Assembly (NCBI GenBank): GCA_945874225.1
Contig: CAMCFT010000001.1
Coordinates: forward strand, 186,001-250,000
Length of the DNA: 64,000 bases
Reading direction: 5' to 3'
DNA from: Flavobacterium psychrophilum
Lineage (GTDB): Bacteria > Bacteroidota > Bacteroidia > Flavobacteriales > Flavobacteriaceae
How positions within the stretch are numbered: position 1 is the first letter of the stretch; each line of letters starts with the position of its first letter. This document shows positions 1-64,000 of this stretch, piece by piece. The position numbers were made by a program, and so were the translations under genes. The notes beneath the pieces are model-generated. The model saw only the letters and a list, made by a program, of their open reading frames with translations. It was not told the DNA's origin and did no database searches.

Positions 1-948
1 TCCGTCATCGGCAATTACTTTACAAGCTCTTTCTAATAAACGAGAGTGCAAGTAAAAAACGTCTCCAGGATATGCTTCACGTCCTGGTGGTCTTCTCAAC
101 AAAAGAGAAACTTCACGATACGCAACAGCTTGTTTAGATAAATCATCATAAACAATTAAAGCTGGACGACCTGAATCTCTAAAATATTCACCAATTGCAG
201 CACCTGCCATTGGAGCATAAACTTGCATTGGAGCTGGATCAGAAGCATTAGCAGCCACAATTACTGTGTAAGCCATTGCACCTCTTTCTTCCAACATTTT
301 TGCGATTCCTGCTACAGTTGACGCTTTTTGTCCAATTGCAACATATATACAAAATACAGGTTTTCCTGCATCGTAAAATTCTTTTTGATTCAAAATGGTA
401 TCCAAACAAACGGTAGATTTACCTGTTTGACGGTCACCAATAACTAGCTCACGTTGTCCACGACCTACTGGAATCATTGCATCTACTGCTTTGATACCTG
501 TTTGTAATGGCTCAGTAACTGGCTGACGGAAGATAACTCCAGGAGCTTTTCTTTCTAATGGCATTTCGAATAATTCGCCAGTAATAGGTCCTTTTCCATC
601 AATTGGAAATCCAAGTGTGTTTACTACACGACCTACCATTCCTTCTCCTGTTTTTAGGGAAGCAATACGTTGTGTTCTTTTAACTGTTGAACCTTCTTTG
701 ATTCCTGTTGATGGTCCTAAAAGTACCACACCAACATTGTCTTCTTCAAGATTCAAAACAATAGCTTCAAGTCCATTGTCAAATTCTACAAGTTCACCAT
801 ATTGAACATTAGAAAGCCCATAAACACGAGCAATCCCATCTCCTACATTTAGTACTGATCCAACTTCTTCAAGTGTAGCTCCAGATTCGAATGCTTCAAC
901 TTGTTTTCTTAATATTGCTGAAATCTCAGCAGGTTTAATTTCCGCCAT
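1..948 (-). CDS. atpA: ATP synthase F1 subunit alpha (partial, C-terminus outside window)
   Basis: Non-catalytic nucleotide-binding subunit of the cytoplasmic F1 head of the F-type ATP synthase. The 316 residues in the window begin [16 protein letters not shown] and include the beta-barrel region ([11 protein letters not shown], about 35-44) and the P-loop GDRQTGKS at residues 171-178. About 200 residues of a typical 520-530 residue alpha subunit lie left of position 1. The start is the ATG at 946-948, 16 bases after the stop of atpH, so it is the last visible gene of the operon atpB-E-F-H-A. The reading frame stays open to the window edge. Identification is secure from the conserved core. 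Confidence 0.97.
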
Positions 949-964
949 AATTATTTATAAATAA

Positions 965-1498
965 CTAGTTATTCAATTCTCTTTTTAAAACTTGTAATCT
1001 GTTGGCAACAGAAGCGTTGTATTGCTTGTCACCTATTCTTAAAATAAATCCTCCAATGATGGATGGATCTACAGTGTTTTCAATCGTAATCTTCTTGTCT
1101 GAAAATGTTGCTATTTTAGCCGAAACTTTAGCTTCCAAAGCGGCGTCCATAGGAATGGCTGTTGTGACTTTTGCCACTTCAACACCGTTCATAATATCAA
1201 ACAATTTGTTGTATTCTACTGCAATGGCACCTAAAATTTCAAATCTTTTGTTTTCCAATAATAGATGAAAAAGGCTTTTTGTTACCGCATTTGAATTTGC
1301 AAAAACTTCTAAAAGTGCATTTTCTTTTTGCTCTACTTTAATAGTTGGGCTTTGAATAAAAATATTCAATTCCGCATTGGTATTAATCGTAGAAGAAATC
1401 AATGCCATATCAGCACTAACTTCAGAAGCTACTTTTTTGGAGTCTGCGATTTCCAGAATGGCTTTTGCGTAACGAATTGCTGCTCTTGTACCTGACAT
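965..1498 (-). CDS. atpH: ATP synthase F1 subunit delta
   Basis: Delta (OSCP-like) subunit, which joins the top of F1 to the peripheral b stalk. The 177 residues are the usual family length. The N-terminal helical domain starts with TRAAIRYAKAILEIADSK, and the C-terminal region carries the family signature around IIGGFILRIGDKQYNASV followed by a helix ending LKRELNN. The ATG is one base from the stop of atpF, which indicates translational coupling. Position between atpF and atpA is the standard order. Confidence 0.95.
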   Translation of the reverse strand: MSGTRAAIRYAKAILEIADSKKVASEVSADMALISSTINTNAELNIFIQSPTIKVEQKENALLEVFANSNAVTKSLFHLLLENKRFEILGAIAVEYNKLFDIMNGVEVAKVTTAIPMDAALEAKVSAKIATFSDKKITIENTVDPSIIGGFILRIGDKQYNASVANRLQVLKRELNN

Positions 1499-1499
1499 A

Positions 1500-2000
1500 T
1501 TAGCTTAATTTAGCGTCGCCTAACATTTTCTCCACTAATTTTACTTGAGTAGCTTTGTTAGATAATTCGTCTTTTAATAATTTCTCAGCAATTTCAATAG
1601 ACAAGGTAGAAACCTGAAGTTTCAATTCTGCCAAAGCGGCATTTTTTTCGCTTTCGATTGCAGCTTTCGCTTGTTCGATCATTTTCAACCCTTGAGCTTG
1701 TGCTTCGTTTTTGGCATCTGAAACCATTTTCTCTTTTATTTCACGAGCATCTTTTAACATTGCATCGCGTTCTAATCTTGCTTCTTGCAAAATACGTTGA
1801 TTGTCAGATTGAAGATTTTGCATTTCTTTTCTAGCATTGTCAGCTGAAAGCAAGGCGTTTTTTATACCTTCTTCTCTTTCGTTAACGGCGTCAAGAATTG
1901 GTTTCCAAGCAAATTTTTTCAATAGGAAAATCAATCCTACAAAAATTATTGTTTGCCAGATAAATAATCCAAACGAAAAATCATTTATTAACTTTTCCAT
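1500..2000 (-). CDS. atpF: ATP synthase F0 subunit b
   Basis: Peripheral stalk subunit b, 166 residues. One N-terminal membrane helix (residues about 10-27, FIWQTIIFVGLIFLLKKFAW) is followed by a long charged, alanine-rich amphipathic helix typical of the b dimer. No second b or b' gene is present nearby, so the stalk is presumably a homodimer (inference). It lies 83 bases downstream of atpE and almost touches atpH. Confidence 0.95.
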   Translation of the reverse strand: MEKLINDFSFGLFIWQTIIFVGLIFLLKKFAWKPILDAVNEREEGIKNALLSADNARKEMQNLQSDNQRILQEARLERDAMLKDAREIKEKMVSDAKNEAQAQGLKMIEQAKAAIESEKNAALAELKLQVSTLSIEIAEKLLKDELSNKATQVKLVEKMLGDAKLS

Positions 2001-2083
2001 AGTATGTCTTTAATTGTAATCTTTTAATTTAATTTTAAAAACTAAAGCTGCAACCAACCGTTGCAGCTTTTTGTTTTGAAGAA

Positions 2084-2275
2084 TTATACAGCGAATAAAG
2101 CTGCAAATCCAATACCTTCAATAAGCGCAGCTGCAATAAGCATTGCTGTTTGAATTTTTCCAGTAGCTTCTGGTTGACGAGCGATTGCGTCCATTGCAGA
2201 ACCACCGATTCTACCAATACCAATACCTGCTCCAATAACTACTAATCCTGCTCCAACGATTTTAGGAATTTCCAT
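2084..2275 (-). CDS. atpE: ATP synthase F0 subunit c (proteolipid)
   Basis: Ring subunit c, 63 residues, a hairpin of two membrane helices with the polar loop ARQPE between them. The ion-carrying carboxylate is Glu53 in AALIEGIGF. The residues that typify sodium-binding rings (a Gln in helix 1 and a Thr/Ser directly after the Glu) are not seen, so proton specificity is the likely reading (inference). The glycine-rich first helix (GAGIGIGRIGGSA) packs the ring. The protein is shorter than the 79 residues of the E. coli subunit. Confidence 0.96.
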   Translation of the reverse strand: MEIPKIVGAGLVVIGAGIGIGRIGGSAMDAIARQPEATGKIQTAMLIAAALIEGIGFAALFAV

Positions 2276-2311
2276 AAAAATATGTATTAAAAATTAAACA
2301 TTCTTTGTTAG

Positions 2312-2370
2312 GTCTTAATGTCTAATGTCTTAATGTCTAGTGTGACTTTATGACTTTCGACTTTATGACA
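2312..2370. repeat. short direct repeats between atpB and atpE
   Basis: The intergenic stretch is built from short iterated words: taatgtct occurs three times, followed by gactttat/gactttcg words repeated three times. It looks like slippage-prone low-complexity DNA. It lies inside the atp operon and could influence the relative yield of atpB and the very abundant subunit c, but that is only inference. Confidence 0.6.
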
Positions 2371-2375
2371 TTTGA

Positions 2376-3521
2376 TTAATGATGAGCTTCTTCGTGATGA
2401 TGCTCTTCAACTGCCGATCCAAAATACAATGCCGATAACATTGTGAAAATATAGGCTTGTAATAACGCAACTAATATTTCGATTATTGAAATAGCGAATG
2501 ACAACATAAATGACAAGCTACTTCCTAACCAACTTTTGAAAATAAATATCAATCCTATTAAACTCATCAATACAATATGTCCTGCAAAAATATTTGCGTA
2601 CAAACGTATCATTAATGCAAATGGCTTAATAAATACTCCCAACAATTCTATAGGCGCAAGGATTATTTTCATTGGAGTTGGCACACCTGGCATCCAGAAA
2701 ATGTGTCCCCAATAGTTCTTGTTAGCTGTACCATTTGTGATTATAAATGTGATTACCGCTAATCCAAAAGTTATGGCGATATTTCCTGTAACATTAATTC
2801 CTAGTGGAGTCAAACCAAAGATATTCAAGAACCATACAAAGAAAAAGATGGTCAATAAATAACTCATATATCTTTTATAATGTTTTTCGCCAATGTTTGG
2901 AATCGCAATTTCGTCACGAATGTACAATACGATTGGTTCGAAAAGTCTTCCAAAACCTGAAGAAATTCCTCCGTTTTTAGCATACGATTTTGCCAGGCTT
3001 GTAAACAATAAAAACATTAACAGTGCCACGATCATAATAGTCAAAACTCCTTTTGTAATAGAAAGGTCAATAGGTTTTGCATTTGTTGGATGGTGCTCAT
3101 CTCCTGTTATGGTTCCTGCAGCATCAGTTTTGTATATTTTTTCGTTGTGATACAAAACATAATAATTCCCATTAGATTCAACAACTGCTTCTCCGTGGTG
3201 AAATTTTGAAGAAGAGAAAAAGTGAACTCCGTTATCCCAAAGAATAATTGGTAATGGAAATCCGTAATGTTCTCTTTTTGCTGCGTCCGCAAAAAGAGAA
3301 AATTCGTGACCATCAAGAACGTGATGCCCAATTACTTCTTTTATTTGTTCTTTAATTTCCGATGTTTCCTCTTCTGCTACAGGAGCAGCTTCGTGTGCAA
3401 CGGCTGTTGTTTCAGTTTGTACTGGTGTGCCTTCCGATGGTGTATTGGCAAAACCAAATAGTGGAAGACAAGCTATTAAAATTGCTATTATAAATCTAAG
3501 TGATTTGTTTGAAAACACCAT
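2376..3521 (-). CDS. atpB: ATP synthase F0 subunit a with periplasmic N-terminal extension
   Basis: Proton channel subunit a, 381 residues, much longer than the roughly 270 of E. coli. Residues 1-25 look like a cleavable signal peptide (ending FGFANT). They are followed by about 130 residues of acidic, His-containing sequence before the first membrane helix (about 160-180, LTIMIVALLMFLLFTSLAKS). The essential arginine is in the helix MIRLYANIFAGHIVLM. The C-terminus is His-rich (EEHHHEEAHH). The extension is common in Bacteroidota a subunits. It is the first gene of the operon and has a good promoter upstream. Confidence 0.95.
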   Translation of the reverse strand: MVFSNKSLRFIIAILIACLPLFGFANTPSEGTPVQTETTAVAHEAAPVAEEETSEIKEQIKEVIGHHVLDGHEFSLFADAAKREHYGFPLPIILWDNGVHFFSSSKFHHGEAVVESNGNYYVLYHNEKIYKTDAAGTITGDEHHPTNAKPIDLSITKGVLTIMIVALLMFLLFTSLAKSYAKNGGISSGFGRLFEPIVLYIRDEIAIPNIGEKHYKRYMSYLLTIFFFVWFLNIFGLTPLGINVTGNIAITFGLAVITFIITNGTANKNYWGHIFWMPGVPTPMKIILAPIELLGVFIKPFALMIRLYANIFAGHIVLMSLIGLIFIFKSWLGSSLSFMLSFAISIIEILVALLQAYIFTMLSALYFGSAVEEHHHEEAHH

Positions 3522-3562
3522 AACTGTTAAATATCTTAATTTTTACTTTCTGAAATTGGGTG

Positions 3563-3592
3563 CAAAGGTACATTTTAAATTAATATGCCAAA
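3563..3592 (-). promoter_or_regulatory. Bacteroidota-type promoter of the atp operon
   Basis: On the minus strand TTTG (3592-3589) is followed after 18 bases by TACCTTTG (3570-3563), matching the TTTG / TAnnTTTG promoter of Bacteroidota. The atpB start codon is 42 bases downstream of the -7 box. The -33 element overlaps the small palindrome tgccaaaggca, which may also end transcription from the upstream membrane-protein gene. Confidence 0.7.
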
Positions 3593-3638
3593 GGCATTAA
3601 ATAAAAAAGTTTGGAAGAATTTCGGTTTAAAATGCGAT

Positions 3639-4037
3639 TTATTGCTTATTGTTTAAAATTCTTATAGTTTCAATGGTTTCAATTGTTAAAAACAAAGCAA
3701 AAATGACGAAAAAGTTAATTTTTTCGGTTCCCGCATTTGGATTTCCAGAATGTAGTATAGGATACAAAACGGCGTAAGAAATCGCCATCTTAATACAGGT
3801 CACCAATAAAAAAGTGTAACCTACATTGTCAATATTATTAGATTTGACCTTAATAAGAATAAGAAGTATAATCACTGAGCAAATGAAGAAAAATCCGTAC
3901 TCAATTTCTATTGGAAAATGAAAACCCTGAAACTTTGGATTATTGTCATTCAGAAAAAAAATCAGCTTGTGTACAAGATAAACCAGAATTGAAAGGAATA
4001 ATACTTCAATAATGGGTTGGTACTTTTTAAAATTCAT
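3639..4037 (-). CDS. hypothetical four-helix membrane protein upstream of the atp operon
   Basis: A 132-residue protein with about four hydrophobic segments (residues about 10-30, 47-63, 74-92 and 105-122). I recognise no catalytic motif. It follows the AtpZ/AtpI gene by six bases and precedes the atp promoter. This is where an AtpI-like assembly factor or a second small ATP-synthase-associated protein is often found, so a role in ATP synthase assembly is possible but unproven. It probably shares a transcript with AtpZ, bactofilin and the SprE-like gene. Confidence 0.75.
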   Translation of the reverse strand: MNFKKYQPIIEVLFLSILVYLVHKLIFFLNDNNPKFQGFHFPIEIEYGFFFICSVIILLILIKVKSNNIDNVGYTFLLVTCIKMAISYAVLYPILHSGNPNAGTEKINFFVIFALFLTIETIETIRILNNKQ

Positions 4038-4043
4038 TTTGGT

Positions 4044-4283
4044 TTATGACGATTTATTAATTTCTTTCAGTTGTCTGTTGATGTTGTAAAATGCAATAGC
4101 AACTCCCGCCAACGTGAGGATTTTGACATATACATTATGAGAATTTGGATATTTCTCGTCCAGCCAATTTCCAAAATACGAAAACAGAAATATAATTGCT
4201 CCCATTTGAATGGGAATATTAATAAGAGCGAGCCACTTATTATTGGTTTGCTTCTTCGGGTTTGGGTTGTCCGTCATTTGCAA
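4044..4283 (-). CDS. AtpZ/AtpI family protein
   Basis: 79 residues (77 if the second Met is used), with two predicted membrane helices: WLALINIPIQMGAIIFLFSYF (about 18-38) and VKILTLAGVAIAFYNINRQ (about 53-71). The loop GNWLDEKYPN is typical of AtpZ/AtpI proteins, which assist c-ring assembly or Mg2+ handling for the F-ATPase in other bacteria. Its position just before the atp operon supports this. The start overlaps the end of the bactofilin gene by about 44 bases, an unusually long same-strand overlap suggesting translational coupling. Confidence 0.8.
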   Translation of the reverse strand: MQMTDNPNPKKQTNNKWLALINIPIQMGAIIFLFSYFGNWLDEKYPNSHNVYVKILTLAGVAIAFYNINRQLKEINKSS

Positions 4284-4650
4284 TGTGGTTTTTGGAATTG
4301 GTCTTCATCATACAAGAAGCGCTAAAATCGGCGCCGGGTTCCACTGATAATTTTTCGCAAATTACTTCTCCGTGAATGCTGGCTTTATGCTTCACATTCA
4401 GTATTTCGGCAACTTGAATTTTCCCTTTAAATCTTCCTTCTATGTCGGCATTTCTACAAACAATATCACCAGTAACAATTCCTGCCGGTCCAATAACAAT
4501 TTTTCCTTTCGATTGAAAATTTCCTGTTAATTCCCCGTCAAGTCTAAAGTCGGCCTGGGAAATAATATCTCCTTTTATTATTGTTCCTTCAACAATTCTA
4601 TTCGTTTTTCCAAGTAGTTCAGTATATGATTTTGGCTTTTTATCAAACAT
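4240..4650 (-). CDS. bactofilin (polymer-forming cytoskeletal protein)
   Basis: 136 residues with the bactofilin beta-helix: repeated short strands such as IVEGTIIKGDIISQADFRL, GKIVIGPAGIVTGDIVCRN and GRFKGKIQVAEILNV. Bactofilins polymerise without nucleotide into filaments that localise cell-wall or motility proteins. The termini are short and polar, as usual. It starts three bases after the stop of the SprE-like gene and overlaps AtpZ, so it is in the same operon. Whether it takes part in gliding or envelope organisation cannot be read from sequence. Confidence 0.88.
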   Translation of the reverse strand: MFDKKPKSYTELLGKTNRIVEGTIIKGDIISQADFRLDGELTGNFQSKGKIVIGPAGIVTGDIVCRNADIEGRFKGKIQVAEILNVKHKASIHGEVICEKLSVEPGADFSASCMMKTNSKNHIANDGQPKPEEANQ

Positions 4651-4653
4651 AAT

Positions 4654-7485
4654 TTAAGGCTTTGTAGGTGAAGTAGGATTCGGATTGTCTATGTCGTCCG
4701 TAGTCGGAATTCCTGCTGGAGGTCTTGTTCCTGGAGGCATTCCTTGTTTTGATGTTCTTTGTTTTAGAGCAGCTTGGTCTGGATTTAACGGCTGAGGAAC
4801 TGCTTGTTGAGGAACTACTGCCGGTTGAACAGGAACAGGAATGACTTTTGGCGGTGCCAAATATTCTGCTAGATTTTTCTTGATTTGAACTACTTTATAG
4901 TTTTCATTAGAAATCACAATCGCCGGTTCCGTGATTTTATATTTTTTATCGTCTTTCATTATTACAGCAATATTTCGTGCGTACGCTTCTGATGTTATGC
5001 CCCGAATCGTTATGAAATTTTCTTTTTCGGTATAAATATCAAATGTATAGGATAGCTTGTTTATATTTTCGCTGGCAATGAATTTCTTGATTTTTTCTTC
5101 TAATGCTTTTGTGTTTTTATCTTCGCTTTTTCCAACTTTATAAAGTATTTTCCAGTTTTTGGTGTCGACTGTGGTAAAATTCATTTTCTCCAATAACGGA
5201 ATTTGGGTCTTCAAAATTTCCTGTGCATTTTTGCCTTCTTCGCTATTTGGATAATTATCCGCAACAAACTGCATTGCTTTTTTATAGGCTTCTAATCCTT
5301 GAAGTTTTCCAATGGTATTTGCTTTAAGCAATTCAAATTTTGGCACAATCTCATCTCCAAAAAATTGAATAATAAGTCCGTCCATTTTTTCTAAAACTAC
5401 GACAAATTGCTCTTCCTGATATAATTTATACCATTTATTATATTCGGCTTCAGGAGTATCAATTTCAGAAACTGAATCGGAATTTGTATTGTTAATGATT
5501 TGTGCATAGCGAGAATCCGGATATTGGCTGGAAATTCGGTTTTTCATCTCTTCCGCCTTTGCGCTATCAGTAATTTGATAAATTTTATACAAATTATACA
5601 TCGTCGGAAGTACTAATTTTTCATCTGGATTATACTGTAACAATAGCTCTAACTTGTTGCTCGCCAATTGATATTCCTTGAATTTTTCTTTGTAAATAAC
5701 TCCAAGCTGATAATAAGCAAAGTTTCTTTCTTTAGCAATACTGTCAATTTCTTCTTGCGTTTTCGGAAGCTGGTCTAAATAAAAAGCCGTTGTGTATTGA
5801 GGTGTTTCTTCTTCAGCTGTTTTTTCTTCCAAATCTGGATTTGTTTCATCTGCCACGTCTTCTTCCCCAGCGTTTGTTCTATTGGCAGGCAATCGCCAAT
5901 TGCCACTTAAAGCTCTGTTTCCCCATCTTTTTTTGAACTCTACTTTCCCAAAAGCTACCGTTGAAGGATTGTAAAAATAAAAAGTGTTTGACGCATCCTT
6001 CGCAGAAGTATTAGTCATTGAAGGTGGCGCAAGTCCAGGTTTTTTTATTGGTTTTCCGGCTTGCTGAACGCCTGTTGCAGGATCATCAGAGCTGGTTAAA
6101 CTGTTTCTTTGAATGTTTTCAAGTTTTTCTTTTTGTTTTTCTTCAAAGATTTTTTTGGCCTCATCTGATTTTTTTAATTTGCTAATGTAATCCTCAAAGT
6201 ATAAAATCCTGTCTTTATCTGACATCGCAACTACATTTAAAATGCTATCATTTCTTTTGGCGATAGATTCATACTCAATTACTTCGTCTAAATCTTTTCT
6301 GACCTTTTTTATATGAATGTATTCTCTGGTTTTAACATCCATTTTAACTAAAGTACTGTCATAATATTTAGCGGCTATTAAATATTCTGTGTTTTTAAAA
6401 TGCATATTTCCCAAATTCCTATAATTTGAAGCCGCCAAATAGGCGTCTTTAGAATTTGTTTTTAGAGACTTATTGTAAAATTCTTTGGCTAATTTCTGAT
6501 CGTTTTGTTTATCATAAAAAACACCCATTTCATAATAAATAATATCTAAAAAGGGTCGGTTTTCTCTGTCTGCAACCAGTTTGTTATAGGTTTTTACAAA
6601 AGCATCTCCATCTCCGTTTTCAAAATCAAATAACTCGGCTTTCTTAGCATACGCTTGAATAATATATTCTCTTTCCGCTTTTCTATTCATATCTATCACG
6701 GATTGATAGCTGATTATAGCGCTGTCTCTTTTGCCTAATTCCTGATACAATTGTCCAAGGATAAAGCGATATCTTGTTTTTTCGTAATTTACTTTGGTGA
6801 AACTTACAGCGATTTTTAATTTGGCAATAGCACTGTCTTTCTCTTCAACATTTAAAAATGTTTCTGCTAAAAGTGCGTTGGCATCTGCAATGTCTTGCTT
6901 TTTAAGCTTTTTTTCGTCCAGAAGTTTGGATATATTTTTTAAAACCTGCACGTCATTTCCTAAACGCATATTGGTTTTCTCTCTCCAAATTTTTGACTGA
7001 TATATATTGCTGCTGTTGGGATATTTGTATAAAATATAATTAAAAGCGTCTAATGCAGGAATAAATCTTTGGTCATAATAACGGGCTTTGCCAAGCAGTA
7101 AATAAGCCTCATCTATTTGATAATTTTTTTCTTGACCGCCAATATTCATAGAGTGTTTTTGAATTGCTTTGGTCGCTTTGGCCTCGGCTAGTTCAAAATT
7201 GGCGTTTTTCGATTTTCCATCTGGAGTATTGTCTTCTTTAATTTGCATTCTTTCGACAGGCAATCTCTTCCAAAAATTGTCTTTGCTATCTTCTTTTATG
7301 CTTTCAATTCCTTTGTTCAAGCCAATTTGACCATTATATAAAATATTGTCTCTTGTGCTTAATGCATGGGAATTTCTAGCCAAAAAAGTGTCTTTCTTAG
7401 TAGAACAAGCTACCAAGATGATTAAAAATGCTATAAAGAAGGTGTGTTTAAGTGTCTTGGTTTTCAATGGGAAACAGTTTATCAT
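4654..7485 (-). CDS. sprE: SprE/PorW-type TPR lipoprotein of the type IX secretion and gliding system
   Basis: 943 residues. The signal peptide ends in lipobox LVAC with Cys27 as the lipidated residue. The protein is then rich in TPR-like helical repeats (for example AYLLLGKARYYDQRFIPALDAF, about 130-150, and further repeats near 250-390, 590-650 and 690-760) and ends in a low-complexity Pro/Gln tail. Size, lipobox, TPR content and the neighbourhood of bactofilin and the atp operon fit SprE of Flavobacterium johnsoniae and PorW of Porphyromonas, both needed for type IX secretion. This is recognition from memory. An unrelated TPR lipoprotein is the alternative. Confidence 0.75.
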   Translation of the reverse strand: MINCFPLKTKTLKHTFFIAFLIILVACSTKKDTFLARNSHALSTRDNILYNGQIGLNKGIESIKEDSKDNFWKRLPVERMQIKEDNTPDGKSKNANFELAEAKATKAIQKHSMNIGGQEKNYQIDEAYLLLGKARYYDQRFIPALDAFNYILYKYPNSSNIYQSKIWREKTNMRLGNDVQVLKNISKLLDEKKLKKQDIADANALLAETFLNVEEKDSAIAKLKIAVSFTKVNYEKTRYRFILGQLYQELGKRDSAIISYQSVIDMNRKAEREYIIQAYAKKAELFDFENGDGDAFVKTYNKLVADRENRPFLDIIYYEMGVFYDKQNDQKLAKEFYNKSLKTNSKDAYLAASNYRNLGNMHFKNTEYLIAAKYYDSTLVKMDVKTREYIHIKKVRKDLDEVIEYESIAKRNDSILNVVAMSDKDRILYFEDYISKLKKSDEAKKIFEEKQKEKLENIQRNSLTSSDDPATGVQQAGKPIKKPGLAPPSMTNTSAKDASNTFYFYNPSTVAFGKVEFKKRWGNRALSGNWRLPANRTNAGEEDVADETNPDLEEKTAEEETPQYTTAFYLDQLPKTQEEIDSIAKERNFAYYQLGVIYKEKFKEYQLASNKLELLLQYNPDEKLVLPTMYNLYKIYQITDSAKAEEMKNRISSQYPDSRYAQIINNTNSDSVSEIDTPEAEYNKWYKLYQEEQFVVVLEKMDGLIIQFFGDEIVPKFELLKANTIGKLQGLEAYKKAMQFVADNYPNSEEGKNAQEILKTQIPLLEKMNFTTVDTKNWKILYKVGKSEDKNTKALEEKIKKFIASENINKLSYTFDIYTEKENFITIRGITSEAYARNIAVIMKDDKKYKITEPAIVISNENYKVVQIKKNLAEYLAPPKVIPVPVQPAVVPQQAVPQPLNPDQAALKQRTSKQGMPPGTRPPAGIPTTDDIDNPNPTSPTKP

Positions 7486-7558
7486 TTAACTTTTAAAAGC
7501 GCATTTTAGTATAATGACTGGTAAAAATACGTTTCTTTTTGAAATATCGAAATTTATA

Positions 7559-7615
7559 CCGTTAGTTATTTCAAAATAGTCCAAAAAAATTTGGACTTAA
7601 AGAAATATACAACGG
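7559..7615. terminator. long interrupted hairpin after the ABC transporter genes
   Basis: Three stacked stems separated by small internal loops: ccgtt/aacgg (7559-7563 with 7611-7615), atttc/gaaat (7568-7572 with 7602-7606) and agtccaaa/tttggact (7578-7585 with 7590-7597), with an AAAA loop. It lies between the ABC ATPase stop and the sprE start, both on the minus strand, so it probably ends the ABC transporter transcript. A structured 5' leader of sprE is the alternative. Confidence 0.5.
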
Positions 7616-7660
7616 CATTATACCAAAATCATTTGATTAAAAATACACTGTATTAAAGTA

Positions 7661-8356
7661 TTAAACGGCAAAAAACGTTTCAAGCTCTTGTAATGTTTCT
7701 GGCGATGTTTGAATGTCTTTCACAATTTCGCCTTTATTAAGCACAACAATTCTATCGCAAACCTCAACTGTATGCTGTAAATCGTGGCTTGAAACCAGAA
7801 CTGTAACGTTTGGATTCTCGGCAAGTTCCTTTATTATTTTTTTTAGTCGGCTAACGGTTGTTGGATCTAAATTGGCAAACGGTTCGTCGAGAATTATTAC
7901 TTCTGGATTACCAATGAGTGTGGCAATGATTCCCACTTTCTTTTGGTTTCCTTTGGATAAATCTCGAAGATATTTCTTGTTTTTCAAGATTTCACCATTA
8001 AAAAACTCATCGTGTTTGACTAATAAAGCATCCACATCGGCTTTGTTTTGATTGCGTAAATCTCCAATGAAATAAAAATATTCTTCAGGAGTCAAATAGC
8101 CAATCAGAAAACTTTCGTCCAGAAAAGAAGACGTAAATGGTTTCCAATTTTCACTAACATTTACCTGAACATCATTGTTAATTATATTCCCTGTCGAAGG
8201 TTGAATTAAGTCCAAAAGCAAACTAAAAAAAGTGGTTTTTCCAGCTCCATTGTTGCCAACGAGACCAAAACTTTGACCTTTTGGGATTTCTAAAGTATCT
8301 ATTTTTAATACGGCCGTTCCGTTGTATGATTTTGAAAGATTTTGTACTTGTATCAT
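7661..8356 (-). CDS. ABC transporter ATP-binding protein
   Basis: 231-residue nucleotide-binding subunit. It has Walker A GNNGAGKTT (about 37-45), a signature variant LSKGNQKKVG, Walker B VIILDEPFANLDP and the switch His in VSSHD. The SKGNQKK form is typical of exporters with separate membrane subunits. The gene follows the DUF5687 permease gene by 27 bases, so the two form a two-component transporter. The substrate is unknown. Confidence 0.92.
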   Translation of the reverse strand: MIQVQNLSKSYNGTAVLKIDTLEIPKGQSFGLVGNNGAGKTTFFSLLLDLIQPSTGNIINNDVQVNVSENWKPFTSSFLDESFLIGYLTPEEYFYFIGDLRNQNKADVDALLVKHDEFFNGEILKNKKYLRDLSKGNQKKVGIIATLIGNPEVIILDEPFANLDPTTVSRLKKIIKELAENPNVTVLVSSHDLQHTVEVCDRIVVLNKGEIVKDIQTSPETLQELETFFAV

Positions 8357-8383
8357 TTTAATTTACGATTTCAGATTTACGAA

Positions 8384-9847
8384 TTACGATTTTTGTTTGT
8401 AAGCGTCAATAGTTTTATATTTTTCGGTTTTGTAGATTTTTTCAATTAATGAGAAAACTTTATCTCTCAAAGCAAAACCTAAAACTCCTGCAATGGCGAC
8501 AAATGCAAGCCCTAAATTAGGATTCATAATGGCGGAACCAGCCCAATAAAGCAAAATTGGCAACAATAATTTGGGTAAGGAAAGCAACATTGCGCTTGTG
8601 TTAAAAGCTTTTTTGTCGCCAAATGCACCTTTACTGGACTGCAAGTCTATTGGTGTTTTTGTATAAGCCCCGCCAAGCAAAACCAAATGAGAATTAACCC
8701 CAATATTATAAATCGCTCCAACGACAATCGTCAAGTAAACTTGCCATCCATAAAACAAATAAAAGGAAGCCAAAATGGTCGAGATAAATGTAGCAATAAC
8801 TACAAGCCACCATTTTGAACTCAAATAACCTTTGTATGAAATATTTTGTGACATCATCAGCGGATAATAAGAACTATCCCAACTGGGTACAAATTGCCCA
8901 AAAGTGAATAAAAATCCACCTGAAACAAAAATCCCTGCAAAAATGCGCATCACTTCCGGTTGATGTGAATTTTCTCTGAAAAAGATTAATCCATAAAACA
9001 AAAATAAAATGCTCATTACAACCGTAGTTCTCGAACGTTTGTTTCTTTTGATGAGCTTGATGTCGTTCTTTAAAAAAGTTCCCAAAGTTCCAAATTGGTT
9101 TAACCAAGTTAGATTCTCTGTTTTGGCAATATCGTGTTTGCTTGATAATCCTGCATCGAGATATAAATTGTTTTTGAGATAAACATACGTGTAATAATAC
9201 AAACCCATCAAAGCCAAAACTGGAAATAAAAACATCCATTTGGTATTGAATAATCCATCGAAAAACACCGAAGTATAAGTAGTAATATCAAAATATTGAT
9301 AGTATTGAAAACCTCCCAACACTAAAACAATTGCTATGAAAATGGCAAATACATTGTCTTTGTTTGTCAAAATAATATTCAGGAAATTATTACTGTAAAC
9401 TAATGACATCATTGCCAAATGCCAAAGAATCACGCTCACAACATCGTACCCTTCGACCAATAAAACAATTGTGAAAGGCAGAAAGAAAAAAACGTGTAGA
9501 AAATTAAAAAAGGACAAGAGCGTTTTTCCAATGGAGAAGTTAACGATTGTCGGTCTTTTGAATGGCAAAGCTAGTAACGGCCTAATGTTCATTACTGGGA
9601 TTTTTTGCAATAATAATCGAATGCCCAAATCTATTAAAAAATAATAAATCAAGAATTTATTTACTTGCTGCAACGGATCGAGATTCATTTCTTTTAATCC
9701 ATAAAAAGCCCCAATTCCGGCCATTAGCAAAATGAAAGAGTATAGAATTGCTAAAAAACCCAAAAGAATTTTCAAAGCCAAATTAGTTCCGAATGAAGCA
9801 GAACGTATAAAAGCTTTCCATTCGAGATAAAGGAATTTTTTAATCAT
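8384..9847 (-). CDS. ABC transporter permease, DUF5687-like
   Basis: 487 residues with about ten to twelve hydrophobic segments and no periplasmic or ATP-binding domain. Several helices (about 30-55, 105-130, 160-180, 270-290, 330-360 and 395-455) flank short basic loops. It starts MIKKFLYLEWKAFIRSASF, the layout of Bacteroidota ABC-2 type permeases classed as DUF5687. It is cotranscribed with the ATPase downstream. The substrate cannot be inferred. Confidence 0.8.
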   Translation of the reverse strand: MIKKFLYLEWKAFIRSASFGTNLALKILLGFLAILYSFILLMAGIGAFYGLKEMNLDPLQQVNKFLIYYFLIDLGIRLLLQKIPVMNIRPLLALPFKRPTIVNFSIGKTLLSFFNFLHVFFFLPFTIVLLVEGYDVVSVILWHLAMMSLVYSNNFLNIILTNKDNVFAIFIAIVLVLGGFQYYQYFDITTYTSVFFDGLFNTKWMFLFPVLALMGLYYYTYVYLKNNLYLDAGLSSKHDIAKTENLTWLNQFGTLGTFLKNDIKLIKRNKRSRTTVVMSILFLFYGLIFFRENSHQPEVMRIFAGIFVSGGFLFTFGQFVPSWDSSYYPLMMSQNISYKGYLSSKWWLVVIATFISTILASFYLFYGWQVYLTIVVGAIYNIGVNSHLVLLGGAYTKTPIDLQSSKGAFGDKKAFNTSAMLLSLPKLLLPILLYWAGSAIMNPNLGLAFVAIAGVLGFALRDKVFSLIEKIYKTEKYKTIDAYKQKS

Positions 9848-9969
9848 AATTTTGACTTTTGTTTTCTATTTGTTGATAAAAGTAGGGAAATGTTACAAAA
9901 AACTAAACTTCTAAACTCATAAACTTCAATACTTTTTTTGGGTTTACTATCTTTGTAAAAAATATTCCC

Positions 9970-11022
9970 ATGCCATCATTCAAAAAACTCATCATAAAAG
10001 AAATAAAACGCGAAACCGCTTCAGCCGTTTCGATACTTTTTAATGTACCCGAAGAATTAAAACCAAATTATACTTTCATTGCTGGTCAATACGTCAATTT
10101 GAGATTAACGCTGGACGGACAAGAAATTCGTCGTGCTTATTCTATTTGTTCTTCACCTGAAAGTAGAGAATTGAGAATTGCGGTTAAAGCTGTGAAAGAC
10201 GGCGTATTTTCACAATTTGCCAATACAAAACTAAAAGCAGGTGATCTTATCGAAGTAGGTAAACCGGAAGGAAAATTTACTTTCGAACCACAAGTTGACA
10301 GACAAAAAAACTATGCTGCTTTTGTAGCGGGAAGCGGAATTACACCTGCAATTTCTATTCTGAAATCGGTTTTGAAAGGCGAACCAAAAAGTTCGTTTGT
10401 ATTGGTTTACGGAAATAAATCGCCCGAAGAAACCATTTTTTATCAGGAATTACACGATTTACAATCTAAATATACAGGCCGATTATTTGTTCATTATGTT
10501 TTTAGTCAGGCAAAAGCCGAAGGGGAACTTTTTGGAAGAATTGATAAATCCGTGGTGAATTTTGTATTGAATAATAAACATAAGGAAATAGAATTCGACA
10601 AGTTCTATCTGTGCGGTCCTGAAGAAATGATTAATCTGGTTTCGGCTGTTTTAAAAGAGAACAACATTTCGGAAAAGAATATCAAGTTCGAATTGTTCTC
10701 CACTTCATCTGTCGAAAACAAAATCGAAAAATCGCTGGAAGGTCACACCAAAATCACCATTCTTGTTGATGATGAGGAAACGACTTTCGAAATGTCACAA
10801 AAACAAACTATCCTAGAGGCAGCTCTAAAACAAGGCGTTGACGCTCCTTATTCCTGCCAAGGCGGAATTTGTAGCAGTTGTCTCGCTCGCATTACAACCG
10901 GAACCGCTGTGATGAAGAAAAACTCCATCCTAACCGATAGCGAAATCGCCGAAGGTTTGGTTTTAACTTGCCAAGCGCATCCCACATCTGCAGAAATTGT
11001 GGTAGATTATGATGATGTTTAA
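9970..11022 (+). CDS. PaaE-like ferredoxin/flavodoxin oxidoreductase with C-terminal 2Fe-2S domain
   Basis: 350-residue electron transfer protein of the ferredoxin-NADP reductase superfamily. Domains in order: FAD-binding barrel with RRAYSICSS (about 55-63), NAD(P)-binding domain with GSGITPAISIL (about 120-130), and a plant-type 2Fe-2S ferredoxin domain with Cys296, Cys301, Cys304 (C-x4-C-x2-C) and Cys334. This order is that of PaaE. No other phenylacetate genes are nearby, so it more likely serves another oxygenase or desaturase (inference). A TATCTTTG -7-like box is at 9948-9955. Confidence 0.88.
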   Translation: MPSFKKLIIKEIKRETASAVSILFNVPEELKPNYTFIAGQYVNLRLTLDGQEIRRAYSICSSPESRELRIAVKAVKDGVFSQFANTKLKAGDLIEVGKPEGKFTFEPQVDRQKNYAAFVAGSGITPAISILKSVLKGEPKSSFVLVYGNKSPEETIFYQELHDLQSKYTGRLFVHYVFSQAKAEGELFGRIDKSVVNFVLNNKHKEIEFDKFYLCGPEEMINLVSAVLKENNISEKNIKFELFSTSSVENKIEKSLEGHTKITILVDDEETTFEMSQKQTILEAALKQGVDAPYSCQGGICSSCLARITTGTAVMKKNSILTDSEIAEGLVLTCQAHPTSAEIVVDYDDV

Positions 11023-11031
11023 AAAATCTAA

Positions 11032-11550
11032 ATGATGAATTATCATTTTAGAAAAGCTGAACTTTCAGACGCCTCTCGAATATGGACCATTTTGCAACAA
11101 GCCATACTACGGAGAAAAGAAGACGGTAGTAATCAATGGCAAGACGGATATCCAAATCCAGACGTTGTTCAAAAAGACATTGAAAAAGAGGAAGGATATG
11201 TTTTGGTTGAAGGAAAAACTGTCATTGGTTATTGTGCCTTATTGGTCAATGACGAGCCTGAATATGAAAAAATTGAAGGAAAGTGGTTGTCGAATGATGA
11301 TTTTGTAGTGTTTCATCGAGTAGCTATTTCAGAAAAATATTTGGGAAAAGGTTTAGCTAAAATGATAATTGAATATATAGAAGATTTTGCTATTAAGAAC
11401 AGCATTTTCAGTGTAAAAGCAGACACCAATTATGACAATATTGCCATGTTGAAAATTTTTGAAAAATCGGGCTATACTTTCTGCGGTGAAGTGTATTTCA
11501 GAGGAAGTCCAAGAAAGGCATATGAGAAAGTACTTCCTAAAACATTGTAA
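11032..11550 (+). CDS. GNAT family N-acetyltransferase
   Basis: 172 residues with the GNAT fold. Motif A is visible as VAISEKYLGKGLAKMIIEYI (about 99-118), with the acetyl-CoA loop EKYLGKGLA. The C-terminal part, IFEKSGYTFCGEVYFRG, resembles acetyltransferases acting on small molecules or protein N-termini. It begins nine bases after the reductase gene, probably the same transcript. Two adjacent ATGs (11032 and 11035) could serve as start. The substrate is unknown. Confidence 0.88.
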   Translation: MMNYHFRKAELSDASRIWTILQQAILRRKEDGSNQWQDGYPNPDVVQKDIEKEEGYVLVEGKTVIGYCALLVNDEPEYEKIEGKWLSNDDFVVFHRVAISEKYLGKGLAKMIIEYIEDFAIKNSIFSVKADTNYDNIAMLKIFEKSGYTFCGEVYFRGSPRKAYEKVLPKTL

Positions 11551-11552
11551 AT

Positions 11553-11597
11553 AAGACGTAAAAAAAGACTGTTTTGAACAGTCTTTTTTTACGTCTT
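11553..11597. terminator. bidirectional terminator
   Basis: A perfect palindrome with 21-base arms (11553-11573 and 11577-11597) and a three-base loop. Runs of A and T within the arms give a U-tract on either strand. It separates the plus-strand GNAT gene from the minus-strand gene ending at 11610. Confidence 0.9.
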
Positions 11598-11609
11598 AGA
11601 GAAAATGGT

Positions 11610-11915
11610 TTATGCCATAAACAAAGTGTTTTTGTAACAGTTGTATAAAGCCAAATCATAAGGAACTAGTTTAGGCGCTACTTTTTCTGAAGTGGCATCA
11701 AACATAATATTGTTGTGTTTTCTGAACAAGTAAACTTCTTTTAAGCAATTAGACAAACTCTGATGAATTGATGTCGTAAAAGTTGGCAATTGCTTGTCGC
11801 CTACTAGTAAATCTACTTCGTAATTAGAACTACTTTTTGATAAATTGTTTCCGTTGATTCTTATTGTAAACGTTGTCGGAATTCCGTTTTGTTTACCTTG
11901 ATACTGTATTACCAT
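11610..11915 (-). CDS. conserved-looking hypothetical protein
   Basis: 101 residues, soluble, with no signal peptide or membrane segment. The start is the ATG in MVIQYQGKQNG. I recognise no family. The bidirectional terminator lies 13 bases past its stop, which supports a real single-gene unit. Codon use is like that of its neighbours. No function is proposed. Confidence 0.7.
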   Translation of the reverse strand: MVIQYQGKQNGIPTTFTIRINGNNLSKSSSNYEVDLLVGDKQLPTFTTSIHQSLSNCLKEVYLFRKHNNIMFDATSEKVAPKLVPYDLALYNCYKNTLFMA

Positions 11916-12142
11916 ATTATTTAGTATTAAAATGTGATTAAAATAATTTTATAGCCTCAACTTTTTATTCGTTGAATTCTGTGCTAAAATTAAAAAAATT
12001 TGGAACCTGAACTAATAACAGCCCTAATATTATTCCCTTTAAACCAAAATTAATTAATAAATCAGGTTCAAACGTCATTTGAATTTGTAAAATTTTCATA
12101 AATTCTTCCGTTGAAAAAGTCCTGTGTTTGGCTAATTTCGAA

Positions 12143-12496
12143 TTAGATTTCTTTGCTCATTCGCTCCAAAGACATTTTGTAAATCAGTGCGAAAGTACCA
12201 TCTGTCATAAATTCATTAAGTTTTGGCTTGAATTCATCAGCCATTTCTGTAATAGCAATCATCTTTTGGTTGTTTTCCTGATCTTCAGGGTCGGTTTTTT
12301 GAACTCTGATTACTTCTATGAATTTATCCATCCATTTTTCGTGGAGCATAATAAATTCCTTTTGTTCGGGGGTTAACTTTTTGATCTCGGTTTGATCTAA
12401 GTGGGCGCCAAAACTTGCCTGACTGATCAATGTTGTTCCGGCAGTCAAGCCGAGGAATTTAAAAAAATTTCTTCTGGAGGATTTTGAATCTAACAT
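12143..12496 (-). CDS. small protein with a Tat signal
   Basis: 117 residues starting MLDSKSSRRNFFKFLGLTAG, a twin-arginine signal (Arg8-Arg9, F-F-K-F after them) with hydrophobic core ending near ISQASFGA. It is therefore probably exported folded by the Tat system; tatA is in this window at 30054. The mature part is about 85 residues, charged and helical, with no cofactor motif I can see. Such small Tat proteins are often partner subunits of larger oxidoreductases, but no partner gene is adjacent. Confidence 0.75.
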   Translation of the reverse strand: MLDSKSSRRNFFKFLGLTAGTTLISQASFGAHLDQTEIKKLTPEQKEFIMLHEKWMDKFIEVIRVQKTDPEDQENNQKMIAITEMADEFKPKLNEFMTDGTFALIYKMSLERMSKEI

Positions 12497-12623
12497 AGGG
12501 CTTGTTGATTTTTAAATTATACGAAAGATAAAGATAGTTGATTTCTTTAACAAATTACATTTGCTAAAAATAAATCAGGTTAAATAATCCGGCTTTTTTA
12601 CACTTATTTAATTTTCAAAATTT

Positions 12624-12727
12624 CACACGAATTACACGAATTATCACAAATTTTTTTTCGCATATTAATTACACAAACATTGTTTTGTAAAATTTTTAAT
12701 TCGTGCTAATTACTGCAATTCGTGTCT
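12624..12727. repeat. dispersed palindromic repeat, cacgaatt family (copy 1)
   Basis: Inverted words cacgaattacacgaatta at the left and aattcgtgctaatt / aattcgtgtctt at the right enclose an AT-rich middle. The right end, read on the minus strand (aagacacgaatt), is identical to the left end of the repeat at 38042-38174. The element abuts the stop codon of the GT9 gene and may act as its terminator. Confidence 0.6.
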
Positions 12728-13764
12728 TATAAAAAGGAATTGATTTTGTTTATGACACTTTCAACTGAAATCGTTCGCATTGCACTTTCATAACCTGCCA
12801 CTTTTTTATTCCCGTATACCGAAGTGGGTAATTTTGGGAACAAATTTCGATTAGCCATCAAAGCGATTTCAAAAGGCTGATTAAACGGTAAAAATCCGGC
12901 AAACGGATGTGTTGCACCCCAAAGTGTAATCACTTTTACACCCAGCATGGCAGCCAAATGTCCATTCGCACTATCCATAGAAAGCATCACACCAAGATTA
13001 CTAATGAGTTCTAATTCCTGCTGAAGATTAATTTTTCCAGCGACATTGACAACATTTTCTTTATCTTTTGAAAGCGAATCCAGGATTTCGATTTCCTTTT
13101 TTCCTCCACCAAAAAGCAAGATTTTATGATGCTTGTTCTCCGCTAATTTATCGATTACTTCCTGCATTAAATCCAAAGGATAGACTTTGGAATCGTATTG
13201 TGCAAAAGGCGCAATTCCTATTAGTTTCTTATAGTCTTCTCTAATTAAATGGACTATTTCTGGGGCTAGTTTTTGTTTTGGTGGAAATATCGGATTTGAC
13301 AAATCTATTGAAAAACCGAGTTCTTCAAACACTTTTGTGTGCCTTTCGAACATTGAGGGCAAAGGTTTGAAAATTTTGTTTTCAGAACGAGTCAAAGCTG
13401 CCTTTTCAGCTCTGCCTTTATCGACATAAGCTGTTTTTTTTCCAGTCAAGGCGAAAAGTGTCCTGACCACTTTCGATCGCAAAACATTATGCAAATCAGC
13501 AAAAGCGTCAATGTTTAATGCTGCTAAATCCTGAAATAATCGCAACAATCCAAAAAATCCTTTGTGCCGTTTTTTCTCGTCGAAAGCAAAGAAAGAAACA
13601 TTGGGAATCGTGTCAAAAAGCGGTTTAAAAAACGGTCTGGAAATTACGGTGATTTTTATATCCCGATTTTGGGAGACAAAAGCCCTTAAAACAGGAACCG
13701 TCATGGCGACATCTCCCATTGCGGAAAGTCTCATGACGGCTATATGTTTAATTTTTTTTGACAA
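12727..13764 (-). CDS. glycosyltransferase family 9 (heptosyltransferase-like)
   Basis: 345 residues. The N-terminal IAVMRLSAMGDVAMTVPVL (about 8-26) is the GT9 signature of ADP-heptose:LPS heptosyltransferases, and the C-terminal half contains the nucleotide-sugar site region LGVMLSMDSANGHLAAMLGV and TLWGATHPF. It probably adds a core sugar to lipopolysaccharide at the inner face of the inner membrane. The specific sugar cannot be read. It is separated from the upstream DUF4254 gene by a strong palindrome. Confidence 0.88.
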   Translation of the reverse strand: MSKKIKHIAVMRLSAMGDVAMTVPVLRAFVSQNRDIKITVISRPFFKPLFDTIPNVSFFAFDEKKRHKGFFGLLRLFQDLAALNIDAFADLHNVLRSKVVRTLFALTGKKTAYVDKGRAEKAALTRSENKIFKPLPSMFERHTKVFEELGFSIDLSNPIFPPKQKLAPEIVHLIREDYKKLIGIAPFAQYDSKVYPLDLMQEVIDKLAENKHHKILLFGGGKKEIEILDSLSKDKENVVNVAGKINLQQELELISNLGVMLSMDSANGHLAAMLGVKVITLWGATHPFAGFLPFNQPFEIALMANRNLFPKLPTSVYGNKKVAGYESAMRTISVESVINKINSFL

Positions 13765-13779
13765 TTAATTAATTGTATA

Positions 13780-13841
13780 AAACCATTAAGAGATTAAGAA
13801 AATTAAGTAAAACTTAATGAGCCTTAATCTCTTAATGGTTT
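13780..13841. terminator. hairpin downstream of the DUF4254 gene
   Basis: Perfect 19-base arms (13780-13798 and 13823-13841) around a 24-base loop that holds a second short inverted repeat (acttaat / attaagt). It lies 14 bases past the stop of the minus-strand gene ending at 13855, so it is probably its terminator. Confidence 0.65.
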
Positions 13842-13854
13842 AAAATAATATTAC

Positions 13855-14460
13855 TTATTTTTTATTCTGATACAAAACTGGATTCAAATCATCGTCATTG
13901 TACATTTTCATTTGTTTGTACACTTTCATGAATTTATCGCCGCTTTCAATGTCATTTAATAAATCATCTATTGCAGTTGACAAATCAGATCTTTGTTCTA
14001 ACAACACATTTAATTTTGCCTGACATTTATCTCTGTGATCTTGTGAAGCTTCGGCACGATTGGCTTCTTCGCTCATGTGATAAATTTTTAACGCTAAAAT
14101 AGACAATCTGTCAAATGCCCAAGCTGGACTTTCGGAATTGATTTTAGCATTTTCTTTTACAGTAACGTGAGCATTTTTTTGAAGAAAATAACCATCAATG
14201 TATTCTACCATATCAGTACGTTCCTGATTTGAAGCATCAATTCTTCTTTTTAAAGTCAGGGCTGCAACTGGGTCAATATTGGGATCCCGAATAATATCTT
14301 CGAAATGCCATTGTACGGTGTCAATCCAGTTTTTTAGATATAATAAATGTTCAAATTTTTCCTTTGGAAAAGGATTATTAATAGGTTGGTCTACATTATC
14401 AAATTGATGATAATCGCGAATACTTTGTTCGAAAACGGAATAAGCTAATTTTGAAAACAT
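13855..14460 (-). CDS. DUF4254 family protein
   Basis: 201 residues, all-helical and soluble, with no signal peptide. The segments LKNWIDTVQWHFEDIIRDPNI and WAFDRLSILALKIYHM are what I associate with DUF4254, a Bacteroidota family usually found next to GT9 heptosyltransferase genes, as here. The function is unknown; a role in lipopolysaccharide synthesis is suggested only by context. A TATCTTTG -7-like box lies at 14489-14482 on the minus strand, close to the start. Confidence 0.78.
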   Translation of the reverse strand: MFSKLAYSVFEQSIRDYHQFDNVDQPINNPFPKEKFEHLLYLKNWIDTVQWHFEDIIRDPNIDPVAALTLKRRIDASNQERTDMVEYIDGYFLQKNAHVTVKENAKINSESPAWAFDRLSILALKIYHMSEEANRAEASQDHRDKCQAKLNVLLEQRSDLSTAIDDLLNDIESGDKFMKVYKQMKMYNDDDLNPVLYQNKK

Positions 14461-14549
14461 ATCTTTTATATTTTATAATTACAAAGATACTTTTTATACT
14501 TTTATAGTCTATTAAAAACTTAAGAAGTTTAATACCAAAACGTAAAACA

Positions 14550-15203
14550 ATGCAAACACATTATTTATCAGAAGACAATAGTATTCTTAATCATTTTCTT
14601 GGCCAAATCAGAAACGTGAATATACAACACGACAGTATGCGTTTTCGCAGGAATATTGAACGCATTGGCGAAGTGATGGCTTATGAATTAAGCAAAGATT
14701 TGCATTATAAGAATGTGGAAATTCAAACGCCGCTTGGCATCAAAAAAACCACTGAAATTGCTGACCAATTAGTTCTGTGTTCTATTCTTCGGGCTGGTTT
14801 ACCGCTTCATTTAGGATTTTTGAATTATTTTGACAGTGCCGAAAATGGTTTTGTTTCTGCCTACAGACATCATCCTAACAATGATGAATTTTTTGATATT
14901 TTAGTCGAATATCAAGCCGTTCCAAGTATTGAAAACAAGACTTTGCTATTAATTGATCCAATGCTTGCAACAGGACAATCGATGGTAGCTGTTTTTAATA
15001 AATTAATGGAAAAAGGGCTTCCAAAAGAAATTCACATTGCCGTAATCATTGCTGCTCCAGAAGGAATTGCTTATCTTGAAAAATATTTGCCGGATTCCTG
15101 TCATCTTTGGGTTGCAACTTTGGACGAAAAACTAAACGATAAAAAATATATCGTTCCTGGCCTTGGCGATGCCGGTGATCTGGCTTACGGAAATAAATTA
15201 TAA
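14550..15203 (+). CDS. upp: uracil phosphoribosyltransferase
   Basis: 217 residues. Converts uracil and PRPP to UMP in pyrimidine salvage. It shows the PRPP-binding loop LLIDPMLATGQSMVAVFNKL (about 133-152), the conserved RAGLPL segment (about 77-82) and the uracil-binding end PGLGDAGDLAYG. Length is normal. The gene overlaps the convergent DUF6427 gene by six bases at the 3' ends. Confidence 0.95.
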   Translation: MQTHYLSEDNSILNHFLGQIRNVNIQHDSMRFRRNIERIGEVMAYELSKDLHYKNVEIQTPLGIKKTTEIADQLVLCSILRAGLPLHLGFLNYFDSAENGFVSAYRHHPNNDEFFDILVEYQAVPSIENKTLLLIDPMLATGQSMVAVFNKLMEKGLPKEIHIAVIIAAPEGIAYLEKYLPDSCHLWVATLDEKLNDKKYIVPGLGDAGDLAYGNKL

Positions 15204-16127
15204 TTGCGAAAAAAACACAAATAAACTGCAAAGAATAAATACGGCCAAAACCATTTCCTGCTTCAATTGAAGTTGTTTCACTTCGATGTGACTTGTTGCC
15301 ATCATTGCCAAAGGAGCAATGGTAAAAACCAATAAATCATTACTTTTGTTTGAAGAAACTGCAAAAATCACAATTCCAATAAAAAAAGAACCGATGATTT
15401 TTTTATAGGAAGAATTCAACACTAATGGCCTGTTGGGCAATGATACAAACATAGAAATTACAAAAAACAAAGCAATAGTCAAATAAATTGAAAAGGTTAT
15501 ATTTTGATAATTGTTGGTAAAATAATCAATGTTAAAATTGGTAATTGCATTGGTATTGATATATCTCAAAACATCTTTGTGGAAAATAACCGAAAAAAGC
15601 ATAGAAATAATTCCTACTGCAAAAAAGGCTATAAAAGGCAAAACCCAGTTTCTATAATCTCTGGAAACGTGGAAAATTATGGAGATAAAAACCAATACAA
15701 TATAAAGAATACTCCAAAAATGAAATAGCGCTGCTACAAAAATCCATAAAGAAGCATCAAATATTTTTTCTTTAGACGCTTTTAAAGATTGCAACGAAAT
15801 TAATCTCCGAAGTGCTAATAAGACAAAGAAATTTGATAAAATTAAATTGACATTATCCAAACCGGAGGGGAAAAAAAGCAGCAATAAAAAATAGAAAAAA
15901 ACCGTGTAGCTACTGTCTTTGCTCAATCCGTTTTTCTTGGCAATGAAATTTGTGATAAAAATGGAGACTAGCAAAACAACAAATAACATTGCTTTTTTTA
16001 AAATGGAATAAGCAGAATTTGTCCAAGTCAAATCTTGAAACTGATAGATTAAAAAGAAAACCAGCATTAAAATTACAACCAAAATTAAATTTATTGGTGT
16101 AGATTTTTTAAAAACACTTGTTATCAT
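15198..16127 (-). CDS. DUF6427-like polytopic membrane protein
   Basis: 309 residues with about ten predicted membrane helices and very short loops. The start MITSVFKKSTPINLILVV and the conserved upp / purD neighbourhood match a Flavobacteriaceae membrane family named DUF6427. There is no catalytic motif. An O-antigen-polymerase-like or lipid-linked glycosyl role is possible from topology alone, but I do not assign it. It overlaps upp tail to tail. Confidence 0.75.
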   Translation of the reverse strand: MITSVFKKSTPINLILVVILMLVFFLIYQFQDLTWTNSAYSILKKAMLFVVLLVSIFITNFIAKKNGLSKDSSYTVFFYFLLLLFFPSGLDNVNLILSNFFVLLALRRLISLQSLKASKEKIFDASLWIFVAALFHFWSILYIVLVFISIIFHVSRDYRNWVLPFIAFFAVGIISMLFSVIFHKDVLRYINTNAITNFNIDYFTNNYQNITFSIYLTIALFFVISMFVSLPNRPLVLNSSYKKIIGSFFIGIVIFAVSSNKSNDLLVFTIAPLAMMATSHIEVKQLQLKQEMVLAVFILCSLFVFFSQL

Positions 16128-16261
16128 AAGGATATTTTATACTTTTGTGACTGTAAATATAATACTTGTACAAAGATGAAACGAGCTTGTAAAGTTTTTT
16201 CATTAAAAATAGATACAATTGCGATTTACGTCGATTACAATTAACAAATAAAATTAATGAG

Positions 16262-16492
16262 ATGAAAGCATTTTTTGAAGGAATTCAATGGTTATTTGAA
16301 AACATTTTTTTCGTTCTACACAATTATCTAAGAGAATTAGAAAGCGTTTGTTGGGCTGGTGCCAATACAATCAACTGGATTTTTATGATTATCTGTGCTG
16401 GCGCAATGATTTATTGGATTAACCAATTGAAATTACACCAAGATAGCGGTCAAGAAAACCAAGATACAACGGCTCATTCTTTCTTAAAGTAG
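16262..16492 (+). CDS. DUF6341-like small membrane protein
   Basis: 76 residues with one clear membrane helix (about 35-55, NTINWIFMIICAGAMIYWIN) and an aromatic N-terminus MKAFFEGIQWLFENIFF. In Flavobacteriaceae a similar small protein regularly sits between upp/DUF6427 and purD. The function is unknown. It is a single-gene unit transcribed towards purD. Confidence 0.72.
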   Translation: MKAFFEGIQWLFENIFFVLHNYLRELESVCWAGANTINWIFMIICAGAMIYWINQLKLHQDSGQENQDTTAHSFLK

Positions 16493-16529
16493 TCCCTAAC
16501 CCCAAAAGGGGAAATTAGCGGAACTAAAA

Positions 16530-17801
16530 TTATAGATCATTGCCAATATCTTTTCTAAAATACATCTTATCAAAATTTAGTTTTTCTATGTTTTGGTAAG
16601 ATTTTTTTATAGCCTCTTGAAAGTCATTCCCATAAGATGTTATGGATAAAACTCTTCCTCCATTGGTAACCACATTTCCGTTTTCCAATTTTGTTCCTGC
16701 GTGAAAAACAATCGAATCTTGAATAGTTTCCAATCCTGAAATTACTTTTCCTTTCTCGAAATCTTCAGGATAACCTCCTGAAACAAGCATAATTGTAGTA
16801 GCACTTCTCTCGTCAATTTCAAGCGTAATTTCGTCTAGTTTTTCATTGGCTACAGCCAAAAACAATTCCACTAAATCCGATTTCATTCTTGGAACTACCA
16901 CTTCGGTTTCAGGATCGCCCATTCTTACATTATATTCGATAACGATTGGCTCGTTATTTACATTAATCAAACCAATAAAAACAAATCCTTTATATTCAAT
17001 TCCATCTTTCTGAAAACCTTCAATCGTGGGTTTTACGATGCGCGATTCGATTTTTTCCATCAAAACAGCGTCGACATAAGGAACTGGAGAAACTGCTCCC
17101 ATTCCGCCTGTATTCAATCCGGTGTCGCCTTCGCCAATGCGTTTGTAATCTTTGGCTGTCGGCAGAATTTTATAACTTTTCCCGTCGGTCAAAACAAAGC
17201 AACTCAATTCAATTCCATCCAAAAATTCTTCGATAACCACTTTGGAACTTGCGGCACCAAATTTTTGGTTGACCAGCATATTTCTCAATTCTTCTTTAGC
17301 TTCTGCCAAATCGTGAATAATTAAAACGCCTTTTCCTGCTGCCAATCCATCTGCTTTTAAAACATAAGGTGGTTGCAACGTTTCTAAGAAATCACATCCT
17401 TTCTCCACTGTTTCAGCAGTAAAACTGTCATAAGCTGCAGTTGGAATGTTGTGTTTTATCAAAAATTCCTTAGCAAACTCTTTACTCCCTTCTAAAGTTG
17501 CGCCTAATTTTGACGGTCCAATAACTGGAATATCTTTTAAATCACTGTCATTTTTAAAAAAATCGAAAATCCCTTTTACCAATGGATCTTCCGGACCTAC
17601 AACCACCATTTCTACTTTTTCCTGAATCACGAAAGTTTTTATGGAGTCAAAATCTGTTGGACTCATATCCACATTATTGGCTATCGAAGCGGTACCGGCA
17701 TTTCCTGGTGCTACAAAAAGTTTGTCGCAAAGCGGACTTTGAATCATTTTCCAAGCAAAAGCGTGTTCTCTTCCTCCTGAACCTAGTAGTAAAATTGTCA
17801 T
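16530..17801 (-). CDS. purD: phosphoribosylamine--glycine ligase
   Basis: 423 residues. Second step of purine synthesis: ATP-dependent ligation of glycine to phosphoribosylamine. The N-terminal LLLGSGGREHAFAWKM is diagnostic. The ATP-grasp domain carries PPYVLKADGLAAGKGV (about 137-152) and the Mg-binding region EYNVRMGDPETE (about 284-295). Length is normal. A TATTTTTG box on the minus strand at 17863-17856 could be the -7 element. No other pur genes are adjacent. Confidence 0.96.
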   Translation of the reverse strand: MTILLLGSGGREHAFAWKMIQSPLCDKLFVAPGNAGTASIANNVDMSPTDFDSIKTFVIQEKVEMVVVGPEDPLVKGIFDFFKNDSDLKDIPVIGPSKLGATLEGSKEFAKEFLIKHNIPTAAYDSFTAETVEKGCDFLETLQPPYVLKADGLAAGKGVLIIHDLAEAKEELRNMLVNQKFGAASSKVVIEEFLDGIELSCFVLTDGKSYKILPTAKDYKRIGEGDTGLNTGGMGAVSPVPYVDAVLMEKIESRIVKPTIEGFQKDGIEYKGFVFIGLINVNNEPIVIEYNVRMGDPETEVVVPRMKSDLVELFLAVANEKLDEITLEIDERSATTIMLVSGGYPEDFEKGKVISGLETIQDSIVFHAGTKLENGNVVTNGGRVLSITSYGNDFQEAIKKSYQNIEKLNFDKMYFRKDIGNDL

Positions 17802-17926
17802 TGTGTAGTGTTGTTATGTTGCTTGTCCGCACAATTGTGCTCGAGTGTTATTTGGCAAAAATAGTTCGTTTTAATTTGAAATAATAATTTATTTTACTTA
17901 CTTTTGACGTTAGTAACGCGAAAGAT

Positions 17927-18208
17927 ATGATAATTTCATTTGGATCTAAAGAAACCGAAAAAATATGGAATGGTATTGTCGTAAAAAAACCATCAATAGA
18001 AATACAACAAATTGGAAGAAGAAAGCTGAGAATGCTCAACAACTCCCAAGATTTGTCTGATTTGAGAATTCCCCCGTCAAACCGATTAGAAAAATTAAGT
18101 GGAAATCTGAAAGAATATTACAGTATTAGAATTAACAATCAGTGGCGCATTATTTTTATTTGGGAAAATGAAAATGCTGGTAATGTCGAAATTGTTGATT
18201 ATCATTAA
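17927..18208 (+). CDS. higB: HigB-type toxin (RelE/ParE superfamily)
   Basis: 93 residues. Ribosome-dependent mRNA interferase toxin of the HigB family, recognised by the end region LEKLSGNLKEYYSIRINNQW followed by RIIFIWE and EIVDYH. The basic stretch GRRKLRML is typical of the family. The antitoxin gene follows 12 bases later, the inverted toxin-first order characteristic of higBA. Confidence 0.9.
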   Translation: MIISFGSKETEKIWNGIVVKKPSIEIQQIGRRKLRMLNNSQDLSDLRIPPSNRLEKLSGNLKEYYSIRINNQWRIIFIWENENAGNVEIVDYH

Positions 18209-18220
18209 AAACTGAAAATT

Positions 18221-18523
18221 ATGGAAAATTTAAAAAACATACATCCGGGTGAAATTTTGCTGGAGGAATTTCTCGTTCCTTTGGAAATAACCTCCTACCG
18301 TTTGTGCAAGGATTTGAAAATCCCACAAACCAGAATTTCTGAAATTATCAAGGGCAACCGAAGAATAACAGCGGATACAGCCTTACGATTAAGCAAATAC
18401 TTCGGGAATTCCGCGAAATTTTGGCTGGGTCTTCAAGATGATTTTGACATTGAAGAAGAAATAAAAAATAAAAAGCAAGAATTACAATCTATCAAACGTT
18501 TTGAAATTCAAAAAGTAGCCTAA
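18221..18523 (+). CDS. higA: HigA-type antitoxin
   Basis: 100 residues. Xre-type helix-turn-helix antitoxin, opening with NIHPGEILLEEFLVPL, the hallmark of HigA. The HTH is in YRLCKDLKIPQTRISEIIKG (about 26-45) and the C-terminal helices end EIEEE-like to QKVA. It probably represses its own operon and neutralises HigB. Its stop codon is followed at once by the ATG of the CapK-like gene. Confidence 0.92.
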   Translation: MENLKNIHPGEILLEEFLVPLEITSYRLCKDLKIPQTRISEIIKGNRRITADTALRLSKYFGNSAKFWLGLQDDFDIEEEIKNKKQELQSIKRFEIQKVA

Positions 18524-19837
18524 ATGTTTCCATTTTTCGATTTTTCGCTCCAATTAAATGGTTTTCCAATAAAGAAAGCCAAAGCCGAATTGAGAAAAAT
18601 TGTTGCGCTTCAAGAACAAGAATTCGAAACTTTCCTTAAAAACAAAAAAATTGAAATTGTTGACTATCATCTAAAAAACAATCCTTATTATCAAAATTTT
18701 ATTGGCAAAACCAGCTTTCAAAATTGGGATAAATTGCCAATAATGACCAAGAAAGACTTTCAGAAACCATTAATAGAAAGACTTTCAAAAGGATATTCTC
18801 CCAAAAACGTTTATGTCAACAAAACATCTGGTTCTAGCGGCGATCCTTTCATTTTTGCCAAAGATAAATATTGTCACGCATTAACTTGGGCGAACATCAT
18901 CAATCGTTTTGGCTGGCACGGAATTGATTTCAATACTTCCTATCAAGCTCGTTTTTACGGAATTCCATTGGATTTTATAGGCAACAAAAAAGAACGTTTT
19001 AAAGATTTTTTGAGCAACCGCTTTCGGTTTTCGATTTTCGATTTATCGGATACCGTTTTAGACCGTTTTTTAAACGAATTCAAAACTCGAAAGTTTGATT
19101 ATATCAATGGCTATACAAGTTCAATCGTTTTGTTTGCCAAATTTCTACAGCAAAAAAACATTGTTTTAACAAGCATTTGCCCAACTTTAAAAGTTTGTGT
19201 CGTCACTTCTGAAATGCTTTTTGAGGATGACAAAATCCTATTAGAAAAACAATTTGGCGTTGCTGTGGTCAATGAATATGGGGCTTCGGAATTGGATTTG
19301 ATTGCTTTTCAAAATCCTGAAGGAGAATGGCAAGTGAATTCCGAAACACTAATTGTTGAAATTTTGGACGAGAACAATACCGTTTTACCTTATGGAAAAG
19401 AAGGGCGAATCGTAATCACTTCCTTGTTCAACAAAGCACATCCGTTTATTCGATACGACATTGGCGACATTGGAATTTTGGATGAAAAAAGCACAGCTAA
19501 AAAACCGATTCTAAAAAAATTAATCGGTCGAACAAATGACATTGCCGTTTTACCAAGCGGAAAAAAATCGCCTGGATTGACTTTTTATTACGTGACCAAA
19601 AGTATTATCGAAGATGATGGCAACGTGAAAGAATTTATCATTAAACAAACTAAAATCGATACTTTTGATATTGAATATGTGAGCAAAACCGAATTGAATT
19701 TGGAACAAATCCAAAAAATTGAAGCTGCAATTGCCTTATATTTGGAAAAAGGACTGATTTTTACATTTATCAGAAAAGAAAAACTGGAACGAAGCAATAG
19801 CGGAAAATTAAAACAGTTTGTTTCGTTAATGAAATAA
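18524..19837 (+). CDS. CapK-like adenylate-forming enzyme (phenylacetate-CoA ligase family)
   Basis: 437 residues related to phenylacetate-CoA ligases and to CapK proteins of capsule clusters. The phosphate-binding loop NKTSGSSGDPF is at about 99-109 (ATP site), VVNEYGASELDLIAF (about 247-261) contains the adenylate motif, and IRYDIGDIGIL (about 310-320) the hinge region. The context (WecB, GT4, initiating transferase) argues for a polysaccharide role such as acyl or amino-acid activation. It starts directly after the higA stop, so the two genes are translationally linked, which is unusual. Confidence 0.82.
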   Translation: MFPFFDFSLQLNGFPIKKAKAELRKIVALQEQEFETFLKNKKIEIVDYHLKNNPYYQNFIGKTSFQNWDKLPIMTKKDFQKPLIERLSKGYSPKNVYVNKTSGSSGDPFIFAKDKYCHALTWANIINRFGWHGIDFNTSYQARFYGIPLDFIGNKKERFKDFLSNRFRFSIFDLSDTVLDRFLNEFKTRKFDYINGYTSSIVLFAKFLQQKNIVLTSICPTLKVCVVTSEMLFEDDKILLEKQFGVAVVNEYGASELDLIAFQNPEGEWQVNSETLIVEILDENNTVLPYGKEGRIVITSLFNKAHPFIRYDIGDIGILDEKSTAKKPILKKLIGRTNDIAVLPSGKKSPGLTFYYVTKSIIEDDGNVKEFIIKQTKIDTFDIEYVSKTELNLEQIQKIEAAIALYLEKGLIFTFIRKEKLERSNSGKLKQFVSLMK

Positions 19838-19869
19838 TTTGATGTCGCTTTTTGAAACTTCCAAATTAA

Positions 19870-19925
19870 ATCTTGAAGTCGCAAAATGCGACTTCAAGAT
19901 GTTTAAGGTCCCAATTTGCGCTCTT
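19870..19925. repeat. palindromes upstream of the ORF6N gene
   Basis: A 14-base-arm palindrome (19870-19883 and 19887-19900, centre gtcgca-aaa-tgcgac) is followed at 19905-19925 by a decayed copy, aaggtcccaatttgcgctct. Both resemble the perfect palindrome inside the ORF6N coding region at 20145-20175. They could end the CapK transcript or serve as operators for the ORF6N gene. Confidence 0.6.
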
Positions 19926-19946
19926 AATGAAACTAAAAGATAATTT

Positions 19947-20474
19947 ATGGAAAACGAAATACTACTTTCTGAAGAATTAATTTCTAATAAAATTTACTTT
20001 GTTAGAAGCCAAAAAGTGATGCTTGATCGTGATTTAGCCTTACTTTATGGGATTGAAACCAAAAGATTAAAAGAACAGGTTAAACGTAATATTTCTAGAT
20101 TTCCTGAAGATTTTATGTTTGAACTTACAAAAGAAGAGTTTGAAAATTGGAGGTCGCAATTTGCGACCTCCAATTCTGACAAGATGGGTTTGCGTTATTT
20201 ACCGATGGCATTCACAGAACACGGTGTTCTTATGTTATCGAGTGTTTTAAAAAGCGACAAAGCCATTCAAACCAATATTCAAATTATGCGAATATTTTCA
20301 AAAGTGAGACAAATGCTTTTGGATACCACCGATTTAAAAATAGATATTCTTCATATTCAGAAAAAATTAGAAAATCACGACAAAAATATTGAATTGGTTT
20401 TTTCTTATTTGGATGAATTGTCCGAGAAAAAAGAAAATGAAACACCAAGAACAAAAATTGGTTACAAAAAATAA
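19947..20474 (+). CDS. ORF6N domain protein
   Basis: 175 residues. An ORF6N domain (phage-type DNA-binding domain, related to KilA-N) covers about 10-95: KIYFVRSQKVMLDRDLALLYG, then TKRLKEQVKRNISRFPEDFMF and YLPMAFTEHGVLMLSSVL. A coiled-coil tail follows (LKIDILHIQKKLENHDKNIE). Such genes are often mobile or phage-derived and here it interrupts the polysaccharide genes. Its coding sequence holds a perfect 31-base palindrome at 20145-20175 that encodes NWRSQFATSN. The molecular role is unknown. Confidence 0.9.
   Translation: MENEILLSEELISNKIYFVRSQKVMLDRDLALLYGIETKRLKEQVKRNISRFPEDFMFELTKEEFENWRSQFATSNSDKMGLRYLPMAFTEHGVLMLSSVLKSDKAIQTNIQIMRIFSKVRQMLLDTTDLKIDILHIQKKLENHDKNIELVFSYLDELSEKKENETPRTKIGYKK
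20145..20175. repeat. perfect palindrome inside the ORF6N coding sequence
   Basis: 15-base arms (20145-20159 and 20161-20175) around a single central T; the inner part is ggaggtcgcaatttgcgacc. It is translated as NWRSQFATSN without breaking the frame. Its core gtcgcaatttgcgac matches the decayed palindrome at 19905-19925 and resembles the one at 19870-19900. Confidence 0.85.
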
Positions 20475-20480
20475 CATCGA

Positions 20481-21566
20481 ATGAAAATCACCATCGTCGC
20501 AGGCGCAAGACCTAATTTTATCAAAATCGCACCCATAATTAAAGCGATTGAAAAAAAACAAAATGAAGGAGCTAATATTTCCTTTCGTTTGGTGCATACT
20601 GGTCAACATTATGATAAAAATCTCAGTGATACTTTTTTTGATGAACTCAATATTCCGAAACCCAACAGTAATCTGGAGGTAAAAAGTGGTTCGCAAGCCG
20701 AACAAACGGGAGCAATTATGGTAGCTTTTGAAAAAGAATTGTTGCAAAATCCGTGTGATTTGGTTTTGGTAGTCGGTGATGTCAATTCAACTATGGCTTG
20801 TGCTATTGTAGCCAAAAAACAAAATATAAAAGTCGCACACGTTGAAGCCGGAATTCGCTCCAGAGACATGACAATGCCCGAAGAAATCAACAGAATCGTT
20901 ACCGATAGTATCACCGATTATTTCTTTACCACCTCAACATCGGCTTCCGAAAACTTATTAAAATATGGTATTGAGAAAGAAAATATTCATTTTGTAGGTA
21001 ACGTGATGATTGATACTTTACACCAAAATTTAGACAGAATTTTTGCTCCCATTTTTTGGAATGAATTTCTATTGGAAAATGGAAATTATATCGTTTTAAC
21101 TTTACATCGCCCGTCAAACGTGGATGAAGAACGCTCTTTAATTCAGTTGCTCCAAGGCATAGATACAATGGCTGCTGGCAAAAAAGTGATTTTCCCCATT
21201 CATCCAAGGACAAAAGCAATTTTGGGTGAAACTCATTTAGAGTTAAAAAACATGCTTTTTGTGGAACCACAAGGCTATTTAAATTTTATGTTTCTCATCA
21301 AAAATAGTTTTGCTGTAATTACGGATTCAGGAGGAATTTCGGAGGAAACGACGGTTCTTGGAATTCCTTGTTTCACAATGCGAAACAACACCGAAAGACC
21401 CGAGACGCAAAGCATTGGAACCAATACTTTGGTAGGAACTTCCATAGAAAATTTGGAGAGACTATTTGGAGAATTTATACTATGTGGAAGACGAGACGCT
21501 GGAATTCCAGCACTTTGGGACGGAAAAGCCTCGGAACGAATTATTGATATTCTGCTTCAAAAATAA
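20481..21566 (+). CDS. wecB: UDP-N-acetylglucosamine 2-epimerase (non-hydrolysing)
   Basis: 361 residues. Interconverts UDP-GlcNAc and UDP-ManNAc for surface polysaccharide synthesis. It has the N-terminal IVAGARPNFIKIAPI (about 4-18), the catalytic region VEAGIRSRDMTMPEEINR (about 121-138) and the UDP-binding AVITDSGGISEETTVLGIP (about 279-297). Length is normal. The stop overlaps the ATG of the GT4 gene (21566), so the two are coupled. Confidence 0.95.
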   Translation: MKITIVAGARPNFIKIAPIIKAIEKKQNEGANISFRLVHTGQHYDKNLSDTFFDELNIPKPNSNLEVKSGSQAEQTGAIMVAFEKELLQNPCDLVLVVGDVNSTMACAIVAKKQNIKVAHVEAGIRSRDMTMPEEINRIVTDSITDYFFTTSTSASENLLKYGIEKENIHFVGNVMIDTLHQNLDRIFAPIFWNEFLLENGNYIVLTLHRPSNVDEERSLIQLLQGIDTMAAGKKVIFPIHPRTKAILGETHLELKNMLFVEPQGYLNFMFLIKNSFAVITDSGGISEETTVLGIPCFTMRNNTERPETQSIGTNTLVGTSIENLERLFGEFILCGRRDAGIPALWDGKASERIIDILLQK

Positions 21567-22750
21567 TGGACGACATCCTCATCATATCGAATTATTATCC
21601 TCCAGAAAAAGGAGCTGCCGCCAATAGAATAGAGCAGTTAGCTTTAAAATTGCATCAAAACAATTATAAAGTTTCCGTGCTTTGTCCATTGGGAAATTAC
21701 CCAAAAGGCGAATTATTTCCGGAATATAAAGGCAAGTTTTTGGTAACGGAAAATCTTCAGAATATTACCGTAAAACGGCTTTGGATTTATCCAAGCGTGA
21801 GCAAAAATATCCTAAAAAGAACCCTTTCAGTTTTGTCGTTTTCTTCCATACTTTTTTTCTATTTATTGACAAAAAAAACACCAAATAAAGTTGTTGTTCA
21901 ATCACCTCCCTTATTGTTATCGTTTGTTTCGGTTTTTGTGCTTTCACTAATGCGAAAAAAAATAATCTTGAATGTTTCTGATTTATGGCCTTTGGCGGCT
22001 ATTGAATTAAAGGCGTTAAAAAAGGATAGTTTTTCGCATCATATTTCTCTATTTTTTGAGCGATTTATTTATTCAAAAGCAACTTTAATCTTTGGTCAAT
22101 CGAACGAAATCATTACCCATGTTCATTCTATTTTTCCGGATAAAAAATGTTATTTGTATCGCAATTTTCCAGACCATCAGGATGCTGAAACAACTTTTGA
22201 AACTACGATTAATGACCCTATCAAACTTTTTTACGCAGGATTATTGGGCGTTGCACAAGGTGTTTTGGAATTGTGCCAAAAAATTGAATTACGGGATTTA
22301 AACATCGAATTACATATATTTGGCGACGGTGCCGAAAAATCGAAAATCGAAGATTTAATTAGGGAAAATCCTGGGGAAAAAATCTTTTTCCATGGAATGC
22401 TGGAGCGTACTATGCTGCGCAAAAAACTACAAACTTTTGACATTGCCATTGTTCCCTTGAAAACAAGAATATACGGTTCGGTTCCTTCAAAAATATTCGA
22501 ATATGGCGCACTAGGGTTTCCTATTCTATATTTTGGTGGGGGTGAAGGTGAAGCTATTGTAAGAGAAAATGATTTAGGTTGGGTTGCTGAAGTTGGAAAT
22601 TTTGAAAGTTTAAATGCTTCTTTAATCGAAATTTCAAAAGAAGGAAAAGACAAAATTCAAACAAGGAAGAAACAGGTTTTTGAATATGCTGAAAATAATT
22701 TCAATCTTAATTTTCAAATAAAAGAACTCATTGAAAACGGGGTTTTTTAA
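21566..22750 (+). CDS. glycosyltransferase family 4 (WbuB-like)
   Basis: 394 residues with a GT-B fold. The N-terminal domain starts DILIISNYYPPEKGAAANRI. The C-terminal GT4 region has LFYAGLLGVAQGVLELCQ (about 218-235) and the donor-site segment PSKIFEYGALGFPILYFGGG (about 307-326) with the E-x7-E type Glu of EYGALG. It resembles WbuB-type transferases that follow WecB-type epimerases, so it may transfer ManNAc or a derivative (inference). It converges on the initiating sugar transferase gene, overlapping it by four bases. Confidence 0.88.
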   Translation: MDDILIISNYYPPEKGAAANRIEQLALKLHQNNYKVSVLCPLGNYPKGELFPEYKGKFLVTENLQNITVKRLWIYPSVSKNILKRTLSVLSFSSILFFYLLTKKTPNKVVVQSPPLLLSFVSVFVLSLMRKKIILNVSDLWPLAAIELKALKKDSFSHHISLFFERFIYSKATLIFGQSNEIITHVHSIFPDKKCYLYRNFPDHQDAETTFETTINDPIKLFYAGLLGVAQGVLELCQKIELRDLNIELHIFGDGAEKSKIEDLIRENPGEKIFFHGMLERTMLRKKLQTFDIAIVPLKTRIYGSVPSKIFEYGALGFPILYFGGGEGEAIVRENDLGWVAEVGNFESLNASLIEISKEGKDKIQTRKKQVFEYAENNFNLNFQIKELIENGVF

Positions 22751-24099
22751 TACGCTTTTTCGTCTCCTTTTAAAGTATTGAAGATGGTGTTGAAAATGAT
22801 TTTAATATCTAATAAAATCGACCAATTTTCCATATAGAAAATATCATATTTTACTCTATTGATGATGTCCTCGTCTGTTTCTACTTCGCCTCGGAAGCCT
22901 TTGGTTTGGGCAAGTCCAGTGATTCCGGGTTTAACAAAGTGACGCACCATAAATTTATCTACTTTAAGAGCGTATAGGTTAGCAACACTTACCATATGGG
23001 GTCTGGGTCCAACCACCGACATTTCGCCCATTAAAACATTGAAAAATTGTGGTAATTCGTCAATGCTGGTTTTCCTTATAAATTTACCTACTTTGGTTAT
23101 TCGAACATCATTTTTTGAGGCTAAATCTAAATCCGCCTTGTCATTTACCTCCATCGATCTGAATTTATAACAATTGAATTCTTTATAATTCAGTCCGTTT
23201 CTTTTTTGTACAAAAAACAAAGGCCCTTTTGACTCCCATTTTATTATTATAGCTAAAATTGGTGTAAGCCAGGACAATAATCCCACTATTATTAATGTTG
23301 AAAAAAGAAGGTCAAAAACACGTTTGATGATTTTGTTTAAGGTTTCGTCCTGCAAAATATTTCTTAAAGAAATAATTGGTATATAGTCATAATATTCAAA
23401 CTTAACGCTTCTTGAAAGAATTTGCTTTTCGTTAGGAATGAATTTTAAAGTTTTCAAATTATTGTCGGCAAAATTGATGATATCGCTTATTTGACTTTCA
23501 GATAAATCAGTCATCGAGCAATATATTTCATCAGTTTTACTCTCTAAAGCAAAGGAAAGACAGTCATCAATCCTTTTTCTTTTATGGTCTTCAAGGGTAA
23601 ATGCTTTTATTAATTTATATCCGTAATCTGGATTTTCAGTAAAAAATGCTTTTAATGGATTTATATTTTTATTATTTCCCAATAAAACTACAGTTCTAGA
23701 ATTCCCTCCAAATAAAACTCTGAATTTTCTTAGAAAATAATAAATAGAAAGCTTGAATAATAGAATTAAAACTAACGATAAAACAACGAATAAAGCAACT
23801 CTTTTTTGGTTAGAAGTTTCTGAATAAAAATACTCTAACACGAGGCAAAACAAGGCAAATAATATTCCTTGTTTTAGGGTGCAATTTAAAATTGCAATTA
23901 CCTTAGTGTATCGATATACTTCATAAAAACCTAGGTTGGCGGCGATGATAAACCAAGTAAAACTTATGAAAATAGCATAATAAATTTCATTTACATGAAA
24001 TGGCATGATATAAAGAGCCAATACATTGATGATGATTAAATCTATCATGTAGGAGAAGGGGCGTATATAGCCTGAATATCTTCCTGTTTTTGTCTTCAT
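22747..24099 (-). CDS. polyprenyl-phosphate sugar phosphotransferase (initiating exopolysaccharide transferase)
   Basis: 450 residues from the ATG at 24099. Four or five N-terminal membrane helices are followed by a CoA-binding-like region (VVLLGNNKNINPLKAF) and the C-terminal bacterial sugar transferase domain: FVQKRNGLNYKEFNCYKFRS, then DELPQFFNVLMGEMSVVGPR. It places the first sugar-1-phosphate on undecaprenyl phosphate. A longer reading frame exists upstream, but [15 protein letters not shown] is the family start and its ATG shares one base with the stop of the decarboxylase gene (TAATG). Confidence 0.92.
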   Translation of the reverse strand: MKTKTGRYSGYIRPFSYMIDLIIINVLALYIMPFHVNEIYYAIFISFTWFIIAANLGFYEVYRYTKVIAILNCTLKQGILFALFCLVLEYFYSETSNQKRVALFVVLSLVLILLFKLSIYYFLRKFRVLFGGNSRTVVLLGNNKNINPLKAFFTENPDYGYKLIKAFTLEDHKRKRIDDCLSFALESKTDEIYCSMTDLSESQISDIINFADNNLKTLKFIPNEKQILSRSVKFEYYDYIPIISLRNILQDETLNKIIKRVFDLLFSTLIIVGLLSWLTPILAIIIKWESKGPLFFVQKRNGLNYKEFNCYKFRSMEVNDKADLDLASKNDVRITKVGKFIRKTSIDELPQFFNVLMGEMSVVGPRPHMVSVANLYALKVDKFMVRHFVKPGITGLAQTKGFRGEVETDEDIINRVKYDIFYMENWSILLDIKIIFNTIFNTLKGDEKAY

Positions 24100-25082
24100 T
24101 AATTCATATACTTGGAAAAATCTTTGTGTTCTTCTTTTAAAAGTTCCTCTGTTGATAATGATTTGAAATAATCGTAAGTTATTTTCATGCCTTCTTCTCT
24201 GGAAACTTTGGCACTCCAACCCAGTAATTCTTTTGCTTTTGTGATGTCGGGTTGACGCTGCAAAGGATCATTTATTGGAAGCGGATAATACACTACTTTT
24301 TGAGTCGTTCCTGTCAATTTTATGATTTCGTCAGCAAAATCCTTGATGGTAATTTCATCTGGATTTCCAATGTTTACAGGATAGACATAATCCGAATGCA
24401 GTAATCTGAATATACCTTCTACTTGATCGTCTACAAAACAAAAAGAACGTGTTTGCATTCCGTCACCAAAAATAGTCAAGTCTTCGCCACGAAGTGCTTG
24501 ACCTATAAATGCCGGAATAACTCGACCGTCATTGAGTCTCATTCGAGGTCCATATGTATTAAAAATTCTGACAATTCTGGTTTCTACACCGTGAAAAGTG
24601 TGGTAGGCCATCGTAATGGATTCCTGAAATCGTTTGGCCTCATCATAAACTCCTCTTGGCCCAATCGTGTTTACGTTTCCATAGTAATCTTCGGTTTGAG
24701 GATGAACCAATGGGTCTCCATAAACTTCCGATGTTGATGCAATTAGAATTCTTGCTTTTTTGACTCTTGCCAATCCTAAAAGATTATGTGTTCCTAAAGA
24801 ACCTACTTTCAAAGTCTGAATAGGGATTTTTAAATAATCAATTGGACTTGCTGGCGAAGCAAAATGAAGTATGTAATCTATTTTTCCGGGAACGTGAACA
24901 AACTTGGTAATATCGTGATGATAAAATTCGAAATGTTCCAATTTGAATAAATGTTCTATGTTTTTCAAATCTCCGGTGATGAGATTATCCATCCCAATAA
25001 CAAAATATCCTTCTTTAATAAAACGGTCACAAAGATGTGATCCTAAAAATCCTGCTGCTCCGGTAATTAATATTCTTTTCAT
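24099..25082 (-). CDS. UDP-glucuronate decarboxylase (UDP-xylose synthase)
   Basis: 327 residues, short-chain dehydrogenase fold. NAD-binding [18 protein letters not shown] is at 4-21, and the catalytic YxxxK pair is in [13 protein letters not shown] (about 144-156), preceded by the STSEVYGDP segment. The combination with [18 protein letters not shown] is typical of UXS-type decarboxylases that make UDP-xylose; closely related 4,6-dehydratases are the alternative. It is translationally linked to the initiating transferase, and both belong to the polysaccharide cluster. Confidence 0.9.
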
Positions 25083-25088
25083 TTTTTT

Positions 25089-25137
25089 GTCATTGCGAGG
25101 AGTTGCGAGGCACGAAGCAAAGCAATCTGCTCCTCTC
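25089..25137. repeat. dispersed repeat, cattgcgagg/gcaatct family (copy 1)
   Basis: Inverted words cattgcgagg and agcaatct surround gttgcgaggcacgaagcaa. It fills the gap between the UXS gene and DUF6909. Another copy is inside dprA at 59037-59061. The family is widespread between Bacteroidota genes from memory. Confidence 0.7.
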
Positions 25138-25143
25138 TTTAAT

Positions 25144-26826
25144 TTATTTTACATTAAAAATTTGTTCCAATATCTTGATTGTAATCAAATAAGTAGGTTT
25201 TACGCCCGTTGTTCCCAGTCCTCCAGAAGCTAGTGTGCTTCCGGTTTCCAATGGATTATCCGATGCATAATAAGCATATCGAACTTTCACGTCTTGTGGA
25301 ATACTTTTCCTGATTTTTGAGGCAGATTGAATGGCTTTTTGATAATAAGACCCTTCCATTTCTAATCCAATTACTCCCCAAGTAGATTCGTAAAAAAACT
25401 TTAATAAATCTTTATTTTGTAATGATGTTCCCAAAACGGTAACCATTGGTCCTTCAAAAACTGCGATACCATCACCTTCAAACATATCTGCCGTCAATTC
25501 ATTTTGGAAAAAATAATTATCCGCAGTTCCTTCATTTATGTGAGCAGTCGGAATCATTATGTCCCCTTTTTCTCCTTCAAGAATACCTGCTTTTCCCATT
25601 ATGGAAACCGATTCAACATTTAATAAAGTATTGTCTTTTTTATATGGTTTCAATAATTCATCAATGGTTTCATATGCTTGTTCGCCAAAAGCATAATCCA
25701 TTACAATTATTACAGGTTTTTTATCTCCTGTTTTTGCTTTTGGAAATGATGATTTTGCCCAATCAATTTTGTCTGTGTCAAAAATTTGCACATCAATATT
25801 AGTTCCGGAATTATCCGGAATCGAAATCATTCCGTGCAATTTAGCAAATTCTTCGACTTGATCTCTAACATCATTCGCTCCAGATTTACTTAATTCTTCA
25901 TAAATAAAGAAATCAGATTTATCTTTAAATTTGGTTTTTAAAACCGTAGTGGCAAAAATTGAATTCATAACACTGTGCATATTGGCACTGATAACGTGAA
26001 TTGGTCGATCTAAAAGTTTATGCTTTTTTAAGACTTCTTTTATATTTGTTGCCCAAATTTCGCCGTGAATATGATGTCCTAAACGTTCTCTTAAAATTGG
26101 ACTAAAAGTTATGGTTCTTTTATTGTCATCAACAACTTCTTCTATTGCTAATTTTCCAAGCCAATAAATAACATCTAAAAACCGATCTGGCGAAACTTCT
26201 GAACCAAAAGCGTCATAAATGTTTAAAACTTCAATAAATGTTCTTCCAAGAATATTTGCAACGTGTGAAACCGCTTTCTCTTTCTCAATTTGATTCAGTT
26301 TTTTCTTTTGAGAAACTGCCAATTCCAGTTTTTGCCAATCTCGAGAAACTTCGCCTGCATCATCTAGTAAAACTCTGTTTCTTATCTTATGAGATTCAAT
26401 GAAAATAAAGGTTAAATGCGTCAAAATATCGTAAATATCCGAACGTCCACGAGTAATTTCAACATTCATTTGTTCTTCGTCAATGCGATAACAATTTCTT
26501 TTCCTTTTTGGAGGAACAATTGCCTGAAAATGAGATTTTGAATAGCCTTCATCGGAGGTTAAGTTAATAAATCGACATTCTTCAATACCTATGGGAAGAC
26601 GTTCAATAACATATAAAAGCCCATTTAATTCAACTTTTTCTTCTGCAATATTTCCGTAAATTTCAGGTCGCAAGGTTAATAATGCTTCTCGCAAAGTATC
26701 ACCTGACACGCCCATTGGCTTATAAAAACCGCGGTTGAACAAGTGGCGCATTGTGATATACATTTTTTCAATTGCCGCTGAAGATTCTTGTGCTCTGGAT
26801 CTTGATATATTTTTTATTTCTTTCAT
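25144..26826 (-). CDS. DUF6909-like protein with a nucleosidase/phosphorylase-like C-terminus
   Basis: 560 residues, soluble. The N-terminal half is helical and basic, with no motif I can name. The C-terminal 250 residues contain [36 protein letters not shown] and the element [12 protein letters not shown] (about 485-496). These echo the GDI-x-IP and ME-x-E segments of purine nucleoside phosphorylases and MTA/SAH nucleosidases. I recall the family as DUF6909 of Flavobacteriaceae. A nucleoside-related activity is inference only. A TACATTTG box at 26944-26937 may be its -7 element. Confidence 0.7.
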
Positions 26827-26957
26827 CTGTAGAAAATATTTGTTTTTTTTAAGGAAGATGGAATCGCCTTACTTTCATTAGTGTTTACGAAATCCATTTA
26901 ATATAGCGATTTCATTAATTTCTATTTTGTAACCTGCAAATGTAGGGTATTTATGGA

Positions 26958-27833
26958 TTAGTTGGTTAGAATTAGATTTATTGCTGGTTCATTTATCATC
27001 ATTTTACCTGACGAATCACTATCGTTCTGCTTTATTTGTCTGTTCCATTTTCCTCCGGAAAAAGTGTACAAAAATTCTCTTTCCACATAATTGTAAAGAA
27101 TAAAAGGGAAATAGGTCTTTTGTGTTTGTGTTAAGTTTGTGTTTAAATCTGTAATAGTTTTTTCGGTTTTGTTCTTTTCAATCAATAACTTTTCAAATCC
27201 AACAAAAAGGCCGGTTTTTGGAAATTTTAAATTAAACTCCGTTAAATCAAATCGGTTTATTCGTGTTCCTTTTTTAACTGTAACTACAAAATCTTTGTCC
27301 AATAATTCTTCTCCAGGAAATCCATTGGAATCTACAGTGTAAAAATGAATTTTAATAATGGCCTTTTCTATTCTACTATCGGTATGAATAGTAACTTGTT
27401 TTAGATACTTTGTTCTTTTGTAAGTAGCGAAATAGGGGAAAAATTTGGTGTCAATCTTCGGTCCGTTATCAAATGCCTGATAGATTTCGTTATTAGTTTT
27501 CCCAATTTCTATTTCTTTGGTTCCAATACTTTTTGAAATTACAACCTCATTTAATGAATAGGCTGTTACTTTTAAATTTACATCTGATGCCTCCGATGCT
27601 TTAATGATTTTCTTCTCATATCCAAGTGTAGAAAAAATTAAACGTTTCCCTTTTGTTGTTGTGTTGATAAAAAAAGTCCCATTTTCCTCTGAAGTTGATC
27701 CAATGTTTTCATTTTCTACCCAAATATTTACATATGGAATTGGTTTACCAGTAAGACTGTCTTTTACAACCCCTTTTATTTGAGCTGAAACAAAACAACT
27801 GAATAATAGAAAAATATAAGCTGTGTTTTTCAT
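26958..27833 (-). CDS. carboxypeptidase-regulatory-like domain protein
   Basis: 291 residues. Signal peptide 1-17 (IFLLFSCFVSA) is followed by a CarboxypepD_reg-like beta sandwich: IKGVVKDSLTGKPIPYVNIW, then GSTSEENGTFFI and FSTLGYEKK. The C-terminal 180 residues are an uncharacterised beta-rich part (FYTVDSNGFPGEEL). The protein is exported and perhaps attached to the outer membrane. It follows the GH3-type gene by two bases, so it is the last gene of a three-gene operon. The function is unknown. Confidence 0.82.
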   Translation of the reverse strand: MKNTAYIFLLFSCFVSAQIKGVVKDSLTGKPIPYVNIWVENENIGSTSEENGTFFINTTTKGKRLIFSTLGYEKKIIKASEASDVNLKVTAYSLNEVVISKSIGTKEIEIGKTNNEIYQAFDNGPKIDTKFFPYFATYKRTKYLKQVTIHTDSRIEKAIIKIHFYTVDSNGFPGEELLDKDFVVTVKKGTRINRFDLTEFNLKFPKTGLFVGFEKLLIEKNKTEKTITDLNTNLTQTQKTYFPFILYNYVEREFLYTFSGGKWNRQIKQNDSDSSGKMMINEPAINLILTN

Positions 27834-27835
27834 TT

Positions 27836-29317
27836 TTATTTTAATAAATCCACAATTTTTCTATCATTGCTCAGTCTTGGAATTTTATTTTGTCCGCCCA
27901 GTTTTCCAATGGATTTCATATAGTCCTGAAATCCGTTTTTAGTGACTTTTGTAACAACGACTTTTCTCAAAACATTGCCCACAATTAAATCATCGTAGTA
28001 CATATTTTGTTTGCGCATTGCATTGTCTAAAGCTTCCGCAAAAGTTTCCGGGTTTTCAGGTTCGTTTTCAAATTCAATAAACCATTCGTGGTATGGTAAA
28101 CCTTCCTTTGGAGTAATTTGTGGCGCAACCGTAAACTCGTTGATGCGAATTGTTGTTCCAATTATAGCTTCCTGCAACGCGCTTTCGACTTCTTTGCCAA
28201 TCACGTGCTCGCCAAAAGCTGAAATATAATGTTTGATTCTTCCCGACACAATAACGCGATACGGTTTCAAACTTGTAAACTGAACGGTATCGCCAATATT
28301 GTAGCCCCAAAGTCCAGCATTTGTTGAAATTATCAACACATAATTGACGTCCAATTCAACTTCTCCAATGGTATGCCTTTTTGGATTTTCAGCGAAAAAT
28401 TCATCGCTTTTAATAAATTCATAAAAAATCCCGGAATTCAATAACAGCAACATTCCTTTTCCTTTTTGGGAATCTTGATAGGCAAAAAAGCCTTCCGAAG
28501 CAGGAAACAATTCGATGCTATCTACTTTTCGTCCAATAAGATTTTCGAATTTGGCGCGATAGGGTTCATAATTTACTCCGCCGTAAATGAACAAATTGAA
28601 GTTTTTAAAAATTTCGCCCACAGGTTTTCCTCCTTTTTGGTGCAACTTTTCAAAATACATTTGAACCCAAGACGGAATTCCTGAAATCACGGTCATATCT
28701 TGATCGAAAGTCTCTTCGACAATGGCATTTACTTTAGTTTCCCAATCATCAATACAATTCGTTTCCCAAGAAGGCAGTCGGTTTTTTTGTAAATATTTTG
28801 GAACAAAATGCGCTACGATTCCGGATAATCTTCCTAGTTTTATGCCGTTTTTTTCTTCCAAAATCGGACTTCCTTGGAGGAAAATCATTTTTCCATTAAC
28901 AAAATCAGCGTTTCCGGTTTCGTGAATATAATGCAGAATTGCATTTCGTGCTGCTTCGATATGAAATGGCATCGATTCCTTAGTAAGCGGAATATATTTT
29001 GCTCCAGAAGTGGTTCCCGATGTTTTGGCAAAATAAAGCGGTTTGCCTTTCCAGAGAATATTTTCCTCGCCTTTTACTACTTTATCGACATACGTTTTCA
29101 ATCCTTCGTAATCGCGAACAGGAACGGCTTTGGCAAAGTCTTCGAAAGTTTTTATTTGGTCAAAATGATGGTCAATTCCAAACTGGGTGTTTTTTGCTTG
29201 CTGGATTAAATCTTCGAAAACGTTTTGTTGCGTTTCTATTGGATTTGTTGCCCAAAGTTGTGTTTTCCGATAGATTTTTTTGGCAAAAAGTTTAGCAAAA
29301 AAAGGTTTTAAAGACAT
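27836..29317 (-). CDS. GH3 auxin-responsive-promoter family protein
   Basis: 493 residues of the GH3 / acyl-adenylate ligase family. The ATP-binding loop FAKTSGTTSGAKYIPL is at about 93-108, FIYGGVNYEPYRAKF near 240, the conserved LFPASEGFFAYQ near 266-277, and ISAFGEHVIGKEVE near 362-375. Bacterial GH3 proteins probably couple a carboxylate to an amine, but the substrate is unknown. It starts directly after the M23-like gene and precedes the regulatory-like lipoprotein gene, all on one transcript. Confidence 0.9.
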   Translation of the reverse strand: MSLKPFFAKLFAKKIYRKTQLWATNPIETQQNVFEDLIQQAKNTQFGIDHHFDQIKTFEDFAKAVPVRDYEGLKTYVDKVVKGEENILWKGKPLYFAKTSGTTSGAKYIPLTKESMPFHIEAARNAILHYIHETGNADFVNGKMIFLQGSPILEEKNGIKLGRLSGIVAHFVPKYLQKNRLPSWETNCIDDWETKVNAIVEETFDQDMTVISGIPSWVQMYFEKLHQKGGKPVGEIFKNFNLFIYGGVNYEPYRAKFENLIGRKVDSIELFPASEGFFAYQDSQKGKGMLLLLNSGIFYEFIKSDEFFAENPKRHTIGEVELDVNYVLIISTNAGLWGYNIGDTVQFTSLKPYRVIVSGRIKHYISAFGEHVIGKEVESALQEAIIGTTIRINEFTVAPQITPKEGLPYHEWFIEFENEPENPETFAEALDNAMRKQNMYYDDLIVGNVLRKVVVTKVTKNGFQDYMKSIGKLGGQNKIPRLSNDRKIVDLLK

Positions 29318-29821
29318 TTATTTTTGGTTGTTTTTCTTCGCTTTAGGAAGGTTGTTTTTTTCCTCTTTGGCCACTTGTTTTCTTAATTCCAATTCTTCTT
29401 TTGAAGGGGAAATATCCACCTGTGATGGCGCTTCGTCGCTTGAAGCAAGTATGGAATCTTTATTGAATTTTGAATATTCCAACTCTCCGGTCAACACTTT
29501 TTGAATTGATTTAATATAAGCTTCGTTTTTCTTTAAAGCCAATGTCAAAGAATCAGATTTTAAAGCTAATTCGGTAGCATCTTTCTTGAGTTTTGAAGAG
29601 GAATATCCAGGGATAAACTCTCGTAAAGGAGTAAAAGCAATGATATAAGTAGTGAAGGAAATTAGTAAAATAGCGCCAATAGTAACCGATATAAAAACAT
29701 TCATCAGATTTAATTTGAAGGAAAAAAGTTCTTCAAATGTTTCCTCGTTCAAAATAACCAATCGGTTTTTTGTGAATAATTTAGTAACGAGTTTTCTTCT
29801 TTTAAGTCTATTTTCAGACAT
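29318..29821 (-). CDS. membrane-anchor protein resembling an M23 peptidase without its catalytic domain
   Basis: 167 residues: a basic cytoplasmic start (ENRLKRRKLVTKLFTKNRLV), one membrane helix (about 42-62, FISVTIGAILLISFTTYIIAF), the conserved TPLREFIPGYSSSKLKKDAT and a coiled coil. From memory this matches the first part of a roughly 290-residue Flavobacteriaceae M23 metallopeptidase encoded between tatA and the GH3 gene. Here the frame stops after a Lys-rich tail (KAKKNNQK), and no HxxxD or HxH zinc motif follows before the GH3 start one base later. Either the peptidase domain was lost or this is a shorter variant. Confidence 0.72.
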   Translation of the reverse strand: MSENRLKRRKLVTKLFTKNRLVILNEETFEELFSFKLNLMNVFISVTIGAILLISFTTYIIAFTPLREFIPGYSSSKLKKDATELALKSDSLTLALKKNEAYIKSIQKVLTGELEYSKFNKDSILASSDEAPSQVDISPSKEELELRKQVAKEEKNNLPKAKKNNQK

Positions 29822-29839
29822 TGATTAAAGTTTATTCTA

Positions 29840-29869
29840 CAAATATAATAATTAATGTCTTGAAATCAA
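29840..29869 (-). promoter_or_regulatory. promoter of the M23-like / GH3 operon
   Basis: On the minus strand TTG (29869-29867) is followed after 19 bases by TATATTTG (29847-29840), a good match to the Bacteroidota -33/-7 promoter. The start codon lies about 19 bases downstream, giving a short leader. Confidence 0.65.
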
Positions 29870-30053
29870 TCGCCAATTTCCTTTATGAAATTTAAAAAAA
29901 TTGAATTGCCTTCCTGTCGGCAGACGGGTTTTAGAAAAATTTTTACGCTGATAAAACTAAATAATAACTTAAAATGATTTCAGGTTAAGTAATTCTATAT
30001 ACCTTTGTCTCAAGATTTATTACAAATTTGCCTCGGCAATAAATTATTTAATT

Positions 30054-30230
30054 ATGGGAAGATTTGGTATCACGGAAATCCTTATTATATTGGCGGTTGT
30101 TTTATTGCTTTTTGGAGGTAAAAAAATTCCGGAATTAATGAAAGGTCTAGGTAGCGGAATTAAAGAATTCAAAAATGCTGCTAAAGACGATCAACCAGCT
30201 AATAAAAAAGAAGAAGAAACTAAAGAATAA
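30054..30230 (+). CDS. tatA: Sec-independent translocase subunit TatA
   Basis: 58 residues, starting [20 protein letters not shown]. One N-terminal membrane helix is followed by the hinge [20 protein letters not shown] and a charged tail, the complete TatA/E signature. It forms the pore of the twin-arginine export system; tatC is not in the window. A candidate substrate with a Tat signal is at 12143. A TACCTTTG box at 30000-30007 may be its -7 element. Confidence 0.93.
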
Positions 30231-30253
30231 ATTTCTTTAAATTTCAGCGGTAA

Positions 30254-30298
30254 AAAATTCCAAACCTCAAGTGATTTTCTTTTTGGGTTTGGAATTTT
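30254..30298. terminator. bidirectional terminator between tatA and tex
   Basis: Arms aaaattccaaacc (30254-30266) and ggtttggaatttt (30286-30298) pair perfectly, with flanking A and T runs. It lies 23 bases after the tatA stop and three bases before the end of the convergent tex gene. Confidence 0.85.
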
Positions 30299-30301
30299 AA
30301 T

Positions 30302-32425
30302 TTATATAATCATAGTCAACTGAATTCTCTTTCTATCTTCATCTACCTCAGTGACTTTTACCTGAACGTGTTGGTGTAATTTTACCACTTCATTTACATC
30401 GCTCACAAAACCAGCTTTGAGTTGCGAAATGTGAACCAAGCCGCTTTCTTTCAAACCAATATCAACAAAACATCCAAAATTAGTGATGTTATTAACTATT
30501 CCAGGTAAAACCATTCCGGTTCGAAGGTCTTTTATCGTTTTTACATTGGGGTCAAATTCAAAAACTTTGGCAGATTTTCTTGGGTCTAATCCTGGTTTTT
30601 CAAGTTCTTTGATGATGTCTTTTATACCCAAAATTCCTATTTCGGAAGTGATATAATTTTCGGCTTTAATCAAAACTGTTTTTTCTTTGTTGGCAATCAA
30701 ATTATTGACGGTCAATTTCAAATCCTTTGCCATTTTTTCGACAATACCATACGCTTCGGGATGAACCGCAGAATTATCCAACGGGTTTTTAGCATTCGAA
30801 ATTCGGATAAAAGCAACGCCTTGTTGATAGGCTTTCTCGCCTAATCTTGGTACTTTTTTAAGTTGTTTTCTGTCTTCAAACGGTCCGTTTTCAGAACGAT
30901 ATTGAACTATGTTTTCGGCAAGCTTCTCTCCTATTCCACTCACATAACTCAACAAATGTTTGCTCGCTGTATTGATGTTTATTCCAACGGAATTCACGCA
31001 ACGAATTACGGTATTGTCCAGTTCATCTTTAAGTTTAGTTTGGTCTACATCGTGCTGGTATTGGCCTACGCCAATGGCTTTCGGGTCAATTTTTACCAAT
31101 TCCGCCAAAGGATCCGAAAGTCGTCTTCCGATAGAAACCGAACCACGAACCGTCACATCATAGTTTGGAAATTCTTCTCTTGCAATTTTCGAAGCGGAAT
31201 ACACTGATGCTCCTGCTTCTGAAACAATGAAAACTTGAACTGGTTTATCGAAAGCAATTTTCTTAATAAAGAATTCTGTTTCACGTGAAGCAGTTCCGTT
31301 CCCAATAGAAATTGCATCAATTTGATATGCATTGACCATCGAACGAATTTTTTTCATCGCCATTGCGGTTTCGTTTTGTGGCGCGTGAGGATAAATATTT
31401 TCGTTGTAAAGTAAATCCCCTTTTTCGTCCAGACAAACCACTTTGCAACCCGAACGAAATCCTGGATCAATAGCCAGAATTCGTTTTTCGCCCAAAGGAG
31501 GTGCCAACAATAATTGACCTAAATTATTAGCAAAAACCTGAATCGAATTGGCGTCAGCCTTGGCTTTAGCTTCTTGTAACGCTTCGTTTGAAATCGCTGG
31601 ATTTAGCAATCTTTTATAACTGTCTTCGATGGCCAATTGCAAATGTGGTGTGGTGTCATTTTTATTTTTAATGATTAACTCATCAATCATATCATAGACT
31701 TCCTCAATATCAACTTCTATTTTAAATTTGATAAAACCTTCATTTTCGGCACGAAGCATCGCTAACAATCTGTGTGAAGGTGCTTTTGTTAAAGGTTCTG
31801 ACCAATCGAAATATTGGTTGAATTTTTGGGCTTTCTCGTCGTCTTTTTTGGCTTTTACGACTTTGGTTGTGATGATGGCTTTCCGCTGAAAAAGTCTTCG
31901 CAACTGTTTACGAACATAAATATTTTCGTTAATCCATTCGGCGATAATGTCGCGTGCTCCTTGTAAAGCAGCATCTTCATTAATCACGTTATTGTTCAAA
32001 TATTTAGTGGCAATAAAATCGACATCATCGTTATTTTGCGCCATTATAATTTTGGCTAAAGGTTCCAATCCATTTTCACGAGCGACATCGGCGCGGGTTT
32101 TTTTCTTCTTTTTGAATGGTAAATAGAAATCCTCCAATTCCTGTAAATCGAAACTTTGCTGGATTTTTTTATCCAATTCAGGTGTCAAAGCGTTTTGCTC
32201 TTCAATCGATTTTAAAATCGCTTCTTTTCGTTTTACGATGACTTCGTAATCCTTTTGGAGTTTGGCGATTTGTTCAATTTGAACTTCATCTAAATTACCG
32301 GTTTTGTCCTTTCGATAACGAGAAATAAACGGAATCGTGCAATCTTCTTGTAATAATTGAACTGTGTTTTGAATGTTTATAGCTGCAGTGACAACAGTTT
32401 TGGAGATAAATTGTATGTTGGTCAT
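30302..32425 (-). CDS. tex: Tex family transcription accessory protein
   Basis: 707 residues in the Tex order: N-terminal helical region with IPFISRYRKDKTGNLDEVQ (about 31-49), YqgF/RNase H-like domain ILAIDPGFRSGCKVVCLD (about 317-334), helix-hairpin-helix pair with GININTASKHLLSYVSGIG (about 486-504), and the C-terminal S1 RNA-binding domain GMVLPGIVNNITNFGCFVDI (about 636-655). Tex binds nucleic acids and affects transcription and RNA turnover. Slightly shorter than the roughly 770-residue proteobacterial Tex. It converges with tatA. Confidence 0.94.
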   Translation of the reverse strand: MTNIQFISKTVVTAAINIQNTVQLLQEDCTIPFISRYRKDKTGNLDEVQIEQIAKLQKDYEVIVKRKEAILKSIEEQNALTPELDKKIQQSFDLQELEDFYLPFKKKKKTRADVARENGLEPLAKIIMAQNNDDVDFIATKYLNNNVINEDAALQGARDIIAEWINENIYVRKQLRRLFQRKAIITTKVVKAKKDDEKAQKFNQYFDWSEPLTKAPSHRLLAMLRAENEGFIKFKIEVDIEEVYDMIDELIIKNKNDTTPHLQLAIEDSYKRLLNPAISNEALQEAKAKADANSIQVFANNLGQLLLAPPLGEKRILAIDPGFRSGCKVVCLDEKGDLLYNENIYPHAPQNETAMAMKKIRSMVNAYQIDAISIGNGTASRETEFFIKKIAFDKPVQVFIVSEAGASVYSASKIAREEFPNYDVTVRGSVSIGRRLSDPLAELVKIDPKAIGVGQYQHDVDQTKLKDELDNTVIRCVNSVGININTASKHLLSYVSGIGEKLAENIVQYRSENGPFEDRKQLKKVPRLGEKAYQQGVAFIRISNAKNPLDNSAVHPEAYGIVEKMAKDLKLTVNNLIANKEKTVLIKAENYITSEIGILGIKDIIKELEKPGLDPRKSAKVFEFDPNVKTIKDLRTGMVLPGIVNNITNFGCFVDIGLKESGLVHISQLKAGFVSDVNEVVKLHQHVQVKVTEVDEDRKRIQLTMII

Positions 32426-32481
32426 TATTTGATTTTTTTCGCGCAGCTAAAATAATATCTTTGAAACTTAATTTCAGCTAA

Positions 32482-32757
32482 ATGGATATTTTATTCTACT
32501 TTTTTTTGATTTTGAATGGAATTGTTTTTATGCTAACCGCTTATGATAAATATTTAGCAAAAGCTAACAAACATAGAATTTCAGAGTTGACCCTTCTGGG
32601 TTTTGTTTTTTTTGGCGGAGGTATCGGTTCTGGTTTGGCGATGCTTATTTTTAGACATAAAACTTCAAAAACGTCCTATTTATGGAAGTATTGGGGGATT
32701 GTATTCCTTCATATTTTAATAGCTTTTTTATGGATATATTTCCGTCCTTTTATCTGA
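32482..32757 (+). CDS. DUF1294 membrane protein
   Basis: 91 residues with three or four hydrophobic helices. The segment TAYDKYLAKANKHRISELTL followed by LGFVFFGGGIGSGLAML and FRHKTSKTSY is the DUF1294 core. Family function is unknown; in other bacteria it is sometimes fused to a cold-shock domain. A TATCTTTG box at 32456-32463 lies 18 bases before the start. Confidence 0.88.
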   Translation: MDILFYFFLILNGIVFMLTAYDKYLAKANKHRISELTLLGFVFFGGGIGSGLAMLIFRHKTSKTSYLWKYWGIVFLHILIAFLWIYFRPFI

Positions 32758-32813
32758 TAAATATGAATAATTACTTTTATTAATCACTTCAAAAAGCCTT
32801 ATTTTAAGGAAAA

Positions 32814-33725
32814 TTAATCCTGAACAATAAAATCCTTTGAGGCTTCTTCTTTATCATATTCGGGCTGAATATTAATGTGATTGATTTGGTATTTATCAAA
32901 TAAAACATGTTCCACCTGGTGTATAATATCATTGAATTCAGACATTTTTATATCTTCCAAACAATCTAAATGCGCTTCGAGGTGAAGTTCATCATCATTA
33001 AGATGCCAAACGTGAATGTGATGTAGTTTTCCTCCTCCGGAAATTTTATGCACTTCTTGAACAATTTCTTCTATATCAATATGAACAGGTGTAAAAAGCA
33101 TCAACATTTGAGTCGATTTTTTAAGTAAATCAACTCCAACAATTATTAAATAAATAGCAATAATCAGCGTCATTACACTATCAACCCAAAACCATTGAAA
33201 ATATTTCATTAACAATCCCCCAACTAAAACAGCTACCGAAGCCAACATATCAGTAAACAAATGCAAATAAGCCGATTTCATATTTAGGTTTTTATCCGCA
33301 TCATTTTTTAATAGTAAAGCAGACAAACCATTGACAACAATTCCTAAAATAGAAAGCCAAATTACCAATCCAGATTTAATTTCTTGCGGATTGAAAAACC
33401 GTTCTGTTGCTCCGTAAATTAAAAACAAAGCCACAATAATTAGGGTCATTGCATTTACAAAAGCAGCAATAAGTTCCGCTCTTTTGTATCCAAAAGTTTG
33501 ATTAACAGAGGCTTTTTTCTTAGATAATTTATTTGCAACATAACTAAAAACCAATGAAAGAACATCGGAAAAATTATGCAACGCATCAGAAATCAAAGCT
33601 AAACTTCCTGAAATAAGTCCACCAATAACTTGCGCAATAGTAATTACAAGATTTAATACAATCGAAAATAGAAGATTTTTACCTTGTGCTTCGTGATGAT
33701 GACTGTGGTTGCGATTGTTTCCCAA
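32814..33725 (-). CDS. cation diffusion facilitator (zinc/cobalt/cadmium efflux)
   Basis: 303 residues. A His-rich N-terminus (NRNHSHHHEAQ) is followed by six membrane helices. The metal-site residues appear as LISDALHNFSDVLSLVFS (about 43-60; HxxxD type) and HLFTDMLASVAVLVGG (about 155-170), and the cytoplasmic domain ends with HHIHVWHLNDDELHLEAHLD (about 235-254). This is the CzcD/ZitB type that exports Zn2+ and related ions across the inner membrane. It follows rpiB by six bases. Confidence 0.93.
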   Translation of the reverse strand: MGNNRNHSHHHEAQGKNLLFSIVLNLVITIAQVIGGLISGSLALISDALHNFSDVLSLVFSYVANKLSKKKASVNQTFGYKRAELIAAFVNAMTLIIVALFLIYGATERFFNPQEIKSGLVIWLSILGIVVNGLSALLLKNDADKNLNMKSAYLHLFTDMLASVAVLVGGLLMKYFQWFWVDSVMTLIIAIYLIIVGVDLLKKSTQMLMLFTPVHIDIEEIVQEVHKISGGGKLHHIHVWHLNDDELHLEAHLDCLEDIKMSEFNDIIHQVEHVLFDKYQINHINIQPEYDKEEASKDFIVQD

Positions 33726-33731
33726 AATATA

Positions 33732-34160
33732 TTAACAACTAATTTTATTCACTCTGGTTTGGTGTCTTCCTCCTTCGAATTCTGTAGTTAAAAAAGTTTC
33801 TACAATTTCTACAGCTTGTTGAATAGAAGTATAACGAGCGGGAATACTAAGAACATTAGCATCGTTGTGCAAACGAGTTAAATAAGCAATTTCTTTAATC
33901 CAGCATAAACCTGCTCTTACTTTCGGATGTTTATTAACTGTCATTGCTATTCCATTTCCTGAACCACAAATCACTATTCCAAAATCAGCTCTTCCTTCAG
34001 CAACATCAATTGCTACAGGATGACCAAAATCAGGATAATCAACACCCTCTGTGGTATCGGTTCCGTAATTAGTTACTTCGTGTCCTTTTGATTCTAAATA
34101 TTGAACAATAGCTTTTTTATAATCTGGTCCTGCGTGATCGTTTCCAATGGAGATTTTCAT
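33732..34160 (-). CDS. rpiB: ribose-5-phosphate isomerase B
   Basis: 142 residues from the ATG at 34160 (MKISIGNDHAGPDYKKAI); a longer frame adds nine unlikely residues. Interconverts ribose-5-phosphate and ribulose-5-phosphate. Key elements are DHAGPDYK (about 7-14), the catalytic Cys in GIVICGSGNGIAMTVNKHPK (about 66-85) and the HNDANVLSIPAR segment. A TAAATTTG box on the minus strand at 34192-34185 may be its -7 element. It borders the long AT-rich gap. Confidence 0.94.
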   Translation of the reverse strand: MKISIGNDHAGPDYKKAIVQYLESKGHEVTNYGTDTTEGVDYPDFGHPVAIDVAEGRADFGIVICGSGNGIAMTVNKHPKVRAGLCWIKEIAYLTRLHNDANVLSIPARYTSIQQAVEIVETFLTTEFEGGRHQTRVNKISC

Positions 34161-34803
34161 AAAATTTTTATTTGTTGTGTTGGGCAAATTTAGGTAAACA
34201 ATTGTAAAATTTTTAAATATATCTTGTTAAATGTATAACTGTTATAGTATTAATAATTAATTTTTTTAAGAAAATGATATCAATATAAATTAGAATAAAA
34301 TAATAAAAATTTTATAATAAATATGTTAAATTATAGTGGTGTTAATAGTATTTCATAAATCCTTGATAATCAGTTAACGTTAAATTAACATTGAATGTTT
34401 ATAACTTTAGATAGAAAATTAGAACTATTTCGTGTTTGTATGGAATAAAAACGTAATCCAAAACCGGAATGAAATAACCAAATTTAGTTTGGTGAATTTT
34501 TAGAAAAGTTATTGATATAAAAAGCTCTGTTATTAACAAAAAATCAATGGTAAGTTATTTACAAAACCAAACCATTGTTAATTGTTAACCATTGTTAATT
34601 GTTTTTTAAAATCAGTTAAAAATGAATAATTTAGTTTGCTATAACTATGTTGATAAATCGTTATAAAAAAGTATAACAACAAAATAAAGCTTTTAAAAAT
34701 AAACTTATTGTAACTATCAACACGCTATAATAACCATTAAAAAATAAATTTAATTTCCTTTTTCTTTTTGTTGTTTTTAATAGATGTTGACAACTTTAGA
34801 AAT
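34161..34803. other. gene-free AT-rich region; candidate chromosomal replication origin
   Basis: No reading frame of note in about 640 bases. The left part (34250-34340) is almost pure A/T. The middle has the direct repeat aaccattgttaattgtt twice (about 34570-34603) and several gttaac words. The right part holds three DnaA-box-like words, each close to TTATCCACA: ttatcaaca on the minus strand (34648-34656), ctatcaaca (34714-34722) and ttgtcaaca on the minus strand (34785-34793). Dominant gene direction changes here from minus to plus. These fit an oriC with an unwinding element, but no DnaA gene or dense box cluster is present, so this remains a hypothesis. Confidence 0.4.
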
Positions 34804-35037
34804 TTAAACAATATTTAAATTAGAATTTAATTCATCTAATATATTTTGTACTCTTTCGAAATCGTTGGGATGTATTTTAAGTTTAATTCCACCCAACGCA
34901 TTGGAATAAAATGGAGCAATCGAAGACATCGTTTCATTTTCAAAATAATATTGAATTTCTTCCTGATCTAGTCTATGTTTTAAAACTACAATTTCGTGTG
35001 TATAATTGAATATAGCTATAGTTTTAAACTCTTCCAT
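34804..35037 (-). CDS. DUF2007 family small protein
   Basis: 77 residues, alpha/beta. The pattern TIAIFNYTHEIVVLKHRLDQEEIQYYFEN and GGIKLKIHPNDFERVQNIL is the DUF2007 fold (PII-like ferredoxin-like domain), a family of unknown function sometimes called putative signal-transducing proteins. It forms a single-gene unit between the AT-rich gap and rnr. Confidence 0.82.
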   Translation of the reverse strand: MEEFKTIAIFNYTHEIVVLKHRLDQEEIQYYFENETMSSIAPFYSNALGGIKLKIHPNDFERVQNILDELNSNLNIV

Positions 35038-35144
35038 TTTTACTTTTTTATAAAGGTACGAAAGTTATTATTTCTTTAAAACTACATTCGGAACACTGAA
35101 CACTGAATACTATTTCGTAATTTTAGACTTTTAAGAAAAGATTT

Positions 35145-37325
35145 ATGAGTAAAAAATTGAGAAAACCAGAAAATAAAGAGAAAGACTTCTCTAATAAAAT
35201 TATAAAAATATTAGCTCAAAATGCCAATAAAGCATTCAATTATAAGCAAATAGCAGCTATTTTAGAGAAAGATGATACCAAAAGCAGGAATGAAATTATA
35301 AGAGATTTAAAAATTCTTGCTGCACAAAAAAAAGTTATTGAAACAGAACCAGGTAAATATCTTGTTAAAGCAATCAGTCAGGATTATTACGAAGGAACTA
35401 TCGATATGACAGGTAGGAAAACAGCTTATTTTGTTTGTCCAGAATTAGAAGAAGATGTTTTTATTCCAACAAATAATTTAAACAGAGCTTTAGATAAAGA
35501 TATTGTTAAAGTTTATGTTTATAACCGTAGAAAAGGTAGAAGACCAGAAGGTGAAGTGATTGAAGTTGTCGAAAGAAAAAAGACTGATTTCGTTGGTGTT
35601 ATTGATATCCAGAAGAATTTTGCTTTTGTATCAACTGCCAATCCAAAAATGTACACCGATATTTTTATTCCAAAGGATAAATTAGGTGATGCAGAACAAG
35701 GCGACGTGGTTTTAGTTCATATTGAAGATTGGCCTAAAAGAGCTGATAGTCCTTTTGGAGCTGTAATTAAAGTTCTCGGAAAACCTGGAGAACACGATAC
35801 TGAAATTCACGCAATTTTAGCAGAATATGGTTTACCAGCAGAATTTCCGGTAGAAGTGGAGGTTTATGCACAAAAAATAGATACTACTATTCACGAAACT
35901 GAAATTGCAAATCGTCGGGATATGCGTGATACTTTAACTTTCACAATAGATCCAAAAGATGCGAAAGATTTTGATGATGCTTTATCTTTTAAGAAATTAG
36001 AAAACGGAAATTACGAAATTGGTGTTCACATTGCTGACGTTTCTTATTATCTTCAAGAAGGGACAATTTTAGATGATGAAGCTTATCAACGAGCCACTTC
36101 AGTTTATTTAGTAGATAGAGTTGTGCCAATGTTACCTGAAGTTTTATCAAATTTTGCTTGTTCTTTAAGACCAAGAGAAGAAAAATATACCTTTTCTGCC
36201 ATATTCGAAATCACCGAAAAAACACAAGTTGTTAACCAATGGTTTGGTAGAACTGTGATTTTTTCTGACCAACGATTTTCGTATGAAGAAACCCAACATA
36301 TTATAGAAACCAAAGGAGATATCATTCCAGAGGAAATTTCTATTACCGGTAAATCATATCAAGTTTCTGAAGAAATTGTAAATGCGACCTTAAAACTAGA
36401 TAAATTAGCTAAGATTTTCCGAAGAGACAGGATGAATAATGGTGCCATTTCTTTTGATAAAGTAGAAGTAAAATTCAATTTAGACAATGAAGGAGAACCA
36501 GAAGGAGTTTATTTTAAAATATCAAAAGATGCTAATCATTTGATTGAAGAATTTATGCTTTTAGCTAATAAAAAAGTGGCGGAATACATTGGAAAACAAA
36601 AGAAAACCTTCATTTATCGAATTCACGATGAACCGAATGAAGATAAATTAATTGCGATGCAAACCGTAATTGCAAAATTTGGTTACAAGATAGATTTCAG
36701 AAACAAAGGTGATATTTCAAAATCCTTGAATAATTTATTAAGTGATGTTGTTGGTAAAAAAGAGCAAAATTTAATTGATACACTGGCGATTAGAACAATG
36801 AGTAAAGCCAAATATTCGACTGATAATATTGGACATTATGGATTAGCTTTTGATTATTACAGTCATTTTACCTCGCCAATTCGTCGTTATCCTGATGTAA
36901 TGGTGCATCGATTGTTACAGTTTTATTTGGACGGAGGAAAATCTGTTGATGAAGAAAAGTACGAAGCAAAATGTTTGCATTCTTCTACAATGGAAGGTTT
37001 GGCAACCAATGCAGAACGTGATTCCATCAAATATATGCAGGTGAAATATATGCAGAATCACAACGATCAAGAATTTTTAGGCGTAATTTCTGGTGTAACT
37101 GAATGGGGAATTTTCGTTGAAATTATCGAAAATAAATGCGAAGGAATGGTTCGAATCCGTGAAATAAAAGATGATTATTACACTTTCGATGAAAAACAAT
37201 ATGCTTTAGTTGGTGCAACTACAAAAGCTTTGTTGCAATTAGGTGACGAAATTTACGTTAAAGTAAAAAACGCTGATTTAGTCAAAAAACAATTAGATTT
37301 TAATTTTATAAGACGAAATGATTAA
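35145..37325 (+). CDS. rnr: ribonuclease R
   Basis: 726 residues, 3'-5' exoribonuclease that degrades structured RNA. Domains in order: N-terminal winged helix (about 20-75), two cold-shock/OB domains (about 80-230), RNB catalytic domain with TIDPKDAKDFDDALSFKK (about 268-285; the Asp cluster binds Mg2+) and FTSPIRRYPDVMVHRLL (about 580-596), and C-terminal S1 domain EFLGVISGVTEWGIFVEI (about 644-661). Length is normal. It is the first long plus-strand gene right of the AT-rich gap. Confidence 0.96.
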   Translation: MSKKLRKPENKEKDFSNKIIKILAQNANKAFNYKQIAAILEKDDTKSRNEIIRDLKILAAQKKVIETEPGKYLVKAISQDYYEGTIDMTGRKTAYFVCPELEEDVFIPTNNLNRALDKDIVKVYVYNRRKGRRPEGEVIEVVERKKTDFVGVIDIQKNFAFVSTANPKMYTDIFIPKDKLGDAEQGDVVLVHIEDWPKRADSPFGAVIKVLGKPGEHDTEIHAILAEYGLPAEFPVEVEVYAQKIDTTIHETEIANRRDMRDTLTFTIDPKDAKDFDDALSFKKLENGNYEIGVHIADVSYYLQEGTILDDEAYQRATSVYLVDRVVPMLPEVLSNFACSLRPREEKYTFSAIFEITEKTQVVNQWFGRTVIFSDQRFSYEETQHIIETKGDIIPEEISITGKSYQVSEEIVNATLKLDKLAKIFRRDRMNNGAISFDKVEVKFNLDNEGEPEGVYFKISKDANHLIEEFMLLANKKVAEYIGKQKKTFIYRIHDEPNEDKLIAMQTVIAKFGYKIDFRNKGDISKSLNNLLSDVVGKKEQNLIDTLAIRTMSKAKYSTDNIGHYGLAFDYYSHFTSPIRRYPDVMVHRLLQFYLDGGKSVDEEKYEAKCLHSSTMEGLATNAERDSIKYMQVKYMQNHNDQEFLGVISGVTEWGIFVEIIENKCEGMVRIREIKDDYYTFDEKQYALVGATTKALLQLGDEIYVKVKNADLVKKQLDFNFIRRND

Positions 37326-37365
37326 GTGTTTTTGTATTAATTAATTATAAATTAAATTTAATAAA

Positions 37366-38031
37366 ATGAAAAAGATTTTTTTACTGGTATTTGTGTTTTT
37401 AACTCAATTAAATTTTGGTCAAACTACAATAAAACTAGAAAGTTTTGATGAATTAAAAGTATTTGATCAATTGAATGTAACTTTAATTCCGTCTAATGAA
37501 AATAAAGTAGTTATAACCGGAAAAAACGAAAGCTACTTTGAGGCAATCAATAAAAATGGTGTTTTAAAACTCAGAATGTCAATAACTAAAATGTTATCTG
37601 GTGACGACACAAAAGTTACTTTATACTTTAAAAATATTCAAAATATAGATGCAAATGAAGGAAGTATGGTGAGTTGTAAACAAGAGTTTAAACAAACTAC
37701 AATGCAATTATCATCTCAAGAAGGCGCAATGATTGAAGTTGAACTTGATGTTGATAATACAACAGCAAAACTTAATTCTGGCGGTATTATTAATTTATCA
37801 GGAAAAGCAGTTACACAAAGAATAAGTATTACTTCTGGGGGAATTTTAAACGCTAAGAATTTAGAAACTTCTCAAACAACAGTTAGTGTTTCTGCAGGTG
37901 GAAGTGCTGATGTAAATGCAAGCACGCTTGTAGATGCCAAAGTAAATGCAGGTGGAACTATTACTATTTTTGGCAAGCCAAGACAAATAAAACAACAAGC
38001 CTTTGCAGGCGGAACTATTACAGAAAATTAA
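37366..38031 (+). CDS. secreted GIN domain protein (DUF2807)
   Basis: 221 residues with a signal peptide MKKIFLLVFVFLTQLNFGQ, then a head GIN (DUF2807) beta-helix: repeated strands around FDELKVFDQLNVTLIPSNEN, VTLYFKNIQNIDANEGSMVS and the Gly/Ser-rich SVSAGGSADVNASTL. Such proteins are secreted or surface-attached, probable adhesive or scaffold proteins. The function is unknown. It follows rnr by 40 bases and may share its transcript. Confidence 0.85.
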   Translation: MKKIFLLVFVFLTQLNFGQTTIKLESFDELKVFDQLNVTLIPSNENKVVITGKNESYFEAINKNGVLKLRMSITKMLSGDDTKVTLYFKNIQNIDANEGSMVSCKQEFKQTTMQLSSQEGAMIEVELDVDNTTAKLNSGGIINLSGKAVTQRISITSGGILNAKNLETSQTTVSVSAGGSADVNASTLVDAKVNAGGTITIFGKPRQIKQQAFAGGTITEN

Positions 38032-38041
38032 TAAACAGAAT

Positions 38042-38174
38042 AAGACACGAATTTACTACGCCTGTTCAACCTTTGGTCTCAGGTCACTAATTCTCACGAA
38101 TAATAATAAAGGTTTTTACTATTTGTGAAATTTTAAAAACAAAAAAATTGGTGCTAATTTGTGAAATTTGTGTC
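38042..38174. repeat. dispersed palindromic repeat, cacgaatt family (copy 2)
   Basis: Left end aagacacgaatt and right end aatttgtgaaatttgtgtc are inverted with respect to each other. The left end matches the right end of the copy at 12624-12727 read on the other strand. It lies between the GIN gene and the LysE gene and provides a GTG codon that falsely extends the LysE frame. Confidence 0.6.
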
Positions 38175-38205
38175 AATTTTTTTACACATTTTAATAATAA
38201 TTTTA

Positions 38206-38883
38206 ATGATAAACGATATTTTATCTGGTATTCCTTGGGGAATATTTTTAAGTTTTATGATTGGTCCTGTTTTTTTTATATTATTGGAAACCAGTATTAT
38301 AAAAGGATTCAGAGCAGCTTTAGTTTTTGATTTAGGTGTAGTTTTAGGCGATATTGTTTTCATCACGATTGCTTATATTGGAAGTTATAGATTAATAACC
38401 AGTATTAAAGATAACTCCGCTCTTTTTATGTTTGGAGGAATATTGATGCTGGCTTATGGTGCTATTTCGTATATCAGTTTACACAAAGAAAAAAAGGTGG
38501 ACACCCATAAAATTGACAATGAAATTATCAGAAAAGATTATCTAGGTTTATTTATCAAAGGCTTTTTTTTAAACATAATTAACATAGGAGTTTTGGGATT
38601 TTGGTTGGCCATTATTATTTCGGTTGGACCAAAACTAGAAATGCAAACCTCAAGAATGCTTACTTTTTTTACCTCCGTAATTTTATCTTATGTGTTTGTT
38701 GATTGTATTAAAATTCTATTAGCCAAGCAGTTAAAAAACAAAATGACACCAAAAAACATTCTTAAAATCAAAAAAGGAATCAGTATTGTTTTAATGATTT
38801 TCGGAATTGCTTTAATCATTCAAGGTTGGTTCCCAAAAGAAAAAGAGAAGTTGAAAGATGTTTTGGAGAGGATTGATGAATAA
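38206..38883 (+). CDS. LysE family amino acid exporter
   Basis: 225 residues from the ATG at 38206 (MINDILSGIPWGIFLSF). A GTG at 38161 would add 15 residues but lies in a repeat element, so I reject it. Six membrane helices and the family-typical GIPWGIFLSFMIGPVFFILL (about 8-27) and DLGVVLGDIVFITIAYIG identify the LysE/RhtB superfamily. It exports amino acids or similar small metabolites across the inner membrane. The substrate is unknown. Confidence 0.85.
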   Translation: MINDILSGIPWGIFLSFMIGPVFFILLETSIIKGFRAALVFDLGVVLGDIVFITIAYIGSYRLITSIKDNSALFMFGGILMLAYGAISYISLHKEKKVDTHKIDNEIIRKDYLGLFIKGFFLNIINIGVLGFWLAIIISVGPKLEMQTSRMLTFFTSVILSYVFVDCIKILLAKQLKNKMTPKNILKIKKGISIVLMIFGIALIIQGWFPKEKEKLKDVLERIDE

Positions 38884-38946
38884 AAACTTATAAAAATTAT
38901 CTGATTTATCGCTAGGATTTGAAGGATAACTTCATCTAATTTTTTA

Positions 38947-38970
38947 GATTCTTCCTTCGTCAGAATGACA
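38947..38970. repeat. half of a dispersed repeat (gattcttccttcgtcagaatgaca family)
   Basis: The 24-base word from gattcttccttcg to aatgaca resembles, on the other strand, the arms of the palindrome at 61324-61393 (tgtcatttcgacgaaggag). Only one arm is present here, so this is a partial or decayed copy. Confidence 0.5.
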
Positions 38971-38980
38971 ACAAAAAAAA

Positions 38981-39177
38981 CCCTCAAGATTCCTTGAAGG
39001 TTTTAGAGGCATCGTCCGGATTCGAATCATAACTTTAATTAATTTTTTCCTAATTGCAACAAACATATTCTACTCCTTTTGTCACGCTGGAAGCGTCTCA
39101 ACATAATTAAGCAACCAATACAGACGCTTCCAGCGTGACAAATAGTAAGAATTATTTAATGCTAATTAAATTAAAAA
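38981..39177. repeat. partial tRNA-Cys copy 1 with terminator and palindrome pair
   Basis: On the minus strand this unit contains a palindrome pair (39121-39142 and 39078-39099), then a 3' tRNA fragment, then a terminator hairpin (ccttgaagg type). The 33 bases 38994-39026 are identical to 39485-39517, which covers the T-arm and 3' acceptor strand of tRNA-Cys plus its downstream flank. The 5' two thirds of the tRNA are absent, so it is not a functional tRNA gene. Confidence 0.85.
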
Positions 39178-39180
39178 AAA

Positions 39181-39377
39181 AAACCTCCAAGTTTCCTTGA
39201 AGGTTTAAGATTTTGTCCGGATTCGAACCATAACGTTACTTAATTTTTCCTAATTGCAACAAACATATTCTACTCCTTTTGTCACGCTGGAAGCGTCTCA
39301 ACATAATTAAGCAACCAATAGAGACGCTTCCAGCGTGACAAATAGCAAGAATTATTTAATGCTAATAAAAAACAAAA
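39181..39377. repeat. partial tRNA-Cys copy 2 with terminator and palindrome pair
   Basis: Same layout as copy 1 with a 200-base period: terminator (aaacctccaagtttccttga, 39181-39200), a decayed acceptor end, the T-arm sequence gtccggattcgaacc, and the palindrome pair at 39278-39299 and 39321-39342. The sequence from taattgcaacaaacatattc to the end of the palindrome pair is nearly identical to copy 1. Confidence 0.85.
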
Positions 39378-39378
39378 A

Positions 39379-39468
39379 AACCTCCAAGTTTCCTTGAAGG
39401 TTTTAGAAAAAGTCGTCCGGATTCGAACCATAACTTTACCTAATTTTTCCTAAAAATTAAACATAAAA
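39379..39468. repeat. partial tRNA-Cys copy 3 with terminator
   Basis: Terminator hairpin, decayed acceptor end and the T-arm gtcgtccggattcgaacc, then the flank taactttacctaatttttcc as in the other copies, but without the palindrome pair. It sits directly downstream of the real tRNA-Cys terminator. Confidence 0.8.
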
Positions 39469-39469
39469 A

Positions 39470-39494
39470 AACCTCCAAATTACTTTGAAGGTTT
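39470..39494 (-). terminator. terminator of tRNA-Cys
   Basis: Inverted words aacctccaa and ttgaaggtt around atta-ct, with a T run on the minus strand, directly after the tRNA. The same hairpin is repeated in each partial copy further downstream. Confidence 0.6.
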
Positions 39495-39497
39495 TAG

Positions 39498-39568
39498 AGG
39501 CATCGTCCGGATTCGAACCGGAGTAGGAGCTTTTGCAGAGCCCAGCCTAGCCGCTCGGCCACGACGCC
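39498..39568 (-). tRNA. tRNA-Cys (anticodon GCA)
   Basis: Minus-strand 71-base tRNA: acceptor GGCGTCG pairs with CGATGCC (one G-U), D-arm GGCCGAGCGGCTAGGC, anticodon loop CTGCAAA with anticodon GCA, T-arm CCGGTTCGAATCCGG. The discriminator base is U73, as required by cysteinyl-tRNA synthetase. The 3' CCA is not encoded. It is the only complete tRNA found in the window. Confidence 0.95.
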
Positions 39569-39651
39569 AATTATTTATTGGTGTGCAAATATACTAAAAA
39601 AGTTAAAAAGGGAAAGCAATAATTACAAAGTTTTATAAATTCATAATTATC

Positions 39652-40011
39652 TTAATTCCTGTATTCTTCCATTTCTATTGTAACGGCTTCAACATCACCG
39701 CCAATAGGAGGATTAAGTTTAGAAACTGCCAACGTAATTCTTGAAATTGCTGGTACTTCATTAAAAATTCTTTTGATAATTCGGTGAGCCACGTGTTCTA
39801 ATAAGTGTGCTCGAATTTCCATTTCTTCCACCACAATTTGGTTTAAAAGCACATAATCAACCGTGTCTTCCAGATTATCTGAAACAGCTGATTTACGTAA
39901 ATCGGTTTTTACTTCTAAATCAACAGCGTAATCAGAGCCTATTTTTCCTTCTTCGATTAAACAACCGTGATAAGAGTAGGTTCGAATATTTTTTAGTTTT
40001 ATAATCCCCAT
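39652..40011 (-). CDS. folB: dihydroneopterin aldolase
   Basis: 119 residues from the ATG at 40011 (MGIIKLKNIRTYSYHGCL); the longer frame has an unlikely prefix. Cleaves dihydroneopterin to the hydroxymethyl pterin in folate synthesis. It shows the N-terminal YSYHGC (about 11-16), the catalytic-site region TVDYVLLNQIVVEEM (about 49-63) and LEHVAHRIIKRIF. Length is normal. It is divergent from glnS. Confidence 0.93.
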   Translation of the reverse strand: MGIIKLKNIRTYSYHGCLIEEGKIGSDYAVDLEVKTDLRKSAVSDNLEDTVDYVLLNQIVVEEMEIRAHLLEHVAHRIIKRIFNEVPAISRITLAVSKLNPPIGGDVEAVTIEMEEYRN

Positions 40012-40091
40012 AATTTTAGTATTCGGTTTGTCATTAGTTAAATAAAACAGCATCTATTATCTATCTGTCTATTATCTATCATCTAAATTTT

Positions 40092-40099
40092 TATCTTTG
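40092..40099 (+). promoter_or_regulatory. probable -7 promoter box of glnS
   Basis: TATCTTTG matches TAnnTTTG and lies 18 bases before the ATG at 40118. No clear TTG was found at the -33 spacing, so support is partial. Confidence 0.4.
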
Positions 40100-40117
40100 C
40101 TAAAATTAAACAAAATT

Positions 40118-42220
40118 ATGTCAACCGAAGAGAAATCACTTCATTTTATAGAACAAATTATCGAAGACAGCTTAGCAAGCGGTTTTCCCCAAGATAAATT
40201 ACGTTTTCGTTTTCCTCCAGAGCCTAATGGGTATTTACACATTGGCCACGCCAAATCCATTTGCCTGAATTTTGGTTTGGGTCTAAAGTACAATGCGCCA
40301 GTAAATTTGCGTTTTGACGATACAAATCCAGCCAAAGAAGAGCAAGAATATGTAGATGCCATCAAAGATGATTTGCATTGGTTGGGTTTCGAATGGGCCG
40401 AAGAACGTTTTGCTTCTGATTATTTCCAGCAGCTTTACGATTGGGCCGTTCTAATGATTCAGAACGGAAAAGCTTATGTTGACAGTCAATCTTCTGAGGA
40501 TATGGCGACTCAAAAAGGAACTCCGACGCAACCAGGAATTGATGGTCCGTTTAGAAATCGTTCCGTTGAAGAGAATTTGACTTTGTTCCAAGGAATGAAA
40601 AGCGGTGATTTTCCGGAAGGAAGTCACGTTTTGCGTGCCAAAATTGATATGACATCCACCAATATGTTGATGCGCGATCCGTTGATGTACAGAATTTTAC
40701 ACCGTCATCATCATAGAACCGGAAACGATTGGAAAATCTATCCAATGTATGATTTCGCTCACGGCGAAAGTGATTATATCGAGCAAATTTCGCATTCTAT
40801 TTGCACCTTGGAATTTGTGATGCACAGAGAATTATACAATTGGTTTTTAGACCAAATTTATGATGACAAAAAAGTAAGACCTAGCCAATATGAATTCGCG
40901 CGTTTGAACTTGAATTACACCGTAATGAGCAAGCGAAAACTATTGCAATTGGTACAGGAAAATATAGTAAATGGTTGGGATGATCCAAGAATGCCTACGA
41001 TTTCAGGTTTGCGTCGAAGAGGGTATACTGCAAATTCCATTCGGAAATTTTGTGATATCATTGGCGTTGCCAAAAGAGAAAACGTGATTGATGTTTCACT
41101 TTTGGAATTTTGTTTGCGTGAAGATTTGAATAAAACAGCACCAAGAGTTATGGCTGTTTTAGATCCAATAAAAGTGGTGATTACCAATTATCCAGCAGAA
41201 AAAGAAGAATCTTTAGATGCTGAAAATAATCAGGAAGACGATGAAGCCGGTTTCAGAAAAATCCCTTTTTCAAAAGAATTATACATCGAAAGAGAAGACT
41301 TTTTAGAAGAAGCTCCAGCTAAATTTTTCCGTTTGTCCATTGGTAGAGAAGTACGATTGAAAAATGCTTATATTATTAAAGGCGAAAGTGTTGTAAAAGA
41401 TTCAACAGGGAATATTACCGAAATTCACGTTACATATGACGAAGAATCTCGTTCAGGAAGCGGGAGTGAAGCCAGTCAAAGAAAAGTGGCTGGAACCCTG
41501 CATTGGGTTTCCATCAAACACGCCATTGAAGCTGAAGTTCGTTTGTATGACCGACTTTTTATTGATGAATCACCGGACAGTCACAAAGAGAAAAACTTCC
41601 TTGATTTTATGAATCCAAATTCTTTGCAAATTGTAAAAGGATTTGTGGAACCAAGTCTTTCGGAGGTAAAATCAGATGAAAAATTCCAGTTTCAACGTTT
41701 GGGTTATTTCAATGTAGACAAAGATTCAACAGCTTCTAAATTGGTTTTCAACAAAACGGTTGGACTAAAAGATGCTTGGGAAGAAAAAGGGAAAAAAGAG
41801 GAAAATTTATTGATGAACACTCAAAAAGAAATCAATAAATATGTCAAAGAAAAAGATGAAGATGCAGCCGAAAACCTTCTTAAACCAATTATTGAAAACA
41901 TTAAAAGCATTGATAATTACAGCTTAATTACCCAGACTATTATTAAAAACATTAAAAACGACAATAATTCGTTATTGTTCTCGAATTTGATTTTGAAATA
42001 TTCTGATAAAACTTTGGCAAAAGACATTGAACAAGAACCTTTGACAAAATTATATTCGATGTCGTTAAAAAGTCAATTAGCAGCAGTTCGGTTTTTTGCT
42101 ATTCAAAACTTGAAGAAAGATCTGGATAATTTGAATGAGTTCAAAAAGCAACTTTCCGATTTGAAGGACAACGAAAAAAACGAAAAAGTTTTAGAATTAC
42201 TAAACGGATTACAAGTATAG
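40118..42220 (+). CDS. glnS: glutamine--tRNA ligase with C-terminal extension
   Basis: 700 residues from the ATG at 40118 (MSTEEKSLHFIEQ); seven upstream residues are unlikely. Class I synthetase charging tRNA-Gln. HIGH-type motif PEPNGYLHIGHAKS (about 34-47), KMSKS-type motif VMSKRKLLQL (about 268-277) and the catalytic DDTNPAKEEQEYV. The anticodon-binding domain ends near residue 560. The last 140 residues are a helical, Lys-rich extension beginning WEEKGKKEENLLMN. Bacteroidota GlnRS often carries a YqeY-like domain here, which fits in length, but I cannot confirm the fold. Confidence 0.95.
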   Translation: MSTEEKSLHFIEQIIEDSLASGFPQDKLRFRFPPEPNGYLHIGHAKSICLNFGLGLKYNAPVNLRFDDTNPAKEEQEYVDAIKDDLHWLGFEWAEERFASDYFQQLYDWAVLMIQNGKAYVDSQSSEDMATQKGTPTQPGIDGPFRNRSVEENLTLFQGMKSGDFPEGSHVLRAKIDMTSTNMLMRDPLMYRILHRHHHRTGNDWKIYPMYDFAHGESDYIEQISHSICTLEFVMHRELYNWFLDQIYDDKKVRPSQYEFARLNLNYTVMSKRKLLQLVQENIVNGWDDPRMPTISGLRRRGYTANSIRKFCDIIGVAKRENVIDVSLLEFCLREDLNKTAPRVMAVLDPIKVVITNYPAEKEESLDAENNQEDDEAGFRKIPFSKELYIEREDFLEEAPAKFFRLSIGREVRLKNAYIIKGESVVKDSTGNITEIHVTYDEESRSGSGSEASQRKVAGTLHWVSIKHAIEAEVRLYDRLFIDESPDSHKEKNFLDFMNPNSLQIVKGFVEPSLSEVKSDEKFQFQRLGYFNVDKDSTASKLVFNKTVGLKDAWEEKGKKEENLLMNTQKEINKYVKEKDEDAAENLLKPIIENIKSIDNYSLITQTIIKNIKNDNNSLLFSNLILKYSDKTLAKDIEQEPLTKLYSMSLKSQLAAVRFFAIQNLKKDLDNLNEFKKQLSDLKDNEKNEKVLELLNGLQV

Positions 42221-42232
42221 TTTTTGACAATT

Positions 42233-42257
42233 AAAATCGCATTAACAATGCGATTTT
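42233..42257 (+). terminator. terminator of glnS
   Basis: Arms aaaatcgcatt and aatgcgatttt around a three-base loop, followed by a T run, 12 bases after the glnS stop. Confidence 0.9.
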
Positions 42258-42508
42258 TTAATTATTGGAAACTTCTATATGTTTTCTGTTTGTTATAGAA
42301 TTTACCAATCAAAACAGGCTCTCATAAATGCTTTTTAACACATCTTTTCCGATTGGGTAGCTTCTACTATATATGTTAAGTATTTACCAACACAGAACTC
42401 CTTATTTACTGTTTTGGCTTAATTAATAATACTTTAACGGCTTGTTAACATTTAGGTTTTAACAAAGTTTGTAACTTTAGGTTATTATTAATTTTAATTC
42501 TAAAAACG

Positions 42509-42871
42509 ATGTCAAACAACACAGGAAATTCAGTATTGGCACTTTTGATAGGTGCAGCGATTGGTGCAGGAGTTGGAGTTTTATTCGCTCCGGACAAAGG
42601 TTCAAAAACCAGAGAAAAAATTAAAGATGGTTATGATGATGCAAAAAACAGTTTAAAACATAAATTTGAAGATGCATCAGAAAAATTGAGAAGTAGATTT
42701 TCGGGGGCAAAATATGACTTGGATGAAACCTATGAAGAATTAGTTTCTAATATGAGTCACAAAACTGAAGATGTTATTTCTTTTTTGGAAACAAAGTTGG
42801 CTGACTTGAAAGAACAAAATGCCAAACTTCAAAAAAAACAAATGGCTAATCAACAAAAAGAAACCGCTTAA
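42509..42871 (+). CDS. YtxH domain protein
   Basis: 120 residues with one N-terminal glycine-rich membrane helix ([18 protein letters not shown], about 10-27), then [20 protein letters not shown], a YtxH-type amphipathic apolipophorin-like stretch, and a coiled coil. It belongs with general-stress envelope proteins in Bacillus and is often first in a small operon with the holin-like and DUF6327-like genes, as here. The function is unknown. Confidence 0.88.
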
Positions 42872-42882
42872 ATAAAACATTT

Positions 42883-43233
42883 ATGGCTTTCGAAGAACTA
42901 AAAGAACACACCGAGGACATTCAAAAACAAGCTAAGGAATACATCGAAAACAGCGCGGCGTATTATAAGCTTTGGGGTTTCAAAGTAGCAATGAAATCGA
43001 CTACGATGATATTGAAATTTATATTAATTGCAATGTCGTTGTCTTTGGTTTTATTGTTTTGTTCTATCGCGGGTGCTTTTGCAATTGGTGAAGCCTTAAA
43101 TAGTAATGCTTTAGGATTTCTAATCGTTGGCGGAATTTACTTAGTCGTTACCGGACTTTTATTTTTAGTTAGGGATAAAGTTGTTGAAGGACCAATTTTG
43201 GAGAAATTTTCAGAAATCTTTTTTAACGACTAA
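42883..43233 (+). CDS. holin-superfamily-like membrane protein
   Basis: 116 residues. A soluble amphipathic N-terminus (LKEHTEDIQKQAKEYIENSA) is followed by two membrane helices (about 47-70 and 80-102). This is the layout of the phage_holin_3_6 / Holin-X family that accompanies YtxH genes. There is no evidence of lytic activity; an envelope stress role is more likely. It starts 11 bases after the YtxH gene. Confidence 0.78.
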   Translation: MAFEELKEHTEDIQKQAKEYIENSAAYYKLWGFKVAMKSTTMILKFILIAMSLSLVLLFCSIAGAFAIGEALNSNALGFLIVGGIYLVVTGLLFLVRDKVVEGPILEKFSEIFFND

Positions 43234-43236
43234 ATT

Positions 43237-43491
43237 ATGGAACCAAAAAAATATTCTTCCTACGCAGAAATAGAATTAGAACTGGAAATTCTTAGACTTG
43301 AAAAAGAATTGAACCTTCAGAAAATAGTTTTAGATTATGAAAAAACAAAAGAAAGTCTTTTGCCCAAAAACATAATAAAAGGAATTTTTGGGGATTACAA
43401 ATCAATTTTATCCGACTATTCCGGAATGATTCTCAATATAGCTATTCCTCTGATAATGAATTGGTTTACAAAAAGAAAAAGAGGCGATTAA
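43237..43491 (+). CDS. DUF6327-like small protein
   Basis: 84 residues: a Glu/Leu-rich coiled coil (YAEIELELEILRLEKELNLQ) and a C-terminal hydrophobic segment (SGMILNIAIPLIMNWFTKRK) that could sit in or on the membrane. It is third gene of the YtxH operon and starts three bases after the holin-like gene. The function is unknown; I recall DUF6327 from Flavobacteriaceae. Confidence 0.72.
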   Translation: MEPKKYSSYAEIELELEILRLEKELNLQKIVLDYEKTKESLLPKNIIKGIFGDYKSILSDYSGMILNIAIPLIMNWFTKRKRGD

Positions 43492-43501
43492 GCCTCTTTT
43501 T
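43476..43501 (+). terminator. terminator overlapping the stop of the YtxH operon
   Basis: aaaaagaggc (43476-43485) pairs with gcctcttttt (43492-43501). The stem includes the final codons of the DUF6327-like gene. Confidence 0.85.
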
Positions 43502-43521
43502 TTATTAAAATTATTGATGTT

Positions 43522-44523
43522 TTATATTTCCGTTTCCGGTAATTTTGGCGCATCCGGTTCTTGTGGCGCTTGATGATGAACAAATGTATGTTCATCGGTT
43601 TTTGGTTTTAATTTTCTATTTTGTTTTTTCATCATTTCGCCCACTTGATTTGAAGCGCTAAATGAAGCTACCATATTGTTGAGCATATCACTTCCGGCTT
43701 GTGGCGAATTAGGTAATAAAATCAAATTAGAATTTGCGTCAGCGCCAATGGCTTGCAAGGTATCATAATGTTGCGTCACCACAATCAATGCAGATGCTTC
43801 TTGCGAATTGATTCCCACGCGATTTAACACTTCTACACTTTCTACTAATCCACGAGCAATTTCGCGTCTTTGATCGGCGATTCCTTGTCCTTGTAGACGT
43901 TTGCTTTCAGCTTCAGCTTTTGCTTTAGCCACAATTCTAATTCTGGTGCTTTCGCCTTCAAATTCTGCAGCTGTTTTTTCTCTATCAGCAGCATTGATTC
44001 GGTTCATTGCGTTTTTTACCTGGATATCCGGATCAATATCGGTTACCAATGTATTGATGATATCATATCCATAAGTGGTCATAGCTTCGTTCAATTCGCG
44101 TTTTACAGCAATCGCAATATCATCTTTTCTTTCGAAAACATCATCTAATTTAAGTTTTGGAACTTCGGCACGAACAACGTCAAAAACGTAAGCCGTGATT
44201 TGGTCGTGTGGATATTCTAATTTGTAAAAAGCGTCGTAAACTTTGTCTTGAATCACTTTAAACTGAACCGAAACTTTCATTTTCACAAATACGTTATCTT
44301 TAGTTTTGGTTTCGATAATAACATCTAGTTGTTGAATTTTTAGATTGACACGGCCCGCAATTCTGTCAATCAATGGAATTTTAAGTTGCAAACCAGAATT
44401 TCTCACACTCAGGAATTTTCCAAAACGTTCGATAACAACTGACGATTGCTGTTTTACAGTAAAGAAAGAGGAAAGAAAAATAAATAATCCAAATACAAGA
44501 AGGATAATCAATGAAATGTCCAT
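43522..44523 (-). CDS. SPFH/band 7 family membrane protein (stomatin-like)
   Basis: 333 residues. One N-terminal membrane helix (ISLIILLVFGLFIFLSSFF, about 3-21), the band-7 domain (IERFGKFLSVRNSGLQLKIP to DIDPDIQVKNAMNRINAADR) and a long Ala/Glu coiled coil (KAKAEAESKRLQGQGIADQR). The layout is that of HflC/QmcA/slipin proteins that form large inner-membrane assemblies controlling proteases or membrane order. The usual NfeD partner is not adjacent. A TATTTTTG box on the minus strand lies at 44570-44563. Confidence 0.9.
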   Translation of the reverse strand: MDISLIILLVFGLFIFLSSFFTVKQQSSVVIERFGKFLSVRNSGLQLKIPLIDRIAGRVNLKIQQLDVIIETKTKDNVFVKMKVSVQFKVIQDKVYDAFYKLEYPHDQITAYVFDVVRAEVPKLKLDDVFERKDDIAIAVKRELNEAMTTYGYDIINTLVTDIDPDIQVKNAMNRINAADREKTAAEFEGESTRIRIVAKAKAEAESKRLQGQGIADQRREIARGLVESVEVLNRVGINSQEASALIVVTQHYDTLQAIGADANSNLILLPNSPQAGSDMLNNMVASFSASNQVGEMMKKQNRKLKPKTDEHTFVHHQAPQEPDAPKLPETEI

Positions 44524-44602
44524 AAGTAATTTAATTTAGTTAAAAAATTAACTGTTAAATTACAAAAATACTTTAGGTTTGCCGTTGTTTAATTTCAATT
44601 TT

Positions 44603-45241
44603 ATGAAAAGATTATATTTTGCATCTGTTTTTATGCTAATTTCTATTACCGCTTTTGCCCAATATGATTACAGGGACTCTAACAGAATCGGAATATCTTT
44701 TGGTGTAAACCAGTTTACTTTGAACACTACTAATTTTGAGACAAAACCCGGAAACGGCTGGAATGTAGGTCTTTCGATGCGAGGAAATTACTATGACGAC
44801 TGGGATATGGTTTATGCAATGCAGTTTAGTGAAAACAATTTTACAGCTACCACAAACAGCGGTTTTATAACAGAAGACACTAATTATAAATTATCTTCTG
44901 CCCAAATATCCTTAATGGTGAGCTATAAAATTATTGAAAATCATTTAAGCTTTGAGTTTGGACCCTTAGTTCAGGTTAATGGAAAACTAAATGTGGAGAA
45001 AGGGAAGGAAAATAATATCATTGCCGGAACCACTTTGTTAGCCAAAGACATTGTGGATATTTCTACTTTTAATTTTTATCCTGTTATAGGAATTACCGCT
45101 GGAGTTCGACACGTTCGTTTGAATATTTCGTATCAATATGGCATAAACAATATGCTTAGCAATTTAAACAGTCAAAATTCAAACGTTAATTTTAAAGGCA
45201 ATCCGGGAATATTAAATGGGAATTTGATTCTTTATTTATAA
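44603..45241 (+). CDS. outer-membrane beta-barrel protein
   Basis: 212 residues from the ATG at 44603; a TTG earlier is rejected because the signal peptide MKRLYFASVFMLISITAFAQ starts here. The mature part is an alternating-strand barrel (for example RIGISFGVNQFTLN, WNVGLSMRGNYYDDW, VRHVRLNISYQYGINNM) of about eight to ten strands, like Bacteroidota PorT-like or OmpA-barrel proteins. The function is unknown. It is a single-gene unit. Confidence 0.8.
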   Translation: MKRLYFASVFMLISITAFAQYDYRDSNRIGISFGVNQFTLNTTNFETKPGNGWNVGLSMRGNYYDDWDMVYAMQFSENNFTATTNSGFITEDTNYKLSSAQISLMVSYKIIENHLSFEFGPLVQVNGKLNVEKGKENNIIAGTTLLAKDIVDISTFNFYPVIGITAGVRHVRLNISYQYGINNMLSNLNSQNSNVNFKGNPGILNGNLILYL

Positions 45242-45244
45242 AAA

Positions 45245-45277
45245 AAAGCTTCCAGCCTTCAAAAGGCTGGAAGCTTT
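45245..45277. terminator. bidirectional terminator before gltX
   Basis: 15-base perfect arms aaagcttccagcctt and aaggctggaagcttt around a three-base loop; convergent genes end on either side. Confidence 0.92.
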
Positions 45278-45293
45278 AAAACCACAAACAATT

Positions 45294-46832
45294 TTATAAA
45301 GAATCTATTGCTTTCTCGATTCTTTTTATTGTTTCTTCTTTTCCAATGAGTTCCACGATGTCAAATAAATGTGGCCCTTTCAATGCGCCAACTAAACTCA
45401 AACGGAATGGCTGCATTACTTTTCCCATTCCAATTTCGTTCTTCGTCATCCAATCTTTTACAATGGTTTCAATATTCGCAGCAGTAAAATCGGTAATTTC
45501 TCCAAGAACCGAAATCAATTCCTGCATCAAAGCTGGAGTTTCTTCTTTCCAATTTTTCTTAGCTTTCTCGTCATAAGACGTTGGAGCCACAAAAAAGAAA
45601 TCACTCAACTCCCAAAATTCTGAAACGAAATCAGCCCTTTCTTTAATTAGGGAAACTATTTTTTCCAATTTTGTCACATCGAGCGTGTCACCTTTAGCGA
45701 AGTCGAAAGGCGTGAAACCTTTTTCAGCCAAAATAGGAGCGAAGGCTTTCGCCAAATCAGCATCATTCTTTTTTATCAAATATTGGTGGTTGAACCATTT
45801 ATTTTTTTCCGGGTCAAATTTAGCTCCCGCTTTGTGAACTCTACTTAAATCGAAAGCTTTTTCTAATTCTTCCAAAGAAAATAATTCTTTTTCGGTTCCG
45901 TCATTCCAACCTAATAGGGCTAAAAAGTTAACTACAGCTTCTGGGAAAAACCCTTTTTCTCTGTAACCCATCGATGTTGTCTTGCTGGAAGCATCAGTCC
46001 AATCTAATGGAAATACAGGAAATCCCATTTTGTCACCATCACGTTTTGATAATTTTCCGTTTCCAACAGGTTTCATAATCAAAGGTAAATGTGCGAATTC
46101 TGGAGCTTCCCAACCAAAAGCACGGTACAACATTACGTGTAACGGCATTGATGGCAACCATTCTTCGCCACGAATCACGTGTGAAGTTTCCATTAAATGA
46201 TCATCGACAATATTCGCTAAATGATAGGTCGGCATTCCATCGCTTTTGAACAGTACTTTATCGTCCAAAAGATTGGTTTCAAACTTCACTTCTCCACGAA
46301 TAATGTCCTGCAAATGCAAAGTTTCGTCAACCGGTGTTTTAAAACGAATAACAAAATCTTCGCCAGCGGCTATTCTTTTAGCTGTTTCTTCAGCAGATAT
46401 TACTAAAGAAGTATCTAATTTTTCTCGATTGTGCCAGTTATAAATAAAAGTTTTCCCTTGTTCTTCGTGTTGTTTTCTATGAAAATCTAAAGCTTCAGCA
46501 GTATCAAAAGCATAATACGCATTTCCTGAATTGATTAATTCATCTGCATATTGTTTGTATAAATGCTTTCTTTCGGATTGTTTGTAAGGACCAAATCTTT
46601 CATTTTTCCCAATGGTTTCATCTGGCGCAATTCCCAACCATTCCAAGGCTTCCATAATATATTCTTCAGCACCGGGAACAAAACGATTTTGGTCTGTGTC
46701 TTCAATTCGAAGAAAGAAAACGCCGTTGTTTTTTTTGGCAAACAAATAATTGAATAGGGCAGTACGAACACCGCCAATATGTAAAGGTCCCGTTGGACTT
46801 GGTGCAAAACGCACGCGAACTTGCTTTGACAT
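45294..46832 (-). CDS. gltX: glutamate--tRNA ligase
   Basis: 512 residues from the ATG at 46832 (MSKQVRVRFAPSPTGPLHI). The frame runs upstream into a repeat that spells a false prefix. Class I synthetase: HIGH-type motif PSPTGPLHIGGVRTAL (about 10-25), KMSKS-type motif GKLSKRDGDKM (near 260), and the C-terminal helical anticodon-binding domain. It charges tRNA-Glu; glnS is encoded separately, so tRNA-Gln need not be misacylated. Length is normal. Confidence 0.96.
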   Translation of the reverse strand: MSKQVRVRFAPSPTGPLHIGGVRTALFNYLFAKKNNGVFFLRIEDTDQNRFVPGAEEYIMEALEWLGIAPDETIGKNERFGPYKQSERKHLYKQYADELINSGNAYYAFDTAEALDFHRKQHEEQGKTFIYNWHNREKLDTSLVISAEETAKRIAAGEDFVIRFKTPVDETLHLQDIIRGEVKFETNLLDDKVLFKSDGMPTYHLANIVDDHLMETSHVIRGEEWLPSMPLHVMLYRAFGWEAPEFAHLPLIMKPVGNGKLSKRDGDKMGFPVFPLDWTDASSKTTSMGYREKGFFPEAVVNFLALLGWNDGTEKELFSLEELEKAFDLSRVHKAGAKFDPEKNKWFNHQYLIKKNDADLAKAFAPILAEKGFTPFDFAKGDTLDVTKLEKIVSLIKERADFVSEFWELSDFFFVAPTSYDEKAKKNWKEETPALMQELISVLGEITDFTAANIETIVKDWMTKNEIGMGKVMQPFRLSLVGALKGPHLFDIVELIGKEETIKRIEKAIDSL

Positions 46833-46860
46833 TTCTGTAATTTTTTTTTGCAAAGATAAG

Positions 46861-46905
46861 AAGTTCTTTTCGCCACGAAGGCACAAAGACACAAAGTTCA
46901 CTTTT
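46861..46905. repeat. dispersed repeat (cgccacgaaggcacaaagac family)
   Basis: The word ttttcgccacgaaggcacaaagacacaaag type occupies the gltX leader. From memory similar words are frequent between genes in Flavobacterium. Only one copy is in this window. Confidence 0.5.
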
Positions 46906-47084
46906 TATTTAATTACCATACAAGATATTTAAGGACATTTAAGTTGTTTCAACAGGAACCTTATATGAACTTAAATTCCTTATATGGTTCAAAATCGTTT
47001 TAAAATTTATTGTTTAATCAATTTTTAACATCGATAGAATTCAAAAATGGTTACTTTTATCGGTTATAAAAACAAGTTATAAAA

Positions 47085-50000
47085 TTGGAACCGTCAAATA
47101 TTATTTTTCATAAACTGGAACTTTTCATCAAGAAGTTTTATACCAATGAACTGATTCGGGGAATTATTTTCTTCATAGGTTTTGGATTGTTGTATTTCTT
47201 GTTCACGCTTTTCGTGGAATATTTTCTTTGGCTAAAACCAATGGGAAGAACACTTTTGTTTTGGACTTTTATTGGAGTGGAAGTCTTTCTCTTTCTCCGA
47301 TTTATTTTGTTTCCACTTTTCCATTTATTTAAACTTCGAAAAGGAATTGATTACCAAGAAGCGTCAATAATCATTGGAAATCATTTCTCGGAAGTAAGCG
47401 ACAAACTAACGAATTTTCTACAATTGTCGAATGACAAAAACCAATCGGAATTGTTATTGGCTTCGATTGAACAAAAAGCCAATTCATTACAGCCAATCCC
47501 TTTTGGAAACGCTATAAACTTTAATGTCAATAGGAAATATTTGCCGTTGGCAATAATTCCAATTTTGTTTTTTGCTTTCTTTTATGTTTCAGGAAACAGC
47601 AAAATACTTTCTCAAAGTTTGAATAGAGTGGTGCATTTTCAAGAACAGTTTTCTCCTCCTGCGCCATTTCAATTTGTAATATTAAACAACAATTTGCAAA
47701 CCGAACAAAACAAGGATTTTATTATTCGAGTAAAAACGGAAGGTAAAATAATTCCAGAAAATGCGCTGATTTTCATTGGTAACGAAAGTTATTTTATGAA
47801 AAAAAACAAAGAGGGTGAATTTCAATATAAACTCGAAAAACCAACTTCTAACGTATTGTTTCACGTGGAGGCTAATGCCGTTTTTTCCTCAGATTACGAA
47901 TTGAATGTGGTTACCGTTCCATCCATTGCTAATTTTGAAATGCAGTTGAATTTTCCGTCTTATTTAAAGAGAAAACCGGAGATTATCAAAGGAAATGGGA
48001 ATGCCATTCTTCCGGAAGGAACTCGTGTTACCTGGAAAATCAATACTTTGGCTACACAAAATGTGGTTTGGAAAGATTTGACTTCTAATTTTCCTTTCGC
48101 CAAGTCTAAAAATGATTTTACTTTATCGAAACAAATCTATCAAAACACAGAATACCAAATTCTTACATCGAATTTCAAAGTTAAAAACTACGAGAAATTG
48201 AATTATCAGATTTCTGTAATTAAAGATCAGTTTCCAACTATCAACGTAAACAATGCTCCTGATAGTCTTAAAATCGATAAAAACTATGTTTTAGGCCAAA
48301 TCTCTGATGATTACGGATTGTCTAAACTTCAGGTTGTTTATTACTCTAAAAACAAACCAGAATCCGTCAAACGCGGAACAATTGCAGTAAAGGCAAATCT
48401 TTACGACCAGTTTATTTTTGCTTTTCCAAGTTCACTTCCGGTGGAGCAAGGAGTTTCTTATGAATATTATTTTGAAGTTTTCGACAATGATGCCATTCAT
48501 AATTTCAAAAGTACCAAATCTTCTGTTTTTTCTAATCGTATTGCAACTGATGATGAAATAGAAAACCAAGATTTGCAACAACAAAACGACAACATTAACA
48601 GCCTAGAAAACTCATTAAAAAATCAAGACAAGCAAATTTCTGAAATGGATAAATTGCAAAAGTCAGGAAAGGAAAAAGAAACGCTTGAGTTCAAAGACCA
48701 ACAAAAAATCAATGATTTTATAAAACGTCAAAATCAGCAGGATAAAATGATGAAAGATTTTGCTGAGAAAATGAAAGATAATCTTGACAAAACCAAAACA
48801 GATAAAACGGATGATTTCAAAAAAGATTTGCAAAAGCGATTAGACAATGTCGATAAAGATTTAGAGAAAAACAAAAAATTATTAGATGAACTAAAGGAAC
48901 TGAATGATAAAATCCAGAAAGAAGACTTGATGGAAAAAATGGATAAGTTCAAACAGACTGCCAAAAATCAAACTAAGAGTTTGGAACAATTAGTTGAACT
49001 CACTAAGAAATATTATGTTCAGAAAAAAGCAGAACAACTAAAAGATAAATTAGATAAACTTTCAGAAAAGCAAGAGGATTTATCCAATAAAGACAAAGAA
49101 AACAACGTCGAGAACCAAGATGAAATAAATAAAGAATTTAACAAAATCCAAGAAGATTTACAAGATTTAGATAAAGAAAATAAGGAGTTAAAAAAACCAT
49201 TAGATATTCCAAATGACAAAGAAGAACAAAAAAGCATAGATGAAGATTTAAAAAAAGCCTCTGATGAATTACAAAAAGACAAAAAAGCATCTGCAAAACC
49301 AAAACAAAAAAGCGCTTCCAAAAAAATGAAACAAATGTCCCAGAAAATGGAGCAAAGTATGGAAGGAGGCGAAATGGAACAGCTTGAAGAGGACATTGCT
49401 ATGTTGCGTCAAATTCTGGATAACCTTTTGGCATTTTCGTTTTCACAAGAAGACTTAATGGCTAAGTTCAAAAGTTTAAAAATTGGTTCACCAGCATTTA
49501 ATAAAATCCTAAAAACCCAACAAGATTTAAAACTACAATTCAAACACATAGACGACAGCCTGTTTGCAATGTCTTTACGTAATCCAAAAATTGGAGAGAA
49601 CATTACCAAAGAAATAGGCAACGCTCAATATAATTTGGATAAATCATTGGAAACATTGGCAGATGCCCAAATTCCAAAAGGAGTTTCACACCAACAATAT
49701 GCTGTTTCCTCATCAAATAAACTAGCCGATTTTTTGTCTGAGATTTTAAACAATATGCAAATGTCTATGTCTGGCGAAGGCCCCGGAAAGCCTAAACCTG
49801 GACAAGGACAGGGAATGCAATTACCGGACATAATTAAAAAACAAGAAGGTCTTGCTGAGAAGATGAAAGATGGAATAAAAAAAGGGCAAAAACCTGGTGA
49901 AGGAAAAGATGGAGAAAAGGGAAAAGAAGGTAAAAAAAGCCCAGGCTCTGAAGGACAAAATGGTGAAGATGGAGAAGGTGATGCTCAAGCCATAATGGAA

Positions 50001-50384
50001 ATTTACAAAGAGCAAAAGCAATTGCGCGAGGCATTGCAAAATGAATTGGAAAAACAAGGTATAGGTGGTAATGGTCAAAACGCTTTAGACCAAATGAAAG
50101 AAATTGAAAAACAATTATTAAACAAGGGTTTCAAAAACGAAACTCTTCAAAAAATTCTTAATGTGAAGCAAGAATTATTGAAATTAAACACAGCAATTCA
50201 ACAACAAGGACAAGAAAATAAACGACAATCTGAAAGCAATAAAAAAGAGTTTACAAACCAATCTAAACCTTTACCACCATCATTATTGGATTATTTAAAC
50301 AGTATTGAAATATTAAATAGACAATCCCTACCTTTGCGTTCCAATTTTAATCAAAAAGTTCAAGAATATTTTAATAAAAAATGA
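47085..50384 (+). CDS. giant DUF4175 membrane protein
   Basis: 1099 residues. Two N-terminal membrane helices (about 22-45 and 55-78) and a third near 150-170, then a beta-rich periplasmic region (about 190-500) and a very long Lys/Glu/Gln coiled-coil (about 500-800) with Gly/Lys-rich low-complexity sequence (GPGKPKPGQGQGMQL). It is the Bacteroidota DUF4175 family. A role in envelope or cell-surface organisation is plausible but unproven. The start is an unusual TTG: the next upstream in-frame stop is at 47067 and the family start sits here. It overlaps ybeY by four bases. Confidence 0.85.
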   Translation: MEPSNIIFHKLELFIKKFYTNELIRGIIFFIGFGLLYFLFTLFVEYFLWLKPMGRTLLFWTFIGVEVFLFLRFILFPLFHLFKLRKGIDYQEASIIIGNHFSEVSDKLTNFLQLSNDKNQSELLLASIEQKANSLQPIPFGNAINFNVNRKYLPLAIIPILFFAFFYVSGNSKILSQSLNRVVHFQEQFSPPAPFQFVILNNNLQTEQNKDFIIRVKTEGKIIPENALIFIGNESYFMKKNKEGEFQYKLEKPTSNVLFHVEANAVFSSDYELNVVTVPSIANFEMQLNFPSYLKRKPEIIKGNGNAILPEGTRVTWKINTLATQNVVWKDLTSNFPFAKSKNDFTLSKQIYQNTEYQILTSNFKVKNYEKLNYQISVIKDQFPTINVNNAPDSLKIDKNYVLGQISDDYGLSKLQVVYYSKNKPESVKRGTIAVKANLYDQFIFAFPSSLPVEQGVSYEYYFEVFDNDAIHNFKSTKSSVFSNRIATDDEIENQDLQQQNDNINSLENSLKNQDKQISEMDKLQKSGKEKETLEFKDQQKINDFIKRQNQQDKMMKDFAEKMKDNLDKTKTDKTDDFKKDLQKRLDNVDKDLEKNKKLLDELKELNDKIQKEDLMEKMDKFKQTAKNQTKSLEQLVELTKKYYVQKKAEQLKDKLDKLSEKQEDLSNKDKENNVENQDEINKEFNKIQEDLQDLDKENKELKKPLDIPNDKEEQKSIDEDLKKASDELQKDKKASAKPKQKSASKKMKQMSQKMEQSMEGGEMEQLEEDIAMLRQILDNLLAFSFSQEDLMAKFKSLKIGSPAFNKILKTQQDLKLQFKHIDDSLFAMSLRNPKIGENITKEIGNAQYNLDKSLETLADAQIPKGVSHQQYAVSSSNKLADFLSEILNNMQMSMSGEGPGKPKPGQGQGMQLPDIIKKQEGLAEKMKDGIKKGQKPGEGKDGEKGKEGKKSPGSEGQNGEDGEGDAQAIMEIYKEQKQLREALQNELEKQGIGGNGQNALDQMKEIEKQLLNKGFKNETLQKILNVKQELLKLNTAIQQQGQENKRQSESNKKEFTNQSKPLPPSLLDYLNSIEILNRQSLPLRSNFNQKVQEYFNKK

Positions 50385-50800
50385 TCAATTTTAATTACGA
50401 AACCGAATTTACTCTTGAGAGCGAAGAGGTAATAAGCAATTGGATTTCTGATGTTATCAAATCAGAAAACAAGAAAGAAGGAGAGATAAATTACATCTTT
50501 TGCGATGATGATTATTTGCACAAAATAAACGTTGAGCATTTAGGCCACGATACTTTAACTGATATTATCAGCTTTGATTATAGCATTGGAAACGAATTGC
50601 ACGGAGATATTTTCGTTTCCGTTGAAAGGGTTAAAGACAACGCTATTGATTTTAACGTATCATTTGATGATGAATTGAAACGTGTTCTTGTTCACGGTGT
50701 TTTACACTATTGTGGATATAAAGACAAAACCGAAAAGGACGAGCTTTTAATGAGAGGCAAAGAAGATGAAAAACTAGCTATGTTTCACGTGGAACAATAG
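50381..50800 (+). CDS. ybeY: rRNA maturation endoribonuclease YbeY
   Basis: 139 residues. Metal-dependent RNase in 16S rRNA 3' maturation and ribosome quality control. It has DTLTDIISFDYSIGNELHGD (about 60-79) and the metal site HGVLHYCGYKDKTEKDELLM (about 107-126), where the third ligand is the Asp of GYKD rather than the His seen in many other bacteria. The last six residues, MFHVEQ, are encoded by a parS-like site. It overlaps the DUF4175 gene (ATGA). Confidence 0.93.
   Translation: MINFNYETEFTLESEEVISNWISDVIKSENKKEGEINYIFCDDDYLHKINVEHLGHDTLTDIISFDYSIGNELHGDIFVSVERVKDNAIDFNVSFDDELKRVLVHGVLHYCGYKDKTEKDELLMRGKEDEKLAMFHVEQ
50781..50796. promoter_or_regulatory. parS-like ParB binding site 1
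   Basis: TGTTTCACGTGGAACA, one change from the consensus parS TGTTTCACGTGAAACA. It overlaps the last codons and stop of ybeY. Confidence 0.8.
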
Positions 50801-50826
50801 CAAGCTTTTTAAGAATATATAACAAT

Positions 50827-50842
50827 TGTTTCACGTGGAACA
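50827..50842. promoter_or_regulatory. parS-like ParB binding site 2
   Basis: TGTTTCACGTGGAACA, identical to site 1, 46 bases from it, in the intergenic region before mnmG. Confidence 0.82.
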
Positions 50843-50914
50843 ACTTTGGAGATTCTTTTTTTTGTTGTGATGAAAATCCAAAATAAAAACATTAATTAAT
50901 AATCACAAACCTAA

Positions 50915-50930
50915 TGTTTCACGTGGAACA
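50915..50930. promoter_or_regulatory. parS-like ParB binding site 3
   Basis: TGTTTCACGTGGAACA, third identical copy, 88 bases after site 2 and 77 bases before the mnmG start. Confidence 0.82.
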
Positions 50931-51007
50931 AAGGTTTTATACAAGAGTTTTGTTTTTTAGAAAGTAAATCTGAAATCAAAAATCTTTAATCAACAATCTT
51001 AAATCAA

Positions 51008-52879
51008 ATGTTTCAAGAAGAATATGATGTAATTGTGGTTGGTGCAGGTCACGCTGGATGTGAGGCTGCTGCTGCTGCTGCCAATTTGGGTTCGAAAACC
51101 TTGTTGGTTACAATGAGCTTGCAAAACATCGCCCAAATGTCTTGTAATCCTGCTATGGGAGGAATTGCAAAAGGACAAATCGTTCGTGAGATTGATGCGC
51201 TTGGTGGATATTCTGGAATAGTTTCAGACCATACTGCGATTCAATTTAAGATGTTGAACAAGTCAAAAGGTCCCGCAATGTGGTCGCCAAGAGTTCAAAG
51301 TGACAGAATGCGTTTTTCCGAAGAATGGAGATTGATGCTCGAAGGAACGCCAAATCTTGATTTTTACCAGGAAATGGTCAAAGGTTTGATTATTGAAAAT
51401 GGCAAAATAAAAGGAATTAGAACAGCGCTTGGAATCGAAATCAAATCCAAATCGGTTGTATTGACAAATGGAACTTTTCTGAATGGTTTGATTCATATTG
51501 GCGAAAAACAATTCGGAGGAGGAAGAGCTGGCGAAAGTGCTGCATACGGAATTACCGAAGATTTGGTCAATGCAGGATTTCAAGCCGGAAGAATGAAAAC
51601 AGGAACACCGCCTAGAGTTGATGGGCGTTCATTGGATTATTCTAAAATGAATGAAGAAAAAGGTGATGCCAAACCGGATAAATTCTCCTATTCTGATGAA
51701 ACCAAACCATTGGCTCATCAGAAATCGTGTCATATGACGTATACTTCTCTGGAGGTTCATAACATTTTGAGAGAAGGTTTTGATCGTTCGCCAATGTTTA
51801 ATGGAAGAATCCAATCGCTCGGGCCAAGATATTGTCCATCTATTGAAGATAAGATTAATCGTTTTGCCGACAAAGAAAGACACCAATTATTTGTAGAGCC
51901 GGAAGGCTGGAATACCTGTGAGGTTTATGTAAATGGTTTTTCTACTTCACTTCCTGAGGATATTCAATTTAAAGCTTTGCGATCTGTTGTTGGATTTGAA
52001 AACGTGAAGTTTTTCCGCCCAGGCTATGCTATTGAATACGATTATTTTCCACCAACGCAATTGAAACACACACTTGAAACTAAATTAGTTGAAGGATTAT
52101 ATTTCGCCGGACAAATAAACGGAACCACGGGATATGAAGAAGCGGCTTCTCAAGGATTGATGGCGGGAATTAACGCAGCATTAAAAGTTCAGAAAAAAGC
52201 GCCGCTTATTTTAAAAAGAGACGAAGCATATATTGGCGTTTTAATTGATGATTTAATTACCAAAGGAACCGAAGAACCATATAGAATGTTTACTTCTCGG
52301 GCTGAATTCAGAACGTTGTTGCGTCAGGACAATGCCGATTTTAGACTGACTCCAATGTCGTACGAAATAGGTTTAGCTTCTGAAAAACGTTTACGCAGAA
52401 TGGAACACAAATTGAATGAATCTGAAAAAATGGTTGCTTTTTTCAAGGAAACAAGTGTTTCTGTAGCTGAAGCAAATCCAATTTTGGAATCAAAAGACAC
52501 AGCTTTAATCACCCAAGGCGATAAAATGTTTAAGGTGTTTTCTCGTCCGCAAATTGATTTGGAAGATATTATTAAATTCGAAAAGGTTGCGACTTATGTT
52601 GCTGAAAATAATTTAGATCAGGAAATATTAGAACAAGCCGAAATTCAAGTGAAGTATTCAGGTTATATCGAAAAGGAAAGAAACAACGCCAATAAATTAA
52701 CTCGTTTAGAAGACGTAAAAATTCCTGAAAATTTCGATTACAACAAAATTAAATCAATGTCGATTGAAGCAAAACAGAAATTAAGCAAGATTCGTCCTGT
52801 GACTATTTCACAAGCGTCAAGAATAAGCGGAGTTTCACCAAGCGATGTTTCTGTATTGTTGATTTATATGGGAAGATAA
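51008..52879 (+). CDS. mnmG: tRNA uridine-5-carboxymethylaminomethyl modification enzyme MnmG
   Basis: 623 residues. With MnmE it modifies the wobble uridine of several tRNAs. FAD-binding VVGAGHAGCEAAAAAANLG (about 10-28), the conserved MSCNPAMGGIAKGQIVREID (about 45-64), the Cys-containing GLYFAGQINGTTGYEEAASQ (about 363-382) and the C-terminal helical domain ending SGVSPSDVSVLLIYMG. Length is normal. In many bacteria mnmG lies near oriC; here it is enclosed by four parS-like sites. Confidence 0.96.
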   Translation: MFQEEYDVIVVGAGHAGCEAAAAAANLGSKTLLVTMSLQNIAQMSCNPAMGGIAKGQIVREIDALGGYSGIVSDHTAIQFKMLNKSKGPAMWSPRVQSDRMRFSEEWRLMLEGTPNLDFYQEMVKGLIIENGKIKGIRTALGIEIKSKSVVLTNGTFLNGLIHIGEKQFGGGRAGESAAYGITEDLVNAGFQAGRMKTGTPPRVDGRSLDYSKMNEEKGDAKPDKFSYSDETKPLAHQKSCHMTYTSLEVHNILREGFDRSPMFNGRIQSLGPRYCPSIEDKINRFADKERHQLFVEPEGWNTCEVYVNGFSTSLPEDIQFKALRSVVGFENVKFFRPGYAIEYDYFPPTQLKHTLETKLVEGLYFAGQINGTTGYEEAASQGLMAGINAALKVQKKAPLILKRDEAYIGVLIDDLITKGTEEPYRMFTSRAEFRTLLRQDNADFRLTPMSYEIGLASEKRLRRMEHKLNESEKMVAFFKETSVSVAEANPILESKDTALITQGDKMFKVFSRPQIDLEDIIKFEKVATYVAENNLDQEILEQAEIQVKYSGYIEKERNNANKLTRLEDVKIPENFDYNKIKSMSIEAKQKLSKIRPVTISQASRISGVSPSDVSVLLIYMGR

Positions 52880-52887
52880 GATTTATG

Positions 52888-52945
52888 ATTGCAGATATAA
52901 GATTAACGATTTTTGATTTAAATCTGCAATCAAAAATCGTTAATC
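52888..52945 (+). terminator. hairpin after mnmG
   Basis: Perfect 18-base arms gattaacgatttttgatt (52901-52918) and aatcaaaaatcgttaatc (52928-52945), flanked by a second pair gattgcagat / atctgcaatc. It probably ends the mnmG transcript. Confidence 0.7.
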
Positions 52946-52963
52946 GATAATCTTAAATCATTT

Positions 52964-52979
52964 TGTTCCACGTGAAACT
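52964..52979. promoter_or_regulatory. parS-like ParB binding site 4
   Basis: TGTTCCACGTGAAACT; on the minus strand it reads AGTTTCACGTGGAACA, one base from sites 1-3. It lies downstream of mnmG in the opposite orientation. Confidence 0.78.
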
Positions 52980-53032
52980 ACTTTGTTAAGGCTTGGTATT
53001 ATTGAGAATTTTAAAAAGAATAAAATAAATAA

Positions 53033-53881
53033 ATGGACATTTTAAGCAAAAAACATTTTCTTACTGTAAAAGATTATTCGGTTTCCAAAGAAACTTTCGA
53101 TTTGTATTATGACGAAATTTTGGATATGCTAATTACACATCCGCAACCCAGTTTAGAAAATTTAGGCAAATATTACGAAAGCGAAGATTACATTTCTCAT
53201 ACAGACAACAAACGTTCTTTGTTTGAAAAATTATATCATTTTATAAAAAGTATTGCTTTAAAAAATAAGCTCAATTTAATAAACTCGCTACAACCCAATA
53301 AAGGAAAGATTCTTGATATTGGAGCCGGAACAGGAGAATTTTTGTCGGTTGCAAAAAATGATGGTTGGCAAACCATAGGAGTAGAGCCAAGCGCAAAAGC
53401 AAAATCTATTGCGATAAATAAAGGAGTTTCGTTTGTAGAACTTTCAACTGAATTAGAAAACCAATCTTTTGACGTGATTTCGATGTGGCATGTTTTGGAA
53501 CACGTTCCAGACTTAGATAAACAAATTAAAGAATTAAAACGATTGTTGAAGCCTACAGGAACGTTAATTATTGCTGTTCCAAATTTTAAATCTTTCGACG
53601 CAAAACATTACGGAAAATTTTGGGCAGCTTACGATGTGCCAATTCACTTTTGGCATTTTTCGAAAACGGCGATAAAATTACTTTTCGAAAAAGAAGGAAT
53701 GAAATTGGAAAAAGTCTTGCCAATGAAATTTGACTCTTTTTATGTGAGCTTACTTTCTGAAAAATACAAATCCGGGAAAATGAATTTCATCAAAGCTTTT
53801 TTCATTGGATTACAGTCCAATTGGAAGGCAAGTCAGCATTTTGAATATTCTTCACACATTTATATCCTAAAAAACAACTAA
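53033..53881 (+). CDS. class I SAM-dependent methyltransferase
   Basis: 282 residues with a class I methyltransferase domain: SAM motif I ILDIGAGTGEFLSVA (about 92-106), motif II VEPSAKAKSIA, and DVISMWHVLEHVPDLDKQI (about 146-164), a typical methyltransferase type 11/UbiE-like pattern. The N-terminal part (LIKDYSVSKETF-like) has no recognised domain. The substrate is unknown; small molecule or quinone-like. It is a single-gene unit after mnmG. Confidence 0.88.
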   Translation: MDILSKKHFLTVKDYSVSKETFDLYYDEILDMLITHPQPSLENLGKYYESEDYISHTDNKRSLFEKLYHFIKSIALKNKLNLINSLQPNKGKILDIGAGTGEFLSVAKNDGWQTIGVEPSAKAKSIAINKGVSFVELSTELENQSFDVISMWHVLEHVPDLDKQIKELKRLLKPTGTLIIAVPNFKSFDAKHYGKFWAAYDVPIHFWHFSKTAIKLLFEKEGMKLEKVLPMKFDSFYVSLLSEKYKSGKMNFIKAFFIGLQSNWKASQHFEYSSHIYILKNN

Positions 53882-54062
53882 AATCAATTTTAAGCCCATT
53901 TAAGAATGCTTTTTACTGTTTCTGAACCGTTACCTCGGATTTTTAGACAAAATTCATTATTTAAAGGCTGAGGGTTTCAATTTTAATAAACATAACTTAT
54001 AAAATATATAATTTCGATAACAAATACTTATATCATAAATATTTCTGCATTTTTTCAACTTT

Positions 54063-54094
54063 TTGCTAATGCTGCCTATTTTTTTATATTTTTG
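54063..54094 (+). promoter_or_regulatory. promoter of the OmpH-like lipoprotein gene
   Basis: TTG at 54063-54065 and TATTTTTG at 54087-54094 with a 21-base spacer, close to the Bacteroidota consensus. The start codon is 35 bases further on. Confidence 0.5.
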
Positions 54095-54129
54095 TTACCA
54101 ATTCTTAAAAATTAGAAAAAAAATTAATA

Positions 54130-54690
54130 ATGAAAAAAATAGTAGTAATTATTGCACTTTCGATTTCAATCGTTTCTTGCAATAAACCATCAGCAGAAAT
54201 TAAAGAAGTAAAAACAGCATACGTAGATACTTCAGTTTTAATGAAAGAATATACAGGAACAAAAGATCTTGATGCTAAATATAAAGCAAAAGGTGAAGAA
54301 AAAGGAAGACAGCTTCAAGCTGAAATTGACAGATTCAAACAAGAAGCTTCAAACTTTCAAGCACAAGCACAGGCAAACGGTCAAGCTTGGGCACAACAAA
54401 AAGGAGCTGAATTGCAAAGAAGAGAGCAACAATTAGGTCAAGCACAACAAGCACTTTCTCAACAATTACAACAAGAAGGAGGAACAGAAATGGACAGTTT
54501 AGTTGCTGGCGTGAAAAGAACTATTAAAGCTTATGGTAAAGAAAAAGGCTATGCTTATATTTATGGAACTGGAGATTCAAATGCCAGTATTTTATATGCT
54601 GAAGACAAATATGACATCACAAAAGAAATTATCAAATTGTTGAATGACAAGTATAAAGCTCCTGCTGCGAAAGAAGAAGTTAAAAAATAA
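54130..54690 (+). CDS. OmpH/Skp-like lipoprotein
   Basis: 186 residues. Lipoprotein signal MKKIVVIIALSISIVSCNKP with lipidated Cys18, then an OmpH/Skp-type pattern: VKTAYVDTSVLMKEYTGTKDL (about 27-47), a long Ala/Gln-rich coiled coil (QQLGQAQQALSQQLQQEGGT) and the closing AYGKEKGYAYIYGTGD with ILYAEDKYDITKEIIKLLN. Skp chaperones unfolded outer-membrane proteins in the periplasm; this one is membrane anchored. A strong terminator follows. Confidence 0.88.
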   Translation: MKKIVVIIALSISIVSCNKPSAEIKEVKTAYVDTSVLMKEYTGTKDLDAKYKAKGEEKGRQLQAEIDRFKQEASNFQAQAQANGQAWAQQKGAELQRREQQLGQAQQALSQQLQQEGGTEMDSLVAGVKRTIKAYGKEKGYAYIYGTGDSNASILYAEDKYDITKEIIKLLNDKYKAPAAKEEVKK

Positions 54691-54714
54691 TTTTTTTCAA
54701 AATTAGTATATATT

Positions 54715-54740
54715 AAATGTCACGCAATTGCGTGACATTT
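54715..54740 (+). terminator. terminator of the OmpH-like gene
   Basis: Perfect palindrome aaatgtcacgcaa / ttgcgtgacattt with 13-base arms and a following T run. Confidence 0.88.
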
Positions 54741-54791
54741 TTTGTTATATCCACTTTAAAACAATAATTTAGCTCTTAATTTATACGCCAA

Positions 54792-57068
54792 ATGCAAACC
54801 ATTTCCGAAGCCGCCGTTTATACCCTAAGATTTATCAATCAAACCCATCGCTCTATTTTTCTTACTGGAAAAGCAGGAACTGGAAAAACAACGCTTCTTC
54901 GCGAAATTATTCAAACCACACACAAAAACACGGTTGTGGTTGCACCAACTGGAATTGCGGCTTTGAATGCTGGCGGAGTCACTATTCACTCGATGTTTCA
55001 GTTGCCTTTCGGCGGATTTATTCCTGATAATTCATCACCACATTTTTCTGAAAACACCAAATTTGAAACCAAAGCCACCTTGCGCAGACACTTCAAAATG
55101 AGCGGTTTAAAGAAATCGGTTATTCGAAATATGGAATTGCTCATCATTGATGAAGTGAGTATGCTTCGCGCAGATTTATTGGACGCAATGGATTTTATGA
55201 TGCAAACCGTCCGGAAAAAAAGCACTCCTTTTGGCGGAGTTCAAGTATTATTTATTGGCGATTTGTTGCAATTACCACCCGTAATTCGGGACGAGGAATG
55301 GCGAACATTGCGAACATATTACAAGGGAAAATTCTTTTTTCATTCTCACGTGGTGCAGCAAAATCCGCCTTTATACATCGAGTTGTCCAAAATTTTTCGT
55401 CAAACTGACGATGCGTTTATTTCGATTTTGAACAATCTCAGGAACAACCAAATTTCCGCGGCAGACATTCAAAACCTGAATCAATATGTAAAACCTGATT
55501 TCGATCTGAAAGCAAATAAAGGCTATATCACTTTGACAACTCACAATGCCAAAGCCGATGCAATGAATGCACAAGCTTTGGAGGATTTAGAAGGAAAATT
55601 GGTAAGCTACAAACCTGAAATTGTGGATGATTTTCCAGATAAAATATATCCCGTCGAAGAAAATTTAAAGCTTAAAGTCGGAGCGCAAATTATGTTTGTG
55701 AAAAACGATTTGTCTTTTGATAAAAAATATTTCAACGGTAAAATGGGATTTATAAAATCGCTTTCGAGCCAGGAAATCCTCGTGCATTTTCCCGATGAAA
55801 ACAAAACAATAGAAGTCGAAAAATACGAATGGCAAAACATCCGCTATAAAGTTGATGATTTGACTAAGGAAATTGAGGAAGAAGTGATGGGAACTTTCGT
55901 TCATTATCCTATAAAACTCGCTTGGGCAATCACAGTTCATAAAAGTCAAGGACTGACTTTTGATAAAGCTGCGCTCGATGTTTCGCAGGTTTTTCTTCCT
56001 GGACAAGCCTATGTGGCTTTGTCGCGTTTGCGCTCGTTAAATGGCTTAATTTTACTTTCTCCGCTTCGAATGAATGGCATTTCTAACGATCAGGATGTGA
56101 TGGATTATTCGCTTAATAAAGCAACCGAAGAAGTTCTTGAAAATTCGTTGCAATCCGAAACCAGAAACTTTATCCATAATTTTCTGAATAGCAGTTTTGA
56201 TTGGAGTGATTTGGCCCAAGAATGGCGGAATCATAAGTTTAGTTATGACGAAAAAGGCGAAAGTTCCGAGAAATCCAAACACGCCGTTTGGGCACGAAAA
56301 CAAACAGATGCTATTGAATCACTTTTGGAACCATCCAGAAAATTTATCTTGCAATTGAACAAACTTTTCAATCAAGAAACAGTTGATTTGAATCACGTTT
56401 TAGACCGAATAGAAGCGGCATACAATTATTTTTTGTTGCCAATGGACAATTTGGTTCACGAACTTCTTTGGAAAATGGAAGAAGTCAAACGAATCAAAAA
56501 GGTAAAAGCATTTTACGAGGAATTGGTCATTCTTGAAGAACTGCAGATCAAGGCCGTTTTACGATTAATGAAAGCCAAATTATTAATTGAAACTGTTGTT
56601 GAAGGCGAAACAATTTCAAAAGAAAGACTTTCTTCAGATGAAATAAAATATTATAAAATCAACAAATTAAAAACAATTCAAGAAGACTTTAAGTCCGTAA
56701 ACGTAACTTTAATAGAAGACGAAGTCGACTTGGAAAGATACACGAAAAAGAAAAAAACCACTAAAGAAACCAAAAAATCTACCGTTCAGGAAACCTACGA
56801 ATTATGGCTCCAAAAGAACACGATTAAAGAAATTGCAGCGATAAGAAAACTAACATCACAAACTATTGGAACTCATATTGCCAAACTCATTGAATCCGGA
56901 ACTATCGCGATTACTGCCATTTTGCCGGAAGACAAAATATTGGAATTGGAAAAAGCTTTCAAAGGTTATAAAGAAGAAACGTTAAACGGTTTGAAGGAGC
57001 AATATGGTGAAAAATTTACTTGGGACGAATTGAAAATGTTCAAAGCAAGTTTGAATCTGAAATATTAA
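54792..57068 (+). CDS. Pif1/RecD2-like DNA helicase with C-terminal helix-turn-helix
   Basis: 758 residues. Helicase domain: Walker A ITGK-type IFLTGKAGTGKTTLLREI (about 22-39), motif II LLIIDEVSMLRADLL (about 117-131), RNA/DNA motif GDLLQLPPV (about 156-164) and the C-terminal motif VHKSQGLTFDKAALDVS (about 382-398) with FLPGQAYVALSRLRSL. This is SF1 superfamily, Pif1 type. The last 80 residues carry an HTH-like segment (TIKEIAAIRKLTSQTIGTHIAKL) common in Bacteroidota homologues. It probably acts in replication, repair or mobile-element processing. Length and domains are complete. Confidence 0.88.
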   Translation: MQTISEAAVYTLRFINQTHRSIFLTGKAGTGKTTLLREIIQTTHKNTVVVAPTGIAALNAGGVTIHSMFQLPFGGFIPDNSSPHFSENTKFETKATLRRHFKMSGLKKSVIRNMELLIIDEVSMLRADLLDAMDFMMQTVRKKSTPFGGVQVLFIGDLLQLPPVIRDEEWRTLRTYYKGKFFFHSHVVQQNPPLYIELSKIFRQTDDAFISILNNLRNNQISAADIQNLNQYVKPDFDLKANKGYITLTTHNAKADAMNAQALEDLEGKLVSYKPEIVDDFPDKIYPVEENLKLKVGAQIMFVKNDLSFDKKYFNGKMGFIKSLSSQEILVHFPDENKTIEVEKYEWQNIRYKVDDLTKEIEEEVMGTFVHYPIKLAWAITVHKSQGLTFDKAALDVSQVFLPGQAYVALSRLRSLNGLILLSPLRMNGISNDQDVMDYSLNKATEEVLENSLQSETRNFIHNFLNSSFDWSDLAQEWRNHKFSYDEKGESSEKSKHAVWARKQTDAIESLLEPSRKFILQLNKLFNQETVDLNHVLDRIEAAYNYFLLPMDNLVHELLWKMEEVKRIKKVKAFYEELVILEELQIKAVLRLMKAKLLIETVVEGETISKERLSSDEIKYYKINKLKTIQEDFKSVNVTLIEDEVDLERYTKKKKTTKETKKSTVQETYELWLQKNTIKEIAAIRKLTSQTIGTHIAKLIESGTIAITAILPEDKILELEKAFKGYKEETLNGLKEQYGEKFTWDELKMFKASLNLKY

Positions 57069-57089
57069 ACAGAAATGTTTTTAAATAAA

Positions 57090-57116
57090 AAACCCATTCT
57101 TAAATTGAATGGGTTT
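57090..57116. terminator. bidirectional terminator between the helicase and SPOR genes
   Basis: Arms aaacccattc (57090-57099) and gaatgggttt (57107-57116) with A and T runs on the two sides; convergent genes end nearby. Confidence 0.85.
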
Positions 57117-57121
57117 CGTTT

Positions 57122-58057
57122 TTATAGTGATTCTATCAGAATCCAAGCATCAGGATTGACTGTTTTTTGAATTTCCTGTTTGGCCTTTTCGGCTTCGGGA
57201 AAAGTAGCGTAACTTCCGTAAAGAACCGGAAATAATCCATATTTATTCTGTGGAATTCGTCGCGCTTTATACCCTTGATCAGATAATCTTTCAAATGCTT
57301 TTTGGGCATTTCTTTCTTCTCTAAAGGCGCCTGCCATAATGTGGTAGGACATTTTTTCCTCTTTAACCGTAAGTGTTACGGCTGGAATTGGATTTTTAAT
57401 AAAGAAAGTGGCTTCTTGAATTTTGTTTTGAACTTGTTTTTGGACAGCACTTTCAACAAGAATAGTTTCGTTAGCAATTTGTTGTTGATAAATAGGGTAA
57501 GCAATAGCTCCAGTCAAACCTAATCCTAAAACAAAAATAGCCGCATATTTTAAATATACACTTGTACTTCTTCTTTCTGGTGTGAAAATTATTACTTCAT
57601 CTTCTTCAAGCGCTTCGATTTTTTGTTCGAATAGTTCTCTTTTTACCATTGGAGAAACAAAGGTGCTCAATCCAAAAGAATTAGTCAAATAATTAGTTTG
57701 GTCGTAAGGCGTGAAAATCAAATTTTTATCGGCGTTAAGCGAAAAATTCCCAACGTTTTTTATAGCGAACAATCCGTTTTCCTGAAGTGCTTTTTTCCAA
57801 TTGAAAACCTCATATTGAATGGCGCTTATGGCATATTCGTAGGAAGTTTTCTCGGCTTGGGCAATATGATTGGCCAATAAGCCATCGTTATTTTTAAGAT
57901 ACGCATTGAAAGAAATCATTTTCTTTGGAGGAAAAAAAGAATTGGAACTTTCAATTAATTGAGCCGATTGAATTTCGGTCAAAAAAGCTCCGAATCCCGG
58001 AACGGTTACGCATTGGTAACGGTATAAAAGTTGCGCGATGTATGGTTCTATGTTCAT
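57122..58057 (-). CDS. HU-like N-terminal domain plus SPOR domain membrane protein
   Basis: 311 residues from the ATG at 58057 (MNIEPYIAQLLYRYQCVTVPGF); a longer frame is unlikely. The N-terminal domain (about 1-115, CVTVPGFGAFLTEIQS, NGLFAIKNVGNFSL) resembles the HU-like domain of Bacteroidota SPOR proteins. One membrane helix follows (about 170-190, YLKYAAIFVLGLGLTGAIAY) and a C-terminal SPOR domain (YHIMAGAFREERNAQKAFER, about 238-257) that binds denuded peptidoglycan at division sites. A TAACTTTG box at 58070-58063 lies only six bases before the start. Confidence 0.85.
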   Translation of the reverse strand: MNIEPYIAQLLYRYQCVTVPGFGAFLTEIQSAQLIESSNSFFPPKKMISFNAYLKNNDGLLANHIAQAEKTSYEYAISAIQYEVFNWKKALQENGLFAIKNVGNFSLNADKNLIFTPYDQTNYLTNSFGLSTFVSPMVKRELFEQKIEALEEDEVIIFTPERRSTSVYLKYAAIFVLGLGLTGAIAYPIYQQQIANETILVESAVQKQVQNKIQEATFFIKNPIPAVTLTVKEEKMSYHIMAGAFREERNAQKAFERLSDQGYKARRIPQNKYGLFPVLYGSYATFPEAEKAKQEIQKTVNPDAWILIESL

Positions 58058-58159
58058 AGACACAAAGTTATACATTGAAAATAGTTATCAAAATTTTATT
58101 CACAATTTTTATTAACAATCCGCATTAATTTTTATAAATTTCAACCTCAAACAATTAGT

Positions 58160-59272
58160 ATGACTGACCAAGATTTATTTCATTTATTGGCATTGCAACA
58201 AGTAGAAGGCGTGGGGGATATTATGGCCAAAAAATTAATAAATCATTGCGGAAGCGCAGAAGCAGTTTTCAAGACAAAAATATCCCAACTTACTGCTATT
58301 GATGGAATTGGTTCCATTTTAATCCAAAATTTAAAAAGCAAATCCGTTTTCGAAAAAGCGGAACAAGAACTTCAGTTTATTAAATCAAATGAAATTAAAG
58401 TAGAGTATTTTCAAGACGAAAATTATCCTGATCGATTGAAACATTGCATCGATGGACCGGTTTTGTTGTTTACATCTGGGAATATTGACTTGAAAAACAA
58501 AAAAATCATCAGTATTGTAGGAACTCGACAAATCACATCCTACGGAATGGAGTTTTGCCGAAAATTGATTGAAGATTTGGCGCCGCTTGATCCTGTAATC
58601 GTGAGTGGTTTTGCTTATGGAGTGGATATTTTTGCGCATCAATTGGCAATTGAACACGACTTGCAAACTATTGGCGTTGTAGCGCACGGTTTAAACCAAA
58701 TTTACCCCAAAACTCACAAGAAATACGTGGCCAAAGTAGAGCAAAACGGCGGTTTTATGACGGAGTTTTGGAGTTCATCTAATCCTGAAAAGGAGAATTT
58801 TGTTCGCAGAAACCGAATTGTAGCAGGAATTTCTGAAGCCACGATTGTCATCGAATCTGCTGATAGAGGAGGATCCTTAATCACGGCAAATATTGCTAAT
58901 GATTACAACCGTGATGTTTTTGCTGTTCCGGGAAGAACATCTGATAAGTACAGTCAAGGATGCAATAATTTGATTAAAACCCAAAAAGCAAACCTACTAA
59001 CAAGCGCTGCCGATTTAGTTTATATTTTGAATTGGGAGATTGCTTCGCAGGCTCGCAATGATAAAAAAGTTGTGCAAAAACAATTGTTTGTCACCCTAGA
59101 ATCCGACGAACAAAAAGTATATGATTATCTCTTAAAAAACGGAAAAGAATTGATGGATATTATTGCCTTGCGATGTGATTTTCCTATTTATAAAATCTCA
59201 GGAATGTTGCTGAATATGGAACTCAAAGGAGTGATTCGGCCTTTGCCGGGAAAATTGTTTGAGGCAATTTAG
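58160..59272 (+). CDS. dprA: DNA processing protein DprA
   Basis: 370 residues. Loads RecA onto single-stranded DNA in transformation. Helical N-terminal domain, Rossmann domain with KIISIVGTRQITSYGMEFCR (about 115-134), VSGFAYGVDIFAHQLAIEHD (about 151-170) and GGSLITANIANDYNRDVFAV (about 239-258), and a C-terminal winged helix (about 310-365). Residues about 293-303, EIASQARNDKK, are encoded by a copy of the dispersed gattgcttcg/cgcaatga repeat inserted in frame between the two domains. recA is 3 kb away. Confidence 0.93.
   Translation: MTDQDLFHLLALQQVEGVGDIMAKKLINHCGSAEAVFKTKISQLTAIDGIGSILIQNLKSKSVFEKAEQELQFIKSNEIKVEYFQDENYPDRLKHCIDGPVLLFTSGNIDLKNKKIISIVGTRQITSYGMEFCRKLIEDLAPLDPVIVSGFAYGVDIFAHQLAIEHDLQTIGVVAHGLNQIYPKTHKKYVAKVEQNGGFMTEFWSSSNPEKENFVRRNRIVAGISEATIVIESADRGGSLITANIANDYNRDVFAVPGRTSDKYSQGCNNLIKTQKANLLTSAADLVYILNWEIASQARNDKKVVQKQLFVTLESDEQKVYDYLLKNGKELMDIIALRCDFPIYKISGMLLNMELKGVIRPLPGKLFEAI
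59037..59061. repeat. dispersed repeat inside dprA (copy 2 of the cattgcgagg family)
   Basis: agattgcttcgcaggctcgc plus aatga in the coding strand, reverse complement of the cattgcgagg...gcaatct repeat at 25089-25137. It adds the linker peptide EIASQARND to DprA without shifting the frame. Confidence 0.75.
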
Positions 59273-59295
59273 TGAATATTAAAAAACATAAAACG

Positions 59296-59493
59296 GAGAC
59301 GCTTCCGGCGAGACAAAATAGGTTGGTACTACATTGACGGGCACAAACACGCTCTATTTAGTTTGTCACGCTGGAAGCGTCTCACTGCACGAGAGCAAAT
59401 TAATTGAGACGCTTCCAGCGAGACAAAACAGGTTGGTACTACATTGACGGGCACAAACACGCTCTATTTAGTTTGTCACGCTGAAAGCGTCTC
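59296..59493. repeat. palindrome array, left arm (4 elements) next to the GIY-YIG gene
   Basis: Alternating 22-base elements: forward (gagacgcttccagcgagac type) at 59296-59317 and 59406-59427, reverse (tttgtcacgctggaagcgtc type) at 59362-59383 and 59472-59493. Each element is itself a small hairpin (acgct-tcc-agcgt). The forward-to-forward and reverse-to-reverse distance is 110 bases. The forward-to-reverse linker (44 bases, ggttggtactacattgacgg) and the reverse-to-forward linker (22 bases, actgcacgagagcaaattaa) are conserved. Confidence 0.93.
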
Positions 59494-59533
59494 TATTTGA
59501 GAAGGCATAATAATAGACTTTAAGAGAATCATT

Positions 59534-59842
59534 ATGATAGAATACATCGAAGGTATTTACAGTTTTTATGTTTACATCCTGACTAACAAAAATAAAAAAG
59601 TGTTATATACAGGTGTCACAAATGACCTAAAACGACGTTTGCAAGAACATAAAGAAAAAATAAATCCAAATAGTTTTACTGCACGTTATAATGTTGAATT
59701 TTTGCTTTATTATGAACATTTTACTTGGATACAGCTTGCTATTGCTCGTGAGAAAGAAATTAAAGATTTGAAACGAGATAAAAAAGAAATATTAATTAAT
59801 ACGATTAATCCAGATTGGAATTTTTTAAACGATTTGTTTTAA
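59534..59842 (+). CDS. GIY-YIG nuclease inside the palindrome array
   Basis: 102 residues, a single GIY-YIG domain of the small UPF0213-like type. Catalytic elements: YVY (12-14) and YTG (25-27) strands, Arg34 or Arg35 in LKRRLQEH, His39, and Glu73 in AIAREKEIKDLKRD. The C-terminus WNFLNDLF is typical. It has no extra DNA-binding domain. The gene is enclosed by the palindrome arrays at 59296-59493 and 59855-60208, which argues that it acts on those repeats. Its role is unproven. The ATG at 59534 is the natural start. Confidence 0.92.
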   Translation: MIEYIEGIYSFYVYILTNKNKKVLYTGVTNDLKRRLQEHKEKINPNSFTARYNVEFLLYYEHFTWIQLAIAREKEIKDLKRDKKEILINTINPDWNFLNDLF

Positions 59843-59854
59843 TTGTTCTATTTA

Positions 59855-60208
59855 GAGACGCTTCTAGCGAGACAAAACAGGTTGGTAATATATTGACGGG
59901 CAACAAACACGCTCTATTTAGTTTGTCACGCTTGAAGCGTCTCACTGCACGAGAGCAAATTAATCGAGACGCTTCCAGCGTGACAAAATAGGTTGGTAAA
60001 ATATTGATGGGCAACAAACACGCTCTACTCCGTTTGTCACGCTGGAAGCGTCTCACTGCACGAGAGCAAATTAATTGAGACGCTTCCAGCGTGATAAAAT
60101 AGGTTGGTAAAATATTGATGAGAACAAACGCGCTCTACTTAGTTTGTCACGCTTGAAGCGTCTCACTGCACGAGAGCAAATTAATTGAGACGCTTCCAGC
60201 GTGACAAA
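59855..60208. repeat. palindrome array, right arm (7 elements)
   Basis: Forward elements at 59855-59876, 59966-59987, 60077-60098 and 60187-60208; reverse elements at 59922-59943, 60033-60054 and 60143-60164. The period is 110-111 bases, as in the left arm, with the same linkers (ggttggta..., actgcacgagagcaaattaa). With the left arm the order is F R F R - gene - F R F R F R F. The region after it to trpS (60209-60260) contains nothing recognisable. Confidence 0.93.
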
Positions 60209-60260
60209 TAGAATGGTGAAATAGAAATATAATGCAATTACAATAGGACTTTATTTAATT

Positions 60261-61238
60261 TTATATCGCTTCAAAGCCCAATTTTTCTCTCACTCTTGCC
60301 AAAACACCTTTTGCAACAACCGTAGCTTTTTCGGCACCAGTTTTCAATAAGCCATCTACTTCGGCGAGGTTGTTCATAAAGTAATTGTATTTCTCTCTTT
60401 CGGTTTTGAATTTATCGACAATTAATTCAAACAAGGCTTGTTTGGCGTGACCGTAACCGTAATTTCCACCCAAATAATTGGTTCTCATTCCTTCTATTTG
60501 TTCTGATGTAGCCAATAAAGAATAGATGGCAAAAGCATTGCAAGTATCCGGATTTTTTGGAGCTTCAAGTGGTGTGCTGTCCGTTTCAATGCTCATTACT
60601 TGTTTGCGCAAGGCTTTGTCATCCAAGAAAATATTGATAATATTATTGGCTGATTTACTCATTTTTCCGCCATTGGTTCCTGGAATCAACATACTGTTTT
60701 CTTGAATTTTGGCTTCAGGAAGCACAAAAGTTTCTCCCATTTGGTGGTTAAAACGAGAAGCCACATCGCGTGTAATTTCTACGTGTTGCAATTGGTCTTT
60801 TCCCACGGGAACAGACTCCGCATCGTACAACAAAATATCGGCAGCCATCAGCATTGGATACGAAAATAATCCGGCATTTACATCTTCTAATCTGTCGGCT
60901 TTGTCTTTGAAAGAATGTGCCAATGTCAACCTTTGGAAAGGAAAAAAACAACTCAAATACCAAGACAATTCAGCAGTTTGTGGCACATCGGACTGGCGGT
61001 AAAAAACCACTTTATCTATATTCAAACCACAGGCAAGCCAAGCTGCTGCGGTGCTATACGTGTTTTCTCTTAATGTCTTTCCGTCTTTTATTTGGGTTAT
61101 CGAATGCAAATCAGCAATGAAAAGAAAGGATTCGTTTGCGGGATTATTCGATAATTCGATTGCGGGAATGATTGCGCCAAGTAAGTTTCCTAAATGTGGT
61201 GTTCCTGTGCTTTGAACACCAGTGAGTATTTTTGCCAT
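60261..61238 (-). CDS. trpS: tryptophan--tRNA ligase
   Basis: 325 residues. Class I synthetase that charges tRNA-Trp. HIGH-type motif GTPHLGNLLGAI (about 12-23) and KMSKS motif GGKMSKSANN (about 191-200); LSWYLSCFFPFQRL and MLMAADILLYDAESVPVGKD are family-typical. Length is normal. A TAAATTTG box on the minus strand at 61271-61264 could be the -7 element. The gene lies between the palindrome array and the inverted repeat at 61324. Confidence 0.96.
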   Translation of the reverse strand: MAKILTGVQSTGTPHLGNLLGAIIPAIELSNNPANESFLFIADLHSITQIKDGKTLRENTYSTAAAWLACGLNIDKVVFYRQSDVPQTAELSWYLSCFFPFQRLTLAHSFKDKADRLEDVNAGLFSYPMLMAADILLYDAESVPVGKDQLQHVEITRDVASRFNHQMGETFVLPEAKIQENSMLIPGTNGGKMSKSANNIINIFLDDKALRKQVMSIETDSTPLEAPKNPDTCNAFAIYSLLATSEQIEGMRTNYLGGNYGYGHAKQALFELIVDKFKTEREKYNYFMNNLAEVDGLLKTGAEKATVVAKGVLARVREKLGFEAI

Positions 61239-61323
61239 TGTAATTTTGTCCTTAAAAAGTTTTCAAATTTAATGCTTTTATAAAGAATTAGCACAGTATT
61301 ACTTTCTTTTGAGATATTATTTT

Positions 61324-61393
61324 TGTCATTTCGACGAAGGAGAAATCACATAACGAGAGCAACTAATGCGATTTCTCCTTCGTTGAAATGACA
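61324..61393. repeat. inverted repeat (tgtcatttcgacgaaggag family)
   Basis: 24-base arms (61324-61347 and 61370-61393) with one mismatch and a 22-base loop, between divergent trpS and plsC. The word is also present as a single half at 38947-38970. The ATG in its right arm (61388) gives plsC a false longer start. Confidence 0.75.
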
Positions 61394-61456
61394 TTATTAA
61401 AGAATTTAGATAAAATAAAACACAATGTTTCAGTTAAAAAAGTAAATTTGAAAACT

Positions 61457-62203
61457 ATGAGAGGAATAAAAATTATTTTTTGGGCTGTTTGGCGTGTTTG
61501 GTTTTATGTCTTAATGGCTATTCCCATCCTTATTATGTTTCCTTTTTTGGTGGCTTCCATTTTGACTGAAAGCGGCTATCCTTACTTTTTTAAAATGGCA
61601 AGGATTTGGTCGAAAGTCATTCTTTTCGGAATGGGTTTTTATTATAAAATTGACAGAGATCAAGAGCTTGAATCTCATAAAAGTTATATGATTGTTGCCA
61701 ATCACACTTCTATGGTCGACATTATGCTGATGCTCGTCTCGGTAAAGAAACCATTTGTTTTTGTGGGAAAAAAAGAGCTGTCAAAAATTCCATTGTTTGG
61801 ATTTTTCTATAAACGAACCTGTATTTTAGTCGACAGAACAAATTCCAGAAGCAAACACGGCGTTTTTGAAAGAGCCCAAAAAAGAATCAATCAAGGACTG
61901 AGCATTTGTATTTTTCCCGAAGGTGGCGTTCCTGCCGACGAATCCATAGTTTTGGACAATTTTAAAGACGGTGCTTTCCGCTTGGCTATTGACCATCAAT
62001 TACCAATTGTTCCCATTGCTTTTGGAGATAATAAAAAGCGATATTCCTATACCATTTTTAGTGGAAGCCCAGGACTTTTACGCGTAAAAATTCTTCCATT
62101 TATTGAAACAGAAGGAAAAACAATGGCAGATAAGAACAGCATTAAAGATGAAGCTTGGAAAGAAATTCACGAACAATTACTAGCATTTCAAAAGAAGAAG
62201 TAG
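61457..62203 (+). CDS. plsC: 1-acylglycerol-3-phosphate O-acyltransferase
   Basis: 248 residues from the ATG at 61457 (MRGIKIIFWAVWRVWFYVLM). An upstream ATG lies in the inverted repeat and is rejected. Acyltransferase motifs: NHTSMVDIMLM (about 76-86, HX4D), the second motif FVGKKELSKIPLFGFFYKR, and FPEGGVPAD (about 153-161). One or two N-terminal membrane helices. It makes phosphatidic acid in phospholipid synthesis at the inner membrane. Confidence 0.93.
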   Translation: MRGIKIIFWAVWRVWFYVLMAIPILIMFPFLVASILTESGYPYFFKMARIWSKVILFGMGFYYKIDRDQELESHKSYMIVANHTSMVDIMLMLVSVKKPFVFVGKKELSKIPLFGFFYKRTCILVDRTNSRSKHGVFERAQKRINQGLSICIFPEGGVPADESIVLDNFKDGAFRLAIDHQLPIVPIAFGDNKKRYSYTIFSGSPGLLRVKILPFIETEGKTMADKNSIKDEAWKEIHEQLLAFQKKK

Positions 62204-62244
62204 TTTTTTTCAAACCTTTTATAGACACTAAATAATTCTTGCTA

Positions 62245-62310
62245 TTTGTCACGCTGGAAGCGTCTCAACACAATAGAGCATCATAACTGAGTCGCTTCCA
62301 GCGTGACAAA
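62245..62310. repeat. palindrome pair between plsC and recA
   Basis: Reverse element 62245-62266 (tttgtcacgctggaagcgtc type) and forward element 62289-62310 (gagtcgcttccagcgtgac type) 22 bases apart, the same family as the arrays at 59296-60208. Its left flank taaataattcttgctatttg is identical to the reverse complement of the right flank of the palindrome pair at 39278-39342, so a longer unit of about 110 bases is shared. Confidence 0.85.
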
Positions 62311-62335
62311 GGGATTAGAACAGTCTGTTGCAAAA

Positions 62336-62363
62336 AAAAGAGCCTCACATTGGAGACTCTTTT
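62336..62363. terminator. terminator of recA
   Basis: aaaagagcctc (62336-62346) and gagactctttt (62353-62363), one mismatch, just after the recA stop on the minus strand. Confidence 0.8.
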
Positions 62364-62369
62364 CTAATT

Positions 62370-63374
62370 TTAAGCATTTTTTTCTTTTATTAAAGCCTTG
62401 ATTTTTTCTTCTAATTCATCGGCTAATTCTGGATTGTCTTTGATTAAAGCTTTCACTGCATCACGACCTTGTCCTAATTTGGTTTCGCCATAACTAAACC
62501 AAGAACCCGCTTTTTTGATGATTTCGAATTCAACGGCTAAATCTAAGATTTCTCCTGTTTTCGAAATTCCTTCGCCATACATTATATCAAATTCAGCTAC
62601 TTTAAATGGCGGAGCCACTTTGTTTTTTACCACTTTAACTTTGGTTCTGTTTCCAAGTACGTTATCGCCATCTTTGATTTGTGTAGAACGACGAATGTCC
62701 AAACGAACCGAAGCATAAAACTTCAACGCATTTCCACCGGTTGTGGTTTCGGGATTTCCGAACATTACTCCAATTTTCTCTCTCAATTGGTTGATGAAGA
62801 AAACCGTACAATGCGTTTTGCTGATGGTTCCAGTCAATTTTCTCAAGGCTTGAGACATCAAACGAGCGTGTAATCCCATTTTAGAATCTCCCATTTCGCC
62901 TTCGATTTCACTTTTTGGAGTCAAAGCCGCAACCGAGTCAATAACGACAATGTCAATTGCGCCAGAACGAATTAAGTTCTCGGCAATTTCCAATGCTTGT
63001 TCCCCATTATCCGGTTGCGATATGATTAAGTTTTCGATATCAATGCCTAATTTTTCGGCATAATTTCTATCGAAAGCGTGTTCTGCATCTATAAAAGCAG
63101 CGATTCCACCCGCTTTTTGAGCTTCGGCAATGGCGTGCAAAGTCAAAGTTGTTTTTCCCGAAGATTCCGGACCGTATATTTCGATCACTCTTCCTCTTGG
63201 ATAACCGCCAACTCCCAAGGCTAAATCGATTCCCAAAGATCCAGACGAAATAGTTTCCACTTCTTCGACGGCTTTGTCGCCCATTTTCATCACGGTACCT
63301 TTTCCGTAGGTTTTATCCAGTTTGTCAAGTGTAAGTTGTAGTGCTTTTAATTTGGCTTCTTTCTCTGAACTCAT
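62370..63374 (-). CDS. recA: recombinase RecA
   Basis: 334 residues from the second Met at 63374 ([20 protein letters not shown]), the usual Flavobacteriaceae start; four extra residues are possible. Strand exchange and SOS co-protease. Walker [11 protein letters not shown] (about 65-74), the Walker B region [20 protein letters not shown] (about 139-158), L2 loop [20 protein letters not shown] (about 193-212), and the acidic C-terminal domain ending LIKEKNA. dprA, its loader, is encoded 3 kb away in the other direction. Confidence 0.97.
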
Positions 63375-63510
63375 CTTTTCTTTCATTTATTTTTGTGTTT
63401 CTCTTTTTGTAAAAATACTTCTTTTTTTGGAAGTAACAAAGGGAATGTTTTGGGATATTTGACGGATAATTTTGAACCAATACAAGGAGCTATCTTTGTT
63501 TATAACCCGT

Positions 63511-64000
63511 TTATTCTATTCTATTTTTAAATTTAAGATGGTCGTGTATTAAACTTATAAGATGTTGAGTTAAATTTAAAAGTTGATGATATTCAATTTC
63601 AATATGGAAATTATCTTCTGATGTTTTGTTTTTCCTATCTTTTAAAGTAATAATGTTGTTCTCAGGGTTAATATCATACCTCCAATGACTAATAGAATTT
63701 CTTATATTTGACATTAAGTGAAAAATTTTCATAAAGTCTTCCTCTTCAATCCAATTTTCTGGAATTTTATTTTCAATTATTTTTAAACCATACAAATTTA
63801 TATACTCATCAAAATTATTAGACCTTAATTTTAGTTTGATGTCTTCCCAAACATCTTTTTTTACGTCTATATATTCTTCTTTTAAAAACCGGTCTAAAAT
63901 TTCACTTGAACGGACTAGTAAAAGATAAATGAATGATAATCCATTTGGTACACAATCAAAACTATTTATATCATTATCATTGTAATTTTTTTTGTTAAAT
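63511..64000 (-). CDS. unidentified protein with a HEPN-like RNxxxH motif (partial)
   Basis: The frame is open from 63511 to the right edge, so the N-terminus is outside the window; about 163 residues are visible. A TTG at 63795 gives a shorter apparent start but translation upstream continues without stops (for example DVWEDIKLKLRSNNFDEYI). The segment MSNIRNSISHWRYDI matches the R-x4-H motif (RNSISH) of HEPN RNases, followed by a long helix (EIEYHQLLNLTQHLISLIHD). A HEPN-type ribonuclease or a toxin/defence protein is possible. Family not recognised. Confidence 0.6.
   Translation of the reverse strand, partial: FNKKNYNDNDINSFDCVPNGLSFIYLLLVRSSEILDRFLKEEYIDVKKDVWEDIKLKLRSNNFDEYINLYGLKIIENKIPENWIEEEDFMKIFHLMSNIRNSISHWRYDINPENNIITLKDRKNKTSEDNFHIEIEYHQLLNLTQHLISLIHDHLKFKNRIE

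Follow-up and report, generated by a model that had tools for sequence, protein, structure and literature searches.

The GIY-YIG nuclease gene of the window (the whole stretch of 64,000 nucleotides that was analysed) and the palindromes around it probably represent a unit that is bounded by REPs and encodes a hairpin-recognising nuclease of its own; the gene-less palindrome doublets would be its non-autonomous relatives. Gene and palindromes would then belong together as the two parts of a single system: in a unit of about 0.4 kb, a small GIY-YIG nuclease gene is placed between two hairpin repeats, whose TTTGTC ends point outward and which would serve as the enzyme's own recognition site. The association between gene and palindromes is firm. 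Recognition of the repeat by the enzyme is likely and self-driven mobility of the unit is plausible; cleavage and self-mobility are both steps that we infer.

The palindrome array and its nuclease gene

The repeats (REP) of the window, the nuclease gene and the doublets (REP, linker, REP) are the following.

59296..59317, minus strand: REP 1, 2 mismatches, reads TTTGTC...CTC with the tag first
59362..59383, plus strand: REP 2, exact
59406..59427, minus strand: REP 3, 1 mismatch
59472..59493, plus strand: REP 4, upstream arm of the gene-bearing unit, 1 mismatch
59534..59842, plus strand: GIY-YIG nuclease ORF, 102 aa, intact
59855..59876, minus strand: REP 5, downstream arm of the gene-bearing unit, 2 mismatches
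59922..59943, plus strand: REP 6, 1 mismatch
59966..59987, minus strand: REP 7, exact
60033..60054, plus strand: REP 8, exact
60077..60098, minus strand: REP 9, 1 mismatch
60143..60164, plus strand: REP 10, 1 mismatch
60187..60208, minus strand: REP 11, exact
59472..59876, plus strand: proposed gene-bearing unit (REP, leader, GIY-YIG gene, REP), 405 nt, suggested by the homology of relatives at unrelated loci, which remains inside the two arms
59362..59427: gene-less doublet (REP, 22-nt linker, REP; 66 nt) inside the array
59922-59987, 60033-60098 and 60143-60208: three more gene-less doublets in the array
62245..62310: gene-less doublet in the interval between a plsC-like gene and recA
39078..39142: gene-less doublet 3' of a tRNA-Cys gene, amid fragments resembling the 3' end of that gene
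39278..39342: gene-less doublet, copy 2 of a 200-nt duplication

The 22-mer GAGACGCTTCCAGCGTGACAAA was found at 17 sites of the window with up to 3 mismatches, 11 of them at 59296-60208 on strictly alternating strands, while 100 dinucleotide-preserving shuffles of the window gave no site at the same tolerance. In the array the layout REP, 44-45 nt, REP, 22 nt is repeated, and direct repeats are spaced by 110-111 nt except across the gene. The original prediction, which had described eleven alternating 22-base elements with a period of 110-111 bases, is thereby borne out, as is its claim that a single intact GIY-YIG gene replaces one 22-base linker between the fourth and fifth elements. The gene occupies a linker faced by the CTC ends, and the TTTGTC ends of REP 4 and REP 5 are directed outward. 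The three further nuclease-free places that had been predicted were also recovered (39078-39142, 39278-39342 and 62245-62310), in the same orientation as in the array and with linkers of 21-22 nt, but the first two are probably one event that was copied, because both are situated in a 200-nt duplication. In total, the window holds seven gene-less doublets versus one occupied doublet. The linkers of several doublets in relatives, compared by eye, seem alike in either orientation, which makes the 66-nt doublet appear to be a single dispersed element.

Folding as single-stranded DNA was predicted to be strong for two whole doublets (-24.2 kcal/mol and z -8.3 versus shuffles at 59362..59427; z -10.1 at 62245..62310) and modest for a single 22-mer (an exact copy has z -2.0 and a worn one z -0.7). 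In the predicted fold of the window repeat type, the TGTC tag is unpaired, the 5-bp stem starts with AC, the loop has 3 nt and the tail is CTC.

The 66-nt doublet was also located 3' of the plsC-like gene in three relatives (L003, L004 and L005). Its linker has the reversed orientation there in L004 and L005, while L007 and L009 carry palindromes of the GTCATTGCGAGG type 3' of the plsC-like gene, at the place taken by the doublet in the window and in L003-L005. The region 38911-39568 of the window contains repeated fragments resembling the 3' end of the tRNA-Cys gene (39497-39568, minus strand), accompanied by terminator-like hairpins and spaced by about 91-203 nt, and two of these units bear a REP doublet. 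A second tagged palindrome type, TTGTCATTCTGACGAAGGAAGAATCT, is present at 38946-38971 on the minus strand and is identical to the downstream arm of another GIY-YIG gene (L034).

The 102-aa protein matched PF01541 with an E value of 1.1e-17 and 64.5 bits, against a curated cut-off of 22.6. Alignment with its relatives revealed 17 columns invariant in all 23 sequences, including Y14, Y25, G27, R35, H39, E73, K77 and N92; the invariant Tyr, Tyr, Arg, Glu and Asn columns presumably correspond to the catalytic-type residues of GIY-YIG enzymes. An AlphaFold2 model was obtained with a mean pLDDT of 91.5, and the nearest solved structure was the UPF0213 protein BH0048 (1zg2), both by profile (E 1.9e-7) and by fold (E 2e-4, TM 0.54). 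The sole NCBIfam match, the group I intron endonuclease model TIGR01453, was far below its cut-off. Judged by its sequence, the GIY-YIG enzyme is intact.

Inverted repeats around related genes

A scan of one genome collection returned ten Flavobacterium/Flavobacteriaceae loci with 84-97% identity and one locus of Christiangramia crocea with 57% (L011). The window 22-mer or a related form was present near the gene in all ten close loci (at up to 5 mismatches), and in L006, L008 and L010 the forms ACGCT..AGCGT and ACTCT..AGAGT occur within one array. Near the C. crocea gene no window-type 22-mer was found, another palindrome family being present instead. Window-type sites numbered 4-39 in the genomes of ten of the 11 relatives and 0 in that of L011. 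Of 199 genomes of the genus, 150 contain a relative of the gene at E <= 1e-5; for a sample of 296 genomes from the whole phylum, the count was 151 at E <= 1e-6.

For a controlled comparison, 100 related genes were used, a non-random set made up of the best protein matches and a picked weaker set, with the flanks unseen at the choice; L012-L016, being duplicates or pattern loci, were left out. In 81 of these 100 genes, the 250 nt before and the 250 nt after the gene shared an ungapped inverted repeat with a score of at least 12, versus 3 of 42 long window ORFs; 19 related genes failed the test. Crossed pairs, in which the flanks were taken from different genes, passed in 78 of 300 cases, a figure inflated because related genes have repeat types in common. 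Large GIY-YIG genes from five genomes, some of them UvrC-sized, never passed (0/15), and small ones from these genomes did so in nine of 12 cases; five of these 12, all passing, were already among the 100, leaving 4/7 for the new ones, and two of the four new passes (L175 and L187) are weak or A+T-rich. The 12 small genes remained from 15 matches after L184 and L185 (no central hit) and one match without a locus of its own were removed, and L209 and L229 were left out of the GIY-YIG comparison. In a phylum-wide sample, 19 of 27 genes carried an inverted repeat, one repeat row included. A looser measure, an exact 15-mer repeated within 500 nt, was positive for 89 of the 100 related genes (11 failing it), 15 of the 42 window ORFs and one of the 15 large GIY-YIG genes.

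Tagged hairpins were sought in a separate search, of which the inverted-repeat test is independent, defined as GTC preceded by C or T and continued by a perfect stem of at least 5, within 200 nt of the gene. Such hairpins were detected upstream of 89 of 134 genes; the corresponding counts were 2/42 for ORFs, 2/15 for large GIY-YIG genes and, over five shuffles, 1 to 5 of 134. Downstream they were detected for 88 of 134 genes, compared with 5/42 ORFs and 1/15 large GIY-YIG genes. The nearest hairpin had its tag outward in 61 and inward in 28 cases upstream, and in 61 and 27 cases downstream. Repeat types whose tag starts with a letter other than C or T escape this search, and the hairpin that it selected for the window is spurious. 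Among 122 outward arms, the stem starts with AT in 100, and the tag reads TGTC in 115 and CGTC in 7, although the latter counts are no test of the tag because the search required it. The arms of L103 and L104 run ..AATCCA. Arms were also collected solely by their outer letters. Those with 14 inner letters formed a class of 148 distinct sequences, in which pairing was found in 0.43 of cells at one register versus 0.22-0.29 at the five others tried. In its ten commoner sequences C-G, T-A and G-C interchange at stem positions, which amounts to compensatory changes in this one arm class; other arm lengths were less clear or in need of another register.

Enclosure by inverted repeats thus recurs in most of the relatives examined, in Flavobacterium and in other Bacteroidota. 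A search for genes of this clade flanked by their own palindrome family had been proposed with the original prediction, and most genes examined are indeed flanked in this way.

Several distant GIY-YIG genes (L247, L251, L255, L241 and L253) have yet other palindromes nearby, e.g. TGTCAGGTCGAGCGCAGTCGAGA and CGTCAGTTCGAGTG. Genome G150 carries seven tandem 374-bp units that are 99% matches (C1:1850625-1853111; L256 and L259), each with a small GIY-YIG ORF of another clade and an apparent 3' part of a tRNA gene. This tandem array is localized near tRNA-Arg, -Pro and -Ser genes and is reminiscent of the tRNA-fragment array of the window.

Repeat type and nuclease lineage

The repeat type follows the lineage of the nuclease more than the genome. 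Arm similarity tracked protein similarity among the 74 of 100 genes with clear arms (Mantel r 0.29, against a maximum of 0.22 in 2000 permutations); the other 26, with an arm score below 14, were left out. Of 21 genes that have a paralogue in their own genome, 18 carry an arm more similar to the one at the nearest protein from a different genome than to the arm of any paralogue.

The distribution of individual repeat types was compared over the 199 genomes. The repeat type TTGTCATTCCGTAGGAATCTC was present, at up to 1 mismatch, in 41 of them, and its reversed control had no match in any of the 199. A gene clade was defined by protein alone as the 19 genomes with the strongest matches. TTGTCATTCCGTAGGAATCTC occurred in 13 of these 19 genomes versus 28 of the 180 others (p 2e-6), and at 15 copies or more in 4/19 versus 3/180 (p 0.002), while the window type occurred in 4/19 versus 11/180 (p 0.04); these p values are one-sided, the species are related and the gene's own arms are counted. 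When genomes were divided by the presence of any gene relative (E <= 1e-5), the difference was clear for TTGTCATTCCGTAGGAATCTC (39/150 vs 2/49, p 3e-4) and not significant for the window type (13/150 vs 2/49, p 0.24). A count of 10/10 (p 5e-8) for genomes with a gene of one repeat type was not used, being circular because those ten genomes had been chosen by their arms.

Individual genomes speak against a strict coupling of copy number and gene. Genome G190 has 83 TTGTCATTCCGTAGGAATCTC sites and G149 has 25, both without a gene of that type (best gene E 6e-27 and 4e-36, respectively), and G058 has 13 window-type sites with only a distant gene relative (best 1.5e-10). In three of the ten genomes with a gene of the TTGTCATTCCGTAGGAATCTC type (G164, G191 and G067), all such sites are at the gene itself. 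Genome G024 carries 15 TTGTCATTCCGTAGGAATCTC sites together with a broken gene relative that is flanked on both sides by such sites. The idea that palindrome copy number would follow the presence of the gene was therefore upheld in part: both repeat types are enriched in the protein-defined clade, but there are genomes with many copies and no close gene.

Unit boundaries, movement and known systems

The gene is situated between dprA and trpS in the window and in seven relatives (L001-L005, L007 and L009), where it looks settled because the locus is the same in all. In L006, L008 and L010 it is found at another place, common to all three, and only the gene itself matches the window unit. Two loci of a ten-locus clade, L030 and L033, are placed apart from the rest, and their homology to the clade begins about 45 nt upstream of the start codon and ceases about 20 nt downstream of the stop codon, at the arm ends; the place of L033 is not wholly unrelated, as its downstream flank is homologous to that of L032. 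Among 43 non-syntenic pairs with at least 78% identity, which come from few clades and are not independent, homology continued more than 30 nt past the upstream arm in none and past the downstream arm in two, compared with 25 and 25 of 62 syntenic pairs. Ends within 8 nt of both arms were seen in 9/43 non-syntenic versus 13/62 syntenic pairs, which is no excess, and many ends fall inside the unit. For this comparison, 40 of the 100 genes had no near arm pair and were left out. Block behaviour of the unit is thus partly shown: the sequence common to copies at unrelated loci lies inside the arms and hardly ever continues beyond. The arms bound the homology, but the exact-end evidence comes from few clades.

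No precise empty site was found at the L033 place, where the neighbours are kept around gaps of 45-644 nt in the 17 relatives compared, out of 19 loci; these gap sequences are too different for an insertion point to be read, being turned over and in some cases containing other palindromes. No gene relative was detected in any of the 19 loci. The dprA-trpS gaps likewise gave no precise empty site, their sequences being too diverged, and no clean empty allele was seen for the plsC-recA doublet. In one genome without a gene relative at E <= 1e-5 (G014, locus L152), the dprA-trpS gap is 142 nt long with seemingly worn repeats, and it is possibly the scar of a lost unit. The proposal that the gene mobilises the repeats has thus received indirect support from arm-bounded homology at unrelated loci, but neither a precise empty site nor an excess of exact arm ends was found.

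In the mechanism we consider, the nuclease would recognise the hairpin in DNA made single-stranded by replication, transcription or DNA uptake and would nick it at the tag or at the foot of the hairpin. The nicked ends could then spread the unit, or the gene-less doublets, via repair synthesis or strand transfer, as proposed for RAYT/REPINs. The array of the window would represent the resident unit amplified in tandem with doublets. A stronger version, to which we assign less than an even chance, is that no classical transposase is involved and a stand-alone GIY-YIG nuclease itself moves the REP-bounded unit and the gene-less doublets by cutting its own hairpin ends, and is the missing dedicated enzyme of CGTC/TGTC-tagged repeats.

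Another explanation, unlikely in our judgement though the strongest of the competitors, is a restriction-like nuclease serving its host: single-strand cuts at the repeats would shape DNA uptake or recombination, as the Ssn enzyme of Neisseria reportedly does, the flanking repeats would be regulatory or self-marking, and mobility would be incidental. The constant position at dprA-trpS in the window and seven relatives would fit such a role, as would the intact active-site columns and the low number of sites (4-8) in six of the ten close relatives (G001, G002, G003, G005, G007 and G009), the four sites listed for G002 all lying at the gene within about 550 nt of each other. However, homology at unrelated loci stays inside the arms, a genome may carry up to 12 related genes, and some copies have internal stops (L033 and L034).

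It is less probable still, and in our opinion doubtful, that the nuclease is a homing-like parasite for which the doublet, spread by something else, is merely the target, and whose gene invades the 22-nt linker after empty doublets are cut. The gene does stand exactly at the linker position of a doublet in a window with seven gene-less doublets and one occupied, and GIY-YIG is also a fold of homing endonucleases, although the TIGR01453 match is far below cut-off. Homing predicts many occupied doublets with near-identical genes per genome, whereas most of those listed for G077, G150 and G191 are divergent; the exceptions there are a tandem array of another clade and one equal-score pair, and equal-score gene pairs are also found in G006, G320 and G351. 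The tracking of gene lineage by arm type speaks against homing as well.

Movement of the repeats by Y1/RAYT tyrosine transposases, with the GIY-YIG neighbour as a passenger, is very improbable. Y1 matches were present in 16 of 17 genomes tested, 15 of these over the family cut-off, which would favour this candidate. Yet neither of the two GIY-YIG-associated repeat types sought occurred within 400 nt of any of 30 Y1 loci, out of 64 matches listed, and this candidate was rejected. At 16 of 27 Y1 loci there are inverted repeats with a different sequence, which in some cases ends in GTAG or TATAG; this result serves as a positive control for the method. Genome G188 has 43 TTGTCATTCCGTAGGAATCTC sites with no Y1 match.

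Coincidence, i.e. repeat-rich intergenic regions that happen to hold small genes, can draw on one convergent-looking intergenic gap that is palindrome-rich in relatives and on the 15 of 42 window ORFs with some repeated 15-mer within 500 nt, but it was rejected as having next to no probability in view of the controlled inverted-repeat test (81/100 versus 3/42 window ORFs and 0/15 large GIY-YIG genes), the tag test and the lineage tracking of arm type.

The preferred reading, a REP-bounded unit with its own nuclease, can be set beside several known systems. In RAYT/REPIN systems enzyme and repeat type go together, and the likeness lies in an enzyme gene flanked by inverted palindromes and in dispersed gene-less doublets. 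Here, however, the enzyme is a GIY-YIG and not an HUH/Y1 protein, the tag is TGTC and not GTAG, and Y1 genes with other inverted repeats coexist in genomes bearing GIY-YIG units. The RAYT-like idea of the original prediction, with a GIY-YIG nuclease as the enzyme, is well supported as an association, clade genes being mostly flanked by their own palindromes, but only indirectly as mobilisation. MITEs and insertion sequences also have inverted ends and gene-bearing and gene-less forms, but the present unit has no known transposase, and no target duplication was noticed among gap sequences too diverged to show an empty site. By profile and fold, the protein resembles UPF0213 and other small GIY-YIG proteins (BH0048, 1zg2). 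Titles and abstract openings of open-licence papers gave no tie of GIY-YIG proteins to these repeats. A survey of the GIY-YIG superfamily from 2006 (PMC1564403) says nothing of palindromes of this kind where the words 'repeat' or 'mobile' occur.

The closest description of the palindromes is that of Di Nocera, De Gregorio and Rocco (2013; PMC3733652), who divided REPs into GTAG- and CGTC-tagged superfamilies. There, the CGTC tag is unpaired and reads TGTC in many repeats, stems are 8-9 bp long with AT almost invariably in the first two positions, loops have 4-5 nt, the tail is mostly CCA, and dimers occur. The CGTC/TGTC-tagged palindromes came from five phyla, with Bacteroidetes among the hosts and G. 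forsetii named, and were stated to 'apparently lack a dedicated transposase' (PMC3733652). The window repeat shares with them, as so described, the unpaired TGTC tag, the dimers and a Bacteroidetes host, and most other arm types found here start with AT (100/122); it differs in its 5-bp stem, AC start, 3-nt loop and CTC tail, and in the GIY-YIG gene attached to it, where no transposase was reported (PMC3733652). A GIY-YIG gene with a repeat type of its own would thus offer a concrete and testable answer to the missing-transposase question raised in PMC3733652. The GIY-YIG enzyme may, in other words, be the missing partner of a major bacterial repeat class. G. forsetii presumably belongs with Christiangramia, the genus of the most distant of the 11 relatives (L011).

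The statement of the original prediction that the arrangement has no established name does not stand, given the likeness of the palindromes to the CGTC/TGTC-tagged superfamily and that of the enzyme to the reported Ssn family. We take the window enzyme to resemble this family of GIY-YIG nucleases, which, as Chenal et al. are said to have described in Nature Communications in 2025, cut single-stranded DNA at a repeat of Neisseria meningitidis and reportedly have many homologues with their own targets. The likeness would be that of a small GIY-YIG protein with a cognate genomic repeat. If that report is correct, the enzyme class and the pairing are already known, part of the present findings may already be in print, and what is added here would be the arm-bounded unit, the gene-less doublets, the coexistence with Y1 genes that have palindromes of their own, and the likeness to the CGTC superfamily. 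Many natural pairs of enzyme and hairpin would be on offer for the study and use of single-strand site recognition. If the preferred reading is true, two unrelated nuclease folds, that of the RAYTs and that of the GIY-YIG enzymes, would have converged on the same way of living with hairpin repeats.
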